Of a stretch of 64,000 nt of DNA, positions 1 through 64,000 are shown piece by piece (position 1 is the first letter of the stretch; the number at the start of each line of letters is the position of its first letter). The stretch is taken from the NCBI RefSeq assembly GCF_000373365.1, contig NZ_KB891159.1, positions 62,001 to 126,000 on the forward strand, given 5' to 3'. This DNA is from Parafrankia discariae (GTDB lineage Bacteria > Actinomycetota > Actinomycetes > Frankiales > Frankiaceae). A program made the translations under genes and the position numbers. The notes beneath the pieces are model-generated. The model saw nothing but the letters and a program-made list of their open reading frames with translations, was not told the DNA's origin and searched no databases.

Positions 1-1266
1 CCCGACCACCTGACCCGGCTGGTGCTCGTCCAGCAGACGGCGTCGCTGCTGGCCGGGGTCGGTCTCTACGCGGTGGCGCGTCGCCTGTTCGAGCGGCACG
101 GCCCACTCACGGCGGCCCGCCGCACCGGGAGCTGGCCCGCCGCGGTGGTCGCGGCCCCGGCGCTGCTGGCTCCCTGGGTGCTCGACCTCGGCCAGTTCGT
201 CCTGGCCGACAGCCTGTTCGGGACGCTCGTCCTCGGCGGCCTCGTGCTGCTGGCCCGGCCCGGCCGGCCGTCCGCGTGGCGCTTCGCCGTCGCCGGGCTG
301 CTGCTCGGCGCCAGCCTCACCGTCCGCACGGTCGGCTACGGCCCGCTCGCGGTGGGCGCGGCCGGCGCCGTCGTCCTGGCCGGCACGCACTGGCGGCGGG
401 CCCGCGCGGCGGTCGTCGCGGCGGGGGCCGTGCTCGCGTTCCTGCTGGGGGCGGCCGTCCCGGTCGTCGCGTACTCGGCGTGGAGCGCCGGGCAGGGCAA
501 GGGCTTCACCGTCACCGCGCACTCCGGCTTCTTCCTCTACGGGCGGGTCGCCCCCTTCGCCGACTGCGAGCGGCTGCCGGGCGATCCCGAGCTGCGGTCG
601 CTGTGCGACCCGCGCCCGGTCGGCGAGCGCGGCTCCCCGGTGACCTACCTCTGGCCGGACGACTCACCGCTGCGCCAGGGCAACGACCTGGTGCCACCGG
701 GCCGCGAGGAGCTCGCCGGCGAGTTCGCCCGGCACGTGCTCCGCGAACAGCCGTGGGCGATGGTCACCTCGACCGCCCGCTACCTGGCCGGGTACTTCTC
801 GCCCGTCCCGTACGAGAACCGGCTCACCAGCCGTGCCGACACCTGGGAGCTGCCCCGGACCGGCACCAACCGGCTCGGCGCGGACGGCCCGCACGCCGCC
901 GACGGGTACTTCTCCGTCGCGCGGCTGCACGACCCCCCGGCCGAGCTGCTCGCCTTCTACTCCCGGCTGGGCTACGGGCCGATGCCCCTGGTCGGCCTGG
1001 GCCTGCTCGCCGGGGTGTTGGCGGCGGTCGTCGCGCCGGCGCGACGCCGCGCCGGCCCAGGCCGACTGTTCTGGCTGCTCGGGGGAGCGAGCCTGGCCAC
1101 CCTGCTCCTAAGCTCCCTGACCTCGGCGTTCGATTACCGCTATCTGGGATCGGTCGTCGGCCTGCTCGCCCCGGCCGCGCTGCTCGGCGCGGCCGGGCTG
1201 GGGCGGGTGCTTCGACCGCGGCCGACTGGTCGCGGCGAGAGTGTCGACGAGGGAGGTACCGCGTGA
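1..1266 (+). CDS. GT-C/GT39-like polytopic membrane protein, 5' end outside window
   Basis: The frame is open from base 1, so the start lies upstream; GTG at 22 is only the first start inside the window. What is visible is a polytopic membrane protein of at least 420 residues. It has hydrophobic helices near residues 40-60, 70-85, 95-130 and 140-165, a long extracytoplasmic stretch, and three C-terminal helices. The segment LTVRTVGYGPLA resembles the loop after an early helix of GT39/ArnT-like transferases that use polyprenyl-phosphate sugars. The catalytic first loop is not in the window, so activity is an inference. It overlaps the next gene by GTGA, which implies translational coupling. 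Confidence 0.7.
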   Translation, partial: PDHLTRLVLVQQTASLLAGVGLYAVARRLFERHGPLTAARRTGSWPAAVVAAPALLAPWVLDLGQFVLADSLFGTLVLGGLVLLARPGRPSAWRFAVAGLLLGASLTVRTVGYGPLAVGAAGAVVLAGTHWRRARAAVVAAGAVLAFLLGAAVPVVAYSAWSAGQGKGFTVTAHSGFFLYGRVAPFADCERLPGDPELRSLCDPRPVGERGSPVTYLWPDDSPLRQGNDLVPPGREELAGEFARHVLREQPWAMVTSTARYLAGYFSPVPYENRLTSRADTWELPRTGTNRLGADGPHAADGYFSVARLHDPPAELLAFYSRLGYGPMPLVGLGLLAGVLAAVVAPARRRAGPGRLFWLLGGASLATLLLSSLTSAFDYRYLGSVVGLLAPAALLGAAGLGRVLRPRPTGRGESVDEGGTA

Positions 1267-2120
1267 GGGTCGCGTTTCTCGGCCTGGGCCGGATGGGCGC
1301 CCGGATGGCCCACCACATCCTGGCCGCCGGGCACGAACTGGTCGTCTGGAACCGGACACCCGGGCGCGCCGGCGAGCTGACGGCCCGCGGCGCCGGCGAG
1401 GCCACCGACCCGGCGGCGGCGGTGCGCGGCGCGGACGCCTGCGTGCTGATGCTGTTCGACCCGGCCTCGGCGGCCGACGTCCTCGCCGCGGTGATCCCCG
1501 CCGCGCCGCCCGGCCTGCTCGTGATCAACTGCACGACGGTCGGCCCCGCGGCCGCCCGTGAGCAGGGCGGCGTCGCCCTGGCGGCCGGCCTGCGCTACCT
1601 GGACGCGCCGGTGATCGGCACGATCGGTCCGGCCGAGGCGGGCACCCTGCGGGTCCTGGTGGGCGCCGCCGCCGCCGATCTCGCCGCGGCCCGCGGCATC
1701 CTCGGGACCTTCGGTGACCCGGGGCGCGTCGACCACGTCGGGCCGGTCGGCGCCGCCAGCGCGCTCAAGACGGTGTTCAACCTCGGCCTGGCCGAGGCGA
1801 CGGCCGCCGTCGCCGAGGTGCTCCGCTACGGCACCGAGCTCGGCGTCGACCGCGGGCTGCTGCTGTCCGAGCTGGCGGCCGGGCCACTGGGGTTCGTCGT
1901 CGAGTACAAACGGGCGATGCTGGAGTCGGGTGACTACTCCACCCCGGCGTTCACCGTCGCCGGGCTCGCCAAGGACGTCCGGCTGGCCACCGACTCGGTC
2001 GCGGGACGGCTGCCGATCGCCGAGGCGACCCTGGCCCTGACCGCCGCCGCCACCCGGGCCGGCCACGCCGAGCACGACTTCGCCGCGCTGGCCGCCGCGG
2101 ATGTGCCCGACCCGGCCTGA
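1263..2120 (+). CDS. NAD(P)-dependent beta-hydroxyacid dehydrogenase (3-hydroxyisobutyrate dehydrogenase family)
   Basis: This is a 285-residue protein, normal length for the family. The Rossmann fingerprint FLGLGRMGARMA sits at residues 5-16 and WNRTPGRAGEL follows at the NADP-ribose end. The second half has the family catalytic pattern GPVGAASALKTVFNLG with the lysine near residue 169. The family oxidises short beta-hydroxyacids or reduces semialdehydes and glyoxylates; the substrate cannot be read from the sequence. The start is the GTG that overlaps the previous stop (GTGA); a much longer frame upstream is an Arg-rich shadow of the membrane protein. The last 20 bases overlap the next gene. 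Confidence 0.85.
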   Translation: MRVAFLGLGRMGARMAHHILAAGHELVVWNRTPGRAGELTARGAGEATDPAAAVRGADACVLMLFDPASAADVLAAVIPAAPPGLLVINCTTVGPAAAREQGGVALAAGLRYLDAPVIGTIGPAEAGTLRVLVGAAAADLAAARGILGTFGDPGRVDHVGPVGAASALKTVFNLGLAEATAAVAEVLRYGTELGVDRGLLLSELAAGPLGFVVEYKRAMLESGDYSTPAFTVAGLAKDVRLATDSVAGRLPIAEATLALTAAATRAGHAEHDFAALAAADVPDPA

Positions 2121-4092
2121 GCCCGCCCGAACCGAAGCCGGCGCGGGCGGGCGCCCCGCGGGGCGGTTCCGGCCGAGGCCGCTCCGGCTTCGGCCGGGCT
2201 CGCGGCGGCGCTGGCTGGTGATCGGTGTGGCGGGCGCGGGGCTGCTGTTCGGCTCCGTCGGCCTGCTCACCGCGTTCGCGACCGCCCCGTTCGCGGGGGC
2301 GGACGAGGCCCAGCACACCGCCTACGCCCTCGAGGTCGCCGCCGGCCGGCTTCCGGAGCTGGACACCGCGGTGCGTGCCGCCGTCCCGGGCATGCCCGGG
2401 CTGCCGGCCGGCTGCCGGGTTCCCCCCGTGGAGGCACGGGCCGCGATCGACCTGCGGGACGTGGCGATCCTGCCCGGCTGCGCCCGCCGTCCCGGCGGGC
2501 TGAGCAACTTCGACCTGGTCTACACGGCGAACCATCCGCCGCTGTTCTACCTGCTCGAAGCCGTCCCGCTCGGTGGTGGCCGGGCCGCCGGTCATCCGCT
2601 GGCCGGCTTCTACGGGGCGCGGCTGCTCAACCTGGCTATCGGGGTCGCCGCCCTGGTGGCCACGGCGGCGCTGGCCCGGGTGCTGCTGCCCGCCCGGCCC
2701 GACCTGGCGGTCGCCGCGACGGCGTTCACCGCGGTGATCAGCGGGTTCGTCGCCGTCGCCGCGCAGGTCTACAACGACGCGCTCGCCGTCGCGCTGATCA
2801 CCGCGGCGACCGCGGCGACGCTCACCCTCGCCCGGCGCGGGCCCTCGGCCCGGACCCTCCTCCCGGTACTGCTGCTGATCCCGGCGGCCGCGCTGAGCCG
2901 GGCCAGCGGCGCGCTGGCCGCCGCGGTCCTCGTGCCCGCCGTCGGCGCCGCGTTCGCGTTGGGCCGCGCCGCGCGCCGCGTGCCGGATCTCGGCGTGCCG
3001 GACCGCGCCGCGCCGGCCCGGGCCCGCGTCGAGTGGGCCCGCGACCTCCTGCTGGGAACAGCCGCGGCCGCCGGGACAGCCGTCCTCACCGTGCTGGCCG
3101 CCGGCTGGTTCTACCTGCGTAACATCCGGCTCTACGGCGATCCGACGGCCACCGGACGGATCGCCGACATGTTCCCCACCGGAGCGGAACCGCGCTCGGC
3201 GCGCGAGGTGATCACCTCCGGTGACTTCTGGTGGTTCGTCTACCGCGGCTTCTTCGGCCGCCAGGTCCTGCTGACCGGCGCGGCCCGGTGGGTGGCCGGC
3301 TGCGTCGGCCTGGTCATGGTCGTCGGGCTGCTCGCCGCGGCCGTCCGCGCGGCCGGGAACCTCCGACGCACCACAGTCGTCAGCCCGCCCGGAGACAGCC
3401 CGCCCGGAGACAGCCCGCGTGGTCACGTGACGTCCGACGGCGGGACGTCTGACGGCGGGACGTCCGACAGCAGAACGCCTGACGGCGGGATGTCTGACGA
3501 TGGGACATCCGACGGCGTCGGCCCGGCCACTCGCCGCCGTGTTCGGCGAAGTACCGCGGTCGGCGTGCTGTGCTGGCTTGTCGCCATCGCGCAGGCCGCG
3601 GTCGCGGTCGCCACGCTGGTCGGGTTCGTCGCCGCCGGGGGCGCTCCGTTCACCCGTTATCTGCTGCCGGCGCTGCCCCTGCTGGCGGTGGCACTGGCCG
3701 GCGCGTGCTCGGCGCTCCCGGCCGCGCGGGGCGGGCTGCCGACATCCGCCCTGGTCACGGCGCTCGGGATCACCGTCGTGGTCATGCTTGGCCGCGAGCT
3801 GGCCCGGCGTGATCCGCGGCTCGCCGGCCGGAACGTCCTCGGCCGGCTGCATGACGCGCTCGCGGTGACGGCCGTCGGCTCGGACGGTGCCCTGGTGTTA
3901 CTGGGCGTCCTGGCTGTGCTGGGCGCGCTCGGAGTAAGCCTGGTCGGTCTTTCGCTGGTCATGTTGGGCGCCGCGGAACCCGGAAACGGGGAGAAGCGGC
4001 CGGCTCGGGTCCGTGCTGATCGGCGGCCTGAGGGCGCTCGACCAGTGGAAGACCCAGATCCAGTTCCGCAGGTGGGCGATTACTCTCGGTAG
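2101..4092 (+). CDS. GT-C-like integral membrane protein (DUF2142/GT39-type)
   Basis: A 663-residue polytopic protein. After a basic N-terminus and a first helix (about residues 39-62) comes ADEAQHTAYALEVAAGRLP. This acidic DE followed by H, in the first outer loop, is typical of GT-C-fold transferases and DUF2142 proteins using lipid-linked sugars. About ten further helices follow. Residues 425-475 are a hydrophilic loop made of five-residue TSDGG-like repeats, encoded by a 15-bp tandem repeat. The start ATG at 2101 lies inside the end of the dehydrogenase gene, so the three genes form one transcription unit. A second paralogue of this type is at 18679-20766. A sugar-transferase role is inferred from fold signals only. 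Confidence 0.65.
   Translation: MCPTRPEPARTEAGAGGRPAGRFRPRPLRLRPGSRRRWLVIGVAGAGLLFGSVGLLTAFATAPFAGADEAQHTAYALEVAAGRLPELDTAVRAAVPGMPGLPAGCRVPPVEARAAIDLRDVAILPGCARRPGGLSNFDLVYTANHPPLFYLLEAVPLGGGRAAGHPLAGFYGARLLNLAIGVAALVATAALARVLLPARPDLAVAATAFTAVISGFVAVAAQVYNDALAVALITAATAATLTLARRGPSARTLLPVLLLIPAAALSRASGALAAAVLVPAVGAAFALGRAARRVPDLGVPDRAAPARARVEWARDLLLGTAAAAGTAVLTVLAAGWFYLRNIRLYGDPTATGRIADMFPTGAEPRSAREVITSGDFWWFVYRGFFGRQVLLTGAARWVAGCVGLVMVVGLLAAAVRAAGNLRRTTVVSPPGDSPPGDSPRGHVTSDGGTSDGGTSDSRTPDGGMSDDGTSDGVGPATRRRVRRSTAVGVLCWLVAIAQAAVAVATLVGFVAAGGAPFTRYLLPALPLLAVALAGACSALPAARGGLPTSALVTALGITVVVMLGRELARRDPRLAGRNVLGRLHDALAVTAVGSDGALVLLGVLAVLGALGVSLVGLSLVMLGAAEPGNGEKRPARVRADRRPEGARPVEDPDPVPQVGDYSR
3429..3518 (+). 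repeat. 15-bp in-frame tandem repeat, six imperfect copies
   Basis: Six consecutive degenerate copies of GACGTCYGACGGCGG encode a Thr/Ser-Asp-Gly-rich linker in a hydrophilic loop of the membrane protein. The period is a multiple of three, so copy-number change would keep the frame. Confidence 0.8.
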
Positions 4093-4121
4093 TGGCTACC
4101 GTGCTTTCTGGCACCCGGCCA

Positions 4122-4208
4122 CTCGCCATTTGGTTTCTTCCTCGCCGTTCAGACAGCATCCCCGGTGAAATCTGCCCTGAAAGGGCAAGGAAGGCGCCAA
4201 ACGGCGAG
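4122..4208. repeat. MITE/REP-like palindromic repeat, copy A
   Basis: An 87-bp imperfect inverted repeat between the convergent ends of the 2101 and 4255 genes. The left arm carries CTCGCC at 4122 and 4141. The right arm carries GGCAAGG near 4184 and GGCGAG at 4203. The arms fold on each other over about 35 bases. A second copy of nearly the same size and layout lies at 51402-51489. The right end, GGCGAGCAGGCCCGC, is directly duplicated at 4223-4237. It sits where a bidirectional terminator would, and may act as one. Confidence 0.7.
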
Positions 4209-4254
4209 CAGGCCCGCCGAAACGGCGAGCAGGCCCGCGGGGCGCGTCGGGCGG

Positions 4255-5403
4255 TCAGCCGGCGACACGGCGGTAGACGGCGGCGGTCAGCTCCGCGGTG
4301 CGCCGCCAGGTGAACGCGCGGGCGTGCTCGCGGCCGGCGGCGGCCTCGGTGGCGGCCCGGGCGGTGTCGGCCGGTTCGGCGAGCGCGGTGCCGAGGGCCC
4401 CGGCGAGGTCGTCGGCGAAGACGTCCCACCGGCCGGGGGTGACCAGGCGGACGCCGGCGGCGGCGCCGACCACCTCGCGGACCGCGGGGATGTCGGCGGC
4501 CACGACCCGGGTACCGGCGGCCAGCGCCTCCAGCGGCGGTAGCCCGAAGCCCTCGTAGCGGGACGGAAAGCACAGCGCGGCCGCGCCGGCGACCACGGAG
4601 CGCAGCTCGGCGTCGTCGAGGTAGCCGAGGGTGACGACGGCGTCCGCGGGCAGGCCCGAGGTGTCGAGCGCCGGGCCCCAGCCGGGCGGGCCGACGAGCG
4701 CCAGCGGCGGGGTGTCGGGCTCGTCGGCGCGCAGCCGGCGCAGCGCCTCCAGCAGCACCGGCAGGTTCTTGCGCGGCTCCGCGGACCCGACGAACAGCAG
4801 GTACCGCTCGGGCAGGCCGCGGGCGGCGAGCCAGCCGCGGGCCGGGGGAGCGGCGTCGAACCAGGCGGGGTCGACGCCGAGCGGGGTCGGGGTCACGATG
4901 TCCGGGTCGAGCCGGTAAGCGGCGATCACCTCGTCGGCGACGGCGCGGCTGGGGGTGAGCACGGCGGCGGCGCGGCGCAGCCCGCGTGGCACCAGCGTCG
5001 CGTAACGCGCGGAGGCGGCCGACACCGTGTCCGGGGTGCGCAGGTAGGACAGGTCGTGCACGGTCAGCACGCCGCGCGCCGACGACAGCGGGCCGAGGAC
5101 GAAGTTCGTCCCGTGCACGATGTCCGCCCGCCCGGTGAGCCACTCGGTGGGCGGGCGCTCCGAGCGGGTCCAGGCGTCCTGCAGCAGCCGCGCCGGGACG
5201 CGCCGCGCCGCCGGGCGGACCCCGGCCGGCAGTGCGGCGCCCAGCCCCGCCCCGCCGCGCCAGGTGAAGGCGGTCGCCGCCACGTCGAGCTCCGCCCCGG
5301 GCAGCTCGACCAGCCCGGTCAGCAGCGCCGCCGTGTACCGGCCGACGCCGGTGCGCGGCCCGAGCAGCGGGGTTCCGTCGAGGACGACGCGCAGCTTCGA
5401 CAC
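4255..5403 (-). CDS. GT4-family glycosyltransferase
   Basis: A 382-residue GT-B glycosyltransferase of normal length. The N-terminal domain begins LRVVLDGTPLLGPRTGVGRY, the usual opening of GT4 enzymes that act on polysaccharide or lipid-linked acceptors. The C-terminal donor domain has EPRKNLPVLLEAL (about residue 235) and CFPSRYEGFGLPPLEALAAG (about residue 300), holding the E-x7-E nucleotide-sugar motif. It is the last gene of a minus-strand operon that starts with an ABC exporter, so it probably extends or starts the exported glycan. Donor and linkage cannot be told. A 91-bp spacer with 18-bp tandem repeats separates it from the gene upstream. Confidence 0.88.
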   Translation of the reverse strand: MSKLRVVLDGTPLLGPRTGVGRYTAALLTGLVELPGAELDVAATAFTWRGGAGLGAALPAGVRPAARRVPARLLQDAWTRSERPPTEWLTGRADIVHGTNFVLGPLSSARGVLTVHDLSYLRTPDTVSAASARYATLVPRGLRRAAAVLTPSRAVADEVIAAYRLDPDIVTPTPLGVDPAWFDAAPPARGWLAARGLPERYLLFVGSAEPRKNLPVLLEALRRLRADEPDTPPLALVGPPGWGPALDTSGLPADAVVTLGYLDDAELRSVVAGAAALCFPSRYEGFGLPPLEALAAGTRVVAADIPAVREVVGAAAGVRLVTPGRWDVFADDLAGALGTALAEPADTARAATEAAAGREHARAFTWRRTAELTAAVYRRVAG

Positions 5404-5416
5404 CGTGGTCAGCGGC

Positions 5417-5497
5417 CCGTGCCCGGAAGCGAATCCGTGCCCGGAAGCGAGTCCATGGTCAGCGGTGAGCCCGTGGTCGGCGGTGAGTCCATGGTCA
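5417..5497. repeat. 18-bp tandem repeat in intergenic spacer
   Basis: About four and a half copies of an 18-bp unit. Two copies begin CCGTGCCCGGAAGCGA and the others run CCATGGTCAGCGGTGAG or CCGTGGTCGGCGGTGAG. They fill the gap between two glycosyltransferase genes and end in the stop codon of the upstream one. Confidence 0.75.
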
Positions 5498-7108
5498 GGA
5501 GTAGAGCCGGCGCTGTTCGGCGATGCCGTGCCAGCGTTCGGCGAACGCGGCGTCGGAGAACTGCTGGGCCCGCTGCACGGAGGCGGCGGCCAGCCGGGAG
5601 CGCAGCCCGTCCTCGGCGGCGAGCCGGCGGGTGAACGAGGCGACCTGCTCCGGGCCGGTCCAGCGGTAGCCGTCCACCCCGTGCCGGACGATCTCGCGCT
5701 GCCCGGCCCGGTCGATGACCACCGGCACGCAGCCGCCGGCCATCGCCTCGACGGTCGTCATCCCGAAGTGCTCCGCCGTCCAGGGGCGTTTGCGGTCGTC
5801 CTCGCCGTAGCCGGTCGCGGACCAGAACACCGAGCTGGTCGACAGCAGCCGCTCCACCTCGGCGCGCGGGGCGTTCGGCAGGACCTCGACGGGTACCCCC
5901 GCCCCGGCGGCGCGGACCTGCTCGACGTAGGGCTTCTGCGAGTCCTCGCAGCCGCCGACGACGTACATCCGCCAGTCGGGCAGCGCCCCGGAGCGGTACA
6001 GCTCGGCGAACCACTGGACCATCTCGAGCTGCCGCTTGGCGTGGCCGAGGCCGGGGGCGAAGAACCGGCCGACGGTGACGACGGCCTTCTCCCGCTCCGG
6101 TGCCGGGGTGAGCCGGTCGACCTGGATCGGCGGGAAGAGCACGTCGGAGTCCCGGCGCCACATCCGCCGGATCCAGCCCCGGGTGTACTCGGAGTTGGCC
6201 ATGACGGTGTCGTAGCCCTCGAGGTAGCCGAGGTCGGCCGGGTCGCGCAGCAGCCAGGGGAAGCGCAGCGCCATCCGCTCCAGCGCGCCCTCGTCGGCGT
6301 CGGTGACCCGCGGCCGGCTGACGGCCACCCCGAGCTCGCGGACGTCCGCCGGCCCGGGGGAGAAGACCTCGCTGACGAAGGTGAGCTCCGTCCCGGCGGT
6401 CGAGGACGGCAGAGTGATCTCGAACGGCGCGAACGCCTGCTCGATCTGGAGCTTGGCGAGGACGGTGCCGTCCGCGTCGACGACCCGCAGCCGCACGCCC
6501 TCACTCGCCCCGGGACGCCCGATGTCCGCGCGCAGGGTGCGCCCGCCGCCCGGGTTGACGGCCAGGATGCCGTCGCCGTTCGTCCAGGTCCACTGCCGCC
6601 GACGGCCCCCTTCGGGCGGGTACCAGCCCTGCCCGAAGCTGACGGCCGGGCTGACCCCGCGCAGCAGCGGCCCGGCGGTGCGCACCGCGGCCTTGCGCCA
6701 GGCGGCCATGTCGTGGTCGAACGGCGTCGGGAAGAAGCACAGGTAGGCCGACCGCGGTGAGCGTGGGGCGAGCCGGCTCATGTACGAGCCGTTCACGAAC
6801 AGGTGGTAGGACTCGGACAGCGCGGCGATGGCGTCCTCGCCGCGGTCCGGCAGCCGCCGGTAGCGGCAGCCGGACAGGTCCAGGCCCAGGTGGCTGCCGA
6901 GCGCGTCGAGGTCGACGTCGGAGTGCCCGATCAGGTCGACGTCGAGCCCGTCCGCGGCCAGCACCTGCGCGATCATGCCGTTGTGGCGCTCGCCGCCGCC
7001 CATCGAGTGCCAGAAGCGGTTGTAGACCGCCGCCCGCAGCCCGGGAGTGGCCCGCGGACCGGCCGCCGCCGGCAGCTCCGCGGCGTCAGCGGAGTCGGGG
7101 GTCGTCAT
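5495..7108 (-). CDS. GT4-like glycosyltransferase with inserted beta-rich domain
   Basis: A 537-residue protein, about 150 longer than a plain GT4. Residues 24-150 form a first Rossmann half (AAVYNRFWHSMGGGERH). Residues 155-268 are an inserted, strand-rich segment with WTWTNGDGILAVNPGGG (173-189) and FSPGPADVRELGVAVS (249-264). The GT-B fold then resumes (YDTVMANSEYTRGWIRRMW), followed by VTVGRFFAPGLGHAKRQ, and the donor site ends in HFGMTTVEAMAGGCVPVV. The same two motifs occur in the insert of the neighbouring GT2 enzyme. The start is ATG at 7108, which overlaps the stop of that gene (ATGA). A longer upstream frame is the antisense or shadow reading of the GT2 gene. Role: probably transfer of a sugar onto the glycan exported by the linked ABC transporter. 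Confidence 0.82.
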   Translation of the reverse strand: MTTPDSADAAELPAAAGPRATPGLRAAVYNRFWHSMGGGERHNGMIAQVLAADGLDVDLIGHSDVDLDALGSHLGLDLSGCRYRRLPDRGEDAIAALSESYHLFVNGSYMSRLAPRSPRSAYLCFFPTPFDHDMAAWRKAAVRTAGPLLRGVSPAVSFGQGWYPPEGGRRRQWTWTNGDGILAVNPGGGRTLRADIGRPGASEGVRLRVVDADGTVLAKLQIEQAFAPFEITLPSSTAGTELTFVSEVFSPGPADVRELGVAVSRPRVTDADEGALERMALRFPWLLRDPADLGYLEGYDTVMANSEYTRGWIRRMWRRDSDVLFPPIQVDRLTPAPEREKAVVTVGRFFAPGLGHAKRQLEMVQWFAELYRSGALPDWRMYVVGGCEDSQKPYVEQVRAAGAGVPVEVLPNAPRAEVERLLSTSSVFWSATGYGEDDRKRPWTAEHFGMTTVEAMAGGCVPVVIDRAGQREIVRHGVDGYRWTGPEQVASFTRRLAAEDGLRSRLAAASVQRAQQFSDAAFAERWHGIAEQRRLYS

Positions 7109-8556
7109 CGCTCGACCAGCCAGCTCTGCAGGCTGACCCGGCGTTCGGTGGCGGTGGCGCCGATCTCCCGGCGGCGGCGCAGCATCGCCGGCAGCAGCCG
7201 CAGGTAGGAGGCGAAGACCCGCACCCGCAGCACGGTGGGGCGCACCGCCGGGCGGCTGCGCGAGCGCCAGGCCTGCCGCCAGGTCCGCACGGCGATCGAC
7301 GCGGTGGTCAGCGGGTAGCGCGCGACCGCCGAGACGGCCGTGCGCGCGGTCGCGTCCTTGGTCAGCATCAGCAGCCGGTTGCGGTCGGTGTGGAACACGA
7401 ACAGCGGTGACCACTCGACACTCGACGCCGAGTGGACGTGGCGCAGCACCGCGCCCGGCACGTAGCGGATCTGGTAGCCGCGGGCCCGGATCCGCCAGGA
7501 GAGGTCGGTGTCCTCGTAGTAGAGGAAGAAGTCGTCGTCGAACCAGCCGAGCGCCTGGCCGAGCTCGGTCCGCATCGCCATGCCGTTGCCGCAGGCGGTG
7601 AAGACCTCCTCCGGGTTGTCGAACTGGCCGGCGTCGATCTGCTGGTAGCCGCGGTCGGCGCCGTAGCCGTCGGTGAGCACGATCCCGCCGACGTTGTTGA
7701 TCACGTCGACGCGCGGGGCGCCCTCGTCCACGGTGAACGACACGGTGGACGGCTCGGCGCCCGCCGGCAGCGTGCGCGTCGCGGTGGTGTCACCGGCGCC
7801 GGCCCAGCCCAGGGTGACCTGCTTGGCGGTGTCGCCGGCCCAGGTCAGGCCGATGGTGACCGGGCCGCCCTCGGGCACCGGCACGCACAGCTCGCCCTCG
7901 CCGCGGGTCCAGAAGAACGGTGCGTCCGCCGGGCCCTCGGCGCCGAAGGTGAGCTTCTCCCACAGCACCTCGCGCAGCGCCTCGCGGCCGTTCACCGTCA
8001 CCGAGCTCACCCGGACGCCCAGCTCACGCGGGTCGTGCGGCCCCGGCGAGAAGGTGGACGTCGACAGGGTCAGCCGCAGGAAGCGGGGGAGGAACACGAC
8101 CTTGCCGGTGACGGCGCCGAGCCGGTTGCCGCCCGGCTCGGCGAACGGCGCCAGCAGCCGGGCCAGCCAGTCCGGCTCGGGGATGGCGTCGTTGTTCAGC
8201 AGCACCGCGTACGGGGTGGTGACGCCCCGCAGGGCCAGGTTGTTGCCGCCGGCGAAGCCGAGGTTGCGGTCCGAGGGGACGAGTTTCGCCCAGGGGTAGC
8301 GCTGCGCCAGCACCTCCCGAGAGTCGTCGGCCGAGGCGTTGTCGACCACGTGCGTCTCGAAGGTGAACGGCGCGTCCTGCTTGGCGACCGCGTCCAGGCA
8401 GGGCGGGAGTAGATGGGCGCCGTTCCAGTTCACGATGACGATCGTGGCCAGTGGCTCGGGTGCCGCCTGGTTCGCCTGGTTCGCCTGGTTCGCCGTGGCC
8501 GGGCCGGGGCGCACTCCGTTGCTGGTCGCCCTGTCACTGGTCGCCCGGTCCGTCAT
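7105..8556 (-). CDS. GT2-family glycosyltransferase (rhamnosyltransferase-like) with inserted beta-rich domain
   Basis: A 483-residue GT-A enzyme. After an Asn-Gln-Ala repeat leader (NQANQANQA) come TIVIVNWNGAHLLPPCLDAV, VDNASADDS, RNLGFAGGNNLAL and the metal site LLNNDAIPEPDW near residue 120. The acceptor end has FLYYEDTDLSWRIRARG near 343-360, as in WbbL-like enzymes. Between them, residues about 158-285 are an insert with FSPGPHDPRELGVRVS (169-184) and FFWTRGEGELCVPVPEGG (214-231). These motifs match the insert of the downstream GT4-like enzyme but in the opposite order. Start and stop overlap both neighbours by ATGA, so exporter ATPase, this enzyme and the next are translationally coupled. 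Confidence 0.85.
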   Translation of the reverse strand: MTDRATSDRATSNGVRPGPATANQANQANQAAPEPLATIVIVNWNGAHLLPPCLDAVAKQDAPFTFETHVVDNASADDSREVLAQRYPWAKLVPSDRNLGFAGGNNLALRGVTTPYAVLLNNDAIPEPDWLARLLAPFAEPGGNRLGAVTGKVVFLPRFLRLTLSTSTFSPGPHDPRELGVRVSSVTVNGREALREVLWEKLTFGAEGPADAPFFWTRGEGELCVPVPEGGPVTIGLTWAGDTAKQVTLGWAGAGDTTATRTLPAGAEPSTVSFTVDEGAPRVDVINNVGGIVLTDGYGADRGYQQIDAGQFDNPEEVFTACGNGMAMRTELGQALGWFDDDFFLYYEDTDLSWRIRARGYQIRYVPGAVLRHVHSASSVEWSPLFVFHTDRNRLLMLTKDATARTAVSAVARYPLTTASIAVRTWRQAWRSRSRPAVRPTVLRVRVFASYLRLLPAMLRRRREIGATATERRVSLQSWLVER

Positions 8557-9809
8557 CGGCGCAGCCTCGCCTCGTAGTCGACCTTGAGTAGCCCGGCGAC
8601 CTGCGGGCCGCTGACCCCGAACAGCTCCTCGAAGCGCCGGACCGTCACCGGCTGGCCGGTGGCGGCGTCCGACACCCGGACGTTGATCGCGAACGCACCC
8701 AGCAGCTCGGGCAGCCGGGGGACGACGAAGTCCACCACGGCGGTCCCCGGGCCGGGGCTGATCCCGCCGGGCGGGGTCTCCATCATCCAGATCGGTACCT
8801 CGCCCTGCCCCATGATCTCCACGTGCAGGTAGACGTACTGCGGCGCGCTGTCGGTCAGGTCGAGCTCGACGCTGACCGTGAGCTGCTCACCCGGGTCGTA
8901 CTGCACCTCGGACGGCCCGCCCGGGTTGCGGCTGAACATCACCGCGGTCGGCTTCACCGGCGCGAGGTCGAAGGGGAGCGGCCCGTCCACGGGCAGGCTG
9001 CCCAGGCGCTGGCGCAGCAGCTTCGTCCCGACCACCGGCTGCCCGTCGAAGATCATGTTGCCGGACTCCAGCACCAGGATCCGGTCGCACATGTTCTCGA
9101 TCAGGTCGAGGGAGTGCGTGACGAACAGGATCGTCCGGCCCTCGTCGCGGAACTGGGCGATCTTGGCCAGGCACTTGCGCTGGAACGCCTCGTCGCCGAC
9201 GGCGAGCACCTCGTCGACGAGCAGGACGTCCGGGTCGACGTGCACGGCGACGGCGAAGCCGAGCCGCACGTACTGGCCGGACGAGTAGTGCTTGACCTCG
9301 TCGTCGATCTTGTGGCGCAGCTCGGAGAAGTCGACGATCGAGTCGAAGAGCCGGTCGATCTCGCGCTTGGACAGCCCGAGCAGGGACGCGTTGAGGTAGA
9401 CGTTGTCCCGGCCGGAGAGCTCACCGTTGAACCCGGCGCCCAGCTCGAGCAGGGACGCGATCCGACCACTGACGGACACGTCGCCGTGGGTCGGGCGCAG
9501 GATCCCGGCGAGTACCTTGAGCAGCGTCGACTTGCCCGAGCCGTTGGCCCCGGCGAGGCCCACCGTCTGCCCGCGGCCGATCTCGACGTTGATGTCGCGC
9601 AGCGCCCAGAAGTCCTCGCCGCTCGTCGTGTCCCGCCGGACGAAGCGTTCCTTCAGGCTGGTCGCGCGCTTGTGGTAGGCGACGAACTTCTTCCCGACGC
9701 CGGTGGCGCGGATGACCACCGGGGCACCCGGTGCCGGCGGCGCCGACGGTGCGGCGGCGGCCGGCTGCGCGGGCTGCATCGGGGGCGGGGCGAGCGGTTG
9801 CGACGGCAC
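8553..9809 (-). CDS. wzt: ABC polysaccharide exporter, ATP-binding subunit (Wzt/TagH-like) with C-terminal glycan-binding domain
   Basis: A 418-residue ATPase. A Pro/Ala-rich leader precedes the nucleotide-binding domain (about 30-260). It has Walker A GANGSGKST, the YSSGQ signature loop, Walker B VLLVDEVLAV and the H-loop VTHS. Residues 290-418 are a strand-rich extension like the C-terminal domain of Wzt proteins, which recognises the finished glycan in O-antigen exporters. It pairs with the permease just upstream; the GTG start at 9809 shares one base with the permease stop (TAGTG). ATG at 9779 is an alternative start. The exported glycan is unknown. Confidence 0.88.
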   Translation of the reverse strand: MPSQPLAPPPMQPAQPAAAAPSAPPAPGAPVVIRATGVGKKFVAYHKRATSLKERFVRRDTTSGEDFWALRDINVEIGRGQTVGLAGANGSGKSTLLKVLAGILRPTHGDVSVSGRIASLLELGAGFNGELSGRDNVYLNASLLGLSKREIDRLFDSIVDFSELRHKIDDEVKHYSSGQYVRLGFAVAVHVDPDVLLVDEVLAVGDEAFQRKCLAKIAQFRDEGRTILFVTHSLDLIENMCDRILVLESGNMIFDGQPVVGTKLLRQRLGSLPVDGPLPFDLAPVKPTAVMFSRNPGGPSEVQYDPGEQLTVSVELDLTDSAPQYVYLHVEIMGQGEVPIWMMETPPGGISPGPGTAVVDFVVPRLPELLGAFAINVRVSDAATGQPVTVRRFEELFGVSGPQVAGLLKVDYEARLRR

Positions 9810-10771
9810 TAGAGGTCCTCGGCGAAGTCGGCCTGCAGCCGCCGGAACACTCGCAGCCCCAGCCACAGCACGGCCAGCGAGATGAGCCCGGCGATCGCCA
9901 GGTGTTCGAGGTAGAAGCGATAGCCCGCGTCCGCGAGGACGGTCGTCGACCCGACGGTGTTCCCCGGGGGCGGATCGTAGATCGCCCGTTGGAAGGTGAT
10001 GACGACCACCGCCATCGGGTTGAGCAGGTACACCCAGGTCCACTCGTGCAGCCGGCTCTGGATCAGGCCGAACTGGTAGACCATCGGGTTGACCCAGAAC
10101 CAGGCGAGCAGCGCGACGTCCAGCAGGTGCTGGGTGTCGCGGTAGCGGACGTTGAGCGCGGCCACCAGCAGCGACAGCGCCACGGTGAACAGCAGCGCCA
10201 CCGCCCCGGCCGGGACGAGCAGCAGCAGCTCCGGCCCGAACAGGCTGTAGCCGAGGCCGAGGACCACGACGAAGAGCACAGCGAGCTGGAGTGCGAAGTG
10301 CACCGCGGAGAAGCCGACCGCCGACAGCGGCAGCACCAGCAGCGGGAAGCGCACCTTCTTCACCAGGTTGGCATTGGCGACCACGCTGCCACACGCCGCC
10401 GAGACACTGCCCGAGAACGCGTTCCAGACCAGCAGACCCGACATCAGGTAGATGCCGAACCGCGGAATTCCGGACTTCATCACGACCTGGAAGACGAACG
10501 TGTAGACGACCAGGAGCAGCAGCGGATTCGCCAGTGACCAGGCGAAACCGAGGGTCGAACCCTTGTATTTGACCTTCAGGTCCTTGCGGATCAGGTTTCG
10601 CAGCAGCTCCCAGCGGACCCGCGTCTGCGCGCGGCTGCGGTGGTCGACATGGCGCGCACCGGACCCGCGCGGACGGTTCGCCGGAGCGCCGCGCGTCGGC
10701 TCCGGTTTCGGGAGCGTGGACAGATCAGCCACCCTCGACATGGCCTTCTTCTCCCCGCGTCGGGCGTGCAT
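9809..10771 (-). CDS. wzm: ABC-2 type polysaccharide export permease (Wzm-like)
   Basis: A 320-residue membrane subunit. After a basic cytoplasmic head (residues 1-60) comes the RNLIRKDLKVKYKGSTLGF amphipathic segment that is typical of Wzm/TagG permeases, then six hydrophobic helices ending near residue 310. NPMVYQFGLI and LLNPMAVVVITFQRAIY are family-typical. It is the first gene of the minus-strand export operon and would form the channel with the ATPase that follows. ATG at 10771 is used here; ATG at 10741 is an alternative. The promoter should lie in the 308-bp gap shared with the divergent HAD gene. Confidence 0.88.
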   Translation of the reverse strand: MHARRGEKKAMSRVADLSTLPKPEPTRGAPANRPRGSGARHVDHRSRAQTRVRWELLRNLIRKDLKVKYKGSTLGFAWSLANPLLLLVVYTFVFQVVMKSGIPRFGIYLMSGLLVWNAFSGSVSAACGSVVANANLVKKVRFPLLVLPLSAVGFSAVHFALQLAVLFVVVLGLGYSLFGPELLLLVPAGAVALLFTVALSLLVAALNVRYRDTQHLLDVALLAWFWVNPMVYQFGLIQSRLHEWTWVYLLNPMAVVVITFQRAIYDPPPGNTVGSTTVLADAGYRFYLEHLAIAGLISLAVLWLGLRVFRRLQADFAEDL

Positions 10772-11079
10772 CTCGGACCCGCACCGTGCTCGGCCCCTCC
10801 TCCGCCCAGCGCAACCGTCACCGGTTGGCTCGTGTCGTCAACTCGGGTTCGTGACGATGGCCGTAGACCGTACCGCGCACCCGCCCGAGAGGTGATGCCC
10901 CCAGTCCGGTGAGTGCCACCTCCAGGGTGGTTCATAGTATCGAGCCGTCTATCTGGCTCCGGCCGGCAGCCGCCACGACCCGAACAGCGCGTCTCGTACC
11001 CGAGCAGCCTGTTCCCGCCGGGCGCCTGGCCGGCCCAGAAGAGGCGACCGGGGACCCGGTCGCCTGGAGGGGGCGGGCA
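10772..11079. other. Divergent intergenic region between export operon and HAD gene
   Basis: About 308 bp between oppositely oriented starts; it must hold both promoters. A short hairpin CAACCG-TCAC-CGGTTG is near 10813-10828. No clear -10/-35 pair could be assigned. The frame open across part of it on the plus strand lacks a ribosome site before 11066. Confidence 0.5.
11066..11073 (+). promoter_or_regulatory. Ribosome binding site that fixes the HAD gene start
   Basis: GGAGGGGG, six bases before GTG at 11080. The reading frame stays open to GTG at 10909, but no comparable site precedes that start. Confidence 0.7.
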
Positions 11080-13671
11080 GTGTTCACCGACGTCCGACTT
11101 CGCGAGGTCTGGTCGCATCTGGAGTCGGGCGGTGCGCAGGCCCTGACTCTGGATGTATTCGACACTCTGCTCTGGCGCATGGTGCCCGAGCCGGCTCACG
11201 CGTTCATCACGCTGGGACATCGACTGACCGATCTCGGTCAGCTCCCGTCCGGGGTCACCCCGGGGGAGTTCGCCCGGCTGCGTGTCTACGCCGAGCACCA
11301 GGCCAGGCTGCACTCGCACGAGGTGCGCGGCACCCACGAGGTGCGCCTGGACGAGATCTGGCAGGTGCTCGTCCCCGCGCTGCCCGGCGCGGGCGGCATC
11401 GGCGACCTGATGGACGTCGAGCTCGCCGTCGAGCGGGACCTGTGCCGGGCCGACCTGGCCGTGGTGGAGCTCGCCGAGCTCGCCATGACCAAGCTCGGCC
11501 TGCCGGTCTACCTGCTCTCCGACACGTACTTCTCGGCCGCGCAGCTGGAGCGGCTGCTCAGCCGCCCGGAGCTCGCCGGGGTGCCGTTCACCCAGATCTT
11601 CACCTCCTCCGACGCGGGCATCAGCAAGAGCGACGGGCTGTTCCGGCACATGCTGGCCGCCTCGAACCTGCAGCCCTCCCGGGTCGTCCACCTCGGGGAC
11701 CACCCGGTGGCGGACGTGGAGAGCGCCCGCGAGCACGGGCTCGTCGCCATCCACTACCCGAAGTACTCCGGGTCACTGAAGGCGACGATCGAGCTGGAGG
11801 GCCTGCTCACCGGCCCCGGGGACGACACCCCCCTCGACGCCGCCAACGGCGACTACGGCATGACCGCGCTGCGGGCCCGCTCGCTGCACCGGGCGGACGC
11901 CGCCGCCGTCCCGCCGGGGCTGCGCCGCTACTGGGAGTCCGGGGCGACCGTGTTCGGCCCGGTCTTCACCGGGTTCGCCGACTGGGCGGTGGAACGCACC
12001 GGGGACCACGGCGCCGACCACATCTACTGCCTGATGCGCGAGGGTGACTTCCTCTCCCGGCTGATCGCCGACCCGGGCGCCGACGCCGGGGTGACCACCT
12101 CGACGCTGTGGGCGTCCCGGCAGGTCTGCGCGCTGGCGAACGTGTTCGAGGGCAGTCCCGAGGAGCTGCGCGGGTTCCTCGTCCGCCGGCACGCGCCCAG
12201 CGTCGGCCAGCTGCTGCGCCAGCTCGGTGTGGCCATCGACAACGTCGCCGGCATCTCCTCGCTCACCGACCGCCGGCTCGACGTCCCCGGCCTGCTCGAC
12301 GACACCCTCGAGGCGCTGTGCTCCGACGAGCGCATCCGCAGCGAGATCGTGCTGACCGCCGGCCGGCTGCGCGACCGCTACGTCCAGTACCTCGACACCC
12401 AGCTGCCCGACTCGGGCCGCATCGTGCTGGTCGACCTGGGCTGGGGCGGCACCATCCAGGCGCTGCTCGCCCGGCTGCTCGCCTCCACCGGGCGCGAGTT
12501 CGACGTCGTCGGCCTGTACCTGGCGACGAACGCCGCCGCCGGCACGCACCGCCTCGCCGGCCTGCAGATCGAGGGTTACGCGGCCTCCGGCGGGCAGCCC
12601 GAGCTGATGGCCAACCAGCTCATGCGCAGTCCCGAGGTGCTCGAACAGCTCTGTATGCCCGACATCGGCTCGCTGGTCTCCTTCGACGACGACGGCCGGC
12701 CCGTCCTGAGCATCGACCGGACGTCGCGGACCCAGGTCGCCCAGCGGACCGCCGTCCAGGACGGCATCCTCGCCTTCCAGCGGGAGTGGCTGCGCTACCG
12801 GCGCTCGGAGACGGCGATGCCGTCGCTGTCCGAGCCCGGGGCCCGGCACGCGTCGCTGCGGACGCTGACCCGGTTCGTCTCCCGTCCCACCGCGGCCGAG
12901 GCGTCGGCGTTCGGGGCCTGGGCGCACGACGACAACTTCGGCTCCGACTCCACCGAGGGCCTGCTGCCGCCCGAGCTGGTCCGCCGGATGCCCTACCTGA
13001 CCCCCGCGGACGTCGAGAAGATCACGATGCGGGAGCTGTACTGGCCCGCGGGTGTGGCCGGGGTCGCGAACCGGTCGCTCGCGGTGATCAGCGGCCTGGC
13101 CGCCGCGGCCGGGGTGCCCGCCGAGGAGGTCTCCCCGGAGGCGGCGGCCGGCCCGGTCGAGCTGTACGTCGACACCGGCACCGACTTCGCCCACGGCCAG
13201 AAGGAGATCGCGGTCACCCGCTCCGGCCGGGACGGCATGTCGATCGTCCGCCTGCGCATCGACGGGATCGGCGTCCGGCGGGTGCGCATCGACCCGGCCG
13301 GCCGGCGCGGCCTGCTCCGCCTCGACTGGCTGACGATCTCGTTCCACCTGCACAACGCCGTCGAGCCGTACAAGGTCACCGTCACCTCGCTGGACGACCT
13401 CGCCGGCCAGCAGCTCGCCCTGGTCGGGGTCCGCCTGCTGCAGGCCAACCTGCTGGAGATCGTCGGCGACGACCCCCAGATCATCTACACGATCGATTTC
13501 ACCACCCAGCCCACGCTGGGCGGGACGTACGCGATCGAGGTCGAGATGGCCTTCGGCTGGCTCGGGATCCGGGCCGACCCGCTGCAGGTGCGCACGGCCG
13601 GCGTCGCCCGCACCGGCCTGCCCGTCCGCGCCGCCCGCAAGATCCGCCGTGAGCTGGGCGGCCTGCGATGA
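11080..13671 (+). CDS. HAD-superfamily multidomain protein of polysaccharide cluster
   Basis: An 863-residue protein whose N-terminal 280 residues form a HAD phosphatase-like domain. Motif I is DVFDTLLWR (both Asp near 25 and 28), motif II LLSDTYF near 146, motif III ISKSDGLF with Lys near 182, and motif IV HLGDHPVADVESA near 204. All catalytic residues are kept, so phosphohydrolase activity is plausible. Residues about 280-680 form a second domain (IYCLMREGDFLSRLI; IVLVDLGWGGTIQALLARLL) that I do not recognise. The last 180 residues are strand-rich and could bind carbohydrate. It overlaps the methyltransferase gene by ATGA. HAD proteins of this layout recur in glycan clusters, but the substrate is unknown. 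Confidence 0.72.
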   Translation: MFTDVRLREVWSHLESGGAQALTLDVFDTLLWRMVPEPAHAFITLGHRLTDLGQLPSGVTPGEFARLRVYAEHQARLHSHEVRGTHEVRLDEIWQVLVPALPGAGGIGDLMDVELAVERDLCRADLAVVELAELAMTKLGLPVYLLSDTYFSAAQLERLLSRPELAGVPFTQIFTSSDAGISKSDGLFRHMLAASNLQPSRVVHLGDHPVADVESAREHGLVAIHYPKYSGSLKATIELEGLLTGPGDDTPLDAANGDYGMTALRARSLHRADAAAVPPGLRRYWESGATVFGPVFTGFADWAVERTGDHGADHIYCLMREGDFLSRLIADPGADAGVTTSTLWASRQVCALANVFEGSPEELRGFLVRRHAPSVGQLLRQLGVAIDNVAGISSLTDRRLDVPGLLDDTLEALCSDERIRSEIVLTAGRLRDRYVQYLDTQLPDSGRIVLVDLGWGGTIQALLARLLASTGREFDVVGLYLATNAAAGTHRLAGLQIEGYAASGGQPELMANQLMRSPEVLEQLCMPDIGSLVSFDDDGRPVLSIDRTSRTQVAQRTAVQDGILAFQREWLRYRRSETAMPSLSEPGARHASLRTLTRFVSRPTAAEASAFGAWAHDDNFGSDSTEGLLPPELVRRMPYLTPADVEKITMRELYWPAGVAGVANRSLAVISGLAAAAGVPAEEVSPEAAAGPVELYVDTGTDFAHGQKEIAVTRSGRDGMSIVRLRIDGIGVRRVRIDPAGRRGLLRLDWLTISFHLHNAVEPYKVTVTSLDDLAGQQLALVGVRLLQANLLEIVGDDPQIIYTIDFTTQPTLGGTYAIEVEMAFGWLGIRADPLQVRTAGVARTGLPVRAARKIRRELGGLR

Positions 13672-15914
13672 CGTCCGAGCCCGGCGGCCCGGACGACATC
13701 GACGGGGCCGACCGGGACCACGCGGGCGGCCGAGACCGTTCACACAGCCCGGACCGCCCGCACAGCCAGGACAGCCCGCACAGCCAGGACCGGCCGGACC
13801 GCCCGGACCGTTCGGGTGGTCGGGGCCGTGACGACCTGGTCCGCGCGGACGGCGCCGACAGCCCGGACCGGGCGGGCCCGGTCCGGGGTACCGGGCGGCA
13901 GCCGGCCCAGGGCCGGAACGATCCCACCGGTGGGGAGGACGCCGCCGGCCGCTGGTTCCGCCCGTCGACGGACCCGACGGGTGCCTGGCCGGGCCGCCAG
14001 TCCGAACGCGGGGCGGCCGGCCCGGGTCAGTCCCCGCCGCCGGCGGGCGCGGTGCCGCCGCCGACCGTGGTGCCGCCGGCGGGCGCGGTGCCGCCGCCGA
14101 CCGTGGTGCCGCCGGCGGGCGCGGTGCCGCCGCCGACCGTGGTGCCGCCGGCGGGCGGGGTGCCGCCGGCGGGCGGGGTGCCGCCGCCGACCGTGGTGCC
14201 GCCGCCGGCCCTGCCGAGGCCTCCGGTCGAGCAGCGTCCACCCACGCCGCCCTCGACGACACCACCACCGACCGCGTTGCCCCCGTCCTCCCTCTTCACT
14301 CCGCGCCCGGCCCCGCCCGCGGCCGGGCAGCGTGCCGCGGAGCAGCCGGGCCCGCTCGGCGGCCGGCCCGCTCCCGTCTCGTCCGGGTACGTCGTCTCGC
14401 CGGGGAGCTCGGCGACGTTCGACGCGCCCGTGGATGACCCGGGCCGCCCGGAACCCCGGGGCCGGCGCGCCGGCCCTCCGGCAGCGGCCCCGTCGAGCGG
14501 CGTGACGCCCGGCGGCCCGGTCCCCGGCGGCCCGGTCCCCGACAGCCCGGTTCCCGGTGGCCCTGCTCCGGGCGGCACCGAGCCTGGTGACGCCGGCGCC
14601 GGCAGGCGCACACCCGCGACCGCGGCGGCGGCCAAGGCGGCGGACCTGGAGGTGCGTGACAGCTTCGCCGAGCTCGCGGCCGTCACCTACGACGGCGGCG
14701 ACCACGCCCCCGAGATCACCGAGATCACCGAGAAGACCCTCGCGCCGCTGTTGCTGCACTCGCTGTCGGACCTGCGTGAGATGTGGGTTCCGCTGCTGGA
14801 GGCGTCCGGGGCGCGCAGCATCGCCGAGATCGGCTCGGAGAGCGGGGTGACGACGTCCCTGCTCGTCGACCTGCTGCGGCGCGGCGGTGGCGGGCGGCTG
14901 CTGGTCATCGACCCCGAACCGGGTGTGGCGCCGTCCTCCGGCGGTGGTCTCGACGTCGAGGTCGTCCGCGGTTACAGCCCCGAGGCGCTGGACGGCCACG
15001 CCCCGACCGACGCCTACCTGATCGACGGGGACCACAACTACGCCACGGTCCGCGGCGAGCTCGGGATGATCGAGACCGCCGTGCGCGACTTCGGCCGCTC
15101 CTATTTCCCGCTGGTCATCCTGCACGACGTCGGCTGGCCCGCCGGCCGCCGGGACCAGTACTACGCCCCCGACCGCATCCCGGAGTCGGTGCGCCAGCCG
15201 AACTCGTGGGACGTTGGCGTGGAGATCGACCGGACGGACGCCGTCCCCGGCCGCGGCTTCCGCGGCATGGGCGCGTTCTCCTGGGCGCTGGCCGAGGGCG
15301 GCCCCCGCAACGGGGTGCGCACCGCCGTCGAGGACTTCGTCGCCGAGCATCCCGACCTGCGTTTCTTCACCATCGCGCCGATCTTCGGACTCGGTGTGAT
15401 CCTCGACCGCCGTGCCCCCTGGGCCCGCCGCGCCGCCGACCTGCTCGCACCGTGGGTCGCCAACACCCTGCTGGCCCGGATGGAGCGCAACCGCGTCGAC
15501 CTGTACCTGCGGGTCCTCGCGCTGCAGGACGACGCGGTCGGCGCCGCCCGCGCCCGGCAGCGGGAATGGGCCCGGATCGACGCCGAGCGCAGCGAGGCCG
15601 CCGCCCGTGACCTGCAACGGCTGAACCGGATCAGCGAGCTCGAACAGGAACTGGCCGCCGCGCGCAAGGTCCCCCGCCCGCCGTGGGTGCCCGCGTCACC
15701 GGACGAGTCGAAGCTGGTCACCGCCGCCCGGATCGCCAACGCCGCGCTGCGCTCCCGCCGCGGTGGTGGGCCCGGTGGGCCCGGCGGCCCCGGCGTGCCG
15801 TCCGCCGCGAGCTCTCCCGCCAGCCGCGTCGGCAATGCCGTAGTCGCCCGGCTGGGCTCCGGCCTGACCCGCCGCACCGACCACGGATCCACCCCCGGCC
15901 GCCCCGCCCGGTGA
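13668..15914 (+). CDS. Proline-rich class I SAM methyltransferase with C-terminal coiled coil
   Basis: A 748-residue protein in three parts. The first 325 or so residues are disordered, rich in Pro/Gly/Ala, with a 12-residue tandem repeat. A Methyltransf_24-like domain follows: IAEIGSESGVTTSLLVDLL near 385 is the SAM-binding glycine loop, and YLIDGDHNYATV near 451 is the acidic motif of this family, with HDVGWPAGRRDQYYAP after it. The C-terminal part (about 605-680) is a predicted coiled coil (RISELEQELAAARKV). Family members often methylate sugars in glycan clusters. The ATGA overlap with the HAD gene argues for co-expression. Confidence 0.75.
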   Translation: MTSEPGGPDDIDGADRDHAGGRDRSHSPDRPHSQDSPHSQDRPDRPDRSGGRGRDDLVRADGADSPDRAGPVRGTGRQPAQGRNDPTGGEDAAGRWFRPSTDPTGAWPGRQSERGAAGPGQSPPPAGAVPPPTVVPPAGAVPPPTVVPPAGAVPPPTVVPPAGGVPPAGGVPPPTVVPPPALPRPPVEQRPPTPPSTTPPPTALPPSSLFTPRPAPPAAGQRAAEQPGPLGGRPAPVSSGYVVSPGSSATFDAPVDDPGRPEPRGRRAGPPAAAPSSGVTPGGPVPGGPVPDSPVPGGPAPGGTEPGDAGAGRRTPATAAAAKAADLEVRDSFAELAAVTYDGGDHAPEITEITEKTLAPLLLHSLSDLREMWVPLLEASGARSIAEIGSESGVTTSLLVDLLRRGGGGRLLVIDPEPGVAPSSGGGLDVEVVRGYSPEALDGHAPTDAYLIDGDHNYATVRGELGMIETAVRDFGRSYFPLVILHDVGWPAGRRDQYYAPDRIPESVRQPNSWDVGVEIDRTDAVPGRGFRGMGAFSWALAEGGPRNGVRTAVEDFVAEHPDLRFFTIAPIFGLGVILDRRAPWARRAADLLAPWVANTLLARMERNRVDLYLRVLALQDDAVGAARARQREWARIDAERSEAAARDLQRLNRISELEQELAAARKVPRPPWVPASPDESKLVTAARIANAALRSRRGGGPGGPGGPGVPSAASSPASRVGNAVVARLGSGLTRRTDHGSTPGRPAR
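14037..14198 (+). repeat. 36-bp in-frame tandem repeat (Pro-rich)
   Basis: Three exact 36-bp copies (14037, 14073, 14109) plus a longer variant ending at 14198 encode PPAGAVPPPTVV units. This is a likely length-variable site within the disordered head of the methyltransferase. Confidence 0.9.
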
Positions 15915-15920
15915 CACCCG

Positions 15921-15973
15921 CCGAAGTGAGTTGTCAGAGCCGCTCTGTGTGCTGCTCACGCAACTCGCTTCGG
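15921..15973. terminator. Bidirectional terminator hairpin
   Basis: Arms CCGAAGTGAGTTG (15921) and CAACTCGCTTCGG (15961) pair with one G-U, and a nested CAGAGC/GCTCTG stem lies inside. It sits between two convergent genes, so it can end transcription from both sides. Confidence 0.75.
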
Positions 15974-16005
15974 TGTGGGCCCGGGCTGGGCCGGCTGGGG
16001 TGGGG

Positions 16006-18615
16006 TCAGCAGACTGGCTGGTAGGGGACGTCTGTGATGTCGCGTTGCCATTCGGCCGCGGTGATCTGGCGGGACGGGTCCGCGCAGGCGCGCGCGACCA
16101 GGCCGGCGTCGTCGATGCGGGAGATCCGGGCCGTGTGGTCGTCGCTGACGGTCACGATGGACGTGCCGTCCGGGGTGAACTCGACGGCCTGGACCCAGTC
16201 CCCGTGGCCGGAGACCCGGCCGGCCGGCGCGGGCTGGCCCGGCGCGGTCAGGTCCCACAGGTGGACGCTGGTGTCCCAGCCGGCGGTGGCCAGGGTCCGG
16301 CCGTCCGGGCTGTAGGCGACGTCGAAGACCCACTTCTCGTCCGCGCGGAACGACGCGGTCGCGCCCGGCCGCGTCGGGTCGGTGACGTCCCAGATCTTGA
16401 CCAGGCCGTCGTAGCCACCGGTGGCCAGGCGCCGGCCGTCGGGGCTGAAGGCGACCGTCCAGACGAAGTCCGTGTGGGCGGTGATGGCGGCCAGCGGGCG
16501 GGGCTGGCGCGGGTTGGCGATGTCCCACAGCCGCGCCGTGTGGTCGGCGCTCGCGGTGGCGAGGAGCTTGCCGTCCGGGCTGAAGGCGACCTCGTTGACC
16601 CAGCTGGTGTGCCGGTTAAGCACGGCGAGCTCGTGCGGCTGGCGCGGGTCGGTGATGTCCCACAGCCGGGCGGTGTTGTCGTAGCCCGAGGTGGCCAGCA
16701 TCCTCCCGTCGGGGGAGAAGGCGGCGTCGAGGACGTACCCGTTGTGCGCCAGCATGACCGACAGCTGCTTCGGCCTGGTCCGGTCGCTGATGTCCCACAG
16801 GCGCGCGGAACGGTCGTAGCCGACGGTCGCCAGCAGCTTCCCGTCGGGGCTGAACGCCGCGTCGAGCACCCAGGCGCCGTGCGCGTCGATGGTGGCCAGC
16901 TGCCGGGGGCGCGTCCGGTCGGAGACGTCCCACAGCCGGGCCACGTTGTCGGCCCCCGAGGTGGCGACGGTCCGACCGTCCGGGCTGATGCCCAGGCCGA
17001 GCACGGAGCCGGTGTGCCCGCTCAGCACGGTCGCGGTGGCGGCGGAATAGGACGTCCGCAGGCTGGCGCGGGCCTGCGGCACCGGGCTGATCCGGAACGC
17101 CGCGAGGCTCAGTCGCGCCGCCCGACCGGCGTCGGAGTCGCGCACCGCCTCGGCGGTCGCGGCCACCCGCCGCGCCACGTCGGCCTGTGTCTCCTCCTTG
17201 CCGGCACCGGTGCTGAAGGCCAGCGGGATGAGCGCGGCGATCAGCAGCAGCGCGAGCACCGGTGCCGCGAACAGCGCGATCCGGCGCCGCGAGGTGGCCG
17301 CGAGGAACCGGGTGGCCCGGGGTCCGGGCCCGCCGCCCGGCGCCGGCTGGCGGCGGTCGGCGGCCTGGTCGTGCTCGGGCGCCGGCTGCGCGGGGACGTC
17401 GGCGAGCGAGCGCGCCCCGTGCCCCGCCTCCCCGGCCCCGGTGCCGCCCGTGTCGGGGCCGGTGCCGCCCGTGCCCGCACCGGTGCCGGCGCTCGCACCG
17501 GTGGACTGCCCCCCCCGCGCGGTGCCGCCGCTCCGGCCCGGCGGCGGGGTTCCTCCGGCCTGCCCCGGCAGCGCGGCACCGGGGCTCTGGCCCGCCGGTG
17601 CGGCGCCGGCGGGAGCGCCGTCCACCGGCGGCGCCGCGGAACCGGCCCGCGGATCCGTGGCCGGGGTGATGACGGGGGTTGATCCCGTCCTGATGACCCG
17701 GGTGACGTCGGGGTCGGGATGGGTCGCCGGCCCCATGCCGACCAGCCGCAGGAACAGCTCCTGCGCGGACGGCCGCTGCGCCGGGTCCTTGCGCATGGCC
17801 TGCTCGACGATCGGTCGCAGCGCCGGGTCGAGGCCGTCCAGCAGCGGTTCCCGGTGGACGACCCGGTAGAGCTGGACCGGCGTCGGCCCGTCCCCGAACG
17901 GATAGGAGCCGGTGCCGGCGTAGGTGACGAGGCCGCCCCAGGCGAAGATGTCGGCCGCGGCGGTCACCGCCAGGCCGTTGGCCTGCTCGGGTGCCATGAA
18001 CGCCGGTGTCCCGATGCGCTGGATCTCCTGGCTGAGCATGGTCTGGGCGTCGAGGGCCCGGGCGATGCCGAAGTCGATCACCCGCGGGCCGAGGGTCGAG
18101 AGCAGCACGTTGGACGGTTTGAGGTCACGGTGCACCAGCCCGGCACCGTGGATGGCCGTCAGCGCGGCGGCGACGCTGACCGCCACCCGCTCCAGGTCCG
18201 CCGAGCGCAGCGGGCCCTCGACGGCCACGGCCTGCGCCAGCGTGAGGCCGTCGACGTACTCGGTGACCAGGTACGGCTGCCCGTCGGGCGGGTCGACCAC
18301 GTCGAGGACCTCGGCCGTGCAGAAGCGGGCGACCCGCCGGGCGACGTCCGCCTCCCGCCGGAACCTGGCCCGGAACTCGGGGACACGGGCCAGGTCGGCC
18401 CGAATGACCTTGACGGCCACCAGCCGGTCATCCGGGCTGCGCCCGAGGTAGACCGTGCCCATGCCGCCCTCGCCGAGACGCCCGAGCAGCCGGTAACGGC
18501 CGAGTTGTTCGGGGTCGTCCGAACCGAGTGGCAGAGCCAGGTTCGACGCGGCGGTGGTCGAGGGTCCGGTGGGATCCGGAGGCGGCGCGGTCTCCCAGTC
18601 CCGCTTTCGACGCAC
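16006..18615 (-). CDS. Transmembrane Ser/Thr protein kinase with seven-bladed WD40 domain
   Basis: An 869-residue PknB-type kinase. The kinase domain (about 40-300) is complete: glycine loop LGEGGMGTVYLG, catalytic Lys in VAVKVI, HRDLKPSNVLL and DFG in VIDFGIARAL. A Pro/Gly/Ala-rich linker leads to one membrane helix (IALFAAPVLALLLIAALIPLAF, about 442-464). Outside the membrane, residues 528-845 hold seven WD40 repeats, each with SPDGRxLAT-type and RLWDI-type strands, which is exactly one beta-propeller. The propeller is probably the sensor or a partner-binding platform. The GTG start follows a strong GGGGGGAG site. The gene stands alone, convergent with the methyltransferase gene. Confidence 0.9.
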   Translation of the reverse strand: MRRKRDWETAPPPDPTGPSTTAASNLALPLGSDDPEQLGRYRLLGRLGEGGMGTVYLGRSPDDRLVAVKVIRADLARVPEFRARFRREADVARRVARFCTAEVLDVVDPPDGQPYLVTEYVDGLTLAQAVAVEGPLRSADLERVAVSVAAALTAIHGAGLVHRDLKPSNVLLSTLGPRVIDFGIARALDAQTMLSQEIQRIGTPAFMAPEQANGLAVTAAADIFAWGGLVTYAGTGSYPFGDGPTPVQLYRVVHREPLLDGLDPALRPIVEQAMRKDPAQRPSAQELFLRLVGMGPATHPDPDVTRVIRTGSTPVITPATDPRAGSAAPPVDGAPAGAAPAGQSPGAALPGQAGGTPPPGRSGGTARGGQSTGASAGTGAGTGGTGPDTGGTGAGEAGHGARSLADVPAQPAPEHDQAADRRQPAPGGGPGPRATRFLAATSRRRIALFAAPVLALLLIAALIPLAFSTGAGKEETQADVARRVAATAEAVRDSDAGRAARLSLAAFRISPVPQARASLRTSYSAATATVLSGHTGSVLGLGISPDGRTVATSGADNVARLWDVSDRTRPRQLATIDAHGAWVLDAAFSPDGKLLATVGYDRSARLWDISDRTRPKQLSVMLAHNGYVLDAAFSPDGRMLATSGYDNTARLWDITDPRQPHELAVLNRHTSWVNEVAFSPDGKLLATASADHTARLWDIANPRQPRPLAAITAHTDFVWTVAFSPDGRRLATGGYDGLVKIWDVTDPTRPGATASFRADEKWVFDVAYSPDGRTLATAGWDTSVHLWDLTAPGQPAPAGRVSGHGDWVQAVEFTPDGTSIVTVSDDHTARISRIDDAGLVARACADPSRQITAAEWQRDITDVPYQPVC

Positions 18616-18678
18616 GGCTCCCCCCGAACCGAGATGGCTGACACCGCAGAGCCTACGCGTGCGCTCCGCGGCCTGCTT

Positions 18679-20766
18679 TCAGTGTGACGGCACCGGGCTC
18701 GTCACGCTCGGCGGGTCGCCTTTTGCCGTGGAACGCGTTGTCGCGGTCGTGGGGGTACTCGTGGCCTGGGAGCGTCCCGGCCCGGAAGGCCGGGAGTCGA
18801 CGGATGCGATGTCCACGGGTTCGGAGTCGTCCATCGTCGTGGATTCGGTCGACCCGTCCGGGGAAGACACCGGATGTGAATCCGCCGGTCGTGAATCCGC
18901 CGGTCCCCAGTCGGTCGTTCTCGGATCGTTCGTTCTCGGATCGTTTGTTTCCGGGCCGGCGGTTCCTGGAGTGGCGGTTTCCGGAGCGGCGGTTCTCAGG
19001 CGGGCCGCGCCCGGACCGGTCGGGCCCGGACGGGTCGGGCCCGGGTCGGCGTCAGGACCCTGGAACGCGATCCATCCGCAGCTCACCAGCACTGCCAGCG
19101 CGAGCGCGGCGCCGACCCACACCGTGGCGACGGCGGCGGCCGGCGGCCAGGGGGACCAGGCCGTCATCGCGTCCCAGGCGTCGGCGAGATCGCCACCCGG
19201 GGGCTTCCAGAAGTACGGCAGAACGGTTTTGACCGACCACCACTGGGCCGCCGCGGCGGCCGCGAAGAAAAGGACCGGAAAGACCCGGGAGACCCGTCGG
19301 CCGAAGGCCAGCGAGCCCATCCCGACGCCGATCGCCAGTGCCGGCAGGCCCGCGTACAGGTAACGCCCCGAGATCCCGCTGACGTGATGATGGTCGGCGA
19401 ACGCGAGGGCCGACTGCAGGGTCATCAACCCGAACAGGCCGATTGTCGGCCACAGCAGGAACAGCAGATTCACCCGCGTCCGGCCGTCGCGTCCCCGGAT
19501 GACCGCCAGCGCGAAAAGAACGACCACCGCGACGCTCGCGGGGCGGACGAACTCCGTCGGCAGGTTCGTCTCGAACCAGCCGAACGAGCCCCACCAGCGC
19601 AGGATCGTCCCGTTGACCAGGACCTCGGTGTAATCCCCCCAGTCGTCCAGGAGGTTGCCGAGCGGGAATCCGGGGGTCTCGGGCTGGAAGGTCCGGTACC
19701 GGACGAGGTTGACGACCCACCACCAGCCGCCGAACCCGATCATGAGCACGCCGCCGAGCAGGATCTGCCGCCAGGGCGGCCGGGTCGAGCCCGGCGGGAC
19801 CGCCATGAGGCCGGTCTCGGCGAGCAGGAACGGGGCGTCCGGGCCGCGCCGCGGCGGCGCGGGTGGGGCGTGCGCGTCCCGCCGGGCCCGCCGCCAGGCG
19901 ACGAGGTAGGCGAGCGCCGCCATCGGCACGAGCACGATCGCCAGCGATTTGGAGAACAGGGCGAGGCCGATGAACACCCCGGTCCACGCGGCCGTGCGCA
20001 GGGAGGTGTCCCCGCACAGGACGTAGACGATCGTCACCGTGGCCAGGCCCGCGGTCAGCGCGAGCAGGTTGTCGTTGTTGACACTCGATCCGATGTGGCT
20101 GAGCTGCGGGACCGCCAGGGGTACCAGCGCGGCGCAGGTGGACGCCACCCGGTTGCCGTCGCTGACCCGGTGCGCCCCCGCCCACGCGAGCAGCGGGATC
20201 GGCGCCACCATCAGCGCGCTCATCAGGCGCAGGATCCCGATGGTGACGTCCCAGCGCAGGTCGTCACCGTCGCCGCCGGGCAGCGCCCAGAGCACGGCGG
20301 CGCCGACCCAGTAGTACAGCGGCGGATGCTGGACGAGCTGCTGGATCTCCCCGGCGGGCTGCGGCTCGCCGTCGGGCTGGCGGATGTCGCCCATCTCGTC
20401 CCAGGTCGGGCGGTCGCCGCGCGGGGTGGCGTCGTCCTTGGCGATCGGGGCGTAGTCGAGGTCGTAGGGTAGCTTGTCGGTTCCGTAGGGTGATGCGGCT
20501 ATCGCGCCGACCCCGTCGGGACGGACGAACGCGTGGCCGGGGTGTGGCCATCCCGCGCCCTGGACCAGCCGCATCACCGCGTCGACGTGGTTCGGCTCGT
20601 CAGGCGCGTGGTACTGCGGCACCAGCACCGACCAGCTGGCGAGCAGGGCCGCGAACAGCCCGGTGATCAGCCAGATCGGCAGCGGTGCCGAGCGCAGCAG
20701 CATGATCGGCCGAAAACGCGCTCCGACCGGGTAACCGGTGGGGGAGACGGTCGGCGACGCGGACAC
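18679..20766 (-). CDS. GT-C-like polytopic membrane protein (DUF2142-type) with low-complexity tail
   Basis: A 695-residue protein. After the first helix (residues 25-48) the outer loop reads VPQYHAPDEPNHVDAVMRLV, the acidic DE..H signature of GT-C sugar transferases. HPPLYYWVGAAVLW and about ten more helices follow. Residues 575-695 are a hydrophilic tail of Thr/Asp/Pro repeats (TNDPRTNDPRTTD), encoded by 15-bp imperfect repeats near 18930-18970. It is similar in layout to the 2101-4092 protein. It follows the acetyltransferase gene after a four-base gap, so both are probably one operon. The sugar and acceptor are unknown. Confidence 0.7.
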   Translation of the reverse strand: MSASPTVSPTGYPVGARFRPIMLLRSAPLPIWLITGLFAALLASWSVLVPQYHAPDEPNHVDAVMRLVQGAGWPHPGHAFVRPDGVGAIAASPYGTDKLPYDLDYAPIAKDDATPRGDRPTWDEMGDIRQPDGEPQPAGEIQQLVQHPPLYYWVGAAVLWALPGGDGDDLRWDVTIGILRLMSALMVAPIPLLAWAGAHRVSDGNRVASTCAALVPLAVPQLSHIGSSVNNDNLLALTAGLATVTIVYVLCGDTSLRTAAWTGVFIGLALFSKSLAIVLVPMAALAYLVAWRRARRDAHAPPAPPRRGPDAPFLLAETGLMAVPPGSTRPPWRQILLGGVLMIGFGGWWWVVNLVRYRTFQPETPGFPLGNLLDDWGDYTEVLVNGTILRWWGSFGWFETNLPTEFVRPASVAVVVLFALAVIRGRDGRTRVNLLFLLWPTIGLFGLMTLQSALAFADHHHVSGISGRYLYAGLPALAIGVGMGSLAFGRRVSRVFPVLFFAAAAAAQWWSVKTVLPYFWKPPGGDLADAWDAMTAWSPWPPAAAVATVWVGAALALAVLVSCGWIAFQGPDADPGPTRPGPTGPGAARLRTAAPETATPGTAGPETNDPRTNDPRTTDWGPADSRPADSHPVSSPDGSTESTTMDDSEPVDIASVDSRPSGPGRSQATSTPTTATTRSTAKGDPPSVTSPVPSH

Positions 20767-20770
20767 CGGC

Positions 20771-21562
20771 TCAGCGCCAGTGGTCGATGTGTCCGACGAT
20801 CTTCGCCGGCGAGCCGGCCGCGATCGCCTTGGCCGGGACGTCCTTCGTCACCACGGCACCGGCGGCGACGACGGCGCTCTCCCCGACGGTCACACCCTTC
20901 AGCACGATCGCCCCGGCGCCGATCCAGGCCCGGTCCTCCAGCACGATCGGCCCGCTCATGGGCTGTTCCACTCCGTCCACGACCATGGGATGGAAGTCGT
21001 TGTCGAGCAGCTGGGTGTTCCACGACACGTTGCAGTAGGCGCCGATCTTCACCCGCTCCCGGACGAGGATCTTCGCGAAGCCGTTGATGTTGGCGAACGG
21101 GCCGAGCTCGAGCACCCCCGAGTCGACCACGACGCGGATCCCGCGCTGCAGCGAGACGACGCCCTCGCAGCGCACCCGGCCCTCCGGGTGCACGCGCAGG
21201 ATCGAGACGTCGTGCTTGGTGGTGAGCCCGAACGGGGCGAGCCCGATGCGCAGCGCGGCGCCGTCGGCGAACTCGATCCGCTCGTGACCCTCGATCACAG
21301 TCGGTGAACCGATCCAGATCGGCTGCTTGTGTGCCAGCGGATACCGAAGACCGGCCACGAACGAACGGGCCGAGGTCTCCCTCGCGGCCCGCAGAGTCCG
21401 TACATGGCGCACATACTCCCGTAGATCACCTCTGAACGTCCCCACGAGCGGTAACAGTAGGCGCAGTCCGGGGGCGACCGGAGTTCGGGCCCCGGTGCGG
21501 GCCGTGTCACCCTGGAGAGCGGACTGCCCGCGACCTGCCGGGGACGGAACGCGGGCGCGCAA
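20771..21562 (-). CDS. Left-handed beta-helix (hexapeptide) acyltransferase
   Basis: Up to 263 residues. The C-terminal half is a run of hexapeptide turns: [37 protein letters not shown], then [12 protein letters not shown], the standard ending of sugar O-acetyltransferases. NDFHPM contains the family catalytic His. It would transfer an acetyl group to a sugar of the envelope glycan. The start is uncertain. ATG at 21562 leaves only 23 bases to the divergent gene, so GTG at 21478, giving 235 residues, would leave more room for a promoter. Confidence 0.8.
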
Positions 21563-21585
21563 CGACGACCGGGAGTCACACCGAC

Positions 21586-22530
21586 GTGAGTGTCAGCGCC
21601 ATCCATCCAGCCGAACAGCCGACGAAGACGGCTGTGGAGACACCGCCCTACGTGACCGTGGTGCTCCCCTGTTACAACGAGCAGGATCACGTCGTCCTCG
21701 AGCTCGAGCGCATCACGGCGGCGATGGACGTCAGCGGTTACAGCTACGAACTGCTGGTGATCGACGACAAGTCGACCGACGGCACGCTGGACGTCCTGCG
21801 CAACGTGGCGGAGAACTTCCCCCACATGCGGCTGATGCCGTTCCGGCGCAACGGCGGCTCGGGCACGGCGCGCCGCATCGGCACGCAGGAGGCCCGCGGG
21901 AAGATCGTCGTCTGGACCGACGCGGACATGACGTACCCGAACGAACGTATTCCGGAGTTTGTTCGCTACCTGGACGAAAACCCTGACGTGGATCAGGTCG
22001 TCGGTGCACGGACGACCGAGGAGGGCACGCACAAGTGGGCCCGCGTGCCGGCCAAGTGGTTCATTCGCATGGTCGCGCAGCGACTCTCCGGGACGAAGAT
22101 TCCCGACCTGAACTCCGGCCTACGCGCGTTCCGCCGGGACGTGTCGCTTCCGTACCTGCGCCTGCTGCCGCCGGGATTCTCCTGCGTCACCACCATCACG
22201 ATGGCGTTCCTGTCCAACCAGCACCCCGTGGACTACCTGCCGATCCACTACGCGAAGCGCTCGGGGACGTCCAAGTTCCACCCGTTCAAGGATGCCCGCC
22301 GCTACATCCTGCAGGTGCTGCGGATGGTCATGTACTTCGACCCGATCAAGGTCCTGATGCCGGTCGCCCTGTGGATCATGGCGCTCGGTTTCGTGAAGTT
22401 GATCGTCGACCTCGTCCGGTACGACCTGCGGGTGACCACCTCCACGCTGCTCGCGATCCTCGTCGGGTTCCAGATCGTGGTCCTCGCGCTGATCGGTGAC
22501 CTGGTGGCCCGGTCGCGCAGCGACACCTGA
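21586..22530 (+). CDS. GT2 polyprenyl-phosphate glycosyltransferase (DPM1/GtrB-like)
   Basis: A 314-residue membrane-linked GT-A enzyme. It shows [14 protein letters not shown], the donor motif [10 protein letters not shown], the metal-binding TDADMTYP near residue 110 and [11 protein letters not shown] near 180. Two C-terminal helices (about 248-268 and 280-303) anchor it. The family moves a sugar from a nucleotide donor to polyprenyl phosphate. The GT-C-like proteins at 2101 and 18679 would be natural users of such a product, though this link is inferred. The GTG start has GGGAG ten bases before it. It is followed after eight bases by the next glycosyltransferase. Confidence 0.88.
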
Positions 22531-22538
22531 GCGTCGGC

Positions 22539-23732
22539 GTGCGTATCGCGATCATCGGGCCGACCCATCCGTACAAGGGCGGGATAGCCCAGCACACCAC
22601 CGAGCTGGCGCACCGCCTGGCCGCCCGCGGGCACGAGGTGCGGGTCGAGTCGTGGTCCCGCCAGTACCCGGCGCGGCTCTACCCGGGCCAGCAGCGGGTC
22701 GACACCCCCGAAGGGACGCCGTTCCCCGCGACGTCCTACCCGCTGTCCTGGCGCCGCCCCGACTCGTGGCTCCGGCTGGGCCGCCGGCTGCGCGGCCCGG
22801 GCACCCCCGGTTCCGCCGCCGCCGCGGATCTCGTCGTGCTGGTCGTCGTGACCCCGATCCAGGCTCCCGCCTACCTGGGCATCCTGACCGGGCTGCGCGG
22901 GCTGGCGGGGCCGCGGGGTCGGGCCGCGGGCACCCGGCCGTCCCGGGCCGTCCTCGCGCTGTGCCACAACGTGCTGCCGCACGAGCGTCGGCGGATCGAC
23001 GAGCCGCTGGTCTCCGCGGTGCTCCGACGCTGCTCGGCCGTGCTGGTGCACACCGACCCGCAGGCGAAACTCGCCGCCGAGCTGACCGCCGCCCCCGTGC
23101 GCGTCGCCGAGATGGCACCCCACCTGTGGACCGCCGCCGACCAGGATCCGGCCCGCTCCGGGCCGGCGTCCGAGCCGACGCGCGGGCCGGCGTCCGGGCC
23201 GGCGCGTGAGCCGGCGCGTGAACTGCTCTTCTTCGGGCTGGTCCGGCCGTACAAGGGCCTCGACGTGCTGCTGCGCGCGCTCGCCGCCGGCCCCGAGGAC
23301 GTCCGCCTGACCGTGGCCGGGGAGTTCTGGGGCGGTATCGAGAGCACGCGGGCCCTGGTGGCCGAGCTGGGCCTCGGCGAGCGGGTCACGCTGCGCCCCG
23401 GCTACGTGCCGGCCGAGGACGTCCCCGCGCTGTTCGCCGCCGCGGACGCCCTCGTCCTGCCCTACCGGGCCGGCACCGCCTCGCAGAACGTCGACCTCGC
23501 GCATCTGCACGGCGTCCCCGTCGTCGCCACCCGCGTCGGCACGCTCACGACGTCCGTGCGCGACGGGGTGGACGGCCTGCTCGTGCCGCCCGACGACCCG
23601 GCGGCGCTGGCGGCGGCCCTGCGCCGGCTGTACGAGCCGGGAGTCCTCGCCGGGCTGCGCGCGAAGGTGGCCCCACCCGACATCGACAGCGCGTGGGACG
23701 GCTACCTCGACGCCGTGCTCGAACCGTGCTGA
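22539..23732 (+). CDS. GT4-family glycosyltransferase
   Basis: A 397-residue GT-B enzyme. The N-terminal domain has IIGPTHPYKGGIAQHTTELA and CHNVLPHERR. The donor domain has LLFFGLVRPYKGLDVLLRAL near 230 and VLPYRAGTASQNVDLAHLHG near 305, with VDGLLVPPDDPAALAAAL after it. Residues about 204-228 are a Pro-Ala-Gly linker of repeated GPASGPAREPAR units between the two Rossmann halves. GTG is the start. It is eight bases after the GT2 gene, so the two are probably co-translated. Confidence 0.85.
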   Translation: MRIAIIGPTHPYKGGIAQHTTELAHRLAARGHEVRVESWSRQYPARLYPGQQRVDTPEGTPFPATSYPLSWRRPDSWLRLGRRLRGPGTPGSAAAADLVVLVVVTPIQAPAYLGILTGLRGLAGPRGRAAGTRPSRAVLALCHNVLPHERRRIDEPLVSAVLRRCSAVLVHTDPQAKLAAELTAAPVRVAEMAPHLWTAADQDPARSGPASEPTRGPASGPAREPARELLFFGLVRPYKGLDVLLRALAAGPEDVRLTVAGEFWGGIESTRALVAELGLGERVTLRPGYVPAEDVPALFAAADALVLPYRAGTASQNVDLAHLHGVPVVATRVGTLTTSVRDGVDGLLVPPDDPAALAAALRRLYEPGVLAGLRAKVAPPDIDSAWDGYLDAVLEPC

Positions 23733-23740
23733 CGGCGCGG

Positions 23741-23770
23741 GCCCCGCTGCCGGCGGCCGGGGAGCGGGGC
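23741..23770 (+). terminator. GC-rich hairpin after glycosyltransferase gene
   Basis: GCCCCGCT and AGCGGGGC form an 8-bp stem closing a GC-rich loop, nine bases after the stop. There is no T tract, as is common in actinobacterial terminators. Confidence 0.55.
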
Positions 23771-23862
23771 GACCCGAAGTGTGTCGCCTATGAGTGTGTT
23801 CAGTTGGGTGTTCAACGGGTCGGGACCAGGTCCCGCCTGGTGGGAAAGGCAGACTGTGCGCC

Positions 23863-24576
23863 ATGAGTTCCCTACGTGACGACGCCCTGGCCTACGCCGG
23901 TCACCAGGTGCATGTCATGCGCCGCCGCGAGGTCGGGACCCTGCTCTCCTGGGCGGGCGACCTGCACGGACGGACCATGCTCGATGTCGCCGGCGGCGAC
24001 GGCTACTGGGCCGGCCAGGCGGTCCGCCGCGGCGCCCGCGCCGTCAGCCTGGACCTCGCCCGCCACAAGCTGGACTTCGGCAGCCGCCTGAAGCACCGCC
24101 CGAGCCTCGTCGAGGGCGACGCGCTGCGCCTGCCGTTCGCGCCCGCCACCTTCGACGTCGTCATGTCGGTCTGCGCGATCGAGCACTTCGACGACGGCCC
24201 GGCCGCCCTCGCCGAGATGGCCCGCGTGCTGCGCCCCGGCGGCGACCTGGTGATGTCCGCGGACGCCCTGACCCGGGCCGAGCGCTGGCCGGACCTGTTC
24301 GCCAGCCACCGCGAGCGCTACCACGTGCAGCACACCTATCCGGGTGAGCAGCTCACGAAGCTGCTCGGCGACGCCGGGCTCGAGGTGGTCCGCCAGACCT
24401 ACATGTTCCGGTCCGAACGGGCGGAGCGCCTCTACCTCAACCTGTCCGCCAAGGGCGGGCGCATCGGCTGGAACGCGGCCGCGGTCTTCTCCCCGCTGGT
24501 GGCCCTCTCCGACCGGCGCGCACCCGACACCACGGGCAGCGTCGTGCTGACCCACGCCCGCAGGCGGCAGCCCTGA
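23863..24576 (+). CDS. Class I SAM-dependent methyltransferase (Methyltransf_11)
   Basis: A 237-residue enzyme. SAM motif I is MLDVAGGDGYWAGQAV near residue 42, VEGDALRLPF follows near 85, and FDVVMSVCAIEHFDDG is motif II near 97-112. The tail has ARVLRPGGDLVMSAD. These are standard for small-molecule or sugar methylases. It lies between glycosyltransferase genes, so a glycan or lipid-linked sugar is the likely target. ATG at 23863 is chosen over the upstream frame because homology begins there and GGGAAAGG precedes it. Confidence 0.82.
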   Translation: MSSLRDDALAYAGHQVHVMRRREVGTLLSWAGDLHGRTMLDVAGGDGYWAGQAVRRGARAVSLDLARHKLDFGSRLKHRPSLVEGDALRLPFAPATFDVVMSVCAIEHFDDGPAALAEMARVLRPGGDLVMSADALTRAERWPDLFASHRERYHVQHTYPGEQLTKLLGDAGLEVVRQTYMFRSERAERLYLNLSAKGGRIGWNAAAVFSPLVALSDRRAPDTTGSVVLTHARRRQP

Positions 24577-24640
24577 ACACCGCGGCCGTGAACGCCGCGG
24601 CCGTGAACGCCGCGGCCCGGAAGCGGACCGGAGCCGTCTC

Positions 24641-24835
24641 GTGAGCGCGCCCGCGCCGCCCGCGCAGAAACTGCTGGCCGCGTTCCTCACCGTCATGCTC
24701 TTCGCGCTGGTCGTCTTCGGCCTCGGGGCCGCGTTCGACTCCTTCGGGCACCGCGGCTGGGGCTACGTCGTCGGCCTCGGCTGCTGCGCCGTCATGATCA
24801 TCGCCGGCCTGGTCGCGGCCCGCCGCGACCACTGA
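24641..24835 (+). CDS. Small two-helix membrane protein, function unknown
   Basis: A 64-residue protein from a GTG start. Two hydrophobic helices (about 10-31 and 40-59) are joined by FDSFGHRGWGY, and it ends in basic ARRDH. I do not recognise the family. It lies between a methyltransferase and a glycosyltransferase on the same strand. The spacer before it holds three copies of GAACGCCGCGGCCGT-like repeats. High third-position GC supports coding. Confidence 0.55.
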   Translation: MSAPAPPAQKLLAAFLTVMLFALVVFGLGAAFDSFGHRGWGYVVGLGCCAVMIIAGLVAARRDH

Positions 24836-24867
24836 CCCCACCCCCTGCCCCCCGCGCCTGCCGATGT

Positions 24868-24907
24868 GGGGCGGGTCGGTGAGTCCATGGACTCACCGAC
24901 CCGCCCC
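24868..24907. repeat. Perfect 40-bp palindrome
   Basis: Bases 24868-24887 are the exact reverse complement of 24888-24907, centred on CCATGG with no spacer. It lies 32 bases after the small membrane protein gene. It could be a terminator, an operator or a recombination site; no T tract follows. Confidence 0.85.
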
Positions 24908-25019
24908 GGTTGCTGAGGCTTGCGCGCCGCCTGTTGGGATTTTGTTGATTTGGGGCGGAGCTGGGCTGGGCGGGTGGGGTGGGGTCGGTGGGGGGCGCGG
25001 GGCGGGGGAGACTGGCGCC

Positions 25020-26207
25020 ATGCGGGTCGGTTTCCTGGTCGAGCAGATACTGGCGCCGGTCCCCGGGGGGACCGGAAGGTACTCCGCGGAGCTCGCCGCC
25101 GCCCTGGCCCGGACCGCGGATCCCGGGGACGGTGTCGTCGGGTGGTGCGCCTTGCGGCGGGACACCTCCGCGGCGGCTCTGCCGGGTGTCCTCGGGCCGC
25201 TGCGGCTGGGCCTGCCGCGCCGGGCGCTGGCCGCGGCCTGGGCGCGCGGCACGGGCCCGACCCCGACCGGCGCGGACATCATCCACGCGCCGACCCTGCT
25301 CGTGCCCCCACCCGGCCGGCGGGGCCGGGCCGCCGGTGCGACCCGGGCCGGGCAGCGGCTGGTGGTCACCGTGCACGACGCCGTCCCGTGGACGCACCCC
25401 GAGACCCTGACGCCGCACGGCGTCCGCTGGCACCGGGAGATGGGGGAGCGGGTCGCCCGGCACGCCGACGCGGTGATCGTGCCGACCCGGGCCGTCGCGG
25501 CCGACATCCGGGAGCAACTGCCGATCGACGCGCGGCGGCTGCACGTGATCGGTGAGGGGGTCGCCGAGGCGGTGCTGCGGGTGCCGCCGGACGCGGATCA
25601 CCGGGCCGCCCGGCTGGGCCTGCCCGAACGGGGGTACCTGCTCACCCTGGCCACGATGGAGCCGCGCAAGGGCCTGGACACCCTGCTCGCCGCCCTGCGT
25701 CACCCGGACGCGCCCGACCTTCCGCTGGTGCACGTCGGAGCGGCCGGCTGGGGTGATCTCGGTCCCGCCGCGACCGGGCCCGGGGGCTTCGCCGAGCTTG
25801 CCGCGTCCGGGCGGTTCCTTGGTCTCGGCCGGATCAGTGACGAAGATCTCGCCGTGGTGCTCTCCCGGGCGACCGTGCTGGTCGCGCCGAGTCGCTCCGA
25901 GGGCTTCGGCCTGCCGGTCATCGAGGCGATGGCGCACGGGGTGCCGGTGGTCGTCTCCGACACGCCGGCTCTCGTCGAGGTCGCCGGCGACGCGGCACTG
26001 GTGGCCCGGATCGGTGATCCGGCCGGCTTCGCCGAGGCGCTCGCGCGTATCGTCCAGAATCCCCGGCTACACAGTCGTTTGTCGCGTTCCGGACCGGTCC
26101 GTGCGGCGGGATATACCTGGAATGGGGCGGCGCGATCGTGCTGGGAGCTCTACCGTCGAATCAGCGGCTCCCCTGCCGTGTCCGTCGCCGACGACGGGCG
26201 GGCGTAG
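25020..26207 (+). CDS. GT4-family glycosyltransferase
   Basis: A 395-residue GT-B enzyme. It begins MRVGFLVEQILAPVPGGTGR, where the glycine-rich loop follows strand 1. VVTVHDAVPWTHPE is near 117, ATMEPRKGLDTLLAAL near 210 and VAPSRSEGFGLPVIEAMAHG near 285, with the donor-binding E-x7-E. The ATG at 25020 follows GCGGGGGAG. The frame continues upstream through the palindrome but has no ribosome site. It leads a run of four sugar-handling genes on the same strand. Confidence 0.87.
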   Translation: MRVGFLVEQILAPVPGGTGRYSAELAAALARTADPGDGVVGWCALRRDTSAAALPGVLGPLRLGLPRRALAAAWARGTGPTPTGADIIHAPTLLVPPPGRRGRAAGATRAGQRLVVTVHDAVPWTHPETLTPHGVRWHREMGERVARHADAVIVPTRAVAADIREQLPIDARRLHVIGEGVAEAVLRVPPDADHRAARLGLPERGYLLTLATMEPRKGLDTLLAALRHPDAPDLPLVHVGAAGWGDLGPAATGPGGFAELAASGRFLGLGRISDEDLAVVLSRATVLVAPSRSEGFGLPVIEAMAHGVPVVVSDTPALVEVAGDAALVARIGDPAGFAEALARIVQNPRLHSRLSRSGPVRAAGYTWNGAARSCWELYRRISGSPAVSVADDGRA

Positions 26208-26272
26208 TGTTGCCCCCGTTGAGAAGCAAGCGGCCACACTGAATTCAGGCGGCACGTCTCGGAAGGAGCGCC

Positions 26273-27403
26273 GTGGGACCCCGGGTGCTCGTTGATGCGA
26301 CCTCGGTTCCGGCCGACCGCGGTGGTGTCGGGCGGTATGTCGACGGGCTCGTCGCTGCTCTGGGCGCGGCCGGCGCCGACATGGCGCTGGTGTGCCAGCG
26401 ATCGGACGAGGAACGCTACAGCCGGATGGCGCCGCGGGCGACCGTCCTGTCGGGCCCGGCGGCCATCGCGCACCGGCCGGCGCGGCTGGCGTGGGAGCAG
26501 ACAGGCCTTCCGCTCGTCGCCGAACAGGTGAACGCGGATGTCATCCACTCGCCGCACTACACGATGCCACTACGCGCGCAGCGGCCGGTGTGCGTGACCA
26601 TCCACGACGTCACGTTCTTCACCGAGCCGGAGATGCACACGGCGGTGAAGGGCACGTTCTTCCGGTCGGCGATGCGGACGGCGGTGCGCCGGGCGAGCCG
26701 CATCATCGTCCCCTCGAAGGCGACCCGCGACGAGCTCGTCCGCGTTCTCGAGGGCGAGTCGACGACGACCGACGTCGCCTATCACGGGGTGGACACGACC
26801 ACGTTCCACCCGCCGACGGAGGAGGACCGGCGCCGGGTGCGGTTGCGCCTCGGCCTCGGTGACACCCGCTATGTGGCCTTCCTCGGAATGCTCGAACCGC
26901 GCAAGAACGTCCCGAACCTGATTCGCGGCTGGGCGGAGGCGGTGCACTGGCGTGACGAGCCGCCGGCGCTCGTGCTGGCCGGCGGCTCCGGCTGGGATGA
27001 CGACGTCGACGCGGCCGTGGCCTCGGTGCCGAGCCACCTGCGGGTGATCCGGCCCGGCTACCTGCGCTTCTCCGACCTGCCGGGCTATCTCGGCGGTTCG
27101 GAGCTGGTCGCCTACCCGTCGCACGGCGAGGGCTTCGGCCTGCCGGTGCTGGAGGCGATGGCCTGCGGCGCCCCGGTGCTGACCACCCCGCGCCTGTCGC
27201 TGCCCGAGGTCGGCGGCGACGCGGTCGCCTACACCCAGCCCGACCCGGACTCGATCGCCCGCGAGATGAGCGCGCTGCTCGACGACGCCGAGCGCCGCGC
27301 CCAGCTCGCCGCGGCCGGGCTCGCCCGGTCCCACGAGTTCACCTGGGCGGCCTCCGCGGAGGCCCACCTGGCGAGCTACGCCCGCGCGGTGGCCGACGCC
27401 TGA
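26273..27403 (+). CDS. GT4-family glycosyltransferase
   Basis: A 376-residue GT-B enzyme related to the preceding gene. The opening is RVLVDATSVPADRGGVGRY. VTIHDVTFFTEPEMH and IIVPSKATRDEL lie in the first half. GMLEPRKNVPNLIRGWAEA and AYPSHGEGFGLPVLEAMACG form the donor site. The GTG start has GGAAGGAG five bases upstream. Together with the 25020 gene it could add successive residues of one oligosaccharide. Donor sugars cannot be inferred. Confidence 0.87.
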   Translation: MGPRVLVDATSVPADRGGVGRYVDGLVAALGAAGADMALVCQRSDEERYSRMAPRATVLSGPAAIAHRPARLAWEQTGLPLVAEQVNADVIHSPHYTMPLRAQRPVCVTIHDVTFFTEPEMHTAVKGTFFRSAMRTAVRRASRIIVPSKATRDELVRVLEGESTTTDVAYHGVDTTTFHPPTEEDRRRVRLRLGLGDTRYVAFLGMLEPRKNVPNLIRGWAEAVHWRDEPPALVLAGGSGWDDDVDAAVASVPSHLRVIRPGYLRFSDLPGYLGGSELVAYPSHGEGFGLPVLEAMACGAPVLTTPRLSLPEVGGDAVAYTQPDPDSIAREMSALLDDAERRAQLAAAGLARSHEFTWAASAEAHLASYARAVADA

Positions 27404-27504
27404 CGGCTCCGGCCCAGGCGCCTGACCGCCCCGGCCCGGAAGCCTGACCACCCGGCTCGCCGGGCCGGTGCGGCGGCCGGCGGCTGACGCGCTACGGTTC
27501 CCCG

Positions 27505-28416
27505 GTGGACAAGCCGGAGATCCGGGTCATCGTCGTCACCTTCCGCTCCGGGGAGGTCATCGGAACCTTCCTGGACTCGCTGACGAAGTCGACCACCCGC
27601 CCCTACGAGGTCGTGGTGGTCGACAACTCGCCGCAGGTGGACGTCGGCACCCGCGCCGCCGGTGAGCGGCCCGAGGTCACCCTGCTGCGCCCCGGCCGCA
27701 ACCTCGGCTACGGCACCGCGGCGAACCGCGGGGCGGCCGGCGCCGGCGCCCCCTGGCTGGTCGTCGCCAACGCCGACATCGCCTTCGGGCCCGGCAGCCT
27801 CGACGAGCTGATCGCCGCCGCCGACCGCTGGCCCGGCGGCGGCGCCTTCGGCCCCGGCATCACCAACCCGGACGGCGCCCTCTACCCCTCCGCCCGCGAC
27901 CTGCCGTCGCTGGGGCGCGGCATCGGCCACGCCCTGTTCGGCTGGTGCTGGCCGACGAACCCGTGGACGGCGTCCTACCGCCGCGAGCGCGGGGCCCCGC
28001 GGGAGATGACGGCCGGCTGGCTCTCCGGTTCCTGCCAGCTGCTGCGCCGGGAGGTCTTCGAGGGCGTCGGCGGCTTCGACGAGTCGTACTTCATGTTCAT
28101 GGAGGACGTCGACCTGGGCCGGCGTATCGGGCTGGCCGACCGGCAGCTCGTCTACGTCCCGTCGGCGGTCGTCGAGCACCTCGGCGGGCACTCGACGAAG
28201 CGGTCGTCGCGGAAGATGGTGCTCGCCCACCACCGGAGCATGATCCGCTACCTGTGGCGGCAGTACGACCGGCCGGCCCAGCTGCCGCTGCGGGTGGCGC
28301 TCACCGTCGGCCTGGGTGCCCGGCTGCTGCTGACCCTGGCGTTCGCCCGCGACAGCGCCGGCGCGCGCGCGACCCGCTCCGCCGAACTGCTCACCTCCGC
28401 CCGCAAGCCACGCTGA
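27505..28416 (+). CDS. wbbL: WbbL-type rhamnosyltransferase (GT2)
   Basis: A 303-residue GT-A enzyme. Motifs: VIVVTFRSGEVIGTFLDSL, VVDNS, RNLGYGTAANRGA, VVANADIAFGPGSLDEL near 90, SGSCQLLRREVFEGVGGFDE near 180 and FMEDVDLGRRI near 197. The whole protein matches N-acetylglucosaminyl-diphospho-decaprenol L-rhamnosyltransferase, which puts rhamnose on decaprenyl-PP-GlcNAc to build the arabinogalactan linker in mycobacteria. In mycobacteria this gene is followed by an NDP-sugar pyrophosphorylase, as here. The precise linker in this organism is inferred. GTG start; the ribosome site is weak. Confidence 0.78.
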   Translation: MDKPEIRVIVVTFRSGEVIGTFLDSLTKSTTRPYEVVVVDNSPQVDVGTRAAGERPEVTLLRPGRNLGYGTAANRGAAGAGAPWLVVANADIAFGPGSLDELIAAADRWPGGGAFGPGITNPDGALYPSARDLPSLGRGIGHALFGWCWPTNPWTASYRRERGAPREMTAGWLSGSCQLLRREVFEGVGGFDESYFMFMEDVDLGRRIGLADRQLVYVPSAVVEHLGGHSTKRSSRKMVLAHHRSMIRYLWRQYDRPAQLPLRVALTVGLGARLLLTLAFARDSAGARATRSAELLTSARKPR

Positions 28417-28598
28417 GGCCGCGGTCGCGGCCGGCTCCCGCGGGACCGCCGCGGGGCCCCGCGGCCTCCGTGACCCCCGCGGGACATGAACGCCGGCCCG
28501 ACGATGTGTGTCCAGCCTGTGGCCTCTCGTTGAGCATGGGGGTCACCCGGCCGGGCACACGCAACCGACTCGGACGTGCTCTGCGACACTGACGCCCC

Positions 28599-29672
28599 AT
28601 GGACGCAGTGATGCTGGTCGGCGGGCAGGGAACCCGTCTCCGCCCGTTGACGATGTCGGCACCGAAGCCGATGTTGCCGGTCGCCGGCGTGCCGGTGACG
28701 GCCCACATGCTCGCCCGGGCCCGCGACGCGGGGATCACCCGGGTGGTCCTCGCCACCTCGTACCGGGCCGAGGTCTTCGAGGAGTACTTCGGCGACGGTT
28801 CCGGGCACGGCCTCGAACTCGAATACGTCACCGAGACCGAGCCGCTGGGCACCGGTGGCGCCATCCGTAACGTCGCCAGCCGGCTGCGCTCCGGCGCCGA
28901 CGAGCCGGTGGTCATCTTCAACGGCGACATTCTCTCCGGCCTCGACATCGGCGCCCTCGTCGAGCGGCACACCACCGCCGACGCGGCCGTCACCCTCCAC
29001 CTCACCAGGGTCGACGACCCGCGTGCCTTCGGTGTCGTCCCGACCGACCCGGCGGGCCGGGTCACCGCCTTCCTCGAGAAGACCCCCGATCCCCCCACCA
29101 ACCTCATCAACGCCGGCTGCTACGTCTTCCGCCGCTCGGTGATCGACACCATTCCCGCCGGACGTCCGGTCTCGGTCGAACGGGAGACCTTCCCCTCCCT
29201 GCTCACCGGCGGGGTGCCGGTGGTCGGCTACCCGGACGACACCTACTGGCTCGACCTCGGGACGCCGGCGGCGTTCGTCCTCGGCTCGCGGGACCTCGTC
29301 ACCGGGCGGATGCCGTCCTCGGCGCTGCCCGGGCCGATCGGGGACCGCCTCGTGCTGCCCGGGTCCACGGTGGCCACCGACGCGAAGATCGGCGGTGGCT
29401 CGACGATCGGCGCGGGCGCCTCGGTCGGCACCGGCGCGCGCATCGACGGCTCGGTGCTGTTCGACCGGGCGTCCGTGGGCGCGGGCGCGTACGTGCGCGA
29501 CAGCGTCGTCGGCCGCGAGGCCGTGATCGGCAACGGGGTGGTGCTCGAGAACGTCGTCATCGGCGACGGCGCCGTCATCGAGCCGGGCAACGAGCTGCGC
29601 GCCGGGGCCCGGGTGTTCCCGGGCGCGGTGCTCGGCGCCGGCGCCGTCCGGTTCAGCTCCGACCGAGCCTGA
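28599..29672 (+). CDS. Sugar-1-phosphate nucleotidyltransferase (ManB/ManC-type NDP-mannose pyrophosphorylase)
   Basis: A 357-residue enzyme. The catalytic domain opens AVMLVGGQGTRLRPLTMSAP, with KPMLPVAGVPV, FNGDILSGLD (metal-binding Asp near 109) and LINAGCYVFRRS. Residues 255-350 are a left-handed beta-helix of I-G-G-G-S-T-I-G-type hexapeptides. The family makes GDP-mannose or dTDP-/UDP-sugars. The mycobacterial orthologue next to wbbL is annotated as GTP:mannose-1-phosphate guanylyltransferase, which fits manA at 62101. Its 3' end overlaps the convergent sensor kinase gene by 20 bases. Confidence 0.83.
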   Translation: MDAVMLVGGQGTRLRPLTMSAPKPMLPVAGVPVTAHMLARARDAGITRVVLATSYRAEVFEEYFGDGSGHGLELEYVTETEPLGTGGAIRNVASRLRSGADEPVVIFNGDILSGLDIGALVERHTTADAAVTLHLTRVDDPRAFGVVPTDPAGRVTAFLEKTPDPPTNLINAGCYVFRRSVIDTIPAGRPVSVERETFPSLLTGGVPVVGYPDDTYWLDLGTPAAFVLGSRDLVTGRMPSSALPGPIGDRLVLPGSTVATDAKIGGGSTIGAGASVGTGARIDGSVLFDRASVGAGAYVRDSVVGREAVIGNGVVLENVVIGDGAVIEPGNELRAGARVFPGAVLGAGAVRFSSDRA

Positions 29673-32406
29673 CGGCCCGGCCGGCCGACCAGGCGAGCTC
29701 CACGCACACCTGGCCGTCGTCGACGTCCGCGCTGACCGAGAGCACCCCGCCACCGGCGGTCCCCTCGGTCGGCGCGCTCTCCTCGGCCGCCTGGGTCACC
29801 GCGGCGAGCTCGGTCACCGTGGCCAGCGCGGCGGGCTCCGGCGGGGCGGAGGCCGGGTAGGTCAGGAAGAGCCGGCCGTCCCCCTCGTCGCAGAGCAGGG
29901 TGAGGACGGCGTGCCCCGCCCCCGCCGCCGGGATGGCGCGCAGCAGTCCGGGCAGCACGGCGGCGAGCCGCTCCCGCGCCCGCGCGGGAATCCGCGGCGC
30001 CTCGCCGGCCACCCGCACCTCAAGGTCCAGCCCGCGGGCCCGCGCCTCGAAGACGGGCTCGGCGAGACTGCCCAGCGCCCCGGTCGCACCCGTGACCAGC
30101 GCCCGCCGGACGGCAGTCGCGTGCCGGCCGCACCGCTCGCGCACCGCCGGGTCGCCGGGGTCGAGCAGCCCGTCGGCGACCGCCTCCAGCAGCGGCAGGA
30201 CCTCCCGCTCGACTGTCGCGAGGCCGCGGGCCCGGTCCTGGCGGATCGCGGCCGCGGACCGCGCGGCCGCGGCCTGCCCGGTCTCCGCCGCCACGGCGCG
30301 GGCGACCTGGTCCGCGGTGCGCCGCAGCAGCGGGCCGCCCATCGACACCATGACCTGCATGGCGATCTGGCCGTTCGTCGCGGTCAGCAGCTGGGCGAGC
30401 GCGAGCGGGCCGGTGCCCGCGCCCCGGAGCACGAGCAGGTCGAGCACCGTCACGGTGGCGGCGATCGCCACGATCCACTCGACGAACAACCGGGACACCG
30501 CCAGCAACGCCAGCAGCAGCGGCAGGATGAGGACCGGCCAGGTGCTGATCCTGCTCGGCGGCCCGCCCGTTCCCGCGGCGGCGTCGGCGTGGGTGGGCGC
30601 GATGTTGAAGCCGACCGCCGTCGTCACCGCCAGCGCCAGCGCCATCAGGACGATCGCCTCGGCGCGGTGCAGCGGCCGGTGGTAGGCCGTCCAGGCGGCG
30701 GGCAGCACCACGAGGGCCATCGCCAGCCAGTGCAGCACGGCGGCGGGCACCGACCGGCTCGACGGCGCGACGAAGACCAGGACGACGACGGTGCAGAAGA
30801 ACCAGAGCGCCGTCACGGCGGCGACCGTCCGGCGCAGGCCGGCGGCGTAGGAGTCCCGGAGCTCGGCCGCGGTGGTGCCGGCCGCAGTCGACGGGGACCC
30901 GGCCCACCGCCCGCCCGACCCGGCCCACCACCCCCGGTACCCGGCCCACCACCTTCGGGGCCGCGGGCTGGTGCCTCTGTGGTGGGCCGGCCGGTGGGCG
31001 GGTGGCCGGGCGGAGTGGCGCCCCGCCGCCCGCCCACCACCGGTCTCCCCGCGGCGTTCTCCGCCGTTCTCCCCGCCGATCCAGGTCAGCCGGGCGGTGG
31101 TCCCGCGACCGGGCTCGGAGGTGATGGTGGCCTGCCCGCCGATCTCCGCCATCCGCGCGTGCACCGACCGGGCCAGCCCGAGCCGGTCGCCGGAGACGTC
31201 GCCGGCCACGAACCCGGCCCCCTGGTCCGACACGATGACGGTGACCGCCCCGTCGGGGCGCCGCCAGCGCACCTCGAGCGCGGCGCGGTCCGTCCCGGCG
31301 TGCCGGCGCACGTTGGCGAGAAGCTCCTGGGCCGCCCCGGCCAGCGCCACCACCACCTCGTGGGGAAGATCCGTCGCGGGCAGCGCCCGGACGTCCACCC
31401 GCAGGCCGCGGGCCCGCGTGACGGCGACCACCCGCCGCATCGGCTGGGCCAGGTCGCGCGTTCCGCCGGCGGTGCCGTCCAGCATCGACCGGACGGCCTC
31501 GATCGCGTGGCGGCACTGCTCGGCGGTGAGCTGCCCGGGCCCGACCGGCGGTCCGCCCGGCTGGTCCGGTCTGCCCGGCTGGTCCGGCCTGCCGGGCCCA
31601 CCTGGCCCGCTCCGTCCGCTGTGAGAGGCACCGCCGCCCCAGGCGATGCCGGTGAGCGTGTTCAGGACGGTGTCGTGCAGCACCCGCTCCCGCTCGCGCT
31701 CGTCCCGCAGCCGGGCCGCGGCGACCGCGGCCACCTCCTGCTCGGCCGCGGCCGTGGTGAGGCGGGCGTCGGCGTCCAGCGCGATCGCCCGCAGCCGGTC
31801 GACGGCCAGCCGGAAGAGCTGCGCCAGCCCGGCGAGCATCACGACCCCGACGACCGCCCGTTTCAGCGGGGTGTGGTTCCCGCCGAGGGCGGGATCGTCC
31901 AGGGTGACCTGGGCGACCACCGCGCCGCCGAGGAGCGCCGCGACCATCGCGGTGATCACGACGGCGTGGGTGCGGCGGCCGTACACCGTCGCGGCGACGA
32001 GCGCCGCGTGGGTCGCGGTGGAGAACACCCAGGTGCCGGAGCCGCCCACCGAATCCGGTGGCAGCCAGAGCACCGCGCCGGCGCTGGTGATGATCGCGAG
32101 GGCCACGTTCCCGGCGACGAGGCGGCGGGGGAGCGCCTGCCGGGCGAGGCAGACGGCCACGAAGAGGACACCCCAGGCCGCCGTGACCACGGCCGCGCCG
32201 AGCCCGACCGGATGGTCCGCGTACCAGGACCGCCACACGATGACGTAGCCGACGAGAACGGCGATATTCAGCGTACGGATGACCGCGAAAGCGCGCACCA
32301 TGACCGTGTCGAGTGCATGGAGGGCGTTTGCCGGCACGTTCGCAAGTCTGGACCGCGCCGGATGCTTCTGGGACCGCTTGCGGCGAAGTGCGCGCGACTG
32401 CGCCAT
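29653..32406 (-). CDS. Double-module NarL-type sensor histidine kinase, second module degenerate
   Basis: A 917-residue membrane protein. Module 1 has six helices (about 40-205), a HisKA_3 phosphoacceptor helix with RERVLHDTVLNTLTGIA (His near 244), and an HATPase with ELLANVRRHA (361-370), SDQGAGF and DRLGLARSV. Module 2 (about 520-917) repeats the plan: helices, a coiled segment, then an ATPase-like tail. It lacks a phosphoacceptor His and the D-x-G loops. No response regulator gene is in the window, so it is an orphan here. The start is ATG at 32406; the longer upstream frame is an Arg-rich shadow of the transglycosylase gene. Confidence 0.75.
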   Translation of the reverse strand: MAQSRALRRKRSQKHPARSRLANVPANALHALDTVMVRAFAVIRTLNIAVLVGYVIVWRSWYADHPVGLGAAVVTAAWGVLFVAVCLARQALPRRLVAGNVALAIITSAGAVLWLPPDSVGGSGTWVFSTATHAALVAATVYGRRTHAVVITAMVAALLGGAVVAQVTLDDPALGGNHTPLKRAVVGVVMLAGLAQLFRLAVDRLRAIALDADARLTTAAAEQEVAAVAAARLRDERERERVLHDTVLNTLTGIAWGGGASHSGRSGPGGPGRPDQPGRPDQPGGPPVGPGQLTAEQCRHAIEAVRSMLDGTAGGTRDLAQPMRRVVAVTRARGLRVDVRALPATDLPHEVVVALAGAAQELLANVRRHAGTDRAALEVRWRRPDGAVTVIVSDQGAGFVAGDVSGDRLGLARSVHARMAEIGGQATITSEPGRGTTARLTWIGGENGGERRGETGGGRAAGRHSARPPAHRPAHHRGTSPRPRRWWAGYRGWWAGSGGRWAGSPSTAAGTTAAELRDSYAAGLRRTVAAVTALWFFCTVVVLVFVAPSSRSVPAAVLHWLAMALVVLPAAWTAYHRPLHRAEAIVLMALALAVTTAVGFNIAPTHADAAAGTGGPPSRISTWPVLILPLLLALLAVSRLFVEWIVAIAATVTVLDLLVLRGAGTGPLALAQLLTATNGQIAMQVMVSMGGPLLRRTADQVARAVAAETGQAAAARSAAAIRQDRARGLATVEREVLPLLEAVADGLLDPGDPAVRERCGRHATAVRRALVTGATGALGSLAEPVFEARARGLDLEVRVAGEAPRIPARARERLAAVLPGLLRAIPAAGAGHAVLTLLCDEGDGRLFLTYPASAPPEPAALATVTELAAVTQAAEESAPTEGTAGGGVLSVSADVDDGQVCVELAWSAGRAVRLGRS

Positions 32407-32483
32407 CCGGCGCGACCCGCCTCCGTCGGGCGACCGGCTCTCGTTGATCTCCGGCTGGACGCCGGTTGGCGAACGCCTGTCTC

Positions 32484-34550
32484 TCAGGGTGATGCGGTGG
32501 GCGGGGGGCCGTCCGGGGCTGAAACGGCCGGCGGGGTCGTGACCGGGGTCGCCTCGCCCGGCGGCGCGGCCGAATCGGCGGCGGGCGGCACGGCTGCCGG
32601 TGGCGCGGTCGTGGGCGGCGCGATCGCGGGCGTGGTGGTCGCCGGCGGCGCGGTCGTGGGCGGTGCGGTCGCGGGCGGCGGGGTGGATGGTGTGCCGGCG
32701 GGCGGTGCGCCGGCCGGCGTCGTCGGCGTGCCGGTGGGTGGCCCGCTGGTCGGCGGCCCGCTGGCCGGAGGTCCGGTGGTCGGCGGCGTGCTGGGCGGTG
32801 GCGGGGCGGCCGGCGGGGCGAACGACTCCGGGTGGACGTTGCGGATGCGCAGGCGCACGACCGCGGGGCAGGCCCCGTCCGCGGGCTCGGCGGTGAGGGT
32901 GAGGACGATGCTGTCGTCCGCCAGCTCGGCGGTGGCGAGGCCGGCGCCGGGGATCCGGGCCAGCAACGCGGGCGCGGCGCTCGCGGCCTCGGCCGGCACG
33001 GTTCGGCGGCTCGTGGTGATCGCGGTTCCGGTGGTCGTGTCCACCCGCGTGTCGACGGTGACGTCGACGTCCGGCCACGGCGTGCGGGTCGCGGTGAGAT
33101 CGAGCGCCTCGTAGCCCGCGACATCGGGATCGAGGTCGGTGAGAGCGACGGTCAGGTCGGCCGCGCGCAGCGGCTCGCATCCCGGCGTCGGCGTCGGGCT
33201 CGGCGTCGCCGCGGGGGGTGAGGTACCCGGCGGGCTGGACGGCGCGCCGCCCTGGCCGTTCGGCGTCATCGCCACGATCGGCACGCCGTCCAGGGTCGGA
33301 GATCCGGAGCCGGCCCCGGACTCGGACCCGGAGCCTGAACCGGTTCCGGGAGCCGGCGTGGACGGCGGCAGCACCGCGGCGCCGCCCTGCCGGTAGCCGT
33401 TCAGGTAGGTCAGAACGGTGCGGACATAGGCGTCCGACGGGTTGTAGGCGAGAATCGCCGCGCGGAGCTGACCGGCGTCGGCCAGATCCCGGCCGTGGGC
33501 GCAGAGGTAGTAGCCGGCGGCCAGGGTGGCGTCGTAGATGTTGTGCGGGTCCTTGCGCCCGTCGCCGTTCCCGTCGCGGCCGGCCGTCCGCCAGGTGGTC
33601 GGGATGAACTGCATCGGCCCGACGGCGTGGTCGTAGGTCGTGTCGTCGTCCAGGGCGCCGCGGTCGCTGTCGCGGATCAGCGCGGTGCCGGCGGCGCCGT
33701 TGAGAGGCGGGCCGACGATGCGCCGGGTGACGGTGCCGTCGGCGGCGATGGGCCGCCCGGCGGCGTGCCCGGATTCGACCTTCCCGATGGCGGCGAGGAG
33801 CTCCCAGGGCAGGTGGCAGCCTGGTTCGTCCTCGGCGAGCCGGTCGGCCGCCTCCTTGTAGGCGGCCAGCAGCCGGGCGGGGACGCCCCGCGCCGCGGCG
33901 GTCAGGGTGATCGTCGTATGGGTGCCGCCCGGGTCGGCGGTCGCGTCCTCGGCGAGCGACTGCGAGGTGAGGGCGGTCGGATCGGGCGTCGCGGTCGGAC
34001 CGTTGGGGACCAGCTCGGGCATGGCCCAGTCGCCCGGGTGGACCGGCTGGGGAGCGGTGGTGCCGAGCTGGTCACGGTCGCCGCCGTCGTCGTCGTCGCG
34101 GGGTGCCCCCGCGGCGCAGAACAACATCAGGGCGGTCGCGAGCACGGTCGGCAGCACCGTCATGCGGACCACGCCCGACCGTCGGCTCCGGTGTGCCGGT
34201 GCCTGCCGCGCCGGCCTGGCGTGCCGGGCACCACGGGGGCTGGCGCCGGGGGGTCTGGCGGGGGGCGGGGGGCGCCGGTGCCGGGCCGTCCCGCCGCTCG
34301 GGCCGCCCTGCGCCGCCGGTGTCGCAGCCGGGCCCGAAACAACAGCCGGTAACACCGCGGTCCGAACTTCAGGAATACTCGCGCCGGTTGCCGGGACCGC
34401 CTTCCCCAACGGTCGATGACGGCCGGTGTCCTGCCGGGAGGCGCGTGGCTTTCCGTGCGCGTTGAACTGAACCTGCTGGCTCAATGATTCGCGTACAGAG
34501 GGAGGACCGGTCGTGGATTCACTAGGTCGGCGATGACGGCTCACCGGCAC
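32484..34550 (-). CDS. Membrane-anchored lytic murein transglycosylase (SLT type) with long Pro-rich linkers
   Basis: About 688 residues. A basic, Pro/Arg-rich cytoplasmic head (about 1-130) is followed by one hydrophobic helix (TVLPTVLATALMLFCAAGA). The catalytic domain has LLAAIGKVESGHAAG with the catalytic Glu near 259, then VGPMQFIPTTWRTAGRDGNG, DPHNIYDATLAAGYYLC and AILAYNPSDAYVRTVL. The last third has a strand-rich domain between Thr/Pro-rich linkers and ends in Pro-Thr repeats. It would cleave peptidoglycan glycan strands. The start is uncertain. GTG at 34550 has AGGAG just upstream; GTG at 34592 and ATG at 34163 are alternatives. Confidence 0.8.
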   Translation of the reverse strand: MPVSRHRRPSESTTGPPSVRESLSQQVQFNAHGKPRASRQDTGRHRPLGKAVPATGASIPEVRTAVLPAVVSGPAATPAAQGGPSGGTARHRRPPPPARPPGASPRGARHARPARQAPAHRSRRSGVVRMTVLPTVLATALMLFCAAGAPRDDDDGGDRDQLGTTAPQPVHPGDWAMPELVPNGPTATPDPTALTSQSLAEDATADPGGTHTTITLTAAARGVPARLLAAYKEAADRLAEDEPGCHLPWELLAAIGKVESGHAAGRPIAADGTVTRRIVGPPLNGAAGTALIRDSDRGALDDDTTYDHAVGPMQFIPTTWRTAGRDGNGDGRKDPHNIYDATLAAGYYLCAHGRDLADAGQLRAAILAYNPSDAYVRTVLTYLNGYRQGGAAVLPPSTPAPGTGSGSGSESGAGSGSPTLDGVPIVAMTPNGQGGAPSSPPGTSPPAATPSPTPTPGCEPLRAADLTVALTDLDPDVAGYEALDLTATRTPWPDVDVTVDTRVDTTTGTAITTSRRTVPAEAASAAPALLARIPGAGLATAELADDSIVLTLTAEPADGACPAVVRLRIRNVHPESFAPPAAPPPPSTPPTTGPPASGPPTSGPPTGTPTTPAGAPPAGTPSTPPPATAPPTTAPPATTTPAIAPPTTAPPAAVPPAADSAAPPGEATPVTTPPAVSAPDGPPPTASP

Positions 34551-34821
34551 GCTGCTCCTGGGCTCGGAGGCGCCCGACGGACAGTGCTCCACCTACCGGA
34601 CGCGGGGGCGCGTGTGACAAAACTACCTGTTCAGGACCCATAAGCCTGGTCCGGTGAAGGCGAAATCTCGCCGACCACCGGGCCAGGCAGGGCGCCGTGC
34701 GGCTGTGACGGAAGCCGTACGGCTGCTCGAGGGCCACGGACCGGTAGACGAGACCGGCCCGGAGCGGGCTGCCGGCTCTCTAGATCATCACTCTCCGTGA
34801 GAAATCCTGGTGCACTCGCGG

Positions 34822-34838
34822 CGGTTGATTGTCAACCG
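34822..34838. promoter_or_regulatory. 17-bp inverted repeat, operator-like
   Basis: CGGTTGA-TTG-TCAACCG, exact 7-bp arms in the intergenic region upstream of the transglycosylase gene. Size and symmetry fit a dimeric regulator site; no regulator can be named. Confidence 0.45.
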
Positions 34839-34931
34839 GGAGCCACGGTCTTCGCTACGGCGATGCGTTGCGAAACAGGACTGTGACAGAAAGTCCGGAC
34901 TGTCCGCTACCGAAACGGGAGGGTTCGGCCT

Positions 34932-34955
34932 CGACTGTTGTCTTGATAACAGTCG
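34932..34955. promoter_or_regulatory. 8-bp-arm inverted repeat
   Basis: CGACTGTT and AACAGTCG, separated by GTCTTGAT, with GAGGGAAAGGG after it. It could be a hairpin or an operator. Confidence 0.4.
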
Positions 34956-35372
34956 GAGGGAAAGGGTTGGCTGGATGGATCGTCCGTGTATCGGCAGGGC
35001 GATCACGCAACATCGATCATCGGTGGGGTGACGGTCGAACGTCATCTCGGGCTGGCCGGTCGGCCGGGTCGGGGTGCGGTGTGGTGCGGCGCGGTGTCGC
35101 GTGGGCAAGCGCACGAGCGTGGAGTACCCGGGTCGACCACCAGCCGTCAATCCTCCTACCCGGAGGTATCTGATCCTGTACTGAAGGCTTGGCGGGGCGG
35201 CAAAGGCTGTGCAATGCTGCGCTCCGCAAACATTCAGACACCGGATTCCGGCTCTGCTGGCTCCCGGCCGACGGACCATGTTTCGGAGCCCACCGGAACG
35301 CGGTCCGTGTCGCCCGTCCAGCCCACAGGGCGGTGGCTCGATCGGGATTCCCGTCACCCGACGTAGTTCGCA

Positions 35373-36611
35373 TTGCCCGTGATCTCTGCTGCGCCCGTTC
35401 CCGCGGGCGCAGGTCACCGGCGTGGTTTCCGCCGGCCGCTTTTCCCGACCCGTCGCGTCGACCGCCCGCGCCCGCGTTCCGTCCTCCCGCCGTCTCCCGT
35501 CCCACACCCGTCCCCTGATGCGTGCCGCCTGCCGGGTTCCCCTCCCGGCGGGCGGTTACGGCGCCGCCGCCTGCCCGTTTTCAGCGGCGCCGTAACCGGC
35601 CGGGGCCATCGAGCCCGCCGTCCCGGCCGCGGTCGACAGGACCGTCCCCGACCTGCCGGGCGCGGTGCCGACCACGCCGGGTCTGGGCGATGTGCGTCTC
35701 ACCGACCGCGGGCCTCGCTGGCCCCGTCCGCGCCGCCTACGCCGCCCGAGCCCGCCAGCGGTCCACCCGCCGCGGCGCGGCCCGGCGGGGCGCTCCGCGC
35801 GGAGTTCGGGGAGTCCCGGATCGTCAAACCCGATCCGGGCCCCGGGCGCCGTGGCGGCAAACCCCAGGCGGGACGCACGGAGATCGTGCAGGAACGCACG
35901 GAGAGCACCCGTGAGTTCCACAACCCCGACGGAACGTTCACCACCGAGTCGACGATGGGCCCCGTCCGGTTCCAGGACGAGAAGGACGCCTGGGTCGACA
36001 TCGACACGTCCCTGGAGCAGGCGGAACCGGGCCGGCTTCGCGCGGCCGAGACCGAACACCCGGTCGAAGTCGCGCAGACGGCGACGGACCCTGAACTGGG
36101 GCGCGTCGAGCTCGGCGACGGCATGTCGGTGTCGTTCTCACTGGCCGACTCCGCGTCCGCCACGGCCCGGGTCGACGGCTCGAAGGCGACGTTCACCGGC
36201 GTGCGCGAGTCGGCCGACCTGGAGCTCGGCCCCTACCCGGATGGCCTGAAGGAGATCATCGTCCTCCGCTCGCCGGAGGCACCGACCACGTGGGAGCTCC
36301 CGCTAGCGCTGGAGGGCCTGACCGCCAGGGTCGACGACCGTCAGGTCGTCCTGGCGGACACGGCCGGTGAGCCGCGCGCCGTGATCCCACCGGGGTGGAT
36401 GGAGGACTCCCGCACCGAGGGCGGCACGCCCGCCACCTCCAGCGGCGTGACCTACGCCCTGACCGAAAGCGAGGACGGCGCCCAGATCCTTCGGGTGGAC
36501 CTCGACCGGGAATGGCTGTCGGACCCCGCCCGCGTCTTCCCCGTCAAGGTGGACCCCACCTTCAACATCGTGGGCCAGAATGTACGGGCCCAGACCGACG
36601 ACACCTACTAA
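35373..36611 (+). pseudogene. 5' fragment of a DNRLRE/RHS-type secreted surface protein, cut by IS630
   Basis: Only the part from about residue 145 looks protein-like: REFHNPDGTFTTESTMGPVR, KDAWVDIDTSLEQ, IVLRSPEAPTTWELPL and FPVKVDPTFNI. This matches the N-terminal region that precedes DNRLRE or RHS repeats in large secreted actinobacterial proteins. The first 140 residues are Arg/Pro-rich and look like a shifted frame. A better mature N-terminus (AVPAAVDRTVPDLPGAVP) is readable in another frame near 35610-35690, which suggests a frameshift. The stop TAA at 36609 is supplied by the inserted IS. No C-terminal half is found on the far side of the IS. Confidence 0.6.
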
Positions 36612-37732
36612 TGGGAAACTAAGTTATCGGAATGTTGATGTAGGTCAAGTCTGGAGATCGGAAGAACCCTCGGATGGCCTCTGGCGTAGCCAGGAGGCGA
36701 GCGAACGCTTTCTTGACGCTGTCGCGTAGCTCGTCGACGGCACGGGCGGCGACTTTTCCGGCGTTGTCGTTCTTCACGTTCTTCCAGACCCACTAGTCGG
36801 GGTTAAGTTCTGGCGATTAGGGCGGGAGCAGGAAGATCTTGAGTCGGCCTTCGGTCGACGCCACGTATTCCCGTGTGGCGGCGGACTTGTGGGCGCTGTG
36901 CCCGTCGACGATGAGAAAGACGGTGCCATCGATGTCATGGAGGAGCTGCTGGCAGAACTCGATGAACGTCGCGGAGGTGGTCGTGCCGTCCACGAGCGAG
37001 AAGTGGAGCTTCCCCTGCGCGGAGATCGCTGAGATCATGTTCACGGTCTTGCGGTTACCGGTGCCACGCACGATCGGGGTCTGACCGACTGGCGCCCAGG
37101 TGGTACCGGAGTGGAAGTCCGTCCGGACCGACGCCTCATCTCCGAAGAAGATCGACGCTCCCGTGGCCTGCGCTTCCGCGTGGATCTTCGGGTAGTCGAC
37201 CTGCTTCCAGCGTGCGGCGAGCTCGTGGTCCTGCTCCCAGGCTCGCGTCAACGGGCGTTGTGGCGACAGCCCCATCCGGCGCAGCAGCTTGCCGACGCCC
37301 TGGGCGGTGTACTCGACCCCGAACTCCCGACGGATCAGCTCCCGCACCATCTCCCGGGTCCACAGCGCGAAGTCGAACTGCATCTGTCGCGGATCCCGAC
37401 CAACGATCAGCTTCCACAGCTGTGTTGTCTGCTCCTCCGGGAGTCGCGGTGGACGCCCGGACGCGACCTTCACCTTCAGCGCCTCGGGCCCACCCTCGTT
37501 CCGCGCCTGCAACCAGCTGTACACCGTGGAAACGCCAGCCCCGAAAGCCAGCGCCGCATCCCTCGGATGCATGCCCTTGTCCACCGCGCTCAACGCGAGC
37601 AGTCGGACATCTTCCAGATTGCGTCGCGGAATACGAGAACCGGACCCCTGATCCATGAGTAAATTATCTCATGCCATTCCCGGCGACCTGACGTCGGTCA
37701 GTCAACATTCCGATAACTTAGTTTCTCATTAG
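36608..37732 (-). mobile_element. IS630-family insertion sequence
   Basis: A 1125-bp element with 31-bp terminal inverted repeats (36608-36638 and 37702-37732) that differ at one base; they begin CTAATGRGAAACTAAG. TA flanks both ends (36606-36607 and 37733-37734), the target duplication expected of IS630/Tc1-type elements. It carries one transposase gene on the minus strand, which has two nonsense codons. It interrupts the DNRLRE-type gene. Confidence 0.92.
36619..37656 (-). pseudogene. IS630 transposase with two in-frame stops at the DDE glutamate
   Basis: Reading from ATG at 37656, the protein has a helix-turn-helix (about 25-60), a linker, and a DDE domain with FFGDEASVRTDF and FLIVDGHSAHKS, the two catalytic Asp. 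After KIFLLPP the frame meets TAA (36817-36819), then SPELNPD, then TAG (36793-36795), then WVWKNVKNDNAGKVAARAV and so on to a final stop at 36619. In intact relatives this reads LPPYSPELNPDEW. The first stop thus replaces Tyr and the second replaces the catalytic Glu. The 56 or so downstream codons are undamaged, so the decay is recent. Confidence 0.88.
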
Positions 37733-37839
37733 TATACGGTCAGGGTTGTATCGGTGAAGGCGGCTCGTGCCTCGCGAGTAGGTCGATTGCTAGTCGTGGT
37801 AGTCACTGGTCTCTTCCTCGCGAAGTCAGGGTGCGGCGG

Positions 37840-38883
37840 TCAGTGGACCGCCGCGGTCATGAGTCCGGTGACCGGCAAGGGGGAGCCGGTCTCGTCGGCG
37901 AAACCGATGAAGCAGGTGGCGAGGCGGCTTCTCGCGCGCCAGCTTTCCGGCGAGATGACGCCCCATCGCGGTTCCACGAGCGCGCCACCGAAGCGGCCGA
38001 CCTCCAGGTATGGAGCGGCGAGGTCGCCGCATCGCGTTCCGAGTGCCTCGCGGAGCCAGTCCTCGGACGGCACGCCGCCGCCCGGGGGCTCCGGCGCGCG
38101 GACCACTCCCACGCTCTGCGTGTGATGGGGGGTGTCGCAGGGAGTCTCGACGAGGCCGCCTTCGCCGGCATGGCGAAGGCAGGTTCCAGCCGCGAACGTC
38201 CTGGCCTGGTCGGCGCCGCGGGCGTCTCCTTCGAACGGGCGGAACGCGGGCGGATCGGATGCGGTCATGCCCGCGGTGATTCCACAGGTGACCGTGCGCT
38301 GGCCGATGTCCCAGCCGGGCTCCTGTGGACGGATCATGCCGGCGGAGAATCGTCCGGCGGGATCGAGCGGATGACCCAGGAATTCCTCGATCAGGGGTAG
38401 GCAGTACTTGTCGGTGATGGCCTGCCATCGTTCGGGGGTGGGATAGGCACCGTCGCCCGGCTGGTCCGGCCGAATGTCTGCGTCGCCGACCGCCTCGAAG
38501 TAGTGGACACCCGCACAGGGAACGTCGGTGGTCGAGGTCGAGTCGACGTGCTGTCGCCAGGAGTAGCAACGGCCGGGCTGGTAGGTCTCCTGCGCGAACT
38601 CGACGACGGCGTCGGCGGCCGGGGACGCCGTCGGCGACCCATCGACAGGGCCGACGGTTGCTGCGACGGTCTGGTCCGGATCGCCGGACTCGCGGTCAGC
38701 GGCGCGGTCGCCGAGCAGCGCGACCAGCCCGTAGATCACGGCGCCGAGGAGAACAGCGTTGATCGCGATGGTCGTGAGATGGTCGCGCCATTCGGCTGCC
38801 CGCACCCGTCGGAGCCGGCGGGCGAGCCGGGCGGCTCGGTTGCCCACTGAGGTGGACCTTTCGTGGTTGTTACTTTCGGGCAC
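37840..38883 (-). CDS. Membrane protein with paired septum-formation-like domains, type A copy 1
   Basis: A 347-residue protein. One helix (about residues 38-60) separates a short basic cytoplasmic tail from a large outer part. That part has two similar halves. The first: GRCYSW, VPCAGVHYFEAVG, YCLPLIEEFLGHPLDPAGRF, VTCGI. The second: GTCLRHA, TPCDTPHHTQSVG, then WGVISPESW and TCFIGF. The Cys/His spacing matches the Septum_form-type domain found in actinobacterial membrane proteins. The GTG start at 38883 follows GAGGGAG. Three paralogues lie upstream on the same strand, and the leader is repeated. A cell-wall or division role is inferred from the domain name only. Confidence 0.68.
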   Translation of the reverse strand: MPESNNHERSTSVGNRAARLARRLRRVRAAEWRDHLTTIAINAVLLGAVIYGLVALLGDRAADRESGDPDQTVAATVGPVDGSPTASPAADAVVEFAQETYQPGRCYSWRQHVDSTSTTDVPCAGVHYFEAVGDADIRPDQPGDGAYPTPERWQAITDKYCLPLIEEFLGHPLDPAGRFSAGMIRPQEPGWDIGQRTVTCGITAGMTASDPPAFRPFEGDARGADQARTFAAGTCLRHAGEGGLVETPCDTPHHTQSVGVVRAPEPPGGGVPSEDWLREALGTRCGDLAAPYLEVGRFGGALVEPRWGVISPESWRARSRLATCFIGFADETGSPLPVTGLMTAAVH

Positions 38884-38914
38884 GCCGGTTACTCCCTCGG
38901 ACACACAGAATCAA

Positions 38915-38975
38915 AATGCGCCGCGACTGGCCGTGGACGTCCACAACAGCCCCGGATACTCAGATCAAAGCGACG
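38915..38975 (-). repeat. Shared leader repeat, upstream of type A copy 1
   Basis: About 60 bp read on the minus strand as TTTGATCTGAGTATCC, GGCTGTTGTGGACGTCC and AGTCGCGGCGC. It aligns with 43860-43920 and with part of 40317-40430. It lies directly upstream of the start. Confidence 0.65.
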
Positions 38976-38988
38976 GTTCGCGCCTCGC

Positions 38989-40257
38989 CTACGTGGTGAA
39001 CGTTCCCGAGCTGTCCGTGGGGCTGAGCGGACCGGTGGTCTCTACTTCATTTCCTGCCTGGTCAATGAAGCTGACCGTGCAGCTGGTGGATCGTGTTCCC
39101 GCGAGCCAGCTCTCGGGATGGATCAGGTGCCAGCCGCCTCGGGCTGTGGCGCCGTCGAAGTGCTGCGCGAGATAGGGGGCTGTCTGGGGCGCGCAGGCGG
39201 CCTGCACGAGGTCCTTGAACACATCGGACGAGGGTGGGGCGCCGTCGGCGGTGTCGGCCAGGGTGATCGTGCCGACCGTCTGCGCGTGGTGCGGCTCCTG
39301 GCAGGAGACCCGCTCCTGGCTGCCGTCGGTCGTGTTGCGGAAGCAGGTACCCGGCGGGTAGTTCATGGCCTGGTCCGCGCCTCGAACGCTGCCCGAGAAG
39401 GTGCTCATGAGCCATGGCGTGTCGGCTGGGGCGTCACTCCGAAGGCTCAGTCCACAGACGACGTCTCTGTCGCCGGTCTCCCATTCCGGCCGTCGCGGAT
39501 GGATGGTGCCTGCCGCGAAGCGCCCGAAGGGGTCGAGCGGGTGGCCGAGGTACGGCGTGACCAGCGGGCCGCAATGGCGCGCTTCGAGGTCGTTCCACTG
39601 GGAGATCGACGGGTACGGGGCGTCCCGCGGGTAGGCGGGGCTCAGGTCGAGCGGGCCGACGACTTCGAAAAGATGTGGTTCGGCGCAGGGGACGTCGTCG
39701 ACGGGGACGTCCGTGCTCACCTGCGGCCAGCTGTAGCAACGCCCGGACTTCCAGTCCCACCGACGTAGATCCGGACCGTGGTCGTCGAATGCGTCGGGGT
39801 CGGTGGCCGGATCGCCGGGGGAGGAACCGGACGAGTCGGGCCCGTCGGCGGAAACAGTGGTCGGCGGCGCATTGTTGATCTTCGACATGACGAACGGGTA
39901 CACCACACTGCCGAGCAGGACGAGGCTGATCAGCGCCAGGACGATCCGGCCGCGCGACCCTGTTCGGGGCGCGGCGTCCGGGAACGGCCGGGTGGATCGC
40001 AGTCGTGACCGCCGGGCTCGTGAATGCGGCCGCCAGGCGGTCCTTCCGTCCTCGACCGGTCCGAAGCGCGCGATGGCGGCCCTGGTGCGGGCGGGCGCCT
40101 CGTATCTGGTGGCCCCGGCGACGAAGCTCTCGTCGAGGACGAGGCCGGCGAACGGGTCCGCCTGGTCGACGTCGTTCTTGTCGCGGTCGTCGCCGCCGCT
40201 GCCGCGGTTGTCGCTGTCGTCGTTCTTCGGCGCGGGCGGCGCACTGTCCCCGGGCAT
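38989..40257 (-). CDS. Membrane protein with paired septum-formation-like domains, type B copy 1
   Basis: A 422-residue protein. The cytoplasmic head (1-103) has an acidic stretch and LVLDESFVAGATRYEAPART (39-58), then a basic region. A helix at about 104-123 leads to two outer halves. These have GRCYSW, VPCAEPHLFEVVG, CGPLVTPYLGHPLDPFGRF and VVCGLSL, then GTCFRN, SCQEPHHAQTVG, HPESW and CTVSF. The head motif recalls the FDEDFVRAA..EP region of Streptomyces spore-wall complex proteins SCO2583/SCO2584. ATG at 40257 follows GAGGAG. It is transcribed just before type A copy 1, possibly in one operon. Confidence 0.68.
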   Translation of the reverse strand: MPGDSAPPAPKNDDSDNRGSGGDDRDKNDVDQADPFAGLVLDESFVAGATRYEAPARTRAAIARFGPVEDGRTAWRPHSRARRSRLRSTRPFPDAAPRTGSRGRIVLALISLVLLGSVVYPFVMSKINNAPPTTVSADGPDSSGSSPGDPATDPDAFDDHGPDLRRWDWKSGRCYSWPQVSTDVPVDDVPCAEPHLFEVVGPLDLSPAYPRDAPYPSISQWNDLEARHCGPLVTPYLGHPLDPFGRFAAGTIHPRRPEWETGDRDVVCGLSLRSDAPADTPWLMSTFSGSVRGADQAMNYPPGTCFRNTTDGSQERVSCQEPHHAQTVGTITLADTADGAPPSSDVFKDLVQAACAPQTAPYLAQHFDGATARGGWHLIHPESWLAGTRSTSCTVSFIDQAGNEVETTGPLSPTDSSGTFTT

Positions 40258-40756
40258 GCCGGCGTCTCCTCGGGAGCTGGGATTCTCGGTGGTTTCGTGA
40301 TCAGAGGAGCGGGAGGCGTCGCGACTGGTGGCCGACGACCGCAACGATCACCGTCGTCCAGATCGGCTGATGCCCAACGCGATGATCTGAGTACTGGTGG
40401 CCGTGCAGCAGGCCATATTAGGGCAGGATGCGAAGGAGTCCCCACTCGGGTTCGTCCCGTCCGGGCTCTGTGGGGCGGATGGCCTGCTTTCTCTTTGTGT
40501 GGGCAATAGTTGAGAGTGTCCAGGGTCCAAAGACCTCTGCTCTCGGTTACCCGCGAGCACCCCCTGGAACGGCACCGACTAATCTGCTGAGCTTTCCGTT
40601 CTCTTCGTGCGGATCACCGCTGGAAGTCGGAAGCCGCCGTTCACGGGGTAGCTGACCAGGTGACTCCTGGCACGGAGAAAGGGTGCAGGTGCAGGTGTCC
40701 TCCTTCGGCGCGTCCCCGAGACAGGCCGATTCGCTCGCGCAACGCTCGCCCAGATC
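40258..40756. other. Intergenic region with leader repeat
   Basis: About 0.5 kb between the divergent type B gene and the lipoprotein gene. The part near the type B gene is the shared leader repeat; nothing else recognisable was seen. Confidence 0.5.
40317..40430 (-). repeat. Shared leader repeat, upstream of type B copy 1, with TAATAT promoter element
   Basis: About 115 bp that align with 43860-43980. Shared blocks on the minus strand are GCCCTAATATGGCC, CTGCAC, AGATCATCGCGTTG and CCAGTCGCGACGC. The TAATAT could be a -10 element for the B/A operon; no convincing -35 is seen. Confidence 0.65.
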
Positions 40757-41704
40757 GTGCTCGCCCACTTCTCGCTCACTTCTCGCCGGCTCGGCCGAGG
40801 CCGCGCCGGGCTCATCGCCGCGGGGCTTGGGCTTGTCGGGCTCGCGTTGAGCGGCTGTCAGCCCGCGCCGGGCGGCCCCGGTGGCCCGGCACCGACCAGC
40901 GCACCGCCGGTCACGGCGACTCCGGTGTCTCCGGAGACACCGACTCCGACCACGCCACCCGCCACGGCGACACCGACCCCCGGGGATTTTGAGCCCACAC
41001 CGAGTGGCGACCCCACCTCGACACCCACAGCGCCGGCGGGCGAACGCCTCAGCCCGATGGGGATGATCACCCTGGTCCAGGAACACGAGGGTGAACCGGT
41101 ATCAGTTCGCATCGCGCTGAGCATGGTCGGTTCGCGCCGCCCGACCATGTCCGGGACGGTCGAGATCGTCATCAACGACACCCTCCGCGACACCGTGACG
41201 TTGAAGCCCGGCCCCGGCTCCGCCACGGGCGAATGGGTGGTCCGGCTCGAACCCGGCGTCCAGCGCATGTCCGCCACCTACAGCGGCGACGAGTTCTACT
41301 AGCCGATCAGTTTCAAGGGCGGGACGACGATCCGGAACGGCCGGATCGAGGTCACGCCACCGGACCGGATCGTGGCCGGGCAGCCCTACACCGTCCGGGT
41401 GCGGATCGTCCCGATCAACGGAGCCACCGGAACACCGGCCGGCACAGTGGTCATCTCCCACGGATTCTGGCCCGACCAGGCGACGGTCACCCTGGACGAG
41501 AACGGAAGCGCCTCCGCCACCATCACGGCGTCGTTTCCCTCGGGAAACGTGCCGTCCGCACTCATGATGTACGTCGAGTACCAGGGTGACGGCACCTTCC
41601 TGCCGACCACGTGGACCGCCGTGCCCGCCATTCCGTACTCACTGCCGGACGCCGACCCGGCAGAGGGGCCGGAGACAGCTTCGACGGCTGCCGGCGGGGC
41701 CTGA
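40757..41704 (+). pseudogene. Ig-like-repeat lipoprotein gene split by an in-frame amber codon
   Basis: A GTG start gives a signal peptide ending in the lipobox LALSGCQP, then a Pro/Thr-rich linker. An Ig-like repeat follows (GTVEIVINDTLRDTVTLKPG; MSATYSGDEFY). TAG at 41300-41302 then interrupts the frame. The same frame continues without damage as ISFKGGTTIRNGRIEV and a second Ig-like unit (GTVVISHGFWPDQATVTLDE) to TGA at 41702. Intact it would be about 315 residues. Ig-like repeats of this kind usually act in adhesion or surface binding. A truncated lipoprotein of 181 residues is still possible. Confidence 0.7.
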
Positions 41705-41800
41705 GCGGTCAGCGGGATCGATCACGGCGGGGCGGTGGGCGCGAGCTTTCGTGGCCGTGCCCACTGCCCCGGAATCTCCCAGGCGCCGGCTCGCCCGTCG

Positions 41801-42712
41801 TCACGTCCGCGCCTGGTCGGCTCCGCGGACCTGTCCTTCCAGGTCGGGCACCTCGTTCGGCGCCTCGGGCGCGGGGCGGAGCGACAGTCCGCAGACGATG
41901 TCCCGCTCGCCGGTGTTCCACTCGCGTTCCCCGGGGCGCAGGATGTTCATCGCGAAGCGCCCGGCCGGGTCGAGTCCGTAGCCGAGATACGCGGTGACGA
42001 GCGGTTCGCAGTGCCATTCGCCGAGCGCGTGCCACTGCGCGGGTGACGGGTACGGCTCCCCGCCGGGGTACGTGGATCCGACGTCGAGCGGGCCCACTAC
42101 CTCGAACAGATGCCGATCGGCACAGGGGACGTCGTCGACCGCGCTCCCGGCGTCCGGCTGGAGCCAGGTGTAACAGTGGCCGGCCGTCCAGTCCCGTCGG
42201 TGGAGATCCGGTAGGGATTCCCCGGCGACGGCAGCAGCGGCGGCGTCGCGGCCGGAGCCGCTCCCGGCCGCGGGTGGCGGGCCCGACGAGAGCGTGGTGG
42301 ACGGTGGACTGTCGCCGGCCGAGGCCACGAACCCGTAGACGGTGGTCGCGAACAGGACGACGCTGAGCAGCGCCAACACGATCCGCGCCCGGGACCGCGC
42401 CCGGGACCGCGGCGGGGGCGAGATCTCCGGGAACGGCCGGAACGTCCGCCGGTGGGTCAGCGGCTGGCCGGAGGTACCACCAGCCCGCCTCGGCCGGTCC
42501 GCGCCGTACGAGCGCCAGGGCGTCGTGCTGTCCTCGAGGAGCCCGAAGCGGGCGAGGGCGGCTCTCGTCCGGGTCGGGGCCTCGTACCGGGTGGCTCCGG
42601 CGATGAAGGCCTCGTCGAGGACGAGGTCGGCGAACGGGTCGCCGAACGGGCCGGCGGCGGACATCGGGTCAGGTCCGTCGCCGTTCGGGGTGGGTGCGCT
42701 GTCTCCGGGCAT
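41801..42712 (-). pseudogene. Truncated septum-formation-like membrane protein, type B copy 2
   Basis: 303 residues, closely matching type B copy 1: the head LVLDEAFIAGATRYEAPTRT, one helix, then GHCYTW, VPCADRHLFEVVG, YLGYGLDPAGRF and IVCGLSL. It stops after GQVRGADQART, where copy 1 goes on for another 130 or so residues. The second Cys/His half is therefore missing, and the sequence beyond the stop shows no homology. It may still make a one-domain protein. ATG at 42712 follows AAGGAG. Confidence 0.65.
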
Positions 42713-42761
42713 GCCGGCGTCTCCTTGGAACATGGGATCTTCGGTGGAGTCGGTGCCGCGC

Positions 42762-43826
42762 TCAGATGACCGGCGCGGTGATGCTCCCGGTGACCGGTAC
42801 CGGGGAGCCGGCTTCGTCGGTGAATCCGACGAAGCAGGTCGTGCGGCGGGTACCAGTCCGCCAGCTCTCCGGTCCGATGCGACTCCATTGCGCGTTCACG
42901 AGCGCATCCCCGAAATGCCCGACCTCGAGATGCGGGGCGGCGAGCTCCGCGCACCGCGGGCCGAGCCGCGCGTCGAGCCACGTGTCGGACGGCGGGGCTC
43001 CGTCGTCGGTCTCCGGCGCGGTGAGCGGTCCTACGCTTTCCGCGTGATGCGGGGCGCCACAGGGGACCTCGCCGAACAGGCCGTCGTTCTCGCGGCGCAG
43101 GCAGGGGCCGGTGGGGTACACGAAGGACTGGTCGGCGCCGTGGGCGCCGCCTTCGAACGGGACGAATTCCGGCGGGTCGGACCTCGTGCCGGCGGAGATG
43201 CCGCAGGAGATCGCGCGCTGGTTCGTCTTCCAGGCGTTTTCGAGGGGCCGCATCAGGCCGGGCCGGAAGCGCCCGTCAGGGTCGAGCCGGTACCCCAGGT
43301 AGCGCTCGATCATGGGTATGCAGTACCGGGTCGAGACGGCCTCCCACTGGGCCGGGGTGGGATAGGCGGCACCCGCCGGGTAATCATCCCGGATGTTGGT
43401 GGCGCCGACGGCCTCGAAATGGTGGACGTCTTCGCATGGAACGTCGTGGACCAGTGGTGAGGTGCCGCCCCGCGGCCAGGAGTAACACCGGCCGGGCAGA
43501 TAGTCCCACTGCGGGAACCCGACGGACGCCCCGGAGCCCGCCGGAGGCACGGGCGCGAACCCGGCCGCGGACGGGCCGGCGTCGTTCGGGCCGGTGGACC
43601 CGCCGCCGGCGGAGTGATCGGCGCGGAGCTCGGTCACGCCGTGGAGAACGGCGCCGAGGAGAACCAGGTTGGCGATGACGGCGATCACCTGGCCGCGCCG
43701 GCCGATCGCTCGCAGCCGGGCCCGCATGGTCCTGCGGGTGACCGCGCGGGCGTCGGGGCGCCCTCGCCGGCCCCAGGTCTCTCGTTCCGAACGACGGTCC
43801 TCAAGACCGCCGTAGTTTCCGGGCAC
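42762..43826 (-). CDS. Membrane protein with paired septum-formation-like domains, type A copy 2
   Basis: A 354-residue paralogue of the 37840 gene. A basic head and helix (about 45-65) precede two outer halves. First half: GRCYSWPRGG, VPCEDVHHFEAVG, YCIPMIERYLGYRLDPDGRF, ISCGI. Second half: GPCLRREN, VPCGAPHHAESVG, IGPESW, TCFVGF. GTG at 43826 follows GAGGGGG, in the same context as copy 1. It is first in a unit with the truncated type B gene, 49 bases downstream. Promoter and leader are in the repeat at 43860-43980. Confidence 0.68.
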   Translation of the reverse strand: MPGNYGGLEDRRSERETWGRRGRPDARAVTRRTMRARLRAIGRRGQVIAVIANLVLLGAVLHGVTELRADHSAGGGSTGPNDAGPSAAGFAPVPPAGSGASVGFPQWDYLPGRCYSWPRGGTSPLVHDVPCEDVHHFEAVGATNIRDDYPAGAAYPTPAQWEAVSTRYCIPMIERYLGYRLDPDGRFRPGLMRPLENAWKTNQRAISCGISAGTRSDPPEFVPFEGGAHGADQSFVYPTGPCLRRENDGLFGEVPCGAPHHAESVGPLTAPETDDGAPPSDTWLDARLGPRCAELAAPHLEVGHFGDALVNAQWSRIGPESWRTGTRRTTCFVGFTDEAGSPVPVTGSITAPVI

Positions 43827-43859
43827 GCCGACTGCCCCCTCGGGCACGCAGGATCAGGA

Positions 43860-43980
43860 CGCGTCGCGAGTGGTCGCCGACGTCCGCGACAGCCGACGGT
43901 CAGTAGATCAATATGCGCGCAACGCGATGATCTGGCTACCGAGGGATGTGCAGCCGGCCATATTAGGGCTAGCTGTGAAG
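43860..43980 (-). repeat. Shared leader repeat, upstream of type A copy 2, with TAATAT promoter element
   Basis: It aligns over its length with 40317-40430 and over about 60 bp with 38915-38975. On the minus strand, CTGACA is followed after 19 bases by TAATAT, a loose promoter match. Confidence 0.65.
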
Positions 43981-44111
43981 AAGTTGTCAGCTGGGTCGGG
44001 TCGGCGGCGTGCCGAAAAGCCCGGCCGCTGGAGCACCGTGACGGAAGGCGATGGCGTGCCGCGCGCGCCCGATCCGTCCTGCCACGTCAGGGTTCCGGGG
44101 GCCCGGACGAC

Positions 44112-44169
44112 GGCCAGCCGGCCGCGGGCGACGTCGTTACCGACAGTCGTCGCCCGCGGCCGGCTGGCC
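44112..44169. terminator. Exact 22-bp-arm hairpin after acyltransferase gene
   Basis: 44112-44133 and 44148-44169 are exact reverse complements around a 14-base loop. It lies 46 bases beyond the stop of the minus-strand acyltransferase gene, so it probably terminates that transcript and insulates the septum-like operon. Confidence 0.75.
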
Positions 44170-44215
44170 CAGGTCCACCTGGTGCGCGGCCGACCCGTCC
44201 GCGGCCGGCGGTGCC

Positions 44216-45520
44216 TCAGGAGCGCAGGCGCCGGGCCGGCTCGGGCTCCCCGCTCACCGCGAGGGGCTGGGTGGTGGCGAGCAGCGGTTCGGCGGACGGC
44301 GCCACGATCGACGTCCGAGCGCGGCGCGGCGCGGTGCCGCGGGCGTTCACCCACGCCGGCCGGCGGCGCTGTACGGGCCGCTCGACGAGGTAGTAGGACG
44401 CCGACGCCAGCCCGAGGCTGACGACGAGCGCGGCGCCGGCTGACGGGACGCGGCCGAACCGGGGGACGAGCGAGTCGTTGGCGACCCCGGTGACGGGGAA
44501 GTGCCACAGGTACAGGCTGTAGGAGATCCGTCCGACCCAGGCGGCCGGACGCGAGCTGAGTACCCGGTCGTACCATCCGGGCCGGTGCTGGTCGGCCCCC
44601 AGGACAGCGACCGAGGCGAGAACGGCGACGAGCAGATAGCCGCCGCGGGCCATCCAGTTCGGGTCGCCCTTGAGGCCGGGGCCGGTGAAGAAGAGGATCA
44701 CCAGGCCCAGCAGGCCCAGTGGGCCGAACGACGCGGCGCGGGACAGCAGCTGTGCGGTGCGGCCCGTGGCCCGGGAAAGGTCGCCGTCCAGGACGCGGCC
44801 GCCCGCCGACGACCGCAGCGCCTCGTAACGCCAGGTGGCGAGCAGGCAGCCGACGAGCAGCGAGTCACAGCGGGTGTCCGGCGCGTAGTAGATGCGGAAG
44901 TTCGCCACGCCGCTGCCGATCAGGATCTCCCGCCAGATCAGCACCAGGATCACGGCGCTGATGAGGATCTCCGGCAGGCGCCGCCGCCAGCGCTCGCTGC
45001 GGCAGATCAGCACCAGGGCGATCGGCCAGAGCAGGTAGAACTGTTCCTCGAGGGAGAGCGTCCACACATGCCCGAACCAGGCGCCGCTGTCCGGGGGATT
45101 CAGTGTGCGCTGGATGTTGGCGACGTAGAAGACCGCTGCGAGACCGTTGCGAAGGAACTGCCACTGGTCGTCGGTGTCCTTGACGAGAAGGACGAGCGGA
45201 ATGCCAGCTGCTACAAAGATGTAGAAGGCGGGAAGGAGTCGGAAACCCCGCCGGGCCCAGAAGGCGCGCAGCGAGATCCAGCCCTCCCGGTCGCGCTCGG
45301 CCAGCAACAGGCCGGTGATGAGGAACCCGCTGAGTACCAGGAAGAGGTCGACACCCAGGTAGCCGCCGGGCACCAGGTCCATGTGGTGGAAGAGCACCGT
45401 CAGGACGGCGAGGGCCCGCAGTCCGTCAAGCGCCGGGTTATGGCCGCCGATGGTTGCTCGGCGAACAGTCCGCGCCGGTGGCGCCGGTGCTCCGCTCGTA
45501 TCTTCGGTCAGCTTCTCCAC
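44216..45520 (-). CDS. Acyltransferase-3 family membrane O-acyltransferase
   Basis: A 434-residue polytopic protein with about ten helices. After a short head it shows ALDGLRALAVLTVLFHHMDL (the essential His of the family), GGYLGVDLFLVLSGFLITGL, FWARRGFRLLPAFYIF, WTLSLEEQFYLLWPIALVL and ISYSLYLWHFPV near the end. The family acylates sugars or lipids at the membrane (OafA/OacA type). GTG at 45520 has a GGGGGGA site. The longer frame upstream to 45916 is Arg-rich and not homologous. It is divergent from the dnaN-like gene. Envelope decoration is likely; the acceptor is unknown. Confidence 0.86.
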   Translation of the reverse strand: MEKLTEDTSGAPAPPARTVRRATIGGHNPALDGLRALAVLTVLFHHMDLVPGGYLGVDLFLVLSGFLITGLLLAERDREGWISLRAFWARRGFRLLPAFYIFVAAGIPLVLLVKDTDDQWQFLRNGLAAVFYVANIQRTLNPPDSGAWFGHVWTLSLEEQFYLLWPIALVLICRSERWRRRLPEILISAVILVLIWREILIGSGVANFRIYYAPDTRCDSLLVGCLLATWRYEALRSSAGGRVLDGDLSRATGRTAQLLSRAASFGPLGLLGLVILFFTGPGLKGDPNWMARGGYLLVAVLASVAVLGADQHRPGWYDRVLSSRPAAWVGRISYSLYLWHFPVTGVANDSLVPRFGRVPSAGAALVVSLGLASASYYLVERPVQRRRPAWVNARGTAPRRARTSIVAPSAEPLLATTQPLAVSGEPEPARRLRS

Positions 45521-46008
45521 GATGGTTCCCCCCACAGGTCCCAGTAGTACGGGTAGCACTGACTGAGAACGATAGACGGGTCTTTTTCGATCAGTGGTGC
45601 CCACCTCGTCGGGGGTACCGGAAGGTGCCGCGCAATAGCCGGCGCAATGGCGTCGCGGATAGCCTGGTCCGCCGCGTGGATGATCCGCGGTTTGACACGC
45701 CATACGAGTCGTCGAGCTCTGGACACGTCGAGCGGACGCGGTGGCGGCGCGTCGCGGCGACACCGGCGACGCCAGCAGCGACGAGGCCGGTGCCGGGACG
45801 CGGCGGCGGCGCGGCGGGACCGGGCCGACGCCGCGGCGAGCCGGCGAGCCGGCGGGTGCGGCGGGGCGCCCCCTCCCGGCTCCCGCCCCGCCCAGGTCCC
45901 CGGGATGTCGCATCAACGGCCCTGGTGACAGGTCTGCCGCGCCGCCGCGAGCGGTGGGTGGTTTGCGGAATGCGGAGATTCGGCGTTGTCCGGCGCGACA
46001 ATCCCTGC
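45521..46008. other. Divergent intergenic region, no gene seen
   Basis: About 0.49 kb between the acyltransferase and beta-clamp starts. Frames on both strands are Arg-rich shadows. TTGACA at 45692 has no good -10 partner. Confidence 0.45.
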
Positions 46009-47253
46009 ATGAGGTTCAGCGTGGAACGCGACGTACTCGCCGACGCGACGGGCTGGGCCGCCCGGTACGTGCCGAAGCCCACCGCCGGCGCCCAGCAGGT
46101 GCTGACGGGCCTGCTGCTGGAAGCCACCATGCCGACCCCGGACCAGGTCCACGACCAGGCCGGGGATCAGACCGGGGATCAGACGCCGGAACAGGCCCAG
46201 GCCCAGGCCCAGGCGCGGGCGCGGGCGTCGGGCCCGGTGCTCACCGTCTCCGCGTTCGACTCCGAGGTCGCCGCGCGCGCCCCGGTCGAGGCCGTCGTCA
46301 CCGAGCCCGGCCGGGTCGTCGTGCCCGGGCGGCTGCTGGCGGACGTCGTGCGCAACCTGCCCGACGCGCCGGTCGTCGTCGAGGCCACCGGGACCAGAGT
46401 GATCATCGAGTGTGGCGCGGCCCGGTTCCGCATCCCGGCGCTCTCCGCCGAGGACTACCCGGTGCTGCCCGCGTTCCCCCCGCCGGTCGGCGAGGTGGAC
46501 ACGCTCGGCTTCGCGGCGGCGGTCGCGCAGGTGGCGCCGGCCGCCGGCCGGGACGACGCGCTGCCGGTGCTCACCGCCGTCCGGCTCGAGATCGCCCGGG
46601 GCGGGCTGACGATGGTCGCCACCGACCGCTACCGGCTCGCCGTCCGGACGATCCCGTGGCAGCCCACCGTCGACGACCCCGACGCGATCGCGCACGTGCC
46701 GGCCCGGCTGCTCGCCGACGTGGCGAAGCTGCCGACCACCGCCTCCCGGGTCATGATCGGGATGGGCGTCGACGAGGCCGGGGTCCTGCGCTTCGGGCTG
46801 TCGGTGAACGGCCGGCAGACGATCGTCCGGCTGTTGGAGGGGAGCTTCCCGAACTACCGCCGGCTGCTGCCGGAGACCTCCGAGCTCACCGTCACGGCGC
46901 CGACGGCGGTGCTCGCGGCGGCCGTCCGCCGGGTCGCGCTGGTGGCGACGCGTACGGCGCCGCTGCGGTTCACGTTCTCCGCCGGCCAGGTCGTGGCCGA
47001 GGCCGGGGACGGCGGGGGCGCCCAGGCCTCCGAGCTGGTGCCGGTGGAGTACGACGGCCCGGAGCTGTCAGTGCTGTTCAACCCCGGGTTCCTGCTGGAC
47101 GGCCTGGCGGCGGTCGAGGGCGACGAGGCCATCATCGGGTTCGCCACCGCCGACCCGGAGGTGGCCTCGACCAAGCCGGCGGTCCTCACCGGCAAGGACG
47201 ACGGTGAGGACTACCGCTACCTGCTCATGCCGATCCGCACCGGCGCGGCCTGA
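46009..47253 (+). CDS. dnaN: DNA polymerase III beta clamp (DnaN) paralogue
   Basis: A 414-residue sliding clamp with three similar domains. Typical strands are MRFSVERDVLADATGWAARY, VVVPGRLLADVVRNLP, FRIPALSAEDYPVLP, TDRYRLAVRTIPW, LLEGSFPNYRRLLPE and the C-terminal YRYLLMPIRT, which forms part of the partner-binding pocket. Residues 41-75 are an insert of Asp/Gln/Ala repeats (DQTGDQTPEQAQAQAQAR) in domain I, not found in standard clamps. It is not beside dnaA, recF or gyrB in this window, so it is probably an additional clamp. ATG at 46009 is chosen because homology begins there. Confidence 0.83.
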   Translation: MRFSVERDVLADATGWAARYVPKPTAGAQQVLTGLLLEATMPTPDQVHDQAGDQTGDQTPEQAQAQAQARARASGPVLTVSAFDSEVAARAPVEAVVTEPGRVVVPGRLLADVVRNLPDAPVVVEATGTRVIIECGAARFRIPALSAEDYPVLPAFPPPVGEVDTLGFAAAVAQVAPAAGRDDALPVLTAVRLEIARGGLTMVATDRYRLAVRTIPWQPTVDDPDAIAHVPARLLADVAKLPTTASRVMIGMGVDEAGVLRFGLSVNGRQTIVRLLEGSFPNYRRLLPETSELTVTAPTAVLAAAVRRVALVATRTAPLRFTFSAGQVVAEAGDGGGAQASELVPVEYDGPELSVLFNPGFLLDGLAAVEGDEAIIGFATADPEVASTKPAVLTGKDDGEDYRYLLMPIRTGAA

Positions 47254-47255
47254 GC

Positions 47256-47284
47256 GCTCCGGCGCCGCCCCGGAAGGCCGGAGC
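47256..47284. terminator. Hairpin between convergent genes
   Basis: GCTCCGGC and GCCGGAGC form an 8-bp stem just after the dnaN-like stop, facing the convergent DUF3105 gene. Confidence 0.6.
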
Positions 47285-47340
47285 GGGCCGGGAGCGCGGG
47301 CCGGAGGCCAGAAGCCGGAAGCAGGCCGGAGAGCGTCGGC

Positions 47341-48144
47341 TCAGGGCGCGGTCGGGGCCTGGGTCATCGTGCCGGCGCCGGGCACCACCCCGCCGGCGGC
47401 GGCCGCCGCCGGGTCGATCGGGCCGTCCTCGGTGACGTTCAGGGTGCCACCCGCGGCCCCGGATTCCGGTGCGGTCGGCGAGTCCCAGGTCACGCCGTCG
47501 AGCGGCGGGTTCGCCCACTTCTGGACGAACTCCTTCACCACGTCGGGGGAGACGGTGCCGCAGCGCTGGGTGCGGTCCCAGGCGGTCAGCACGAAGTGCT
47601 GGCCACCGGTGAACTCGTTGCGCGTCCACGGCACCGCGATGAAGCGGTTCCCGGCGTCGGCCGCGACCGTGCGCAGCTTCTCGACCTGGTCGGCGGGCAG
47701 CTTCGCGTCGTACCAGCCGACCACGAAGCCGTGCTCCAGGTTGTGCACCGCCCGCTCGGCGCGGATGCCCGAGTCCGGGTTGTAGAACCGGATGGCGTCG
47801 GGCAGCGGGTCGGACTCGTGGTTGCCCGACGACGGCGGGGAGTCCTTGTACTCGACCGTGTCGGTGGCCCCCACATGCTGGTTGCCGTACGACTGGCCGT
47901 TGACGATCCCGGTGCAGTTCGCGGTGACCGCGGCCGGGGAGGGCGCGGCGATGTAGCCGACGCTGCGCTCCTCGTTCTTCGACCGGTTGTCGAAGACGCT
48001 GTAGACGATGATCCCGGCGAGGAGGGCGAGCGCGACGAAGCCGGAGGTGCCGTAGATCAGCAGTGCCCGTCGGCGCTCCTTCCGCTTCTGCTCGCGGCGG
48101 AGCTCCTCCAGGCGGGCGTTACGCGCGACGCTCTTCTTCCCCAC
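47341..48144 (-). CDS. DUF3105 membrane-anchored protein
   Basis: A 267-residue protein. A basic head (KSVARNARLEELRREQKRKE) precedes one helix (about 28-50). The outer domain has the DUF3105 marks DSPPSSGNHESDPLPDA, NLEHGFVVGWYDA and GGQHFVLTAWDRTQRC, with two Cys that may pair. The tail is Ala/Gly-rich. The function of the family is unknown. It is transcribed alone from the 279-bp gap behind fbiB. Confidence 0.82.
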   Translation of the reverse strand: MGKKSVARNARLEELRREQKRKERRRALLIYGTSGFVALALLAGIIVYSVFDNRSKNEERSVGYIAAPSPAAVTANCTGIVNGQSYGNQHVGATDTVEYKDSPPSSGNHESDPLPDAIRFYNPDSGIRAERAVHNLEHGFVVGWYDAKLPADQVEKLRTVAADAGNRFIAVPWTRNEFTGGQHFVLTAWDRTQRCGTVSPDVVKEFVQKWANPPLDGVTWDSPTAPESGAAGGTLNVTEDGPIDPAAAAAGGVVPGAGTMTQAPTAP

Positions 48145-48387
48145 GAGGCCCGATCCTACGAAGTGTCGAACACGCCTCGACCGCCGCGGTCCGCCCGACC
48201 CGCCGCCGACCGCCGGTTTCGGCGGGATCGGCGGCCCTTCCGCCGCGAGGCGGAGATCGCGCGAACCGGACGTCCTACGAACCGGACGGTAGCCGTACGT
48301 AGTTCAACATGACCATTAAGTGAATGCCATCGTAGCGGCCCGGCCGGCGAGTGGAAGACCCCCGCGCCGGGGATCTCGGCTCAGCGT

Positions 48388-48441
48388 CGTTCCACGACCA
48401 ACCTCAGCGTTCCACGACCAACCTCAGCGCTCCACGACGAA
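48388..48441. repeat. 20-bp tandem repeat copying the fbiB 3' end
   Basis: Two exact 20-bp copies (48388, 48408) and a partial third that contains the end of fbiB. The unit is CGTTCCACGACCAACCTCAG. It repeats the last codons and stop of fbiB beyond the gene. Confidence 0.8.
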
Positions 48442-49971
48442 CGCCGCGACGTCACGGGCCGGCCGCGGATACGCCGGCGCGGCCGGATGCCCCACCCCCA
48501 CGACGCCCATCGGCGTCCAGGTGCGCGGCAGGTCCAGCGTGTCGGTCACGACCTCCCCGCAGAACAGCGCGGACGACACCCAGCACGAGCCCAGGCCCTC
48601 GGCGGCGAGCGCGACCAGCAGGTTCTGCACGGCGGCGCCGAGCGCCACGGTGAACATCCGCTCCTCGGCCCGCGCCCGGCGCTCGTCGGCGTAGGAATGC
48701 GCGCCGTCGGTCACCATCATCGGGACGATCAGCACCGGCGCCCGGCGCAACACGTCGCCGCGGCGCAGCCGCCGGCTCACCGAGTCCTCGTCGAACCCGT
48801 CGCGGCGCAGGTCGTCCGTCCAGGCCATCGCCATCGCGTCGAGCAGGGCGTGCCGGCGCGCCTCGACCAGCACGAACCGCCACGGGGTGGTGTGATGCGG
48901 GGCGGGCGCGGTGATCGCCGCGGCGATCGCCTGGCGCACCGCCGCCGGGTCCACCGGGAGGTCGGCGAACTCCCGCACCGTGCGCCGCGCGAACGGCGCC
49001 GAGCGGCGCGCCTCGACCGTGCCGAGCTGGAACATGTCCTCGTCCCAGGGGCGCAGCAGCGAGCGGGACCCGGTCCCGTCGTCGGGCCGGCGGGTGAAGC
49101 CGCGGACGATCGCCACCGGCGTGGCACCGAGCTTGCCCTTCACCAGGTCCGCCGCGGCCGCCAGCTCGTCGGCCTCGGCGATCTCGGTCATCCCGAGCTC
49201 GTTACCGTAGGCGTCGACGTCGCCGATGTGGCTGCGCAGTGCCGCCATCCCGGCGACACCGATCGCCATGTCGGTCAGCCCGCGCCGCCAGGGCCGCCCG
49301 GCGGTGTCACTGATGATCACGGCGACGTCGACGCCGAGCCGCTCGCGCAGGCCGTCGCGCAGCGCCTGGGCACTGGCGTCGGGATCGACCGGCAGCAGCG
49401 CGATCGAGTCCTTGGTGATGTTGGACGCGTCCACACCCGCGCTGGCCAGCACGAGGCCGTGGTGCGTCTCGACGATGCGGGTCGGGCCGCGGCGCGCCAC
49501 CTCGCGCACGGACTCGGCGTCGATGGCGGCCTGACGCGTGGCCTCCCGGTCGCTGTCGCCTTCGATCCGGATCAGCCGGTCCTCGGCCTTCGAGACAATC
49601 TTGGACGTCACGACGAGCACGTCGCCGTCGCGCAGCCCGGGGCCGGCGACGGTGCCGGCCCCGGCAGCGGCGCCGCCGCCCGCGCCCGCGCCGACGGCCT
49701 CGGCGATCAGCGCGGCGAGGTCGTCGCCGGGCCGCACCTCGCCGATCCCGGCCAGCGGCAGGATCCGTAGCTCCCGCTCCGCCGACGGCTCCGTGCTGAC
49801 CCGCTCCGCCGAGGGCTCCGCCGCGACCTGCTTCGCCACCGGCTCCGCGTCGACCCGCTCCGCCGGCGGGGGGACTTCCGCCCGGGGTGGGGCGATGCCC
49901 GGGATCGACGCCTCCGTGGGCTCCGGTCCGTCCTTCGTCATGGCTGTCCCCGCCGGGGACAGGTCAGACAC
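48424..49971 (-). CDS. fbiB: FbiB: coenzyme F420 gamma-glutamyl ligase fused to nitroreductase domain
   Basis: About 515 residues. A low-complexity head (1-65, PSAER repeats) precedes the CofE-type ligase domain (about 68-310): [43 protein letters not shown]-like [16 protein letters not shown], and [20 protein letters not shown]. The C-terminal FMN-binding nitroreductase domain (about 320-515) has [13 protein letters not shown] and [17 protein letters not shown]. It adds glutamates to F420-0 and reduces dehydro-F420-0. GTG at 49971 overlaps fbiA by eight bases; ATG at 49941 is an alternative start. Confidence 0.92.
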
Positions 49972-51082
49972 CGGCGAGCTCCAGCGCCGCCTCCACGATC
50001 GCCACAGTGGCCTCCAGATCGGTCATGAGAAGCGGTACGGCTTTAACGGTAGCTCCGGGTACGGCGTCGGGGTCCGCGGCGATCGCCGCGTCCACGACGT
50101 CCACCAGCCACCCGTCCAGCAGACCGTGACCAAGCTCTTCGGGTGTTCCCCCGGAGGTGGCACCGCCGGCCCCCGCCTGCTCCGCCACCGAGCCCGCCGC
50201 CCGGGACGGGTCGGATTCCCGGGACGGGTCGGCCACATCCGAGACCACACCTGAACCCGAGTCCGGGAGTGGGGGCCGGCCGGTCCGGTGCCGGCCGCCG
50301 TAGTGCACACCGACCGCGAGCGCCGACGTCTCGACGCCGATCGCCTTCAGGCAGGCGTCGGCCATCCCACGGACCGCCGCCCCGCCGATGATCGGGGAGA
50401 CGCCGATGACCGGGGCCAGGGTGACCCGCAGCGCGTCCGCGACACCGGGAACCGACAGGATCGTCCCGATCGAGACCACCGGGTTGGACGGCCCGATCAG
50501 CACGACGTCGGCGTCCGCGATCGCGTCCAGCACACCCGGCGCCGGCTTCGACTCGGCGGCGCCCACGGACAGGATCGCCTCGGCGGGCACCCCCGCCCGC
50601 ATCCGCAGCCACCACTCCTGGAAGTGGACGGCCCGCCGGCCCTCGTCGTCGGTGATGATCACATGGGTCTCGACCCGGTCGTTCGACATCGGCAGCAGGC
50701 GCACCCCCGGCTTCCACCGGTCGCACAGCGCCGTGACGACGTCGGAGAGCGGGTAACCGGCCTCGATCATCTGGGTGCGGACGAGGTGCGTGGCGAGATC
50801 ACGGTCGCCGAGCCCGAACCAGCCCGGGCCCACCCCGTAGGCCGCCAGCTCGGCCGAGACGACGAACGTCTCGTCCTCCCGGCCCCAGCCGCGTTCGGCC
50901 GAGATCCCGCCGCCCAGGGTGTACATCACGGTGTCCAGGTCTGGGCAGATGCGCAGGCCGTGCAGCGTGATGTCATCACCCGTGTTGCCGATCACGGTGA
51001 TCTCGGCGTCGGGGCGGGCAGCCCGGACACCCTGCAGAAAACGCGCGCCGCCGATGCCGCCGGCCAATGCGGTGACCTTCAC
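49964..51082 (-). CDS. fbiA: FbiA: F420-0-forming (dehydro)phospholactate transferase (CofD family)
   Basis: A 372-residue enzyme. It opens [18 protein letters not shown], the family nucleotide-binding loop. [20 protein letters not shown] is near 43, and [15 protein letters not shown] with [19 protein letters not shown] in the second half contact Fo and the donor. It joins the phospholactyl or phosphoenolpyruvyl unit to Fo. Residues about 265-320 are a Ser/Gly/Ala linker absent from most homologues, before the conserved tail ([20 protein letters not shown]). GTG at 51082 starts at the conserved motif. Confidence 0.92.
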
Positions 51083-51401
51083 ACCGCATAATCCTGGCAC
51101 CCGCACCGCCCCGTCCCCTCGACACCCCGGGCCTTGCGGACCCCGGTTCGGTGGGCCGGGGCCCCACCGGCGTCCGCCCGTGGGGCCGTGGTCGACATGC
51201 CGTGAGGCTCGTGAGGCCGCGGCCGACGCGCCGTGGGGTCGCGGCCCACGTGCGCCGCTGAGGGGTCCACGGACGTCCCCGCCGGCTCAGGGCCGCGAAT
51301 CCCGCCGGGCCCCCGGCTCAGGGCCGCGAATCCCGCCGGCCCACAGGGTCGCGAAGTCGGGCGGTGGTGGGGCGTGACAAGCGGCACGGGGGGCTCTGCT
51401 A

Positions 51402-51489
51402 CTCGCCGTTCGGTTTCTTTCTCGCCGTTTCGAGGCTCGTTTTGACCGAAAACTCGTCCGAAAAGGCGAGAAGGATGCGAAAGGGCGAG
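51402..51489. repeat. MITE/REP-like palindromic repeat, copy B
   Basis: 88 bp with CTCGCC at 51402 and 51421 and GGCGAG at 51465 and 51484, the 19-bp spacing being equal in both arms. It shares CTCGCC-TTTGGTTTCTT-like arms and the GGCGAGCAGGCC right end with copy A at 4122. Confidence 0.72.
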
Positions 51490-51577
51490 CAGGCCATCCC
51501 GGAGCGTGGGGAATTTTGTCTGATAGATGGCGGTTCGCCCGGCGCTCGGGGCAGGGCGCCGGCCTTCGGGGTGGAGC

Positions 51578-51653
51578 GCCGACACTCCGACTGGGCGCCG
51601 GTACTCCGACTGAGTACCGGCACTCCGACCGGGTGCCGGTACTCGGGCCGGAT
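51578..51653. repeat. 19-bp tandem repeat, four copies
   Basis: Units at 51578, 51597, 51616 and 51635 share CCGRYACTCCGACYGRG. It lies between the palindromic repeat and the end of the TetR gene. Confidence 0.75.
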
Positions 51654-51728
51654 GGTGTGGAGTGCCCTTTTGGCCCGGGTGGCCCGGGTGGCCCGGGTGG
51701 TCCGTGGTCCGCGGGCGGTGCGGGTGGT

Positions 51729-52316
51729 TCAGGTGGTGGCGATGGTGACCTCGGTGGCCGCGGCGTTCGGCGCGTGTTCGACCGCGGCGAGTGACGCCAG
51801 CAGATAGCGGACGAGATGGCTGGTGGGCCGGCTCGGCGCCGGGTTGGCCAGCCCGCCCTCGATCGTGGCGACCACGGCGTCGGCGGCGATCTCGTGGTCG
51901 GGCTCGGGGACCAGGTCGGCCACGGCGCTCAGCGCCAGGCCGTGCAGCCACTCGTGCAGCCGCTCGTGGTACTCCATGATCGGCGGGGCGTGCGGGGCGC
52001 GCTCGGCGACACAGGGGTGCAGCGTCCGACGTCGCTCGACCGAGTCCAGCGCGGCGAAGAGTTTCTGCGCCGCCTCGCCGGGCAGCTCGGCGATGCGGTC
52101 CACCTCGCCGTCGAGCAGGCGGTTCAGGACGGCGGCGAACGCGTGATCCTTGGACCGGAAGTACCAGTACACCGAGCCGGGCTCGATACCGGCGGCGCGG
52201 GCGATCTCGGCGATGGAGGTACCGGCGAACCCGCGGGCGAGGAACTGCTGTTCGGCGACCGCGAGCAGCGCGTCGATCCGTTCCTCGCGCGGGACCTCCT
52301 GGCGGTTGCGTGGCAC
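51729..52316 (-). CDS. TetR-family transcriptional regulator
   Basis: A 195-residue protein. The DNA-binding domain (about 12-58) reads RIDALLAVAEQQFLARGFAG, TSIAEIARAAGIEPGSVYWY and FRSKDHAFAAVL, a textbook TetR helix-turn-helix. The C-terminal ligand domain is not assignable. GTG at 52316 is chosen because homology starts there. It diverges from a small ORF and fbiC, so it may control them and itself. An inverted repeat, GAGAGC/GCTCTC (52680-52708), in the gap is a possible operator. Confidence 0.85.
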   Translation of the reverse strand: MPRNRQEVPREERIDALLAVAEQQFLARGFAGTSIAEIARAAGIEPGSVYWYFRSKDHAFAAVLNRLLDGEVDRIAELPGEAAQKLFAALDSVERRRTLHPCVAERAPHAPPIMEYHERLHEWLHGLALSAVADLVPEPDHEIAADAVVATIEGGLANPAPSRPTSHLVRYLLASLAAVEHAPNAAATEVTIATT

Positions 52317-52729
52317 CTGATCAGCGTAACGACCCTGGCGGGGGGCAGGAGGGGATTGTCCGGTACCCGTGTCGTCCCGCCCGCTCCGTCCACATCGCTC
52401 CCTGTGTCGGTGCGATCCCACGCGGACACTCGCGGCAACCGCCGCCCCGCCCGTCTGGCCCCGCCGCGGTATTGCCGCCCCACCGCGCCCCGCCGGCCAG
52501 CCGCCCTGCCCCACGGCCCCGGGGCTCCGGAACCGGGTGGCCCTGGCGTCTCGGTGTGCTGGTGCGCCGGGGCGTGATGTGCCTGAGGGCGCGGCGCGGC
52601 CTTCGTGGCACGGAGAAGGCTGAATGGTTGCTTTGCGTGACCATCCACGCCGACGGAAGCCATCTCTTGATTCTGGTTAGAGAGCGCTGTGAGATGGACC
52701 TAGCTCTCCACGTCGCTGGAAGGACTGCC
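52317..52729. other. Divergent intergenic region between tetR and fbiC unit
   Basis: About 0.41 kb. It holds GAGAGC (52680) and GCTCTC (52703) as an inverted repeat with a 17-base spacer, just ahead of the small ORF. No clear promoter boxes were identified. Confidence 0.5.
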
Positions 52730-53041
52730 ATGTCCGCGATCAGGACCCCCCGGACTACCAGGAGCCCCCGCACAACCAAGAGCCTCGAAGCCCTCTCCGC
52801 CACCCTCAACCGAGCCCTCGCCGGGGCCCGCGCGTCACAGGCCGCGGCCGCCCGGCACGCGGACCCGACCAGCGGCGCCCCCACGCCCCGAGCCGCGCGT
52901 ACCGACACGCTGGCCGCCCGCAGGCGCACGAACCTGCTCATCGGCACCCTCGAACGGCTGCGGGGCCCGGCGGCCGGCGCCCGGGCCACCCGTGACCGCG
53001 GCACCGGCACCGGCACCGGCACCAGCACCGGTACAGCCTGA
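52730..53041 (+). CDS. Small basic protein upstream of fbiC, function unknown
   Basis: A 103-residue ORF from ATG 52730 with GGAAGGA six bases upstream, a stronger site than most genes here. The product is basic and Thr/Ala/Arg-rich ([20 protein letters not shown]) and ends in a Gly-Thr repeat ([10 protein letters not shown]). There is no helix or known motif. It is 52 bases before fbiC on the same strand and could be a leader peptide or small regulator. The frame and ribosome site support it, but composition alone does not. Confidence 0.5.
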
Positions 53042-53093
53042 CCAACCCGCGACATCCACCTCCGATCATCCATCGACTACCCAGGGTGAGCGC

Positions 53094-55919
53094 ATGACGA
53101 GTACGGCGGCGGTACCGGACGGATCACGACCCGGGCAGGTGGTGGTCCCGGACCAGGGGAGCCGGCACCGGCCGGAGCCGCCGCCGTCCGCCGCCGCGAT
53201 GCGCCGCGCCCTGCGCCGCGCGCGCGACGGCGCCACCCTGGACGTCACCGAGGCCGCGATCCTGCTCGCCGCGCGCGGCGCGGATCTCGCCGACCTCTGC
53301 GCCTCCGCGGCGCGGGTGCGGGACGCCGGGCTCGCCTCCCTGGGGCGGCCCGGCGTCGTCACCTACTCGCCGAAGGTCTTCATCCCGCTCACCCGGCTGT
53401 GCCGGGACCGCTGCCACTACTGCACGTTCGCGACCGTCCCGCACCGGCTGCCCGCGCCGTACCTGACGGTGGACGAGGTGCTCGACATCGCCCGCGCCGG
53501 GGCGGCCGCGGGGTGCGCCGAGGCGCTGTTCACCCTCGGCGACCGTCCCGAGGACCGCTGGCCGGCGGCCCGCGAATGGCTGGACGCCCACGGCTACGAC
53601 TCCACGCTGGGCTACCTGCGCGCGGTCGCGATCGCCGTGCTGGAGGAGACCGGGCTGCTGCCGCATCTCAATCCCGGGGTGCTGAGCTGGTCGGAGCTGG
53701 CGCGTCTCAAGCCGGTCGCCCCGTCGATGGGCATGATGCTGGAGACCACCGCGACCCGGCTGTGGTCGACCCCCGGCGGTGCCCACTACGGCTCGCCCGA
53801 CAAGGACCCCGCCGTCCGGCTGCGGGTCCTGGCCGACGCCGGACGGCTCTCCATCCCCTTCACGACAGGCCTGCTGCTCGGCATCGGCGAGACGACCGTC
53901 GAGCGCGCCGAGACGATCTTCGCGCTGCGTGGGGTGGCCCGCGAGTACGGGTCCGTCCAGGAGGTCATCGTCCAGAACTTCCGGGCCAAGGACGACACCG
54001 CGATGCGCGGTGAGCCCGATGTCGGCGCCGAGGAGCTCGCGGCGGCCGTGGCGGTGACCCGGCTGGTGCTCGGCCCGCGGATGCGGGTCCAGGCACCGCC
54101 GAACCTCGTCGACACCGCCGAGTGCGCGCTGCTGCTCTCCGCCGGCCTCGACGACTGGGGCGGGGTCTCGCCGGTGACCCCGGACCACGTCAACCCGGAG
54201 CGGCCCTGGCCTGATCTGGACGTCCTGCGGGAGGTGACGGCGGCGGCCGGCTTCACGCTGCGCCCGCGGCTGACCGTGCACCCGACGCACCTGGACGAGC
54301 CGTGGATCGACCCGCGGCTGTCCGGGCACGTGGCGGCGCTGGCCGGGCCGGACGGGCTGCTCGCCGAGGGCGCCCGGGCGGCGGGACTGCCCTGGCAGGA
54401 ACCCGACGGCGGTCTGGGTAACAGCGGCCGCACCGACCTGCACACCGCGGTGGACACCGAGGGACGACACTCCGCCACCCGTTCCGACTTCGACTCCGTC
54501 TACGGCGACTGGGCCGGCCTGCGTGAGCAGGTGCGGGCCGCCGGCACCGGCGTGGACGGGATCTACGGCACGGGCACCCGGGCCGCCGCCGGGGCCGCCG
54601 GGGCCGTGGCGTCCGCCGCGGGGGAGGCGGGGGCTGAGGCCACCGAGGATACGACTCCAGCCAGGCCGGCGGCCGGCGGCGACGCCCCGCCCGAGGACGG
54701 ACCCGAGGAGACCACGGGCGGCACTGGGTACCCGGGCGGCACCCGCGGCGCGTCGACCCGGGCCGAGCCGGAGGTGCTCGCGGCGCTGCGGCGGGCCGGC
54801 ACCGACCCGGCCGGACTCACCGACGTCGAGGCGCTGACCCTGTTCGGGGCGACGGGCGCCGCGCTGGAGGAGCTGTGCGGCCTCGCTGACGCCCTGCGCG
54901 CCGAGACCGTCGGCGACGACGTGACCTACGTGGTGAACCGCAACATCAACTTCACCAACGTCTGCTACACCGGCTGCCGGTTCTGCGCCTTCGCCCAGCG
55001 CCGCGCGGACGCCGACGCCTACACGCTCTCCCTGGACGAGGTCGGCTCCCGCGCGCGGGACGCCTGGTCGGTCGGCGCGACGGAGGTCTGCGTCCAGGGC
55101 GGCATCCACCCGGACCTGCCGGGCACCGCCTACTTCGAGCTCGCCCGCGAGATCAAGAAGCAGGCACCCGGGCTGCACCTGCACGCCTTCTCCCCGATGG
55201 AGGTGGCCAACGGGGTCGCCCGCACCGGGCTGTCGACGCTGGAGTGGCTCACGGCGGCCCGGGAGGCCGGGGTCGACACCATCCCCGGCACCGCCGCGGA
55301 GATCCTCGACGACGAGGTCCGCTGGGTGCTGACCAAGGGCAAGCTGCCCACCGCCGCCTGGGTCGAGGTGGTCACCACCGCGCACCGCGTCGGCCTGCGC
55401 TCCTCGGCGACGATGATGTACGGCCACGTGGACACCCCGGCGCACTGGGTCGCCCACCTGCGCCTGCTGCGCCGCATCCAGGAGGAGACGGGCGGGTTCA
55501 CCGAGTTCGTCGCGCTGCCCTTCGTGCACCACAGCTCCCCGATCTATCTAGCCGGGGTTGCCCGACCGGGCCCCACCGTTCAGGAGAACCGGGCGGTGCA
55601 CGCCATGGCCCGGATCCTGTTGCACGGAGCGATCGACAACATCCAGTGCTCGTGGGTGAAGCTCGGTACGGAGGGCTGCGCCCAGGTGCTCGCCGGTGGG
55701 GTCAACGACCTCGGAGGCACCCTCATGGAAGAGACGATCAGCCGGATGGCGGGCTCGCAACACGGCTCGCGGCGCTCCATCGCCGAGCTGGAGGAGCTGG
55801 CGCAGGCCGCCGGCCGTCCCGCTCGGCAACGGACCACTACATACGGCGTGGTCTCCGAGGAGCGTCTGGGTACCGCGCGTGGTGACGCTGCGCGCACCAT
55901 GCTGACTGTTGTCACCTGA
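53094..55919 (+). CDS. fbiC: FbiC: Fo synthase (CofG-CofH fusion, two radical SAM domains)
   Basis: A 941-residue bifunctional enzyme that makes the deazaflavin Fo from a flavin-pathway pyrimidine and tyrosine. The CofG half has the 4Fe-4S motif [11 protein letters not shown] near 102 and [21 protein letters not shown] low-complexity Ala/Gly/Glu linker covers about 490-565. The CofH half has [15 protein letters not shown] near 623, [13 protein letters not shown] and [16 protein letters not shown]. Both CxxxCxxC motifs are intact. ATG at 53094 has AGGGTGAG upstream. Having fbiC close to fbiA/fbiB differs from M. tuberculosis, where it is distant. Confidence 0.95.
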
Positions 55920-56367
55920 GCGCTCGTCACAGCTCGTTCATGTAGTGACGTTCCGTGACGGGGGTCTCAGTGGCCTGCTGTCGGCGCTGGTGATCGGTGT
56001 AGGTTCGGGTGAGATGTCCGAGAATCTCGGCGTCCGGTACGGGGCGTTCATCCGGTTCCGCGCGATCGGAGAGCCCCCGGTTCGTCCGCCCGATCGTCAC
56101 TCTCCGTATTGGTGGGTGCGACTACGGGGACCCTCCGTGACGAGCCCCAGTGACTGTGAGCTATGGTCTCATCGCTGGTTGTAGAAGATGTTGCGTCGGT
56201 GGGGTTGACGCGGCCAAGTCTGGCGCGTGTAATTACCGGCGTGTCATTCCCCCCGTCGACGGGACTCGTGCGGTAGGGCGACGTCCGGTCGGAGTGGATC
56301 CCAGGCACCGTGCGCCGGCGTCCGGGGGGGTGGCCGACCGCACCGCGACGGGTCTGGAGGAGTCCAT
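55920..56367 (+). other. whiB upstream region
   Basis: About 0.45 kb between fbiC and whiB with no supportable gene. It holds a sigma-70-like promoter at 56205-56233. Confidence 0.5.
56205..56233 (+). promoter_or_regulatory. Probable whiB promoter
   Basis: TTGACG (56205-56210), a 17-bp spacer and TGTAAT (56228-56233), a good fit to the vegetative actinobacterial consensus, about 135 bp before the whiB start. Confidence 0.55.
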
Positions 56368-57009
56368 ATGGAGCACACCGACGCGGGCGTCCACACCGTC
56401 CTGGCGGACGTCGAGCGTCCCGCTGAGCACGACACGGGTCCGGTCGGGGAGTCGGAGGCCGCGGCGCGTCCGCTGCCCGTTCCCGTTGCCGTGCCCGGGC
56501 CGCCGGCCCTCGCGGCCGGAGCGGTGCACCCGCGTCCGCCCGCGCCGTCCGTCACGGCGGTCGCGCCGCCGGTCATGCCCGGGCGGGGCCGGCCCGAGCT
56601 CGTCGAGACCGGATACGACTCCGGGACCGACGACCTCGACGACGATGTGGACGACGAGGGCGACGAGGACGAGGAGCGGGACGGCGCGCTGGTCGGTCCC
56701 GGGGGCGTCACCCTGCCCCACGGCGACGACTCGCTGGCCGACTCCCTGGCCCAGGTGATCGACATCGGCTTCGGCGATCTGCTCGGCGAAGTGGTGGAAT
56801 GGCAGGAACGGGCGCTGTGCGCGCAGACCGACCCCGAGGCGTTCTTCCCTGAGAAGGGCGGGTCGACCCGGGAGGCGAAGCGCATCTGCTCGGGCTGCGA
56901 GGTGCGGGTCGAGTGCCTCGAGTACGCGCTGGAGAACGACGAACGGTTCGGGATCTGGGGCGGTATGTCCGAGCGGGAACGGCGCAAGCAGCGCCGCCGG
57001 GCAGTCTGA
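56368..57009 (+). CDS. whiB: WhiB-family Fe-S transcriptional regulator, WhiB2/WhmD-like, with long acidic N-terminus
   Basis: A 213-residue protein. The C-terminal 80 residues are the WhiB domain with four cluster-binding Cys (C151, C174, C177, C183), the turn RFGIWGGMSE and a basic tail (ERRKQRRRAV). The first 140 residues are Pro/Ala-rich and then acidic (DDLDDDVDDEGDEDEE), much longer than a core WhiB. It sits before the glycosyltransferase/DUF5719/manA genes, as WhiB2/WhmD does in other actinobacteria, where it is needed for septation. ATG at 56368 follows GGAGGAG. A later start nearer the domain cannot be excluded. Confidence 0.9.
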   Translation: MEHTDAGVHTVLADVERPAEHDTGPVGESEAAARPLPVPVAVPGPPALAAGAVHPRPPAPSVTAVAPPVMPGRGRPELVETGYDSGTDDLDDDVDDEGDEDEERDGALVGPGGVTLPHGDDSLADSLAQVIDIGFGDLLGEVVEWQERALCAQTDPEAFFPEKGGSTREAKRICSGCEVRVECLEYALENDERFGIWGGMSERERRKQRRRAV

Positions 57010-57036
57010 CGGCGGATCCACCGGCCGGCCCCCGCG

Positions 57037-60000
57037 ATGACGAGACCAACGCGGGACGCCGATCACCACCGGTGGGCGGTTCGTCCCCGAGGAGCCGTTC
57101 GTCCCGGTCAGCGGGTCGTCGCGGTCGTCGTGACGCGGTGGGATCAGCCCGCGGCGCCCGGCGGCCACGACCCGGGCCCGGGTCGTGGCCCGGGCCGCGA
57201 CGGTCCCGGCAGTCCTGACGCCGCGGCCCTGCCCGGTCCGGCGGGCCCAGCGAGCCGGGCGGGCCTGGTGGCCGCGCTGACCGCGTCGACCCGCCCGCCC
57301 GAGCGGATCGTGGTCGTCCGGCTCGGCGGCTCGGCGATCCCCGAGCAACGGGCCGACACAGCCCCTGGGCAGCGGGCCGGCGCCATCCCCGCGCCGCCGG
57401 TCGACACGCCGCGGGCCGCGATCCTGAACCTGCCTCCGGGGACGTCCTTCGCGGTCGCGGTCGCGGCCGGCATCCGGCACGGCGGGCTGGGTGGCGCTCC
57501 CGACACGTTCTACTGGCTGATCCACGATGGTGTCCGGCCGCTGCCCGACGCCCTGGAGCGGCTGCTCACCTACGCCCGGGTCGACCCGGGCGCCGCGGTC
57601 CTCGGTCCCAAGGTGCTTGACGCCGCCCGACCGGAGTCCCTGGTCGAGGCCGGCGTGACGGTCGACCGGGCCGGCCGGCGGATCACCGGTGTCGTCCCGG
57701 GCGCGCCCGACGACGGACAGCACGACGCCGTGCGCGACGTGCTGGCCGTCTCCTGCGCGGGGATGCTCGTGCGGGCCTCGGCCTGGGAGCGGCTCGGCGG
57801 CCTGGCCGCGGACATGACCGCCGGCCTCGATCTGGATCTCGGTGCCCGCGCGGCGCGGGCGGGCCTGCGGGTCGTCGTCGTGCCTCCGGCGGTGGTGCTG
57901 CTCACGCCCCCCGCACGCACCGACACCCCCCTCGTCAACACCCGGATCGTCACCAGACGCCTGGTAGACGGACCCGTGGTCGACGGGCCCCCGGCTGGTG
58001 GGCCTCTGACTGGTGGGCCTCTCGCCGAAGCGCCCGCTGTCGCCCGCGCTGGCGACCGTGCCGGGAGGGTCGCGGGGGCCCGGGTGCGGCTCGCGCTGAC
58101 GGCGGCCCCCCTCCTCGGGCCGGCGGTGCTCGCGTTCGTGGCCGCGGGCGTGACGCGGGTCGGAGCCCGCCTGCTCCGCCCGCCCCGGGCTGACGGGAGG
58201 CCGACGGACCCGCGTTCCCGCGGCCGGTGGCGCCATGCCCTGACCGAACTGTGGATCCTCGGCGCGGTCCTCGCCGGCCCGCGGGCCCTGCTCCGGATGC
58301 GGGTCCGGTTCGGCGGTGCCACGGCGGTGCCACGGCGCGCCGTGCGCGAGCTGCTGCCGGCTCGCCCGGTGGTCCGCGCGGTCGTCGACCGGGCGCCGGG
58401 CGTCCCCCACGCGGTCGCTCCATCGCGGTCGCTCGCGGCGGTGCTGGCCCTGCTGCTCGGGGTGGGTGGCCTGGCCGTCCGCCGGCTGCCGCCGGACGCC
58501 GTCGGCGGCGGCGTGCCGCTGCCCGGGCGCGCCGGCGAACTGTGGTCCGCGGTGTGGTCCGGTTGGCAGGGCTCCGCGGGCGGCGCGCTCGGCTGGCCGG
58601 GCTCGGCGCCACCCTGGACGGCCCTGCTCGCCGCGCTGTCGTCCGCCACCGCCCCGGTCGGTCTCGACGTGGCCGCGACCTGCTCGATGCTGCTCGCCCT
58701 CGCCCCGGCGGCGGCGGCCTACCTGGCGTACCGGGCCGCGGGACGGCTCGTCGTCGCGGGCCGCCTGCGGCTCGGCCTGGCGGCCCTGTACGGGGTGTCC
58801 CCGCCGGTCACGGGATCGGTGCTGACCGGCCGGATCGAGACCGCCGCCGCACTGGCGGTTCTGCCCGCCGTTCTCGCGGCGGGGGACGAGTTCCTCCGCG
58901 GCCGAACGGACCGGGCCGTGGCGGCCGGCGGTGCCGTGGCGGCCGGCGGTGTCGTGGCGGCCGGCGGTGTCATGGCTACCGGTGGTGCCGTGGCGACCGG
59001 CCGGGCGGGCTGGCGGCTCGCCGTCTCGCTGGCCGTCGTCCTCGCGTGCGCGCCGGTGCTGGCCCCGGTCGCGCTGGTCGGCCTGCCCGTGGCGGCCTGG
59101 GCCGTCCGCGGGTCACGGCCGTCGGACACGCGGTCGCTGGCGGTGCCGGTGACCGGTGTGCTGATCGCGGGAGCGGTCCCCCTGCTGCCCGGCTTCGTCA
59201 CGGGGGGCGCCGGGTGGTGGCTCGCCGCTGTGCCACCCCTGCCCGGCGCGGAACTGACCGGCCTGGTGGCCGGCGCTCCCGGCGGCGCGGGGAGGGCCAC
59301 CGCGCTCTGCCTCTTCGCGGCGCTGTGTCTGTTGCTCACCGGCGGTTCCCGGCTGCTCGGCCGCCGGGCCTCGCCCGGCATCGGCGGGGTGGCCGCCGGC
59401 TGGGCACTCGTCACGGCGGCTGTGATCATGATCGCGCTGGCGGCGCCGATCGCCAACGCCTGGTCGGACGGCGCGGTCCCGACCGCGGCCGGCCTCGTCG
59501 GCGGGTGGGTCGGCGCGCAGTACGGACTCGCCTGCGCCGGGCTCCTGGTGGCCGCCGGCGCGGCGCTCGCCGGCGGTGCGGGCGGCCCGCGGGTGGGCTC
59601 GCGGCGGCGCGCGCGGGCGGCGCGTGGTGCGCGCCGGGTCGGGGTGGTCCTGCTCGGCGGGTGTGTGCTGGCGTTCGCCGCCGGCCTGGCCACCGCGACG
59701 CCGATTCCGGGCCCCGCCCAGGACGGCCCGGCCCGCGCGGTCGTCGCGCTGAGCCGGACGGGCGGTCCGGGCGCGCGCGTCCTGGTGCTGCGCCGGTCCG
59801 GTCCGTCGGCGCCGGTCGCGTACAGCCTGGCCGCCCAGGGCGGCCCCAGGTTCCCGGCCGCGGTGGCGCACCGGCCCGCGCCCGCCGACCGGGCGCTGGC
59901 GGTGCTCGTGTCGGACATCTCCGCCGGCCTCCCGGACGCCGCCGCCGCGCTGCCGGCCTTCGGGGTGACCGCGGTCGTCGTCCCGGCGGGTTCGGCCGAC

Positions 60001-60471
60001 CCGGCGCTGGTGGCCGCCCTCGACGCGGTCGACGGCCTCTCCCGGGAGAAGCGCGGCCCCGACGTGCTGCTGTGGCGCCCGGTGGCCGCCGGCTCCGAAA
60101 CCGGTGCCGGTGCCGGTGCCGACCAGCTCCTGGTCCGGCTCGGCTCGCCCGGGCCGGCCGGATCGACCCGGCTGCCCGGCGGCGCCGCGGGGCGCCGGGT
60201 GGTGCTCACCGAACCCGCCGATCCGGGCTGGCGGGCGACCCTGAACGGCGCGCCCCTGCCCGCGGCGGTCGCGGACGGCTGGGCGCAGGCGTTCGTCCTG
60301 CCGACCCGCGGCGGTCTGCTCGAGGTCTCCTACGATCATCACCGCCATCGCGCCGCCGTGCTGGCGACGGCCGCCGCCGGGGTGTGTCTGCTGGCCGCGG
60401 GTCCCCTGGCCGCCGTCCCGCGACGGCGCCGTGGCCGGCGCGCGGCGGGCATCCGGGCGGAGACCACGTGA
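57037..60471 (+). CDS. Large GT2-like membrane glycosyltransferase
   Basis: An 1144-residue protein. The N-terminal domain (about 25-290) is GT2-like but weak: VVAVVVTRWDQ, TFYWLIHDGVRPLPDAL, PKVLDAARPESLVEAG and LDLDLGARAARAGLRVVVV. The usual D-x-D is reduced to HDG, and a Gly/Pro-rich stretch interrupts strand 1. About fourteen helices follow, with a soluble C-terminal part near 910-1110. Repeats of AAGGVV type (58920-59000) lie in one loop. The position between whiB and DUF5719 is conserved in actinobacteria. The start is unsure; no ribosome site precedes ATG 57037. Confidence 0.7.
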   Translation: MTRPTRDADHHRWAVRPRGAVRPGQRVVAVVVTRWDQPAAPGGHDPGPGRGPGRDGPGSPDAAALPGPAGPASRAGLVAALTASTRPPERIVVVRLGGSAIPEQRADTAPGQRAGAIPAPPVDTPRAAILNLPPGTSFAVAVAAGIRHGGLGGAPDTFYWLIHDGVRPLPDALERLLTYARVDPGAAVLGPKVLDAARPESLVEAGVTVDRAGRRITGVVPGAPDDGQHDAVRDVLAVSCAGMLVRASAWERLGGLAADMTAGLDLDLGARAARAGLRVVVVPPAVVLLTPPARTDTPLVNTRIVTRRLVDGPVVDGPPAGGPLTGGPLAEAPAVARAGDRAGRVAGARVRLALTAAPLLGPAVLAFVAAGVTRVGARLLRPPRADGRPTDPRSRGRWRHALTELWILGAVLAGPRALLRMRVRFGGATAVPRRAVRELLPARPVVRAVVDRAPGVPHAVAPSRSLAAVLALLLGVGGLAVRRLPPDAVGGGVPLPGRAGELWSAVWSGWQGSAGGALGWPGSAPPWTALLAALSSATAPVGLDVAATCSMLLALAPAAAAYLAYRAAGRLVVAGRLRLGLAALYGVSPPVTGSVLTGRIETAAALAVLPAVLAAGDEFLRGRTDRAVAAGGAVAAGGVVAAGGVMATGGAVATGRAGWRLAVSLAVVLACAPVLAPVALVGLPVAAWAVRGSRPSDTRSLAVPVTGVLIAGAVPLLPGFVTGGAGWWLAAVPPLPGAELTGLVAGAPGGAGRATALCLFAALCLLLTGGSRLLGRRASPGIGGVAAGWALVTAAVIMIALAAPIANAWSDGAVPTAAGLVGGWVGAQYGLACAGLLVAAGAALAGGAGGPRVGSRRRARAARGARRVGVVLLGGCVLAFAAGLATATPIPGPAQDGPARAVVALSRTGGPGARVLVLRRSGPSAPVAYSLAAQGGPRFPAAVAHRPAPADRALAVLVSDISAGLPDAAAALPAFGVTAVVVPAGSADPALVAALDAVDGLSREKRGPDVLLWRPVAAGSETGAGAGADQLLVRLGSPGPAGSTRLPGGAAGRRVVLTEPADPGWRATLNGAPLPAAVADGWAQAFVLPTRGGLLEVSYDHHRHRAAVLATAAAGVCLLAAGPLAAVPRRRRGRRAAGIRAETT

Positions 60472-62051
60472 AGCGGATCATGGTGCCGGTCGGGCTGGTC
60501 TGCCTGGTCGGCGTGGTCGCGGCCCTGCTCGCCACAGGGGGGCCCAGCCCGCCCGCGGCCGTCCCCGCGCCGGTCACCGCGGCCACCCTTGTCTGCCCGG
60601 ACCTCGGCCTGACCGGGCAGGTGCCCCAGCTGCTGGACGTCGTGCGTGGCTCGGGGCCCGACGGTGTGGTCCGGCCGTCCGGTGGCGGGGTGCTGCTCGG
60701 CGGCGACCGCCAGCACGACGAACTGCTCTACCTGCCGCGCCCAGCCGCCGCCCCCGCGCCAGCCTCAGCGCTGGGCCTGGCCCCAGCCCCAGCCCCAGCC
60801 CCGAGCCCGGACAGCGGGCAGTCGGTGGCGCCGGGGCCGGCCGGTGGCCCGTTGCGGCTCGCCGCGACGGGTTCCGCCGCGGCCGGCCTCACCGCGACCG
60901 TCACCTCCCCGGGGTCGGGAGCGGGACCACTACGGGCCCGCTGCGAACAGTCCCGCGCCCGGACGTGGTTCGCCGGCCCGGCCACCGTCGCCGGCCGCGA
61001 TCCCGTCCTGTACTGGACGAACACCGGCCCGCGGCCGGCCCGGCTCAGCGTGGGTGCCGTGTCGTCGGGCCGGACCGCCCCCCGGGTGGAGGTGACCGTT
61101 CCGGTCGGGCGCACGGTCGGCCGGCGGCTGGCCGAGCTCGCCCCCGAGGCGACCGCGACCGCCGTCGACGTCGACGTGCACAGCGGGCGGGTGCTGAGCT
61201 GGCTGGTCGACCGGGCGAGTGGCTCCGGGCCGGCGGCGGCCACGCCCGTGCCGCCGGCCGCCGGTCCGGCCACCAGGGTGCTGCTGGGCGGGTTCCTCAC
61301 TCCCGCCGGAGCCGGCGGCGCTGGGGCGGCGGCCACCGGCTCACCCACCGCCGATCTGGTGCTCTGCGCTCCCGCGGCGGCGGCGACCGTGCGCGTCAGT
61401 GTGATCACCGCCTCGGGCCACCACACCCCGGTCGGCCTGGAGGCCGTGCGGATCCCGGCCGGCGCGGCGCTGCGCCGCCCGGTCACGCTGACCGCGGCGG
61501 CGCCGTCCGCCCTGCTGGTCGAGTCGACGGACGGGGGCGGGATCGTCGCGGCGCTCGGCCTGCCCACCGGCCCGGCCGCGCCGGCCGCCGGGGTGCCGGG
61601 CGGCGGCCCGCCGGGCGGCCGGACCTGGGTCGCCGGGGTCGTTCCCGAGCGGCCCCGGTGGGCGGGCGCCGTCGTCGGTGCTCCGGGCGCCGTCGGGCCG
61701 ACACCGTCGGGCCTGGTCGTCGGGGCGGCACCGGTACCGGCGTGGACGGCCGGCGCGCTCGTCCTGGTCGCGCCGGAGCGGGCCGCCACCGCCTGGGTGG
61801 ACGGCCGCCCGTTCGAGGTCGGCGCGGGCCGGGCGGTGCTGGCGCCGCTGCCGGCGGGCCCCGTCGGCGCGCGGGTCGTCGGCACGGGCGGCCCGCTCGT
61901 CGCCAGCCAGGTCCTCGGCACCGCGCCGCGGTCGGCGGACGTGGTGACGGCTCCGGTACCCCGGACCGTCTCGGCCGTCGTAGCGCTCACCGGCACGTGG
62001 CGCTACCGCTACGGGCCGGCGCCGCTGGCCGATCCGCGTGCGGCCTGGTGA
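60468..62051 (+). CDS. DUF5719 family secreted/anchored protein
   Basis: A 527-residue protein starting at GTG that overlaps the previous stop (GTGA). An N-terminal helix (VPVGLVCLVGVVAALLA) serves as signal or anchor. The rest is a long strand-rich outer region, Ala/Pro/Gly-rich, with an Ala-Pro repeat near 90-115. I place it in DUF5719 by position after the whiB-linked glycosyltransferase and by composition; no catalytic motif is seen. A much longer frame upstream is a shadow of the glycosyltransferase gene. Confidence 0.62.
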   Translation: MKRIMVPVGLVCLVGVVAALLATGGPSPPAAVPAPVTAATLVCPDLGLTGQVPQLLDVVRGSGPDGVVRPSGGGVLLGGDRQHDELLYLPRPAAAPAPASALGLAPAPAPAPSPDSGQSVAPGPAGGPLRLAATGSAAAGLTATVTSPGSGAGPLRARCEQSRARTWFAGPATVAGRDPVLYWTNTGPRPARLSVGAVSSGRTAPRVEVTVPVGRTVGRRLAELAPEATATAVDVDVHSGRVLSWLVDRASGSGPAAATPVPPAAGPATRVLLGGFLTPAGAGGAGAAATGSPTADLVLCAPAAAATVRVSVITASGHHTPVGLEAVRIPAGAALRRPVTLTAAAPSALLVESTDGGGIVAALGLPTGPAAPAAGVPGGGPPGGRTWVAGVVPERPRWAGAVVGAPGAVGPTPSGLVVGAAPVPAWTAGALVLVAPERAATAWVDGRPFEVGAGRAVLAPLPAGPVGARVVGTGGPLVASQVLGTAPRSADVVTAPVPRTVSAVVALTGTWRYRYGPAPLADPRAAW

Positions 62052-62100
62052 TCGGCACCCGCGGGTGCCCGCCGCCTGACGGGACTCCGCCGGGCCGGGC

Positions 62101-63408
62101 TCAGCCGCGTGAGCCCGCGGCGAAGACCCGGCCCGTGCCGGTGAGGGTCAGAGCCGCCGGGCCGGTCACCAGCGCCGAGCCGCCGCGACGCAGGGTCATC
62201 GGCGCCAGCGGCGAGCCCGCCAGGTCCGTGCCCGCGACCTCGACGCTGCCCTCCACCGCCAACAGCACGCACGTGTCGGGGACCGCCACGCTGCCACCGG
62301 TGCAGACGGCCTCACGCAGGACGAAGTCGTCCACCGGGACGTCCCAGGCCCGCAGCTGGCCGCCGGGCCCGGTCGCCAGCGGGCGCGGGGTGAGCACCGG
62401 CGCGCTGGTGGGGCGCGGGTCGAGGACGCGCAGCAGCTCGTCGACGTCGATGTGCTTCGGGGTCAGGCCGCCGCGCAGGACGTTGTCCGACGTGGCCATG
62501 ATCTCGATCCCGACGCCCTGGACGTAGGCGTGCAGCAGCCGCGCCGGCTGGAACAGGCCCTCACCGGGACGCAGCGTGACGTCGTTGAGCAGCAGCGCCG
62601 CGGCGATGCCGACGTCCCCCGGATGGGTCTCGGCGAGCAGTAGGACGAGCTCGGCCGCGCGGCGCAGCTGCTCGTCCGCGTCGGGGGAGACCCGTTCGGC
62701 GGCGGCGACCACTCCGGCGGCCAGCTCCTCGCCGGCCTGCGGGGGCAGCGTCAGCAGGCTGCGCAGCACCTGGGTGGCGCCGCCGGTCGGATCGGTCGCC
62801 AGCGGCGCGAACGCGGCGATCAGGCCGGGATGGCCGAGCCCGCGCGCGATCGCGCGGGTGGCGCCCGGCGCCCGGATGCCGGCGAGGGCCCGGAACGGCG
62901 TCAGGGCCACGATCAGTTCGGGTTTGTGGTTGCGGTCCCGGTAGCGGCGGCGCGGATCGTCGGGGGCGATCCCGGCGGCCCGCTCGGCGTCGAAGCCGGC
63001 GCGCGCCTGCTCGGCGTTCGGGTGGACCTGCAGCGACAGGGCCTTGTCGGCGGCGAGCACCTTCAGCAGGAAGGGCAGCTCGCCGACCAGCTCGGCGGCC
63101 GCCCGCCGGCCCGCGGTCGCGGTGTCCACGACCTCGGCCGGGGCCTGGGGGTGGGTACCCAGCCACAGCTCGGCGACGGGCTCCCCGTCGGACGGGACGT
63201 CCAGCAGGTCGGGGATCGCGGTCGGCGAGCCCCAGGCGTAGCGCTGGGCCCGGCCGTGCAGCTCCAGGATGCGGACCGGGGCGCGTGGCGGCGGGGCCCC
63301 GCGCGGCGCGCCCGCCGGGCGGCCGGCGCGCGCGTCCCACCTCCGAACGGACATCCCGGTGTTGGCCGGTGTCCCGGTATGGGCTGGTGTGGTCTCCCCG
63401 ATGGTCAC
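62101..63408 (-). CDS. manA: ManA: mannose-6-phosphate isomerase, class I
   Basis: A 435-residue enzyme that interconverts fructose-6-P and mannose-6-P, feeding GDP-mannose. Motifs: HGRAQRYAWGSPTAIPDLLD, AELWLGTHPQAPAEV, LPFLLKVLAADKALSLQVHP with zinc ligands in QVHP, HKPELIVALTPFRALAGI, GVGIEIMATSDNVLRGGLTP near 300. GTG at 63408 has GGAG ahead of it. The frame is open to 63501, where it would overlap the next gene by 23 bases, and ATG at 63354 is a third option. It supplies mannose for the pyrophosphorylase at 28599. Confidence 0.9.
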   Translation of the reverse strand: MTIGETTPAHTGTPANTGMSVRRWDARAGRPAGAPRGAPPPRAPVRILELHGRAQRYAWGSPTAIPDLLDVPSDGEPVAELWLGTHPQAPAEVVDTATAGRRAAAELVGELPFLLKVLAADKALSLQVHPNAEQARAGFDAERAAGIAPDDPRRRYRDRNHKPELIVALTPFRALAGIRAPGATRAIARGLGHPGLIAAFAPLATDPTGGATQVLRSLLTLPPQAGEELAAGVVAAAERVSPDADEQLRRAAELVLLLAETHPGDVGIAAALLLNDVTLRPGEGLFQPARLLHAYVQGVGIEIMATSDNVLRGGLTPKHIDVDELLRVLDPRPTSAPVLTPRPLATGPGGQLRAWDVPVDDFVLREAVCTGGSVAVPDTCVLLAVEGSVEVAGTDLAGSPLAPMTLRRGGSALVTGPAALTLTGTGRVFAAGSRG

Positions 63409-63478
63409 GCTTGTCTCCGTCCCCGCGTCGGCGGTCGTGAGCGGCTCTGAGCCCGTCGGGTGGCTCTCGTGGTGGGTC

Positions 63479-63964
63479 CTACTCCTCGTCGCCCCAGCCA
63501 TGGCCTTCGGGGTCGATCACTGCCGGGTCGACGTCCATCATCTCGGCGACCTCGTGAATGATCGCGTCGAGGACGAGCTCGGCGAGGTCCTCGTTGTCGA
63601 CGGCGCGCGCCTCGAGCGGGCGCCGGTAGACGACGATCCGCCGCGGCGTGGCCGAGCGGCCCTTGCCGGACGCCGGCTGGTAGTGCGCCAGCGGGATGTT
63701 GTCGTCGGTCACCGTGATCGGCGGCACGTCCTCGACGGCGAACTCGACGTCGGCGAGCTCGGCGGACCACCGGTGGTCCAGGTGCTCGACCGCGTCCAGG
63801 ACCAGGTCGTCGAAACGTTCACCGCGGGTGGCGTAGGCGGGCACGTCCGGGGGCAGGAGCGTGCCACGCATGCCGCGGCCTCGCCTGTCCCGCCGCCGAC
63901 GGGCGGGGATCGGGCGTGCGGCCGCGGGGAAGCGCACCCTGGGCGTGCTGGCTGGTTCGGCCAT
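63479..63964 (-). CDS. Zincin-like metallopeptidase-family protein (Rv3259-like)
   Basis: A 161-residue protein. The core (about 55-150) has RFDDLVLDAVEHLDHRWSAE, VEFAVEDVPP, RRIVVYRRPLEARA and LVLDAIIHEVAEMMDVDPAV. The last is the zincin helix, but it reads HEVAE rather than HExxH, so the third metal ligand is missing and catalysis is doubtful. It ends DPEGHGWGDEE. A homologue sits near whiB2 in mycobacteria. ATG at 63964 is used; the basic segment around 30-42 varies in such proteins. Confidence 0.78.
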   Translation of the reverse strand: MAEPASTPRVRFPAAARPIPARRRRDRRGRGMRGTLLPPDVPAYATRGERFDDLVLDAVEHLDHRWSAELADVEFAVEDVPPITVTDDNIPLAHYQPASGKGRSATPRRIVVYRRPLEARAVDNEDLAELVLDAIIHEVAEMMDVDPAVIDPEGHGWGDEE

Positions 63965-64000
63965 CGTGCCAGGGTAACGCCGGGTCCGTTCGGCGATCAC

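Follow-up and report, generated by a model that had tools for sequence, protein, structure and literature searches.

The perfect 40-bp palindrome described here, found in a 64,000-nt stretch of Parafrankia discariae DNA (the window), is in our reading, in which we place moderate confidence, a copy of a lineage-specific, mobile, REP/RPE-like repeat of ~52 bp whose copies behind genes are kept as transcript-end hairpins working in both directions. The copies are dispersed through the genomes of two related soil actinobacteria, the host and P. soli, and absent from the four other congeners searched; they are present or absent at orthologous sites, occupy two intragenic sites in their single open frame, are placed at gene 3' ends and maintain the pairing of their arms. 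Placement and pairing together make it somewhat probable that copies behind genes are kept as strand-symmetric transcript-end hairpins.

The initial annotation of this DNA had reported an exact spacerless palindrome in a gap between a small membrane protein gene and a glycosyltransferase gene, and both statements are correct: the two 20-nt arms (24868-24887 and 24888-24907) show 100% complementarity with 0 nt separating them, and the gap runs from a stop codon at 24835 to a start at 25020 (Table 1). The palindrome starts 32 bp past the stop codon of the upstream gene, whose hydrophobic product is probably a membrane protein, and lies 112 bp ahead of the glycosyltransferase gene, with imperfect pairing continuing beyond the 40-bp core out to 24862-24913. 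Under a mononucleotide model, a 40-bp palindrome is expected by chance ~3e-6 times per 64 kb and 4e-4 times per 7.9 Mb. Zero-spacer palindromes with arms >=18 number nine in the 864 kb sampled from the host and P. soli, and Markov-3 simulations of the same lengths gave longest zero-spacer arms of 11 and 10. Among the longest 25 of the 44 inverted-repeat pairs of the window, just one other pair has perfect arms (57163-57190, 28 bp). The window also holds two imperfect intergenic inverted repeats, one at 44105-44176 (29-nt arms, 90% complementary, 14 nt between) and one at 35549-35602 (19-nt arms, 95% complementary, 16 nt between).

Table 1. Position of the palindrome and its neighboring genes in the window.
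Feature	Position	Strand	Basis
Perfect 40-bp spacerless palindrome, GGGGCGGGTCGGTGAGTCCA joined to TGGACTCACCGACCCGCCCC	24868..24907		Inverted-repeat search and sequence
Full family element, 52 nt	24862..24913		Match to covariance model R1
Gene for 64-aa hydrophobic protein, upstream neighbor	24641..24835	+	Codon-model gene finder; no Pfam match
Glycosyltransferase gene, GT4-type, downstream neighbor	25020..26207	+	Pfam Glycos_transf_1, Glyco_transf_4
SAM-dependent methyltransferase gene, two genes upstream of the palindrome	23863..24576	+	Gene finder and Pfam

As RNA, the palindrome with short flanks folds at -44.4 kcal/mol on the + strand (z -6.6) and at -43.4 kcal/mol on the - strand (z -8.2), each time with a CAUG loop. 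A terminator scan reported no U-tract at this copy, and no T-run follows the stem. Rfam gave 0 matches at the gathering threshold in 12 family loci, with sub-threshold matches only in the window at 24500-25200. Nothing was found in support of the instability that had been ascribed to the palindrome on account of its length; such instability is chiefly a matter of much longer palindromes. The lack of a spacer is largely incidental, mostly reflecting an inherited CATG tetraloop.

A genome search for further copies, which the initial annotation had proposed, revealed a dispersed family rather than an isolated feature. With up to 3 mismatches allowed, the 20-mer core has 11 palindromic places in the host genome (G000) and its reversed control 0; across 35 genomes of the taxonomic family, core matches number 11 in G000, 15 in Parafrankia soli NRRL B-16219 (G003) and 0 or 1 in every other genome. 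A covariance model (R1; 52 positions, 24 pairs) was built from 25 copies, including the window copy, which scores 71.7 bits on the + strand and 64.3 bits on the - strand. At E<=0.01, with 150 candidates scored per genome, R1 gave at least 79 strand-matches in G000 and at least 113 in G003, and 0 in the other congeners G001, G002, G004 and G005; among the matches listed are at least 35 family places in G000 and at least 50 in G003. A search of the GTDB genome collection, from which the window's own genome may have been excluded, found the exact 19-mer of the arm in 19 stretches; 13 of these are P. soli and the remaining 6 are single stretches from other taxa. The early concern that the palindrome might not be conserved in close strains is thus answered in two parts, since it is present in P. 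soli and absent from the four other congeners.

The family consensus is approximately CGAWGTGTGGCGGGTSRGTGAGTCCA joined to TGGACTCACYSACCCGCCACACWTCG. Its arms vary in step, with changes on both sides in 13 of the 24 pairs of an alignment that was selected for similarity and for which the controls are soft. Perfect palindromes among the copies span 36-54 bp, and the loop is 4 nt long in 52 of 75 folded copies, 20 of these 52 loops being not self-complementary. An asymmetric looped subfamily with a GTCCTGGCTG-type center comprises 13 of the 75 copies by manual grouping (a 10-nt loop was obtained by folding in 9/75), and in several of them pairing reaches further out, giving an imperfect palindrome ~110 nt long whose outer arms, paired by eye, include CCGTTATGCACG and CGTGCATAGCGG. 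Shortening and symmetrization of the looped form could have produced the spacerless one.

Spread of the element is supported by its presence or absence at orthologous sites and by copies within genes. Six alignable sites carry a copy in just one of G000 and G003 (L114, L127, L121, L158, L173 and L174). Neither a target-site duplication nor a mobilizing gene was found; at the copy-less sites the flanks are too diverged for a duplication or clean insertion boundaries to be read. In P. soli, a perfect 50-bp copy (L142; G003:C202:31502-31553) lies in frame in an Ala/Pro-rich linker of a long synthase-like ORF, with tandem phosphopantetheine (ACP) domains alongside (Pfam) and an upstream part that looks KS/AT-like in our own reading of the sequence. 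This copy translates to DVWRVSESMDSLTRHTSS, a peptide absent from the homologous linkers in G000, G001, G002 and G004. The second in-gene site is in a hydrophobic protein without a Pfam match that is unrelated to the synthase and has DVWRFSVSQDALNRHTS / DVWRFNASQDSPNRRTS at a single position shared by G000 and G003; a G005 homologue (42-47% identical) is without the element peptide. Both genes use the one frame of three in which the element consensus is stop-free (DVWR...RHTS), a frame that is the same on both strands. We rejected an open frame alone as proof of a coding insertion, as many intergenic copies in this GC-rich DNA sit in stop-free frames of >=200 codons. The in-gene argument therefore rests on the homologues and on the coding signal, which within the synthase linker itself is weak. 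REP elements are associated with their own Y1 transposases (RAYTs), which are flanked by REP copies. A Y1 transposase or REPtron was rejected as the mobilizer here: the six congeneric genomes hold 18 Y1_Tnp loci (3 in G000, 9 in G003), and none of the 18, each scanned as a locus of 2.0-3.4 kb, carries a copy, the best candidate reaching 28/52 identities.

The placement of the copies points to the ends of genes. We assessed 75 copies with flanks, namely all 35 listed places in G000 and 40 of the 50 listed in G003, using gene calls from a home-made codon-model finder that is blind to RNA genes. Convergent gaps account for 30 copies, tandem gaps for 34 and divergent gaps for 4, with 3 more inside ORFs (2 sites) and 4 at contig edges; subtracting 18 orthologous G003 copies leaves a nonredundant set of 22 convergent, 26 tandem, 4 divergent, 3 edge and 2 inside. 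Relative to 449 intergenic gaps of >=60 bp in G000 and G003 (294 tandem, 99 divergent and 56 convergent), the nonredundant set shows a convergent excess (Fisher p 7e-7) and a divergent deficit (p 0.017). The excess holds in each genome (p 1e-5 in G000, 1e-4 in G003), and the deficit has p 0.008 in G000 and a nonsignificant p 0.07 in G003. Of the 34 copies in tandem gaps, 31 lie closer to the upstream stop codon, with medians of 57 bp to the stop vs 253 bp to the next start (24 vs 2 copies in the nonredundant set), and 18 of the 34, like the window copy, fall <=60 bp past that stop. A perfect copy at L110 is far from genes, the nearest called ones being 1157 and 2076 bp away. Such placement may only mark where insertions are tolerated, because REP elements share it and yet are reportedly not specific terminators (PMC1525189).

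Hairpins outside the family were classified in the same way across the 864 kb, with the family copies L059, L067 and L047 (1-2 nt spacers) excluded. Other perfect hairpins (arms >=13, loops 1-12 nt) are convergent in 12 cases, on the tandem 3' side in 13, on the tandem 5' side in 2, divergent in 4 and inside genes in 13. The 3'-end preference is not shown by other spacerless palindromes with arms >=13, unlike these looped hairpins: 2 are convergent, 4 on the tandem 3' side, 5 on the 5' side, 1 divergent, 4 inside and 2 at edges. One of the five on the tandem 5' side lies behind a tRNA-Leu gene that the finder does not see. At this locus of P. soli (L081; G003:C1:120001-140000), an unrelated 58-bp perfect spacerless palindrome with a CCATGG center (5764-5821) begins 7 bp past the end of the tRNA-Leu(taa) gene (5681-5757). 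Perfect arms >=10 near tRNA genes occur downstream in only 4/30 cases and upstream in 0/30, and two G000 tRNA loci (L313 and L314) have perfect 19-bp and 21-bp hairpins ~5 nt past the tRNA genes with no separate T-run. A 48-bp perfect spacerless palindrome of another sequence (L058; G000:C2:120001-140000, 4968-5015) apparently lies within a called gene (4131-5672), and a divergent gap (L065; G003:C213:60001-80000, 2828-2917) holds three identical hairpins, CGGGTACCCG-GGCACG-CGGGTACCCG, at 32-bp spacing, which resemble a tandem operator-like array.

The alternative that survives best is a purely selfish palindromic repeat that inserts anywhere and is purged from promoters and most genes, without any host function; we consider this unlikely, if still a serious contender. 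The in-frame copies in two unrelated genes fit such an element well, as do the copies that are perfect despite lying in divergent gaps or far from genes, the lack of 3'-end enrichment among spacerless palindromes outside the family, and the absence of a sense-strand bias described below. The symmetry of the arms would then be a by-product of how the element copies itself, or of ongoing conversion, whether between arms (template switching) or from copy to copy. Sites occupied in both genomes bear on this directly. There are 19 such pairs, of which 14 ungapped ones were counted (L115, L117, L122, L132 and L135 were left out because of indels). Among their 280 stem pairs, 220 are unchanged Watson-Crick pairs and 20 are matched double substitutions; one-sided changes, in either direction, link a Watson-Crick pair with G-T 14 times, with A-C 8 times and with other mismatches only 4 times, and 14 pairs are of other kinds. 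At the window locus, two matched changes and two one-sided ones separate P. soli from the host. Orthologous copies thus retain their pairing through matched changes, which supports the earlier suggestion that selection acts on the palindrome. The matched substitutions comprise 19 transitions and 1 transversion, whereas the flanks, coding and not, which diverge at 9.0% of 5786 sites, have a Ts:Tv of 292:227 (Fisher p 3e-4). Copying from arm to arm predicts a neutral spectrum and passage through G.U or A.C predicts transitions, so that selection for pairing via wobble-type intermediates fits better than arm-to-arm copying. Also counting against a purely selfish element, the sole in-gene ortholog pair (L120/L170, n=1) has no matched Watson-Crick change. 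In its favor, the hairpin tip of the L140/L156 pair has been swapped as a block between flanks that are both ~92% identical, which suggests that recombination between copies may be a further process.

At the site orthologous to the window copy, the other congeners differ from one another. No comparable hairpin was seen in G001 or G005, and G002 has a clear but different hairpin, GGATTTTGGTCGTTTCAACGACCAAAATCC. G004 has two 76-nt direct repeats with imperfect hairpins that, by eye, resemble that of G002 and are less regular; an inverted-repeat search of this G004 site reported no hairpin. The G002 hairpin is itself one of many, its dispersed family being unrelated to the CCATGG-centered one: a search for GATTTTGGTCGT-N(0-10)-ACGACCAAAATC in 35 genomes gave 28 occurrences in G002, 8 in G004 and 0 in the other 33. 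Hairpin clustering recovered this second family from 400 kb of G002; applied to G001 (400 kb) and G005 (320 kb), it found no repeat family, only GC-rich look-alikes. Amplified hairpin families therefore look like lineage traits. The loop of the GATTTTGGTCGT-N4-ACGACCAAAATC family is exactly four bases in 36/36 copies and has 16 different sequences, of which one is self-complementary; this constant length with free sequence suggests that it is the hairpin that matters and not a DNA dyad, although the copies could also have kept the length through shared ancestry. A bolder and rather doubtful extension is that sister lineages of one genus have separately amplified mobile hairpin families unrelated to each other, which would act as interchangeable plug-in transcript-end modules, with the same gene 3' ends occupied, mutual replacement, selection on pairing, and a mover other than RAYT/Y1 transposases.

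It is improbable, in our estimation, that the copies are nothing other than ordinary long, I-shaped, U-less intrinsic terminators that are alike through recombinational duplication, not mobility. This would account for the convergent and tandem-3' placement and for the different hairpin at the window locus in G002. By eye, other hairpins also stand where a partner genome lacks a copy (L078 opposite L114, L121 opposite L158), and some orthologous G005 gaps have strong other folds. Nevertheless, among seven orthologous G001/G005 gaps, the best fold is >=2 sd past shuffles in just 3 (z -2.2, -3.1 and -2.5), and copies inside coding genes and in divergent gaps are not what a terminator alone would predict. 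The U-tract of canonical intrinsic terminators is also absent: only 2/34 tandem copies have >=4 T among the first 8 bases past the stem, and the T fraction there shows no excess over the opposite side (0.20 vs 0.19). Likewise, pairing defects have no sense bias, with 27 G.U vs 20 A.C counted over those tandem copies (30 of 34) that agree with the consensus at >=34 positions, and fold stability is better in sense for 18 of the 34 tandem copies, in antisense for 15 and tied for 1 (Wilcoxon p 0.88). A one-direction RNA role was rejected on this lack of sense-strand bias. Most inverted repeats that follow a stop codon in Escherichia coli form part of an intrinsic terminator (PMC6060812), and U-less terminators in mycobacteria are disputed (PMC12288462). 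With the I-shaped mycobacterial terminators as presented there, the Parafrankia copies share a GC-rich hairpin without poly-U shortly past stop codons; unlike them, the Parafrankia hairpin is a member of an interspersed repeat that also lies within genes, and its termination role is putative.

It is very improbable that the palindrome serves at the DNA level as a dyad-dependent site for a dimeric protein, be it a regulator, a nucleoid protein or a segregation protein. The dyad symmetry and strand-neutral defects would suit such a protein, but the usual dimer footprint is far shorter than 52 bp, promoter association is lacking, many stem positions are free to vary while paired, and the palindrome center is not always self-complementary. 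A requirement for a DNA dyad was not favored, four-base loops being non-self-complementary in 20/52 copies of the CCATGG-centered family and 35/36 of the second. As for the assembly artefact that the initial annotation had allowed for, some copies do sit at or near contig ends, but it is practically negligible as an explanation, given dozens of copies with different flanks and an orthologous palindrome in the separately assembled P. soli (contig C274) whose arms have diverged by two differences and still match. The copies at or near contig ends (C56 and C232 of G003, both at base 15, and C122:505 and C140:345 of G000) suggest that palindromes or repeats may break assemblies.

Returning to the retained mobile hairpin that we favor, its closest counterparts are known families of bacterial repeats. 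REP sequences are described (PMC1525189) as palindromic, 21-65 nt long, present in many copies, extragenic and preferring gaps between convergent genes; the Parafrankia family is likewise palindromic and of this length, has many copies, is intergenic in 68/75 cases and prefers convergent gaps, and it differs from REP in that many copies are spacerless and perfect, with arms changing together, and in its two intragenic sites. RPEs (PMC10969869) are palindromic mobile repeats of ~150 bp that lie in frame within unrelated protein genes and encode a conserved peptide, nearly half of them being inside ORFs in the first report. The Parafrankia element is similarly in frame in two unrelated genes with a conserved peptide (DVWRVSESMDSLTRHTS and DVWRFSVSQDALNRHTS), these being just 2 sites among 75 copies; unlike RPE as given there, it is ~52 bp long (~110 nt in the looped subfamily), only 3/75 copies are intragenic, and organism and sequence are unrelated. 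The same paper describes MITEs such as RUP and SPRITE, the latter terminator-like, as short interspersed hairpin-forming elements. The Parafrankia element is short, interspersed and hairpin-forming too; the diverged flanks of its copy-less sites do not let a target-site duplication be read. Our search of the open-licence literature found no publication on this Parafrankia repeat: the accessible text of two Frankia papers (PMC3188489 and PMC5768760) mentions repeats only as CRISPR, and a third used EMBOSS to count perfect palindromic repeats in four strains of Frankia, among them EAN1pec (PMC4447401). We regard the family as a new one of the REP/RPE-like type, ordinary in kind. Its uncommon features are the spacerless perfect copies, the matched evolution of the arms, the in-frame copies and the unrelated counterpart family at the same locus in a sister lineage.

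According to the reading we prefer, a short palindromic element would spread through the genome, and copies landing behind genes would be kept. Folded in the transcript, such a copy would form a hairpin of up to ~25 bp that could end or protect mRNA 3' ends from either direction and would need no U-tract. In the window, the hairpin would set the gene for the 64-aa protein apart from the one for the glycosyltransferase. If the extension to sister lineages is true, the CCATGG-centered family of the host and P. soli and the GATTTTGGTCGT-N4-ACGACCAAAATC family of G002 and G004 would be interchangeable modules. The means by which short palindromic repeats spread in bacteria, and the reason for their settling behind genes, are matters of continuing debate. 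Two related genomes here supply 19 orthologous copy pairs, copy-less sites and in-frame gene copies, and a sister lineage has an unrelated family with one copy at the locus of the window palindrome. Simple experiments in a high-GC actinobacterium could therefore tell apart selection on the hairpin, selfish spread and the replacement of transcript ends.

Follow-up and report, generated by a model that had tools for sequence, protein, structure and literature searches.

The array of four paralogous membrane-protein genes found in Parafrankia discariae (37840-43826 of the window, the whole 64,000-nucleotide stretch that was analyzed) is best read, from its sequence, as a fast-evolving, lineage-specific expansion of a proposed envelope adaptor. 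The four genes lie on the minus strand in the 5' to 3' order B1, A1, A2, B2, and are of two types, A and B. We consider that the A and B proteins may act as single-pass adaptors that link a cytoplasmic wall-synthesis machine to the wall, and that they are expressed from two operons within a lineage-specific expansion (probability about 0.38). We counted in favour of this reading the Septum_form matches, the topology and cysteine content, the Sc_trio_core motif of the A type, the lipoproteins of Parafrankia soli, the proximity to PdtA of the genes with the related motif, the specificity of a promoter-like element, dN/dS values below 1, and the non-monophyly of the B type. Against it we counted that the motif is at or below its cut-off in the A proteins of the window and absent from B, that wall-synthesis genes outside the array are not neighbours kept across genera, that most Frankia sensu stricto do without A and B, and that the lipoprotein gene of the window is broken. 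The anatomy of the array is solid, while its function is something we infer, at every step. The array belongs to a known but functionally unexplained family; its notable features are the recurrent pairing of A with B, the proposed capture of a promoter, and a private promoter-like element.

B1 (42762-43826, minus strand) and B2 (37840-38883, minus strand) encode proteins with a short N-terminus, one helix and two outer halves; A2 (38989-40257, minus strand) has an N-terminal motif, one helix and two outer halves, and A1 (41801-42712, minus strand) has the motif and the helix and ends after its first outer half. For each gene we took the start codon that has a purine-rich ribosome site shortly before it, at a distance of a few bases. 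All four exceeded the cut-off of Septum_form (PF13845; 98-198 bits against 25), with Pfam scores of 142.7 bits for B1, 98.0 for A1, 198.3 for A2 and 147.4 for B2. Since the E-values range from 8e-28 to 2e-58, a chance match is ruled out, and the four are genuine genes. Proteins of the same type are 50% (A1/A2) or 47-49% (B1/B2) identical, and A and B proteins are 35-39% identical to each other. The original prediction of four minus-strand genes with one helix each, a septum-formation-like domain, and two types that originated by duplication was confirmed by the reading frames, the single hydrophobic segments, the profile search, and the Septum_form paralogy together with a survey of relatives; the DUF4190-type match also suggested was not seen in Pfam up to E 10. 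Its overall description of the array holds for the four paralogous membrane genes, and fails for A1, which has no second half, and for the lipoprotein gene, which has an in-frame stop.

The single hydrophobic segment of each protein has positive charge heavier on its N-terminal side, predicting a positive-inside orientation, and every cysteine is located C-terminal of the helix (8 in B1, A2 and B2; 4 in A1). B1, A2 and B2 have four cysteines in each outer half, the Septum_form profile covers both halves in these three proteins, and halves 1 and 2 are homologous (hhalign probability 98.4, E 1e-14). In A1 the profile is covered only at positions 1-127 of 227, and the gene is terminated by a TGA (41801-41803) after GADQART. 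The second half is present in its P. soli orthologue (72% identical), so A1 has been shortened from a full-length gene rather than having had one half from the outset; the paired Cys/His-rich outer halves previously ascribed to all four proteins are thus found in B1, A2 and B2, but not in A1. The cysteines and several His and Trp residues are conserved in nearly all full-length A and B copies. The AlphaFold model of A2 had a pLDDT of 79, exceeding 90 over most of the outer domain, and that of one outer half reached 88.9. Solved structures searched by sequence with the A/B profile gave no relative (best E 0.57), and the A2 and single-half models had no significant Foldseek match, with VIA-align Z at best 2.2. 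Such a missing match does not prove a new fold; since the confident outer-domain models are without match among solved structures, structure is no help yet on function.

The family label and older annotation would make these proteins divisome factors of the ZipA type, stabilising the Z-ring. Septum_form owes its link with septation to expression data on Rv3835, a member of the family for which transcription data led to a proposal of ZipA orthology (PMC3989709; PMC7921967); a review, however, calls this role unvalidated (PMC3989709), and peptides of Rv3835 carry hexoses, as expected of an exported domain (PMC7287972). For the genes of the array, no ZipA match was found among Pfam hits up to E 10. 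The FtsZ-binding domain of ZipA is cytoplasmic, whereas the conserved domain here is predicted to be outside the membrane by charge bias and cysteine content, and we regard a ZipA-type role as quite improbable.

Ahead of the A-type helix there is a stretch (DPFAGLVLDE...) near to the N-terminal domain of SCO2583/SCO2584 (Sc_trio_core; NCBIfam NF052257). The profile matched A2 at 40066-40158 (minus strand; DPFAGLVLDESFVAGATRYEAPARTR) with 26.7-30.6 bits around the cut-off of 30, and A1 at 42554-42640 (minus strand) with 21.9-25 bits, below it; no match was found in B types. A one-half paralogue that carries the motif, located between serA and leuA, scored 41.1 bits, and several A genes of the Pseudofrankia group and of Frankia also exceeded the cut-off. 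The full-length SCO2584 family (NF052259, cut-off 80 bits) was not reached by A2 (18.9 bits) or A1 (23.1 bits). Nearly all other strong Sc_trio_core carriers in a sample of genomes across the class belong to one family (f18), and the motif-pattern matches in named genomes outside Frankia were in Streptomyces and Kitasatospora, one of them a SCO2583-family relative. A short reading frame in another family (locus L135, family f31) has an A-like motif (GLVLDDNFVRGGAYEPPARTRVAIARFG) and a helix, and no outer part in the 3 kb examined. NCBIfam labels the SCO2584 family as spore wall biosynthesis proteins; none of the papers searched named SCO2583 or SCO2584. In S. coelicolor, SCO2578 (pdtA) is a few gene numbers from these two genes, and one report describes its product as a sporulation wall-polymer ligase, found when screening for partners of the spore-wall-synthesising complex (PMC7831098).

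The original statement that no described system has this make-up did not hold, given the adjacent Septum_form genes in other families and the likeness of the A N-terminus to SCO2583/SCO2584. The Rv3835 / Cg3203 / MSMEG_6414 group of PF13845 shares the double-half cysteine domain, but here the genes form tandem A/B operons, A has the SCO2583/84-like motif, and A1 has one half. SCO2583, SCO2584 and SGM_3592 (NF052257-NF052260) share the N-terminal motif of about 30 residues on the cytoplasmic side; the A types, in contrast, are far under the full-length equivalog cut-offs, and their outer part is Septum_form. Neighbouring paralogues of this one domain are also found in other actinobacterial families (groups f19 and f26), although many of those genes are single-half and no Sc_trio_core match is listed for those genomes. 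The one-half paralogue of Parafrankia has the motif, the helix and one Septum_form half, but, unlike the array, it is found at a fixed location and evolves more slowly; it is probably the source or the sister of the array.

In the adaptor reading, the cytoplasmic N-terminal motif of A would dock on a wall-synthesis complex of the MreB/PBP2 type, to which related motif-bearing Streptomyces proteins are tied by annotation. The helix would cross the membrane, and rigid, probably disulfide-stabilised outer halves would touch peptidoglycan, a wall glycopolymer or partner lipoproteins. B, which has no docking motif, would be co-expressed and would pair with A via the outer domain, so that the surface turned to the wall is adjusted or doubled. 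The A/B complex may position or tune wall synthesis in septation, sporulation or vesicle formation, and repeated duplication, promoter swapping and truncation may vary the outer surface between strains. MreB was found in 34 of 35 genomes of the family, the exception being 63% complete; since it is near-universal, also occurring in a genome without Septum_form (G019), its co-occurrence is weak evidence. Septum_form is widespread in Actinobacteria, yet our literature search found no experiment showing the function of any of its proteins, and an outer domain fused to an SCO2583/SCO2584-type motif offers a definite hypothesis, namely that these proteins touch the machinery that builds the spore wall. 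A further possibility, which we hold as doubtful, is a two-partner system (A with the docking motif, co-transcribed with B without it) that evolved independently in Parafrankia and Pseudofrankia, its variable outer domains retargeting a spore-wall or vesicle-wall synthesis complex. The proteins could instead be envelope sensors, in which the cysteine-rich outer halves would respond to redox state or to a ligand and the N-terminal motif would pass on the signal. The single-pass layout, the private promoter-like element and the varied outer domains are consistent with sensing; however, the motif has only about 30 residues, no kinase, anti-sigma or other output domain was found, and no conserved regulator was seen beside the array across genera, which makes sensors unlikely.

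Our analysis of the promoter regions supports the two-operon part of the adaptor reading. Eight Parafrankia A and B genes have upstream DNA in common, two of them in the window, where a promoter-like element with core CCTANNATGGCCNGCTGC is located upstream of B1 (P1, 43950-43967, minus strand; CCTAATATGGCCGGCTGC, with TANNAT as the -10-like hexamer) and of A2 (P2, 40405-40422, minus strand; CCTAATATGGCCTGCTGC). These were the only two exact matches to the core in the 7.9 Mb genome, which had three further matches with one mismatch. The 35 family genomes contained eight exact matches, each of them in front of an A or B gene of Parafrankia, and zero matches to the reversed core used as control; as the pattern was built from those sites, their matching is by construction and the absence of other matches is the informative part. 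A consensus scan gave no standard sigma-70 promoter at the element, and hence "promoter-like" is an inference. A structured 5' leader was also considered and rejected (weak consensus fold, covariation term -0.51). A1 starts 49 bases after B1, and B2 starts 105 bases after A2, neither with a copy of the core in front, and the simplest reading of the sequence is two likely transcription units, P1>B1-A1 and P2>A2-B2. The start context predicted to be common to A and B is indeed shared, reaching well upstream as the element and leader, and the A-B then B-A order, earlier thought odd, is not strange when read as two operons with one promoter type. In P. soli, an acyltransferase gene is followed 250 bases on by the element, which leads into A1, whereas the same flank in the window leads into B1. 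The DNA upstream of B1 matches that upstream of P. soli A1 at 214 of 250 bases, reaching 100% identity between positions -70 and -11 relative to the start, while the coding parts are 70% identical, only the paralogue level. We therefore propose that the gene order goes back to the capture of a promoter, the breakpoint lying close to the start codon, by which B1 came into A1's place. The private element could serve as an entry point for testing expression in nitrogen-fixing symbionts.

Septum_form was present in 33 of the 35 family genomes and, in a class-wide sample, in 69 of 148 genomes. One-half matches recur across most of the family, and all six Parafrankia genomes have the motif-bearing one-half paralogue between serA and leuA (in G005 on two contigs). 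Five of the six Parafrankia genomes have double-half genes, and the sixth (G005) has a remnant. Such genes also occur in a few Frankia, as a single A in three group g6 genomes, and in seven of the eight genomes of g7, the group with Pseudofrankia asymbiotica that is termed here the Pseudofrankia group. Since most Frankia sensu stricto genomes are without A and B, the function of these genes is dispensable. A followed by B on the same strand was found in four Parafrankia (in P. soli with a PASTA gene between) and in five Pseudofrankia-group genomes, two of these with a shortened B. The A-B pairing anticipated in relatives is thus present in both Parafrankia and Pseudofrankia; neither of the outcomes named beforehand as refuting, no domain match or copies scattered singly, was observed, although five relatives have one A gene and no B. 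Among named genomes, an alignment-based scan of contigs located the closest genes in Parafrankia soli, Parafrankia sp. EUN1f and P. colletiae, which puts the window in Parafrankia, a genus of the Frankia family. Some Pseudofrankia-group loci (L071 6419-13155; L076 2827-6785, plus strand) also contain, upstream of A, Septum_form genes of a third type that is rich in proline, so that three or four paralogues stand in a row. In an outer-domain tree, Parafrankia and Pseudofrankia B types do not group as a single clade (AU p 4e-5), suggesting that A-B pairs arose twice or that gene conversion within the locus erased an older history.

Compared with their P. soli counterparts, A1, A2 and B2 of the window have 66-76% amino acid identity and dN/dS of 0.39-0.46, against 92% and 0.16 for the serA-leuA paralogue, and 91% and 0.26 for the acyltransferase (the clamp gene and 32487-34592 were left out). 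These values indicate that the three genes are under constraint yet fast-evolving. A non-adaptive, decaying expansion, in which copies of the conserved paralogue duplicate, drift under relaxed constraint and get lost, would fit the lower identity to P. soli than that of the core paralogue, the truncated A1, the stop in the lipoprotein, the IS630 element adjoining the array, the remnants in G005, G007 and G014, and the lack of A and B in most Frankia. Such decay is nevertheless somewhat unlikely, considering the dN/dS that remains at 0.39-0.46, the cysteines and the several His and Trp residues retained, the promoter-like element kept before A and B genes, and the A-B pairs apparently gained more than once. 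If the expansion were only neutral, it would still show clearly how operons are reshuffled when a promoter is captured.

The lipoprotein gene of the window (40757-41704, plus strand) looks broken: an in-frame stop (41300-41302) separates its two Ig-like stretches. The Big_3_5 matches on either side of the stop, at 26.6 and 34.3 bits, do not reach the cut-off of 35.5. In P. soli, an Ig-like reading frame that does exceed the Big_3_5 cut-off lies directly upstream of A2, on the array strand, and A1 and B2 have a PASTA-domain lipoprotein between them (L031 1734-2684, minus strand), also on the strand of the array. Since these Ig-like and PASTA frames are interleaved with A and B in P. soli, the lipoproteins are associates of the array in two genomes. 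The signal segment of the PASTA lipoprotein resembles that of the Ig-like one. Outside the array, we found no wall-synthesis neighbour of A and B conserved across genera.

Divergent tandem paralogues near a cut-off Rhs/DNRLRE-like reading frame (35373-36611, plus strand) could also be surface recognition or immunity proteins tied to a polymorphic toxin. The array region gave no hit to a toxin domain, however, and the flanks of the Pseudofrankia and Frankia A/B loci sampled consist of amidase, ABC transporter, helicase and luciferase-like genes, so that toxins are mostly absent in other genera too; we consider this origin very improbable. The frame had no convincing Pfam match; by eye it is like the N-terminus of an Rhs/DNRLRE-like protein, and it stops just before the IS630-type transposase gene (36817-37656, minus strand) beside the array. 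A related Rhs/DNRLRE-like fragment adjoins A2 in P. soli. A sliding-clamp gene (DNA polymerase III beta, with all three Pfam domains) is also located near the array, at 45454-47253 on the plus strand.
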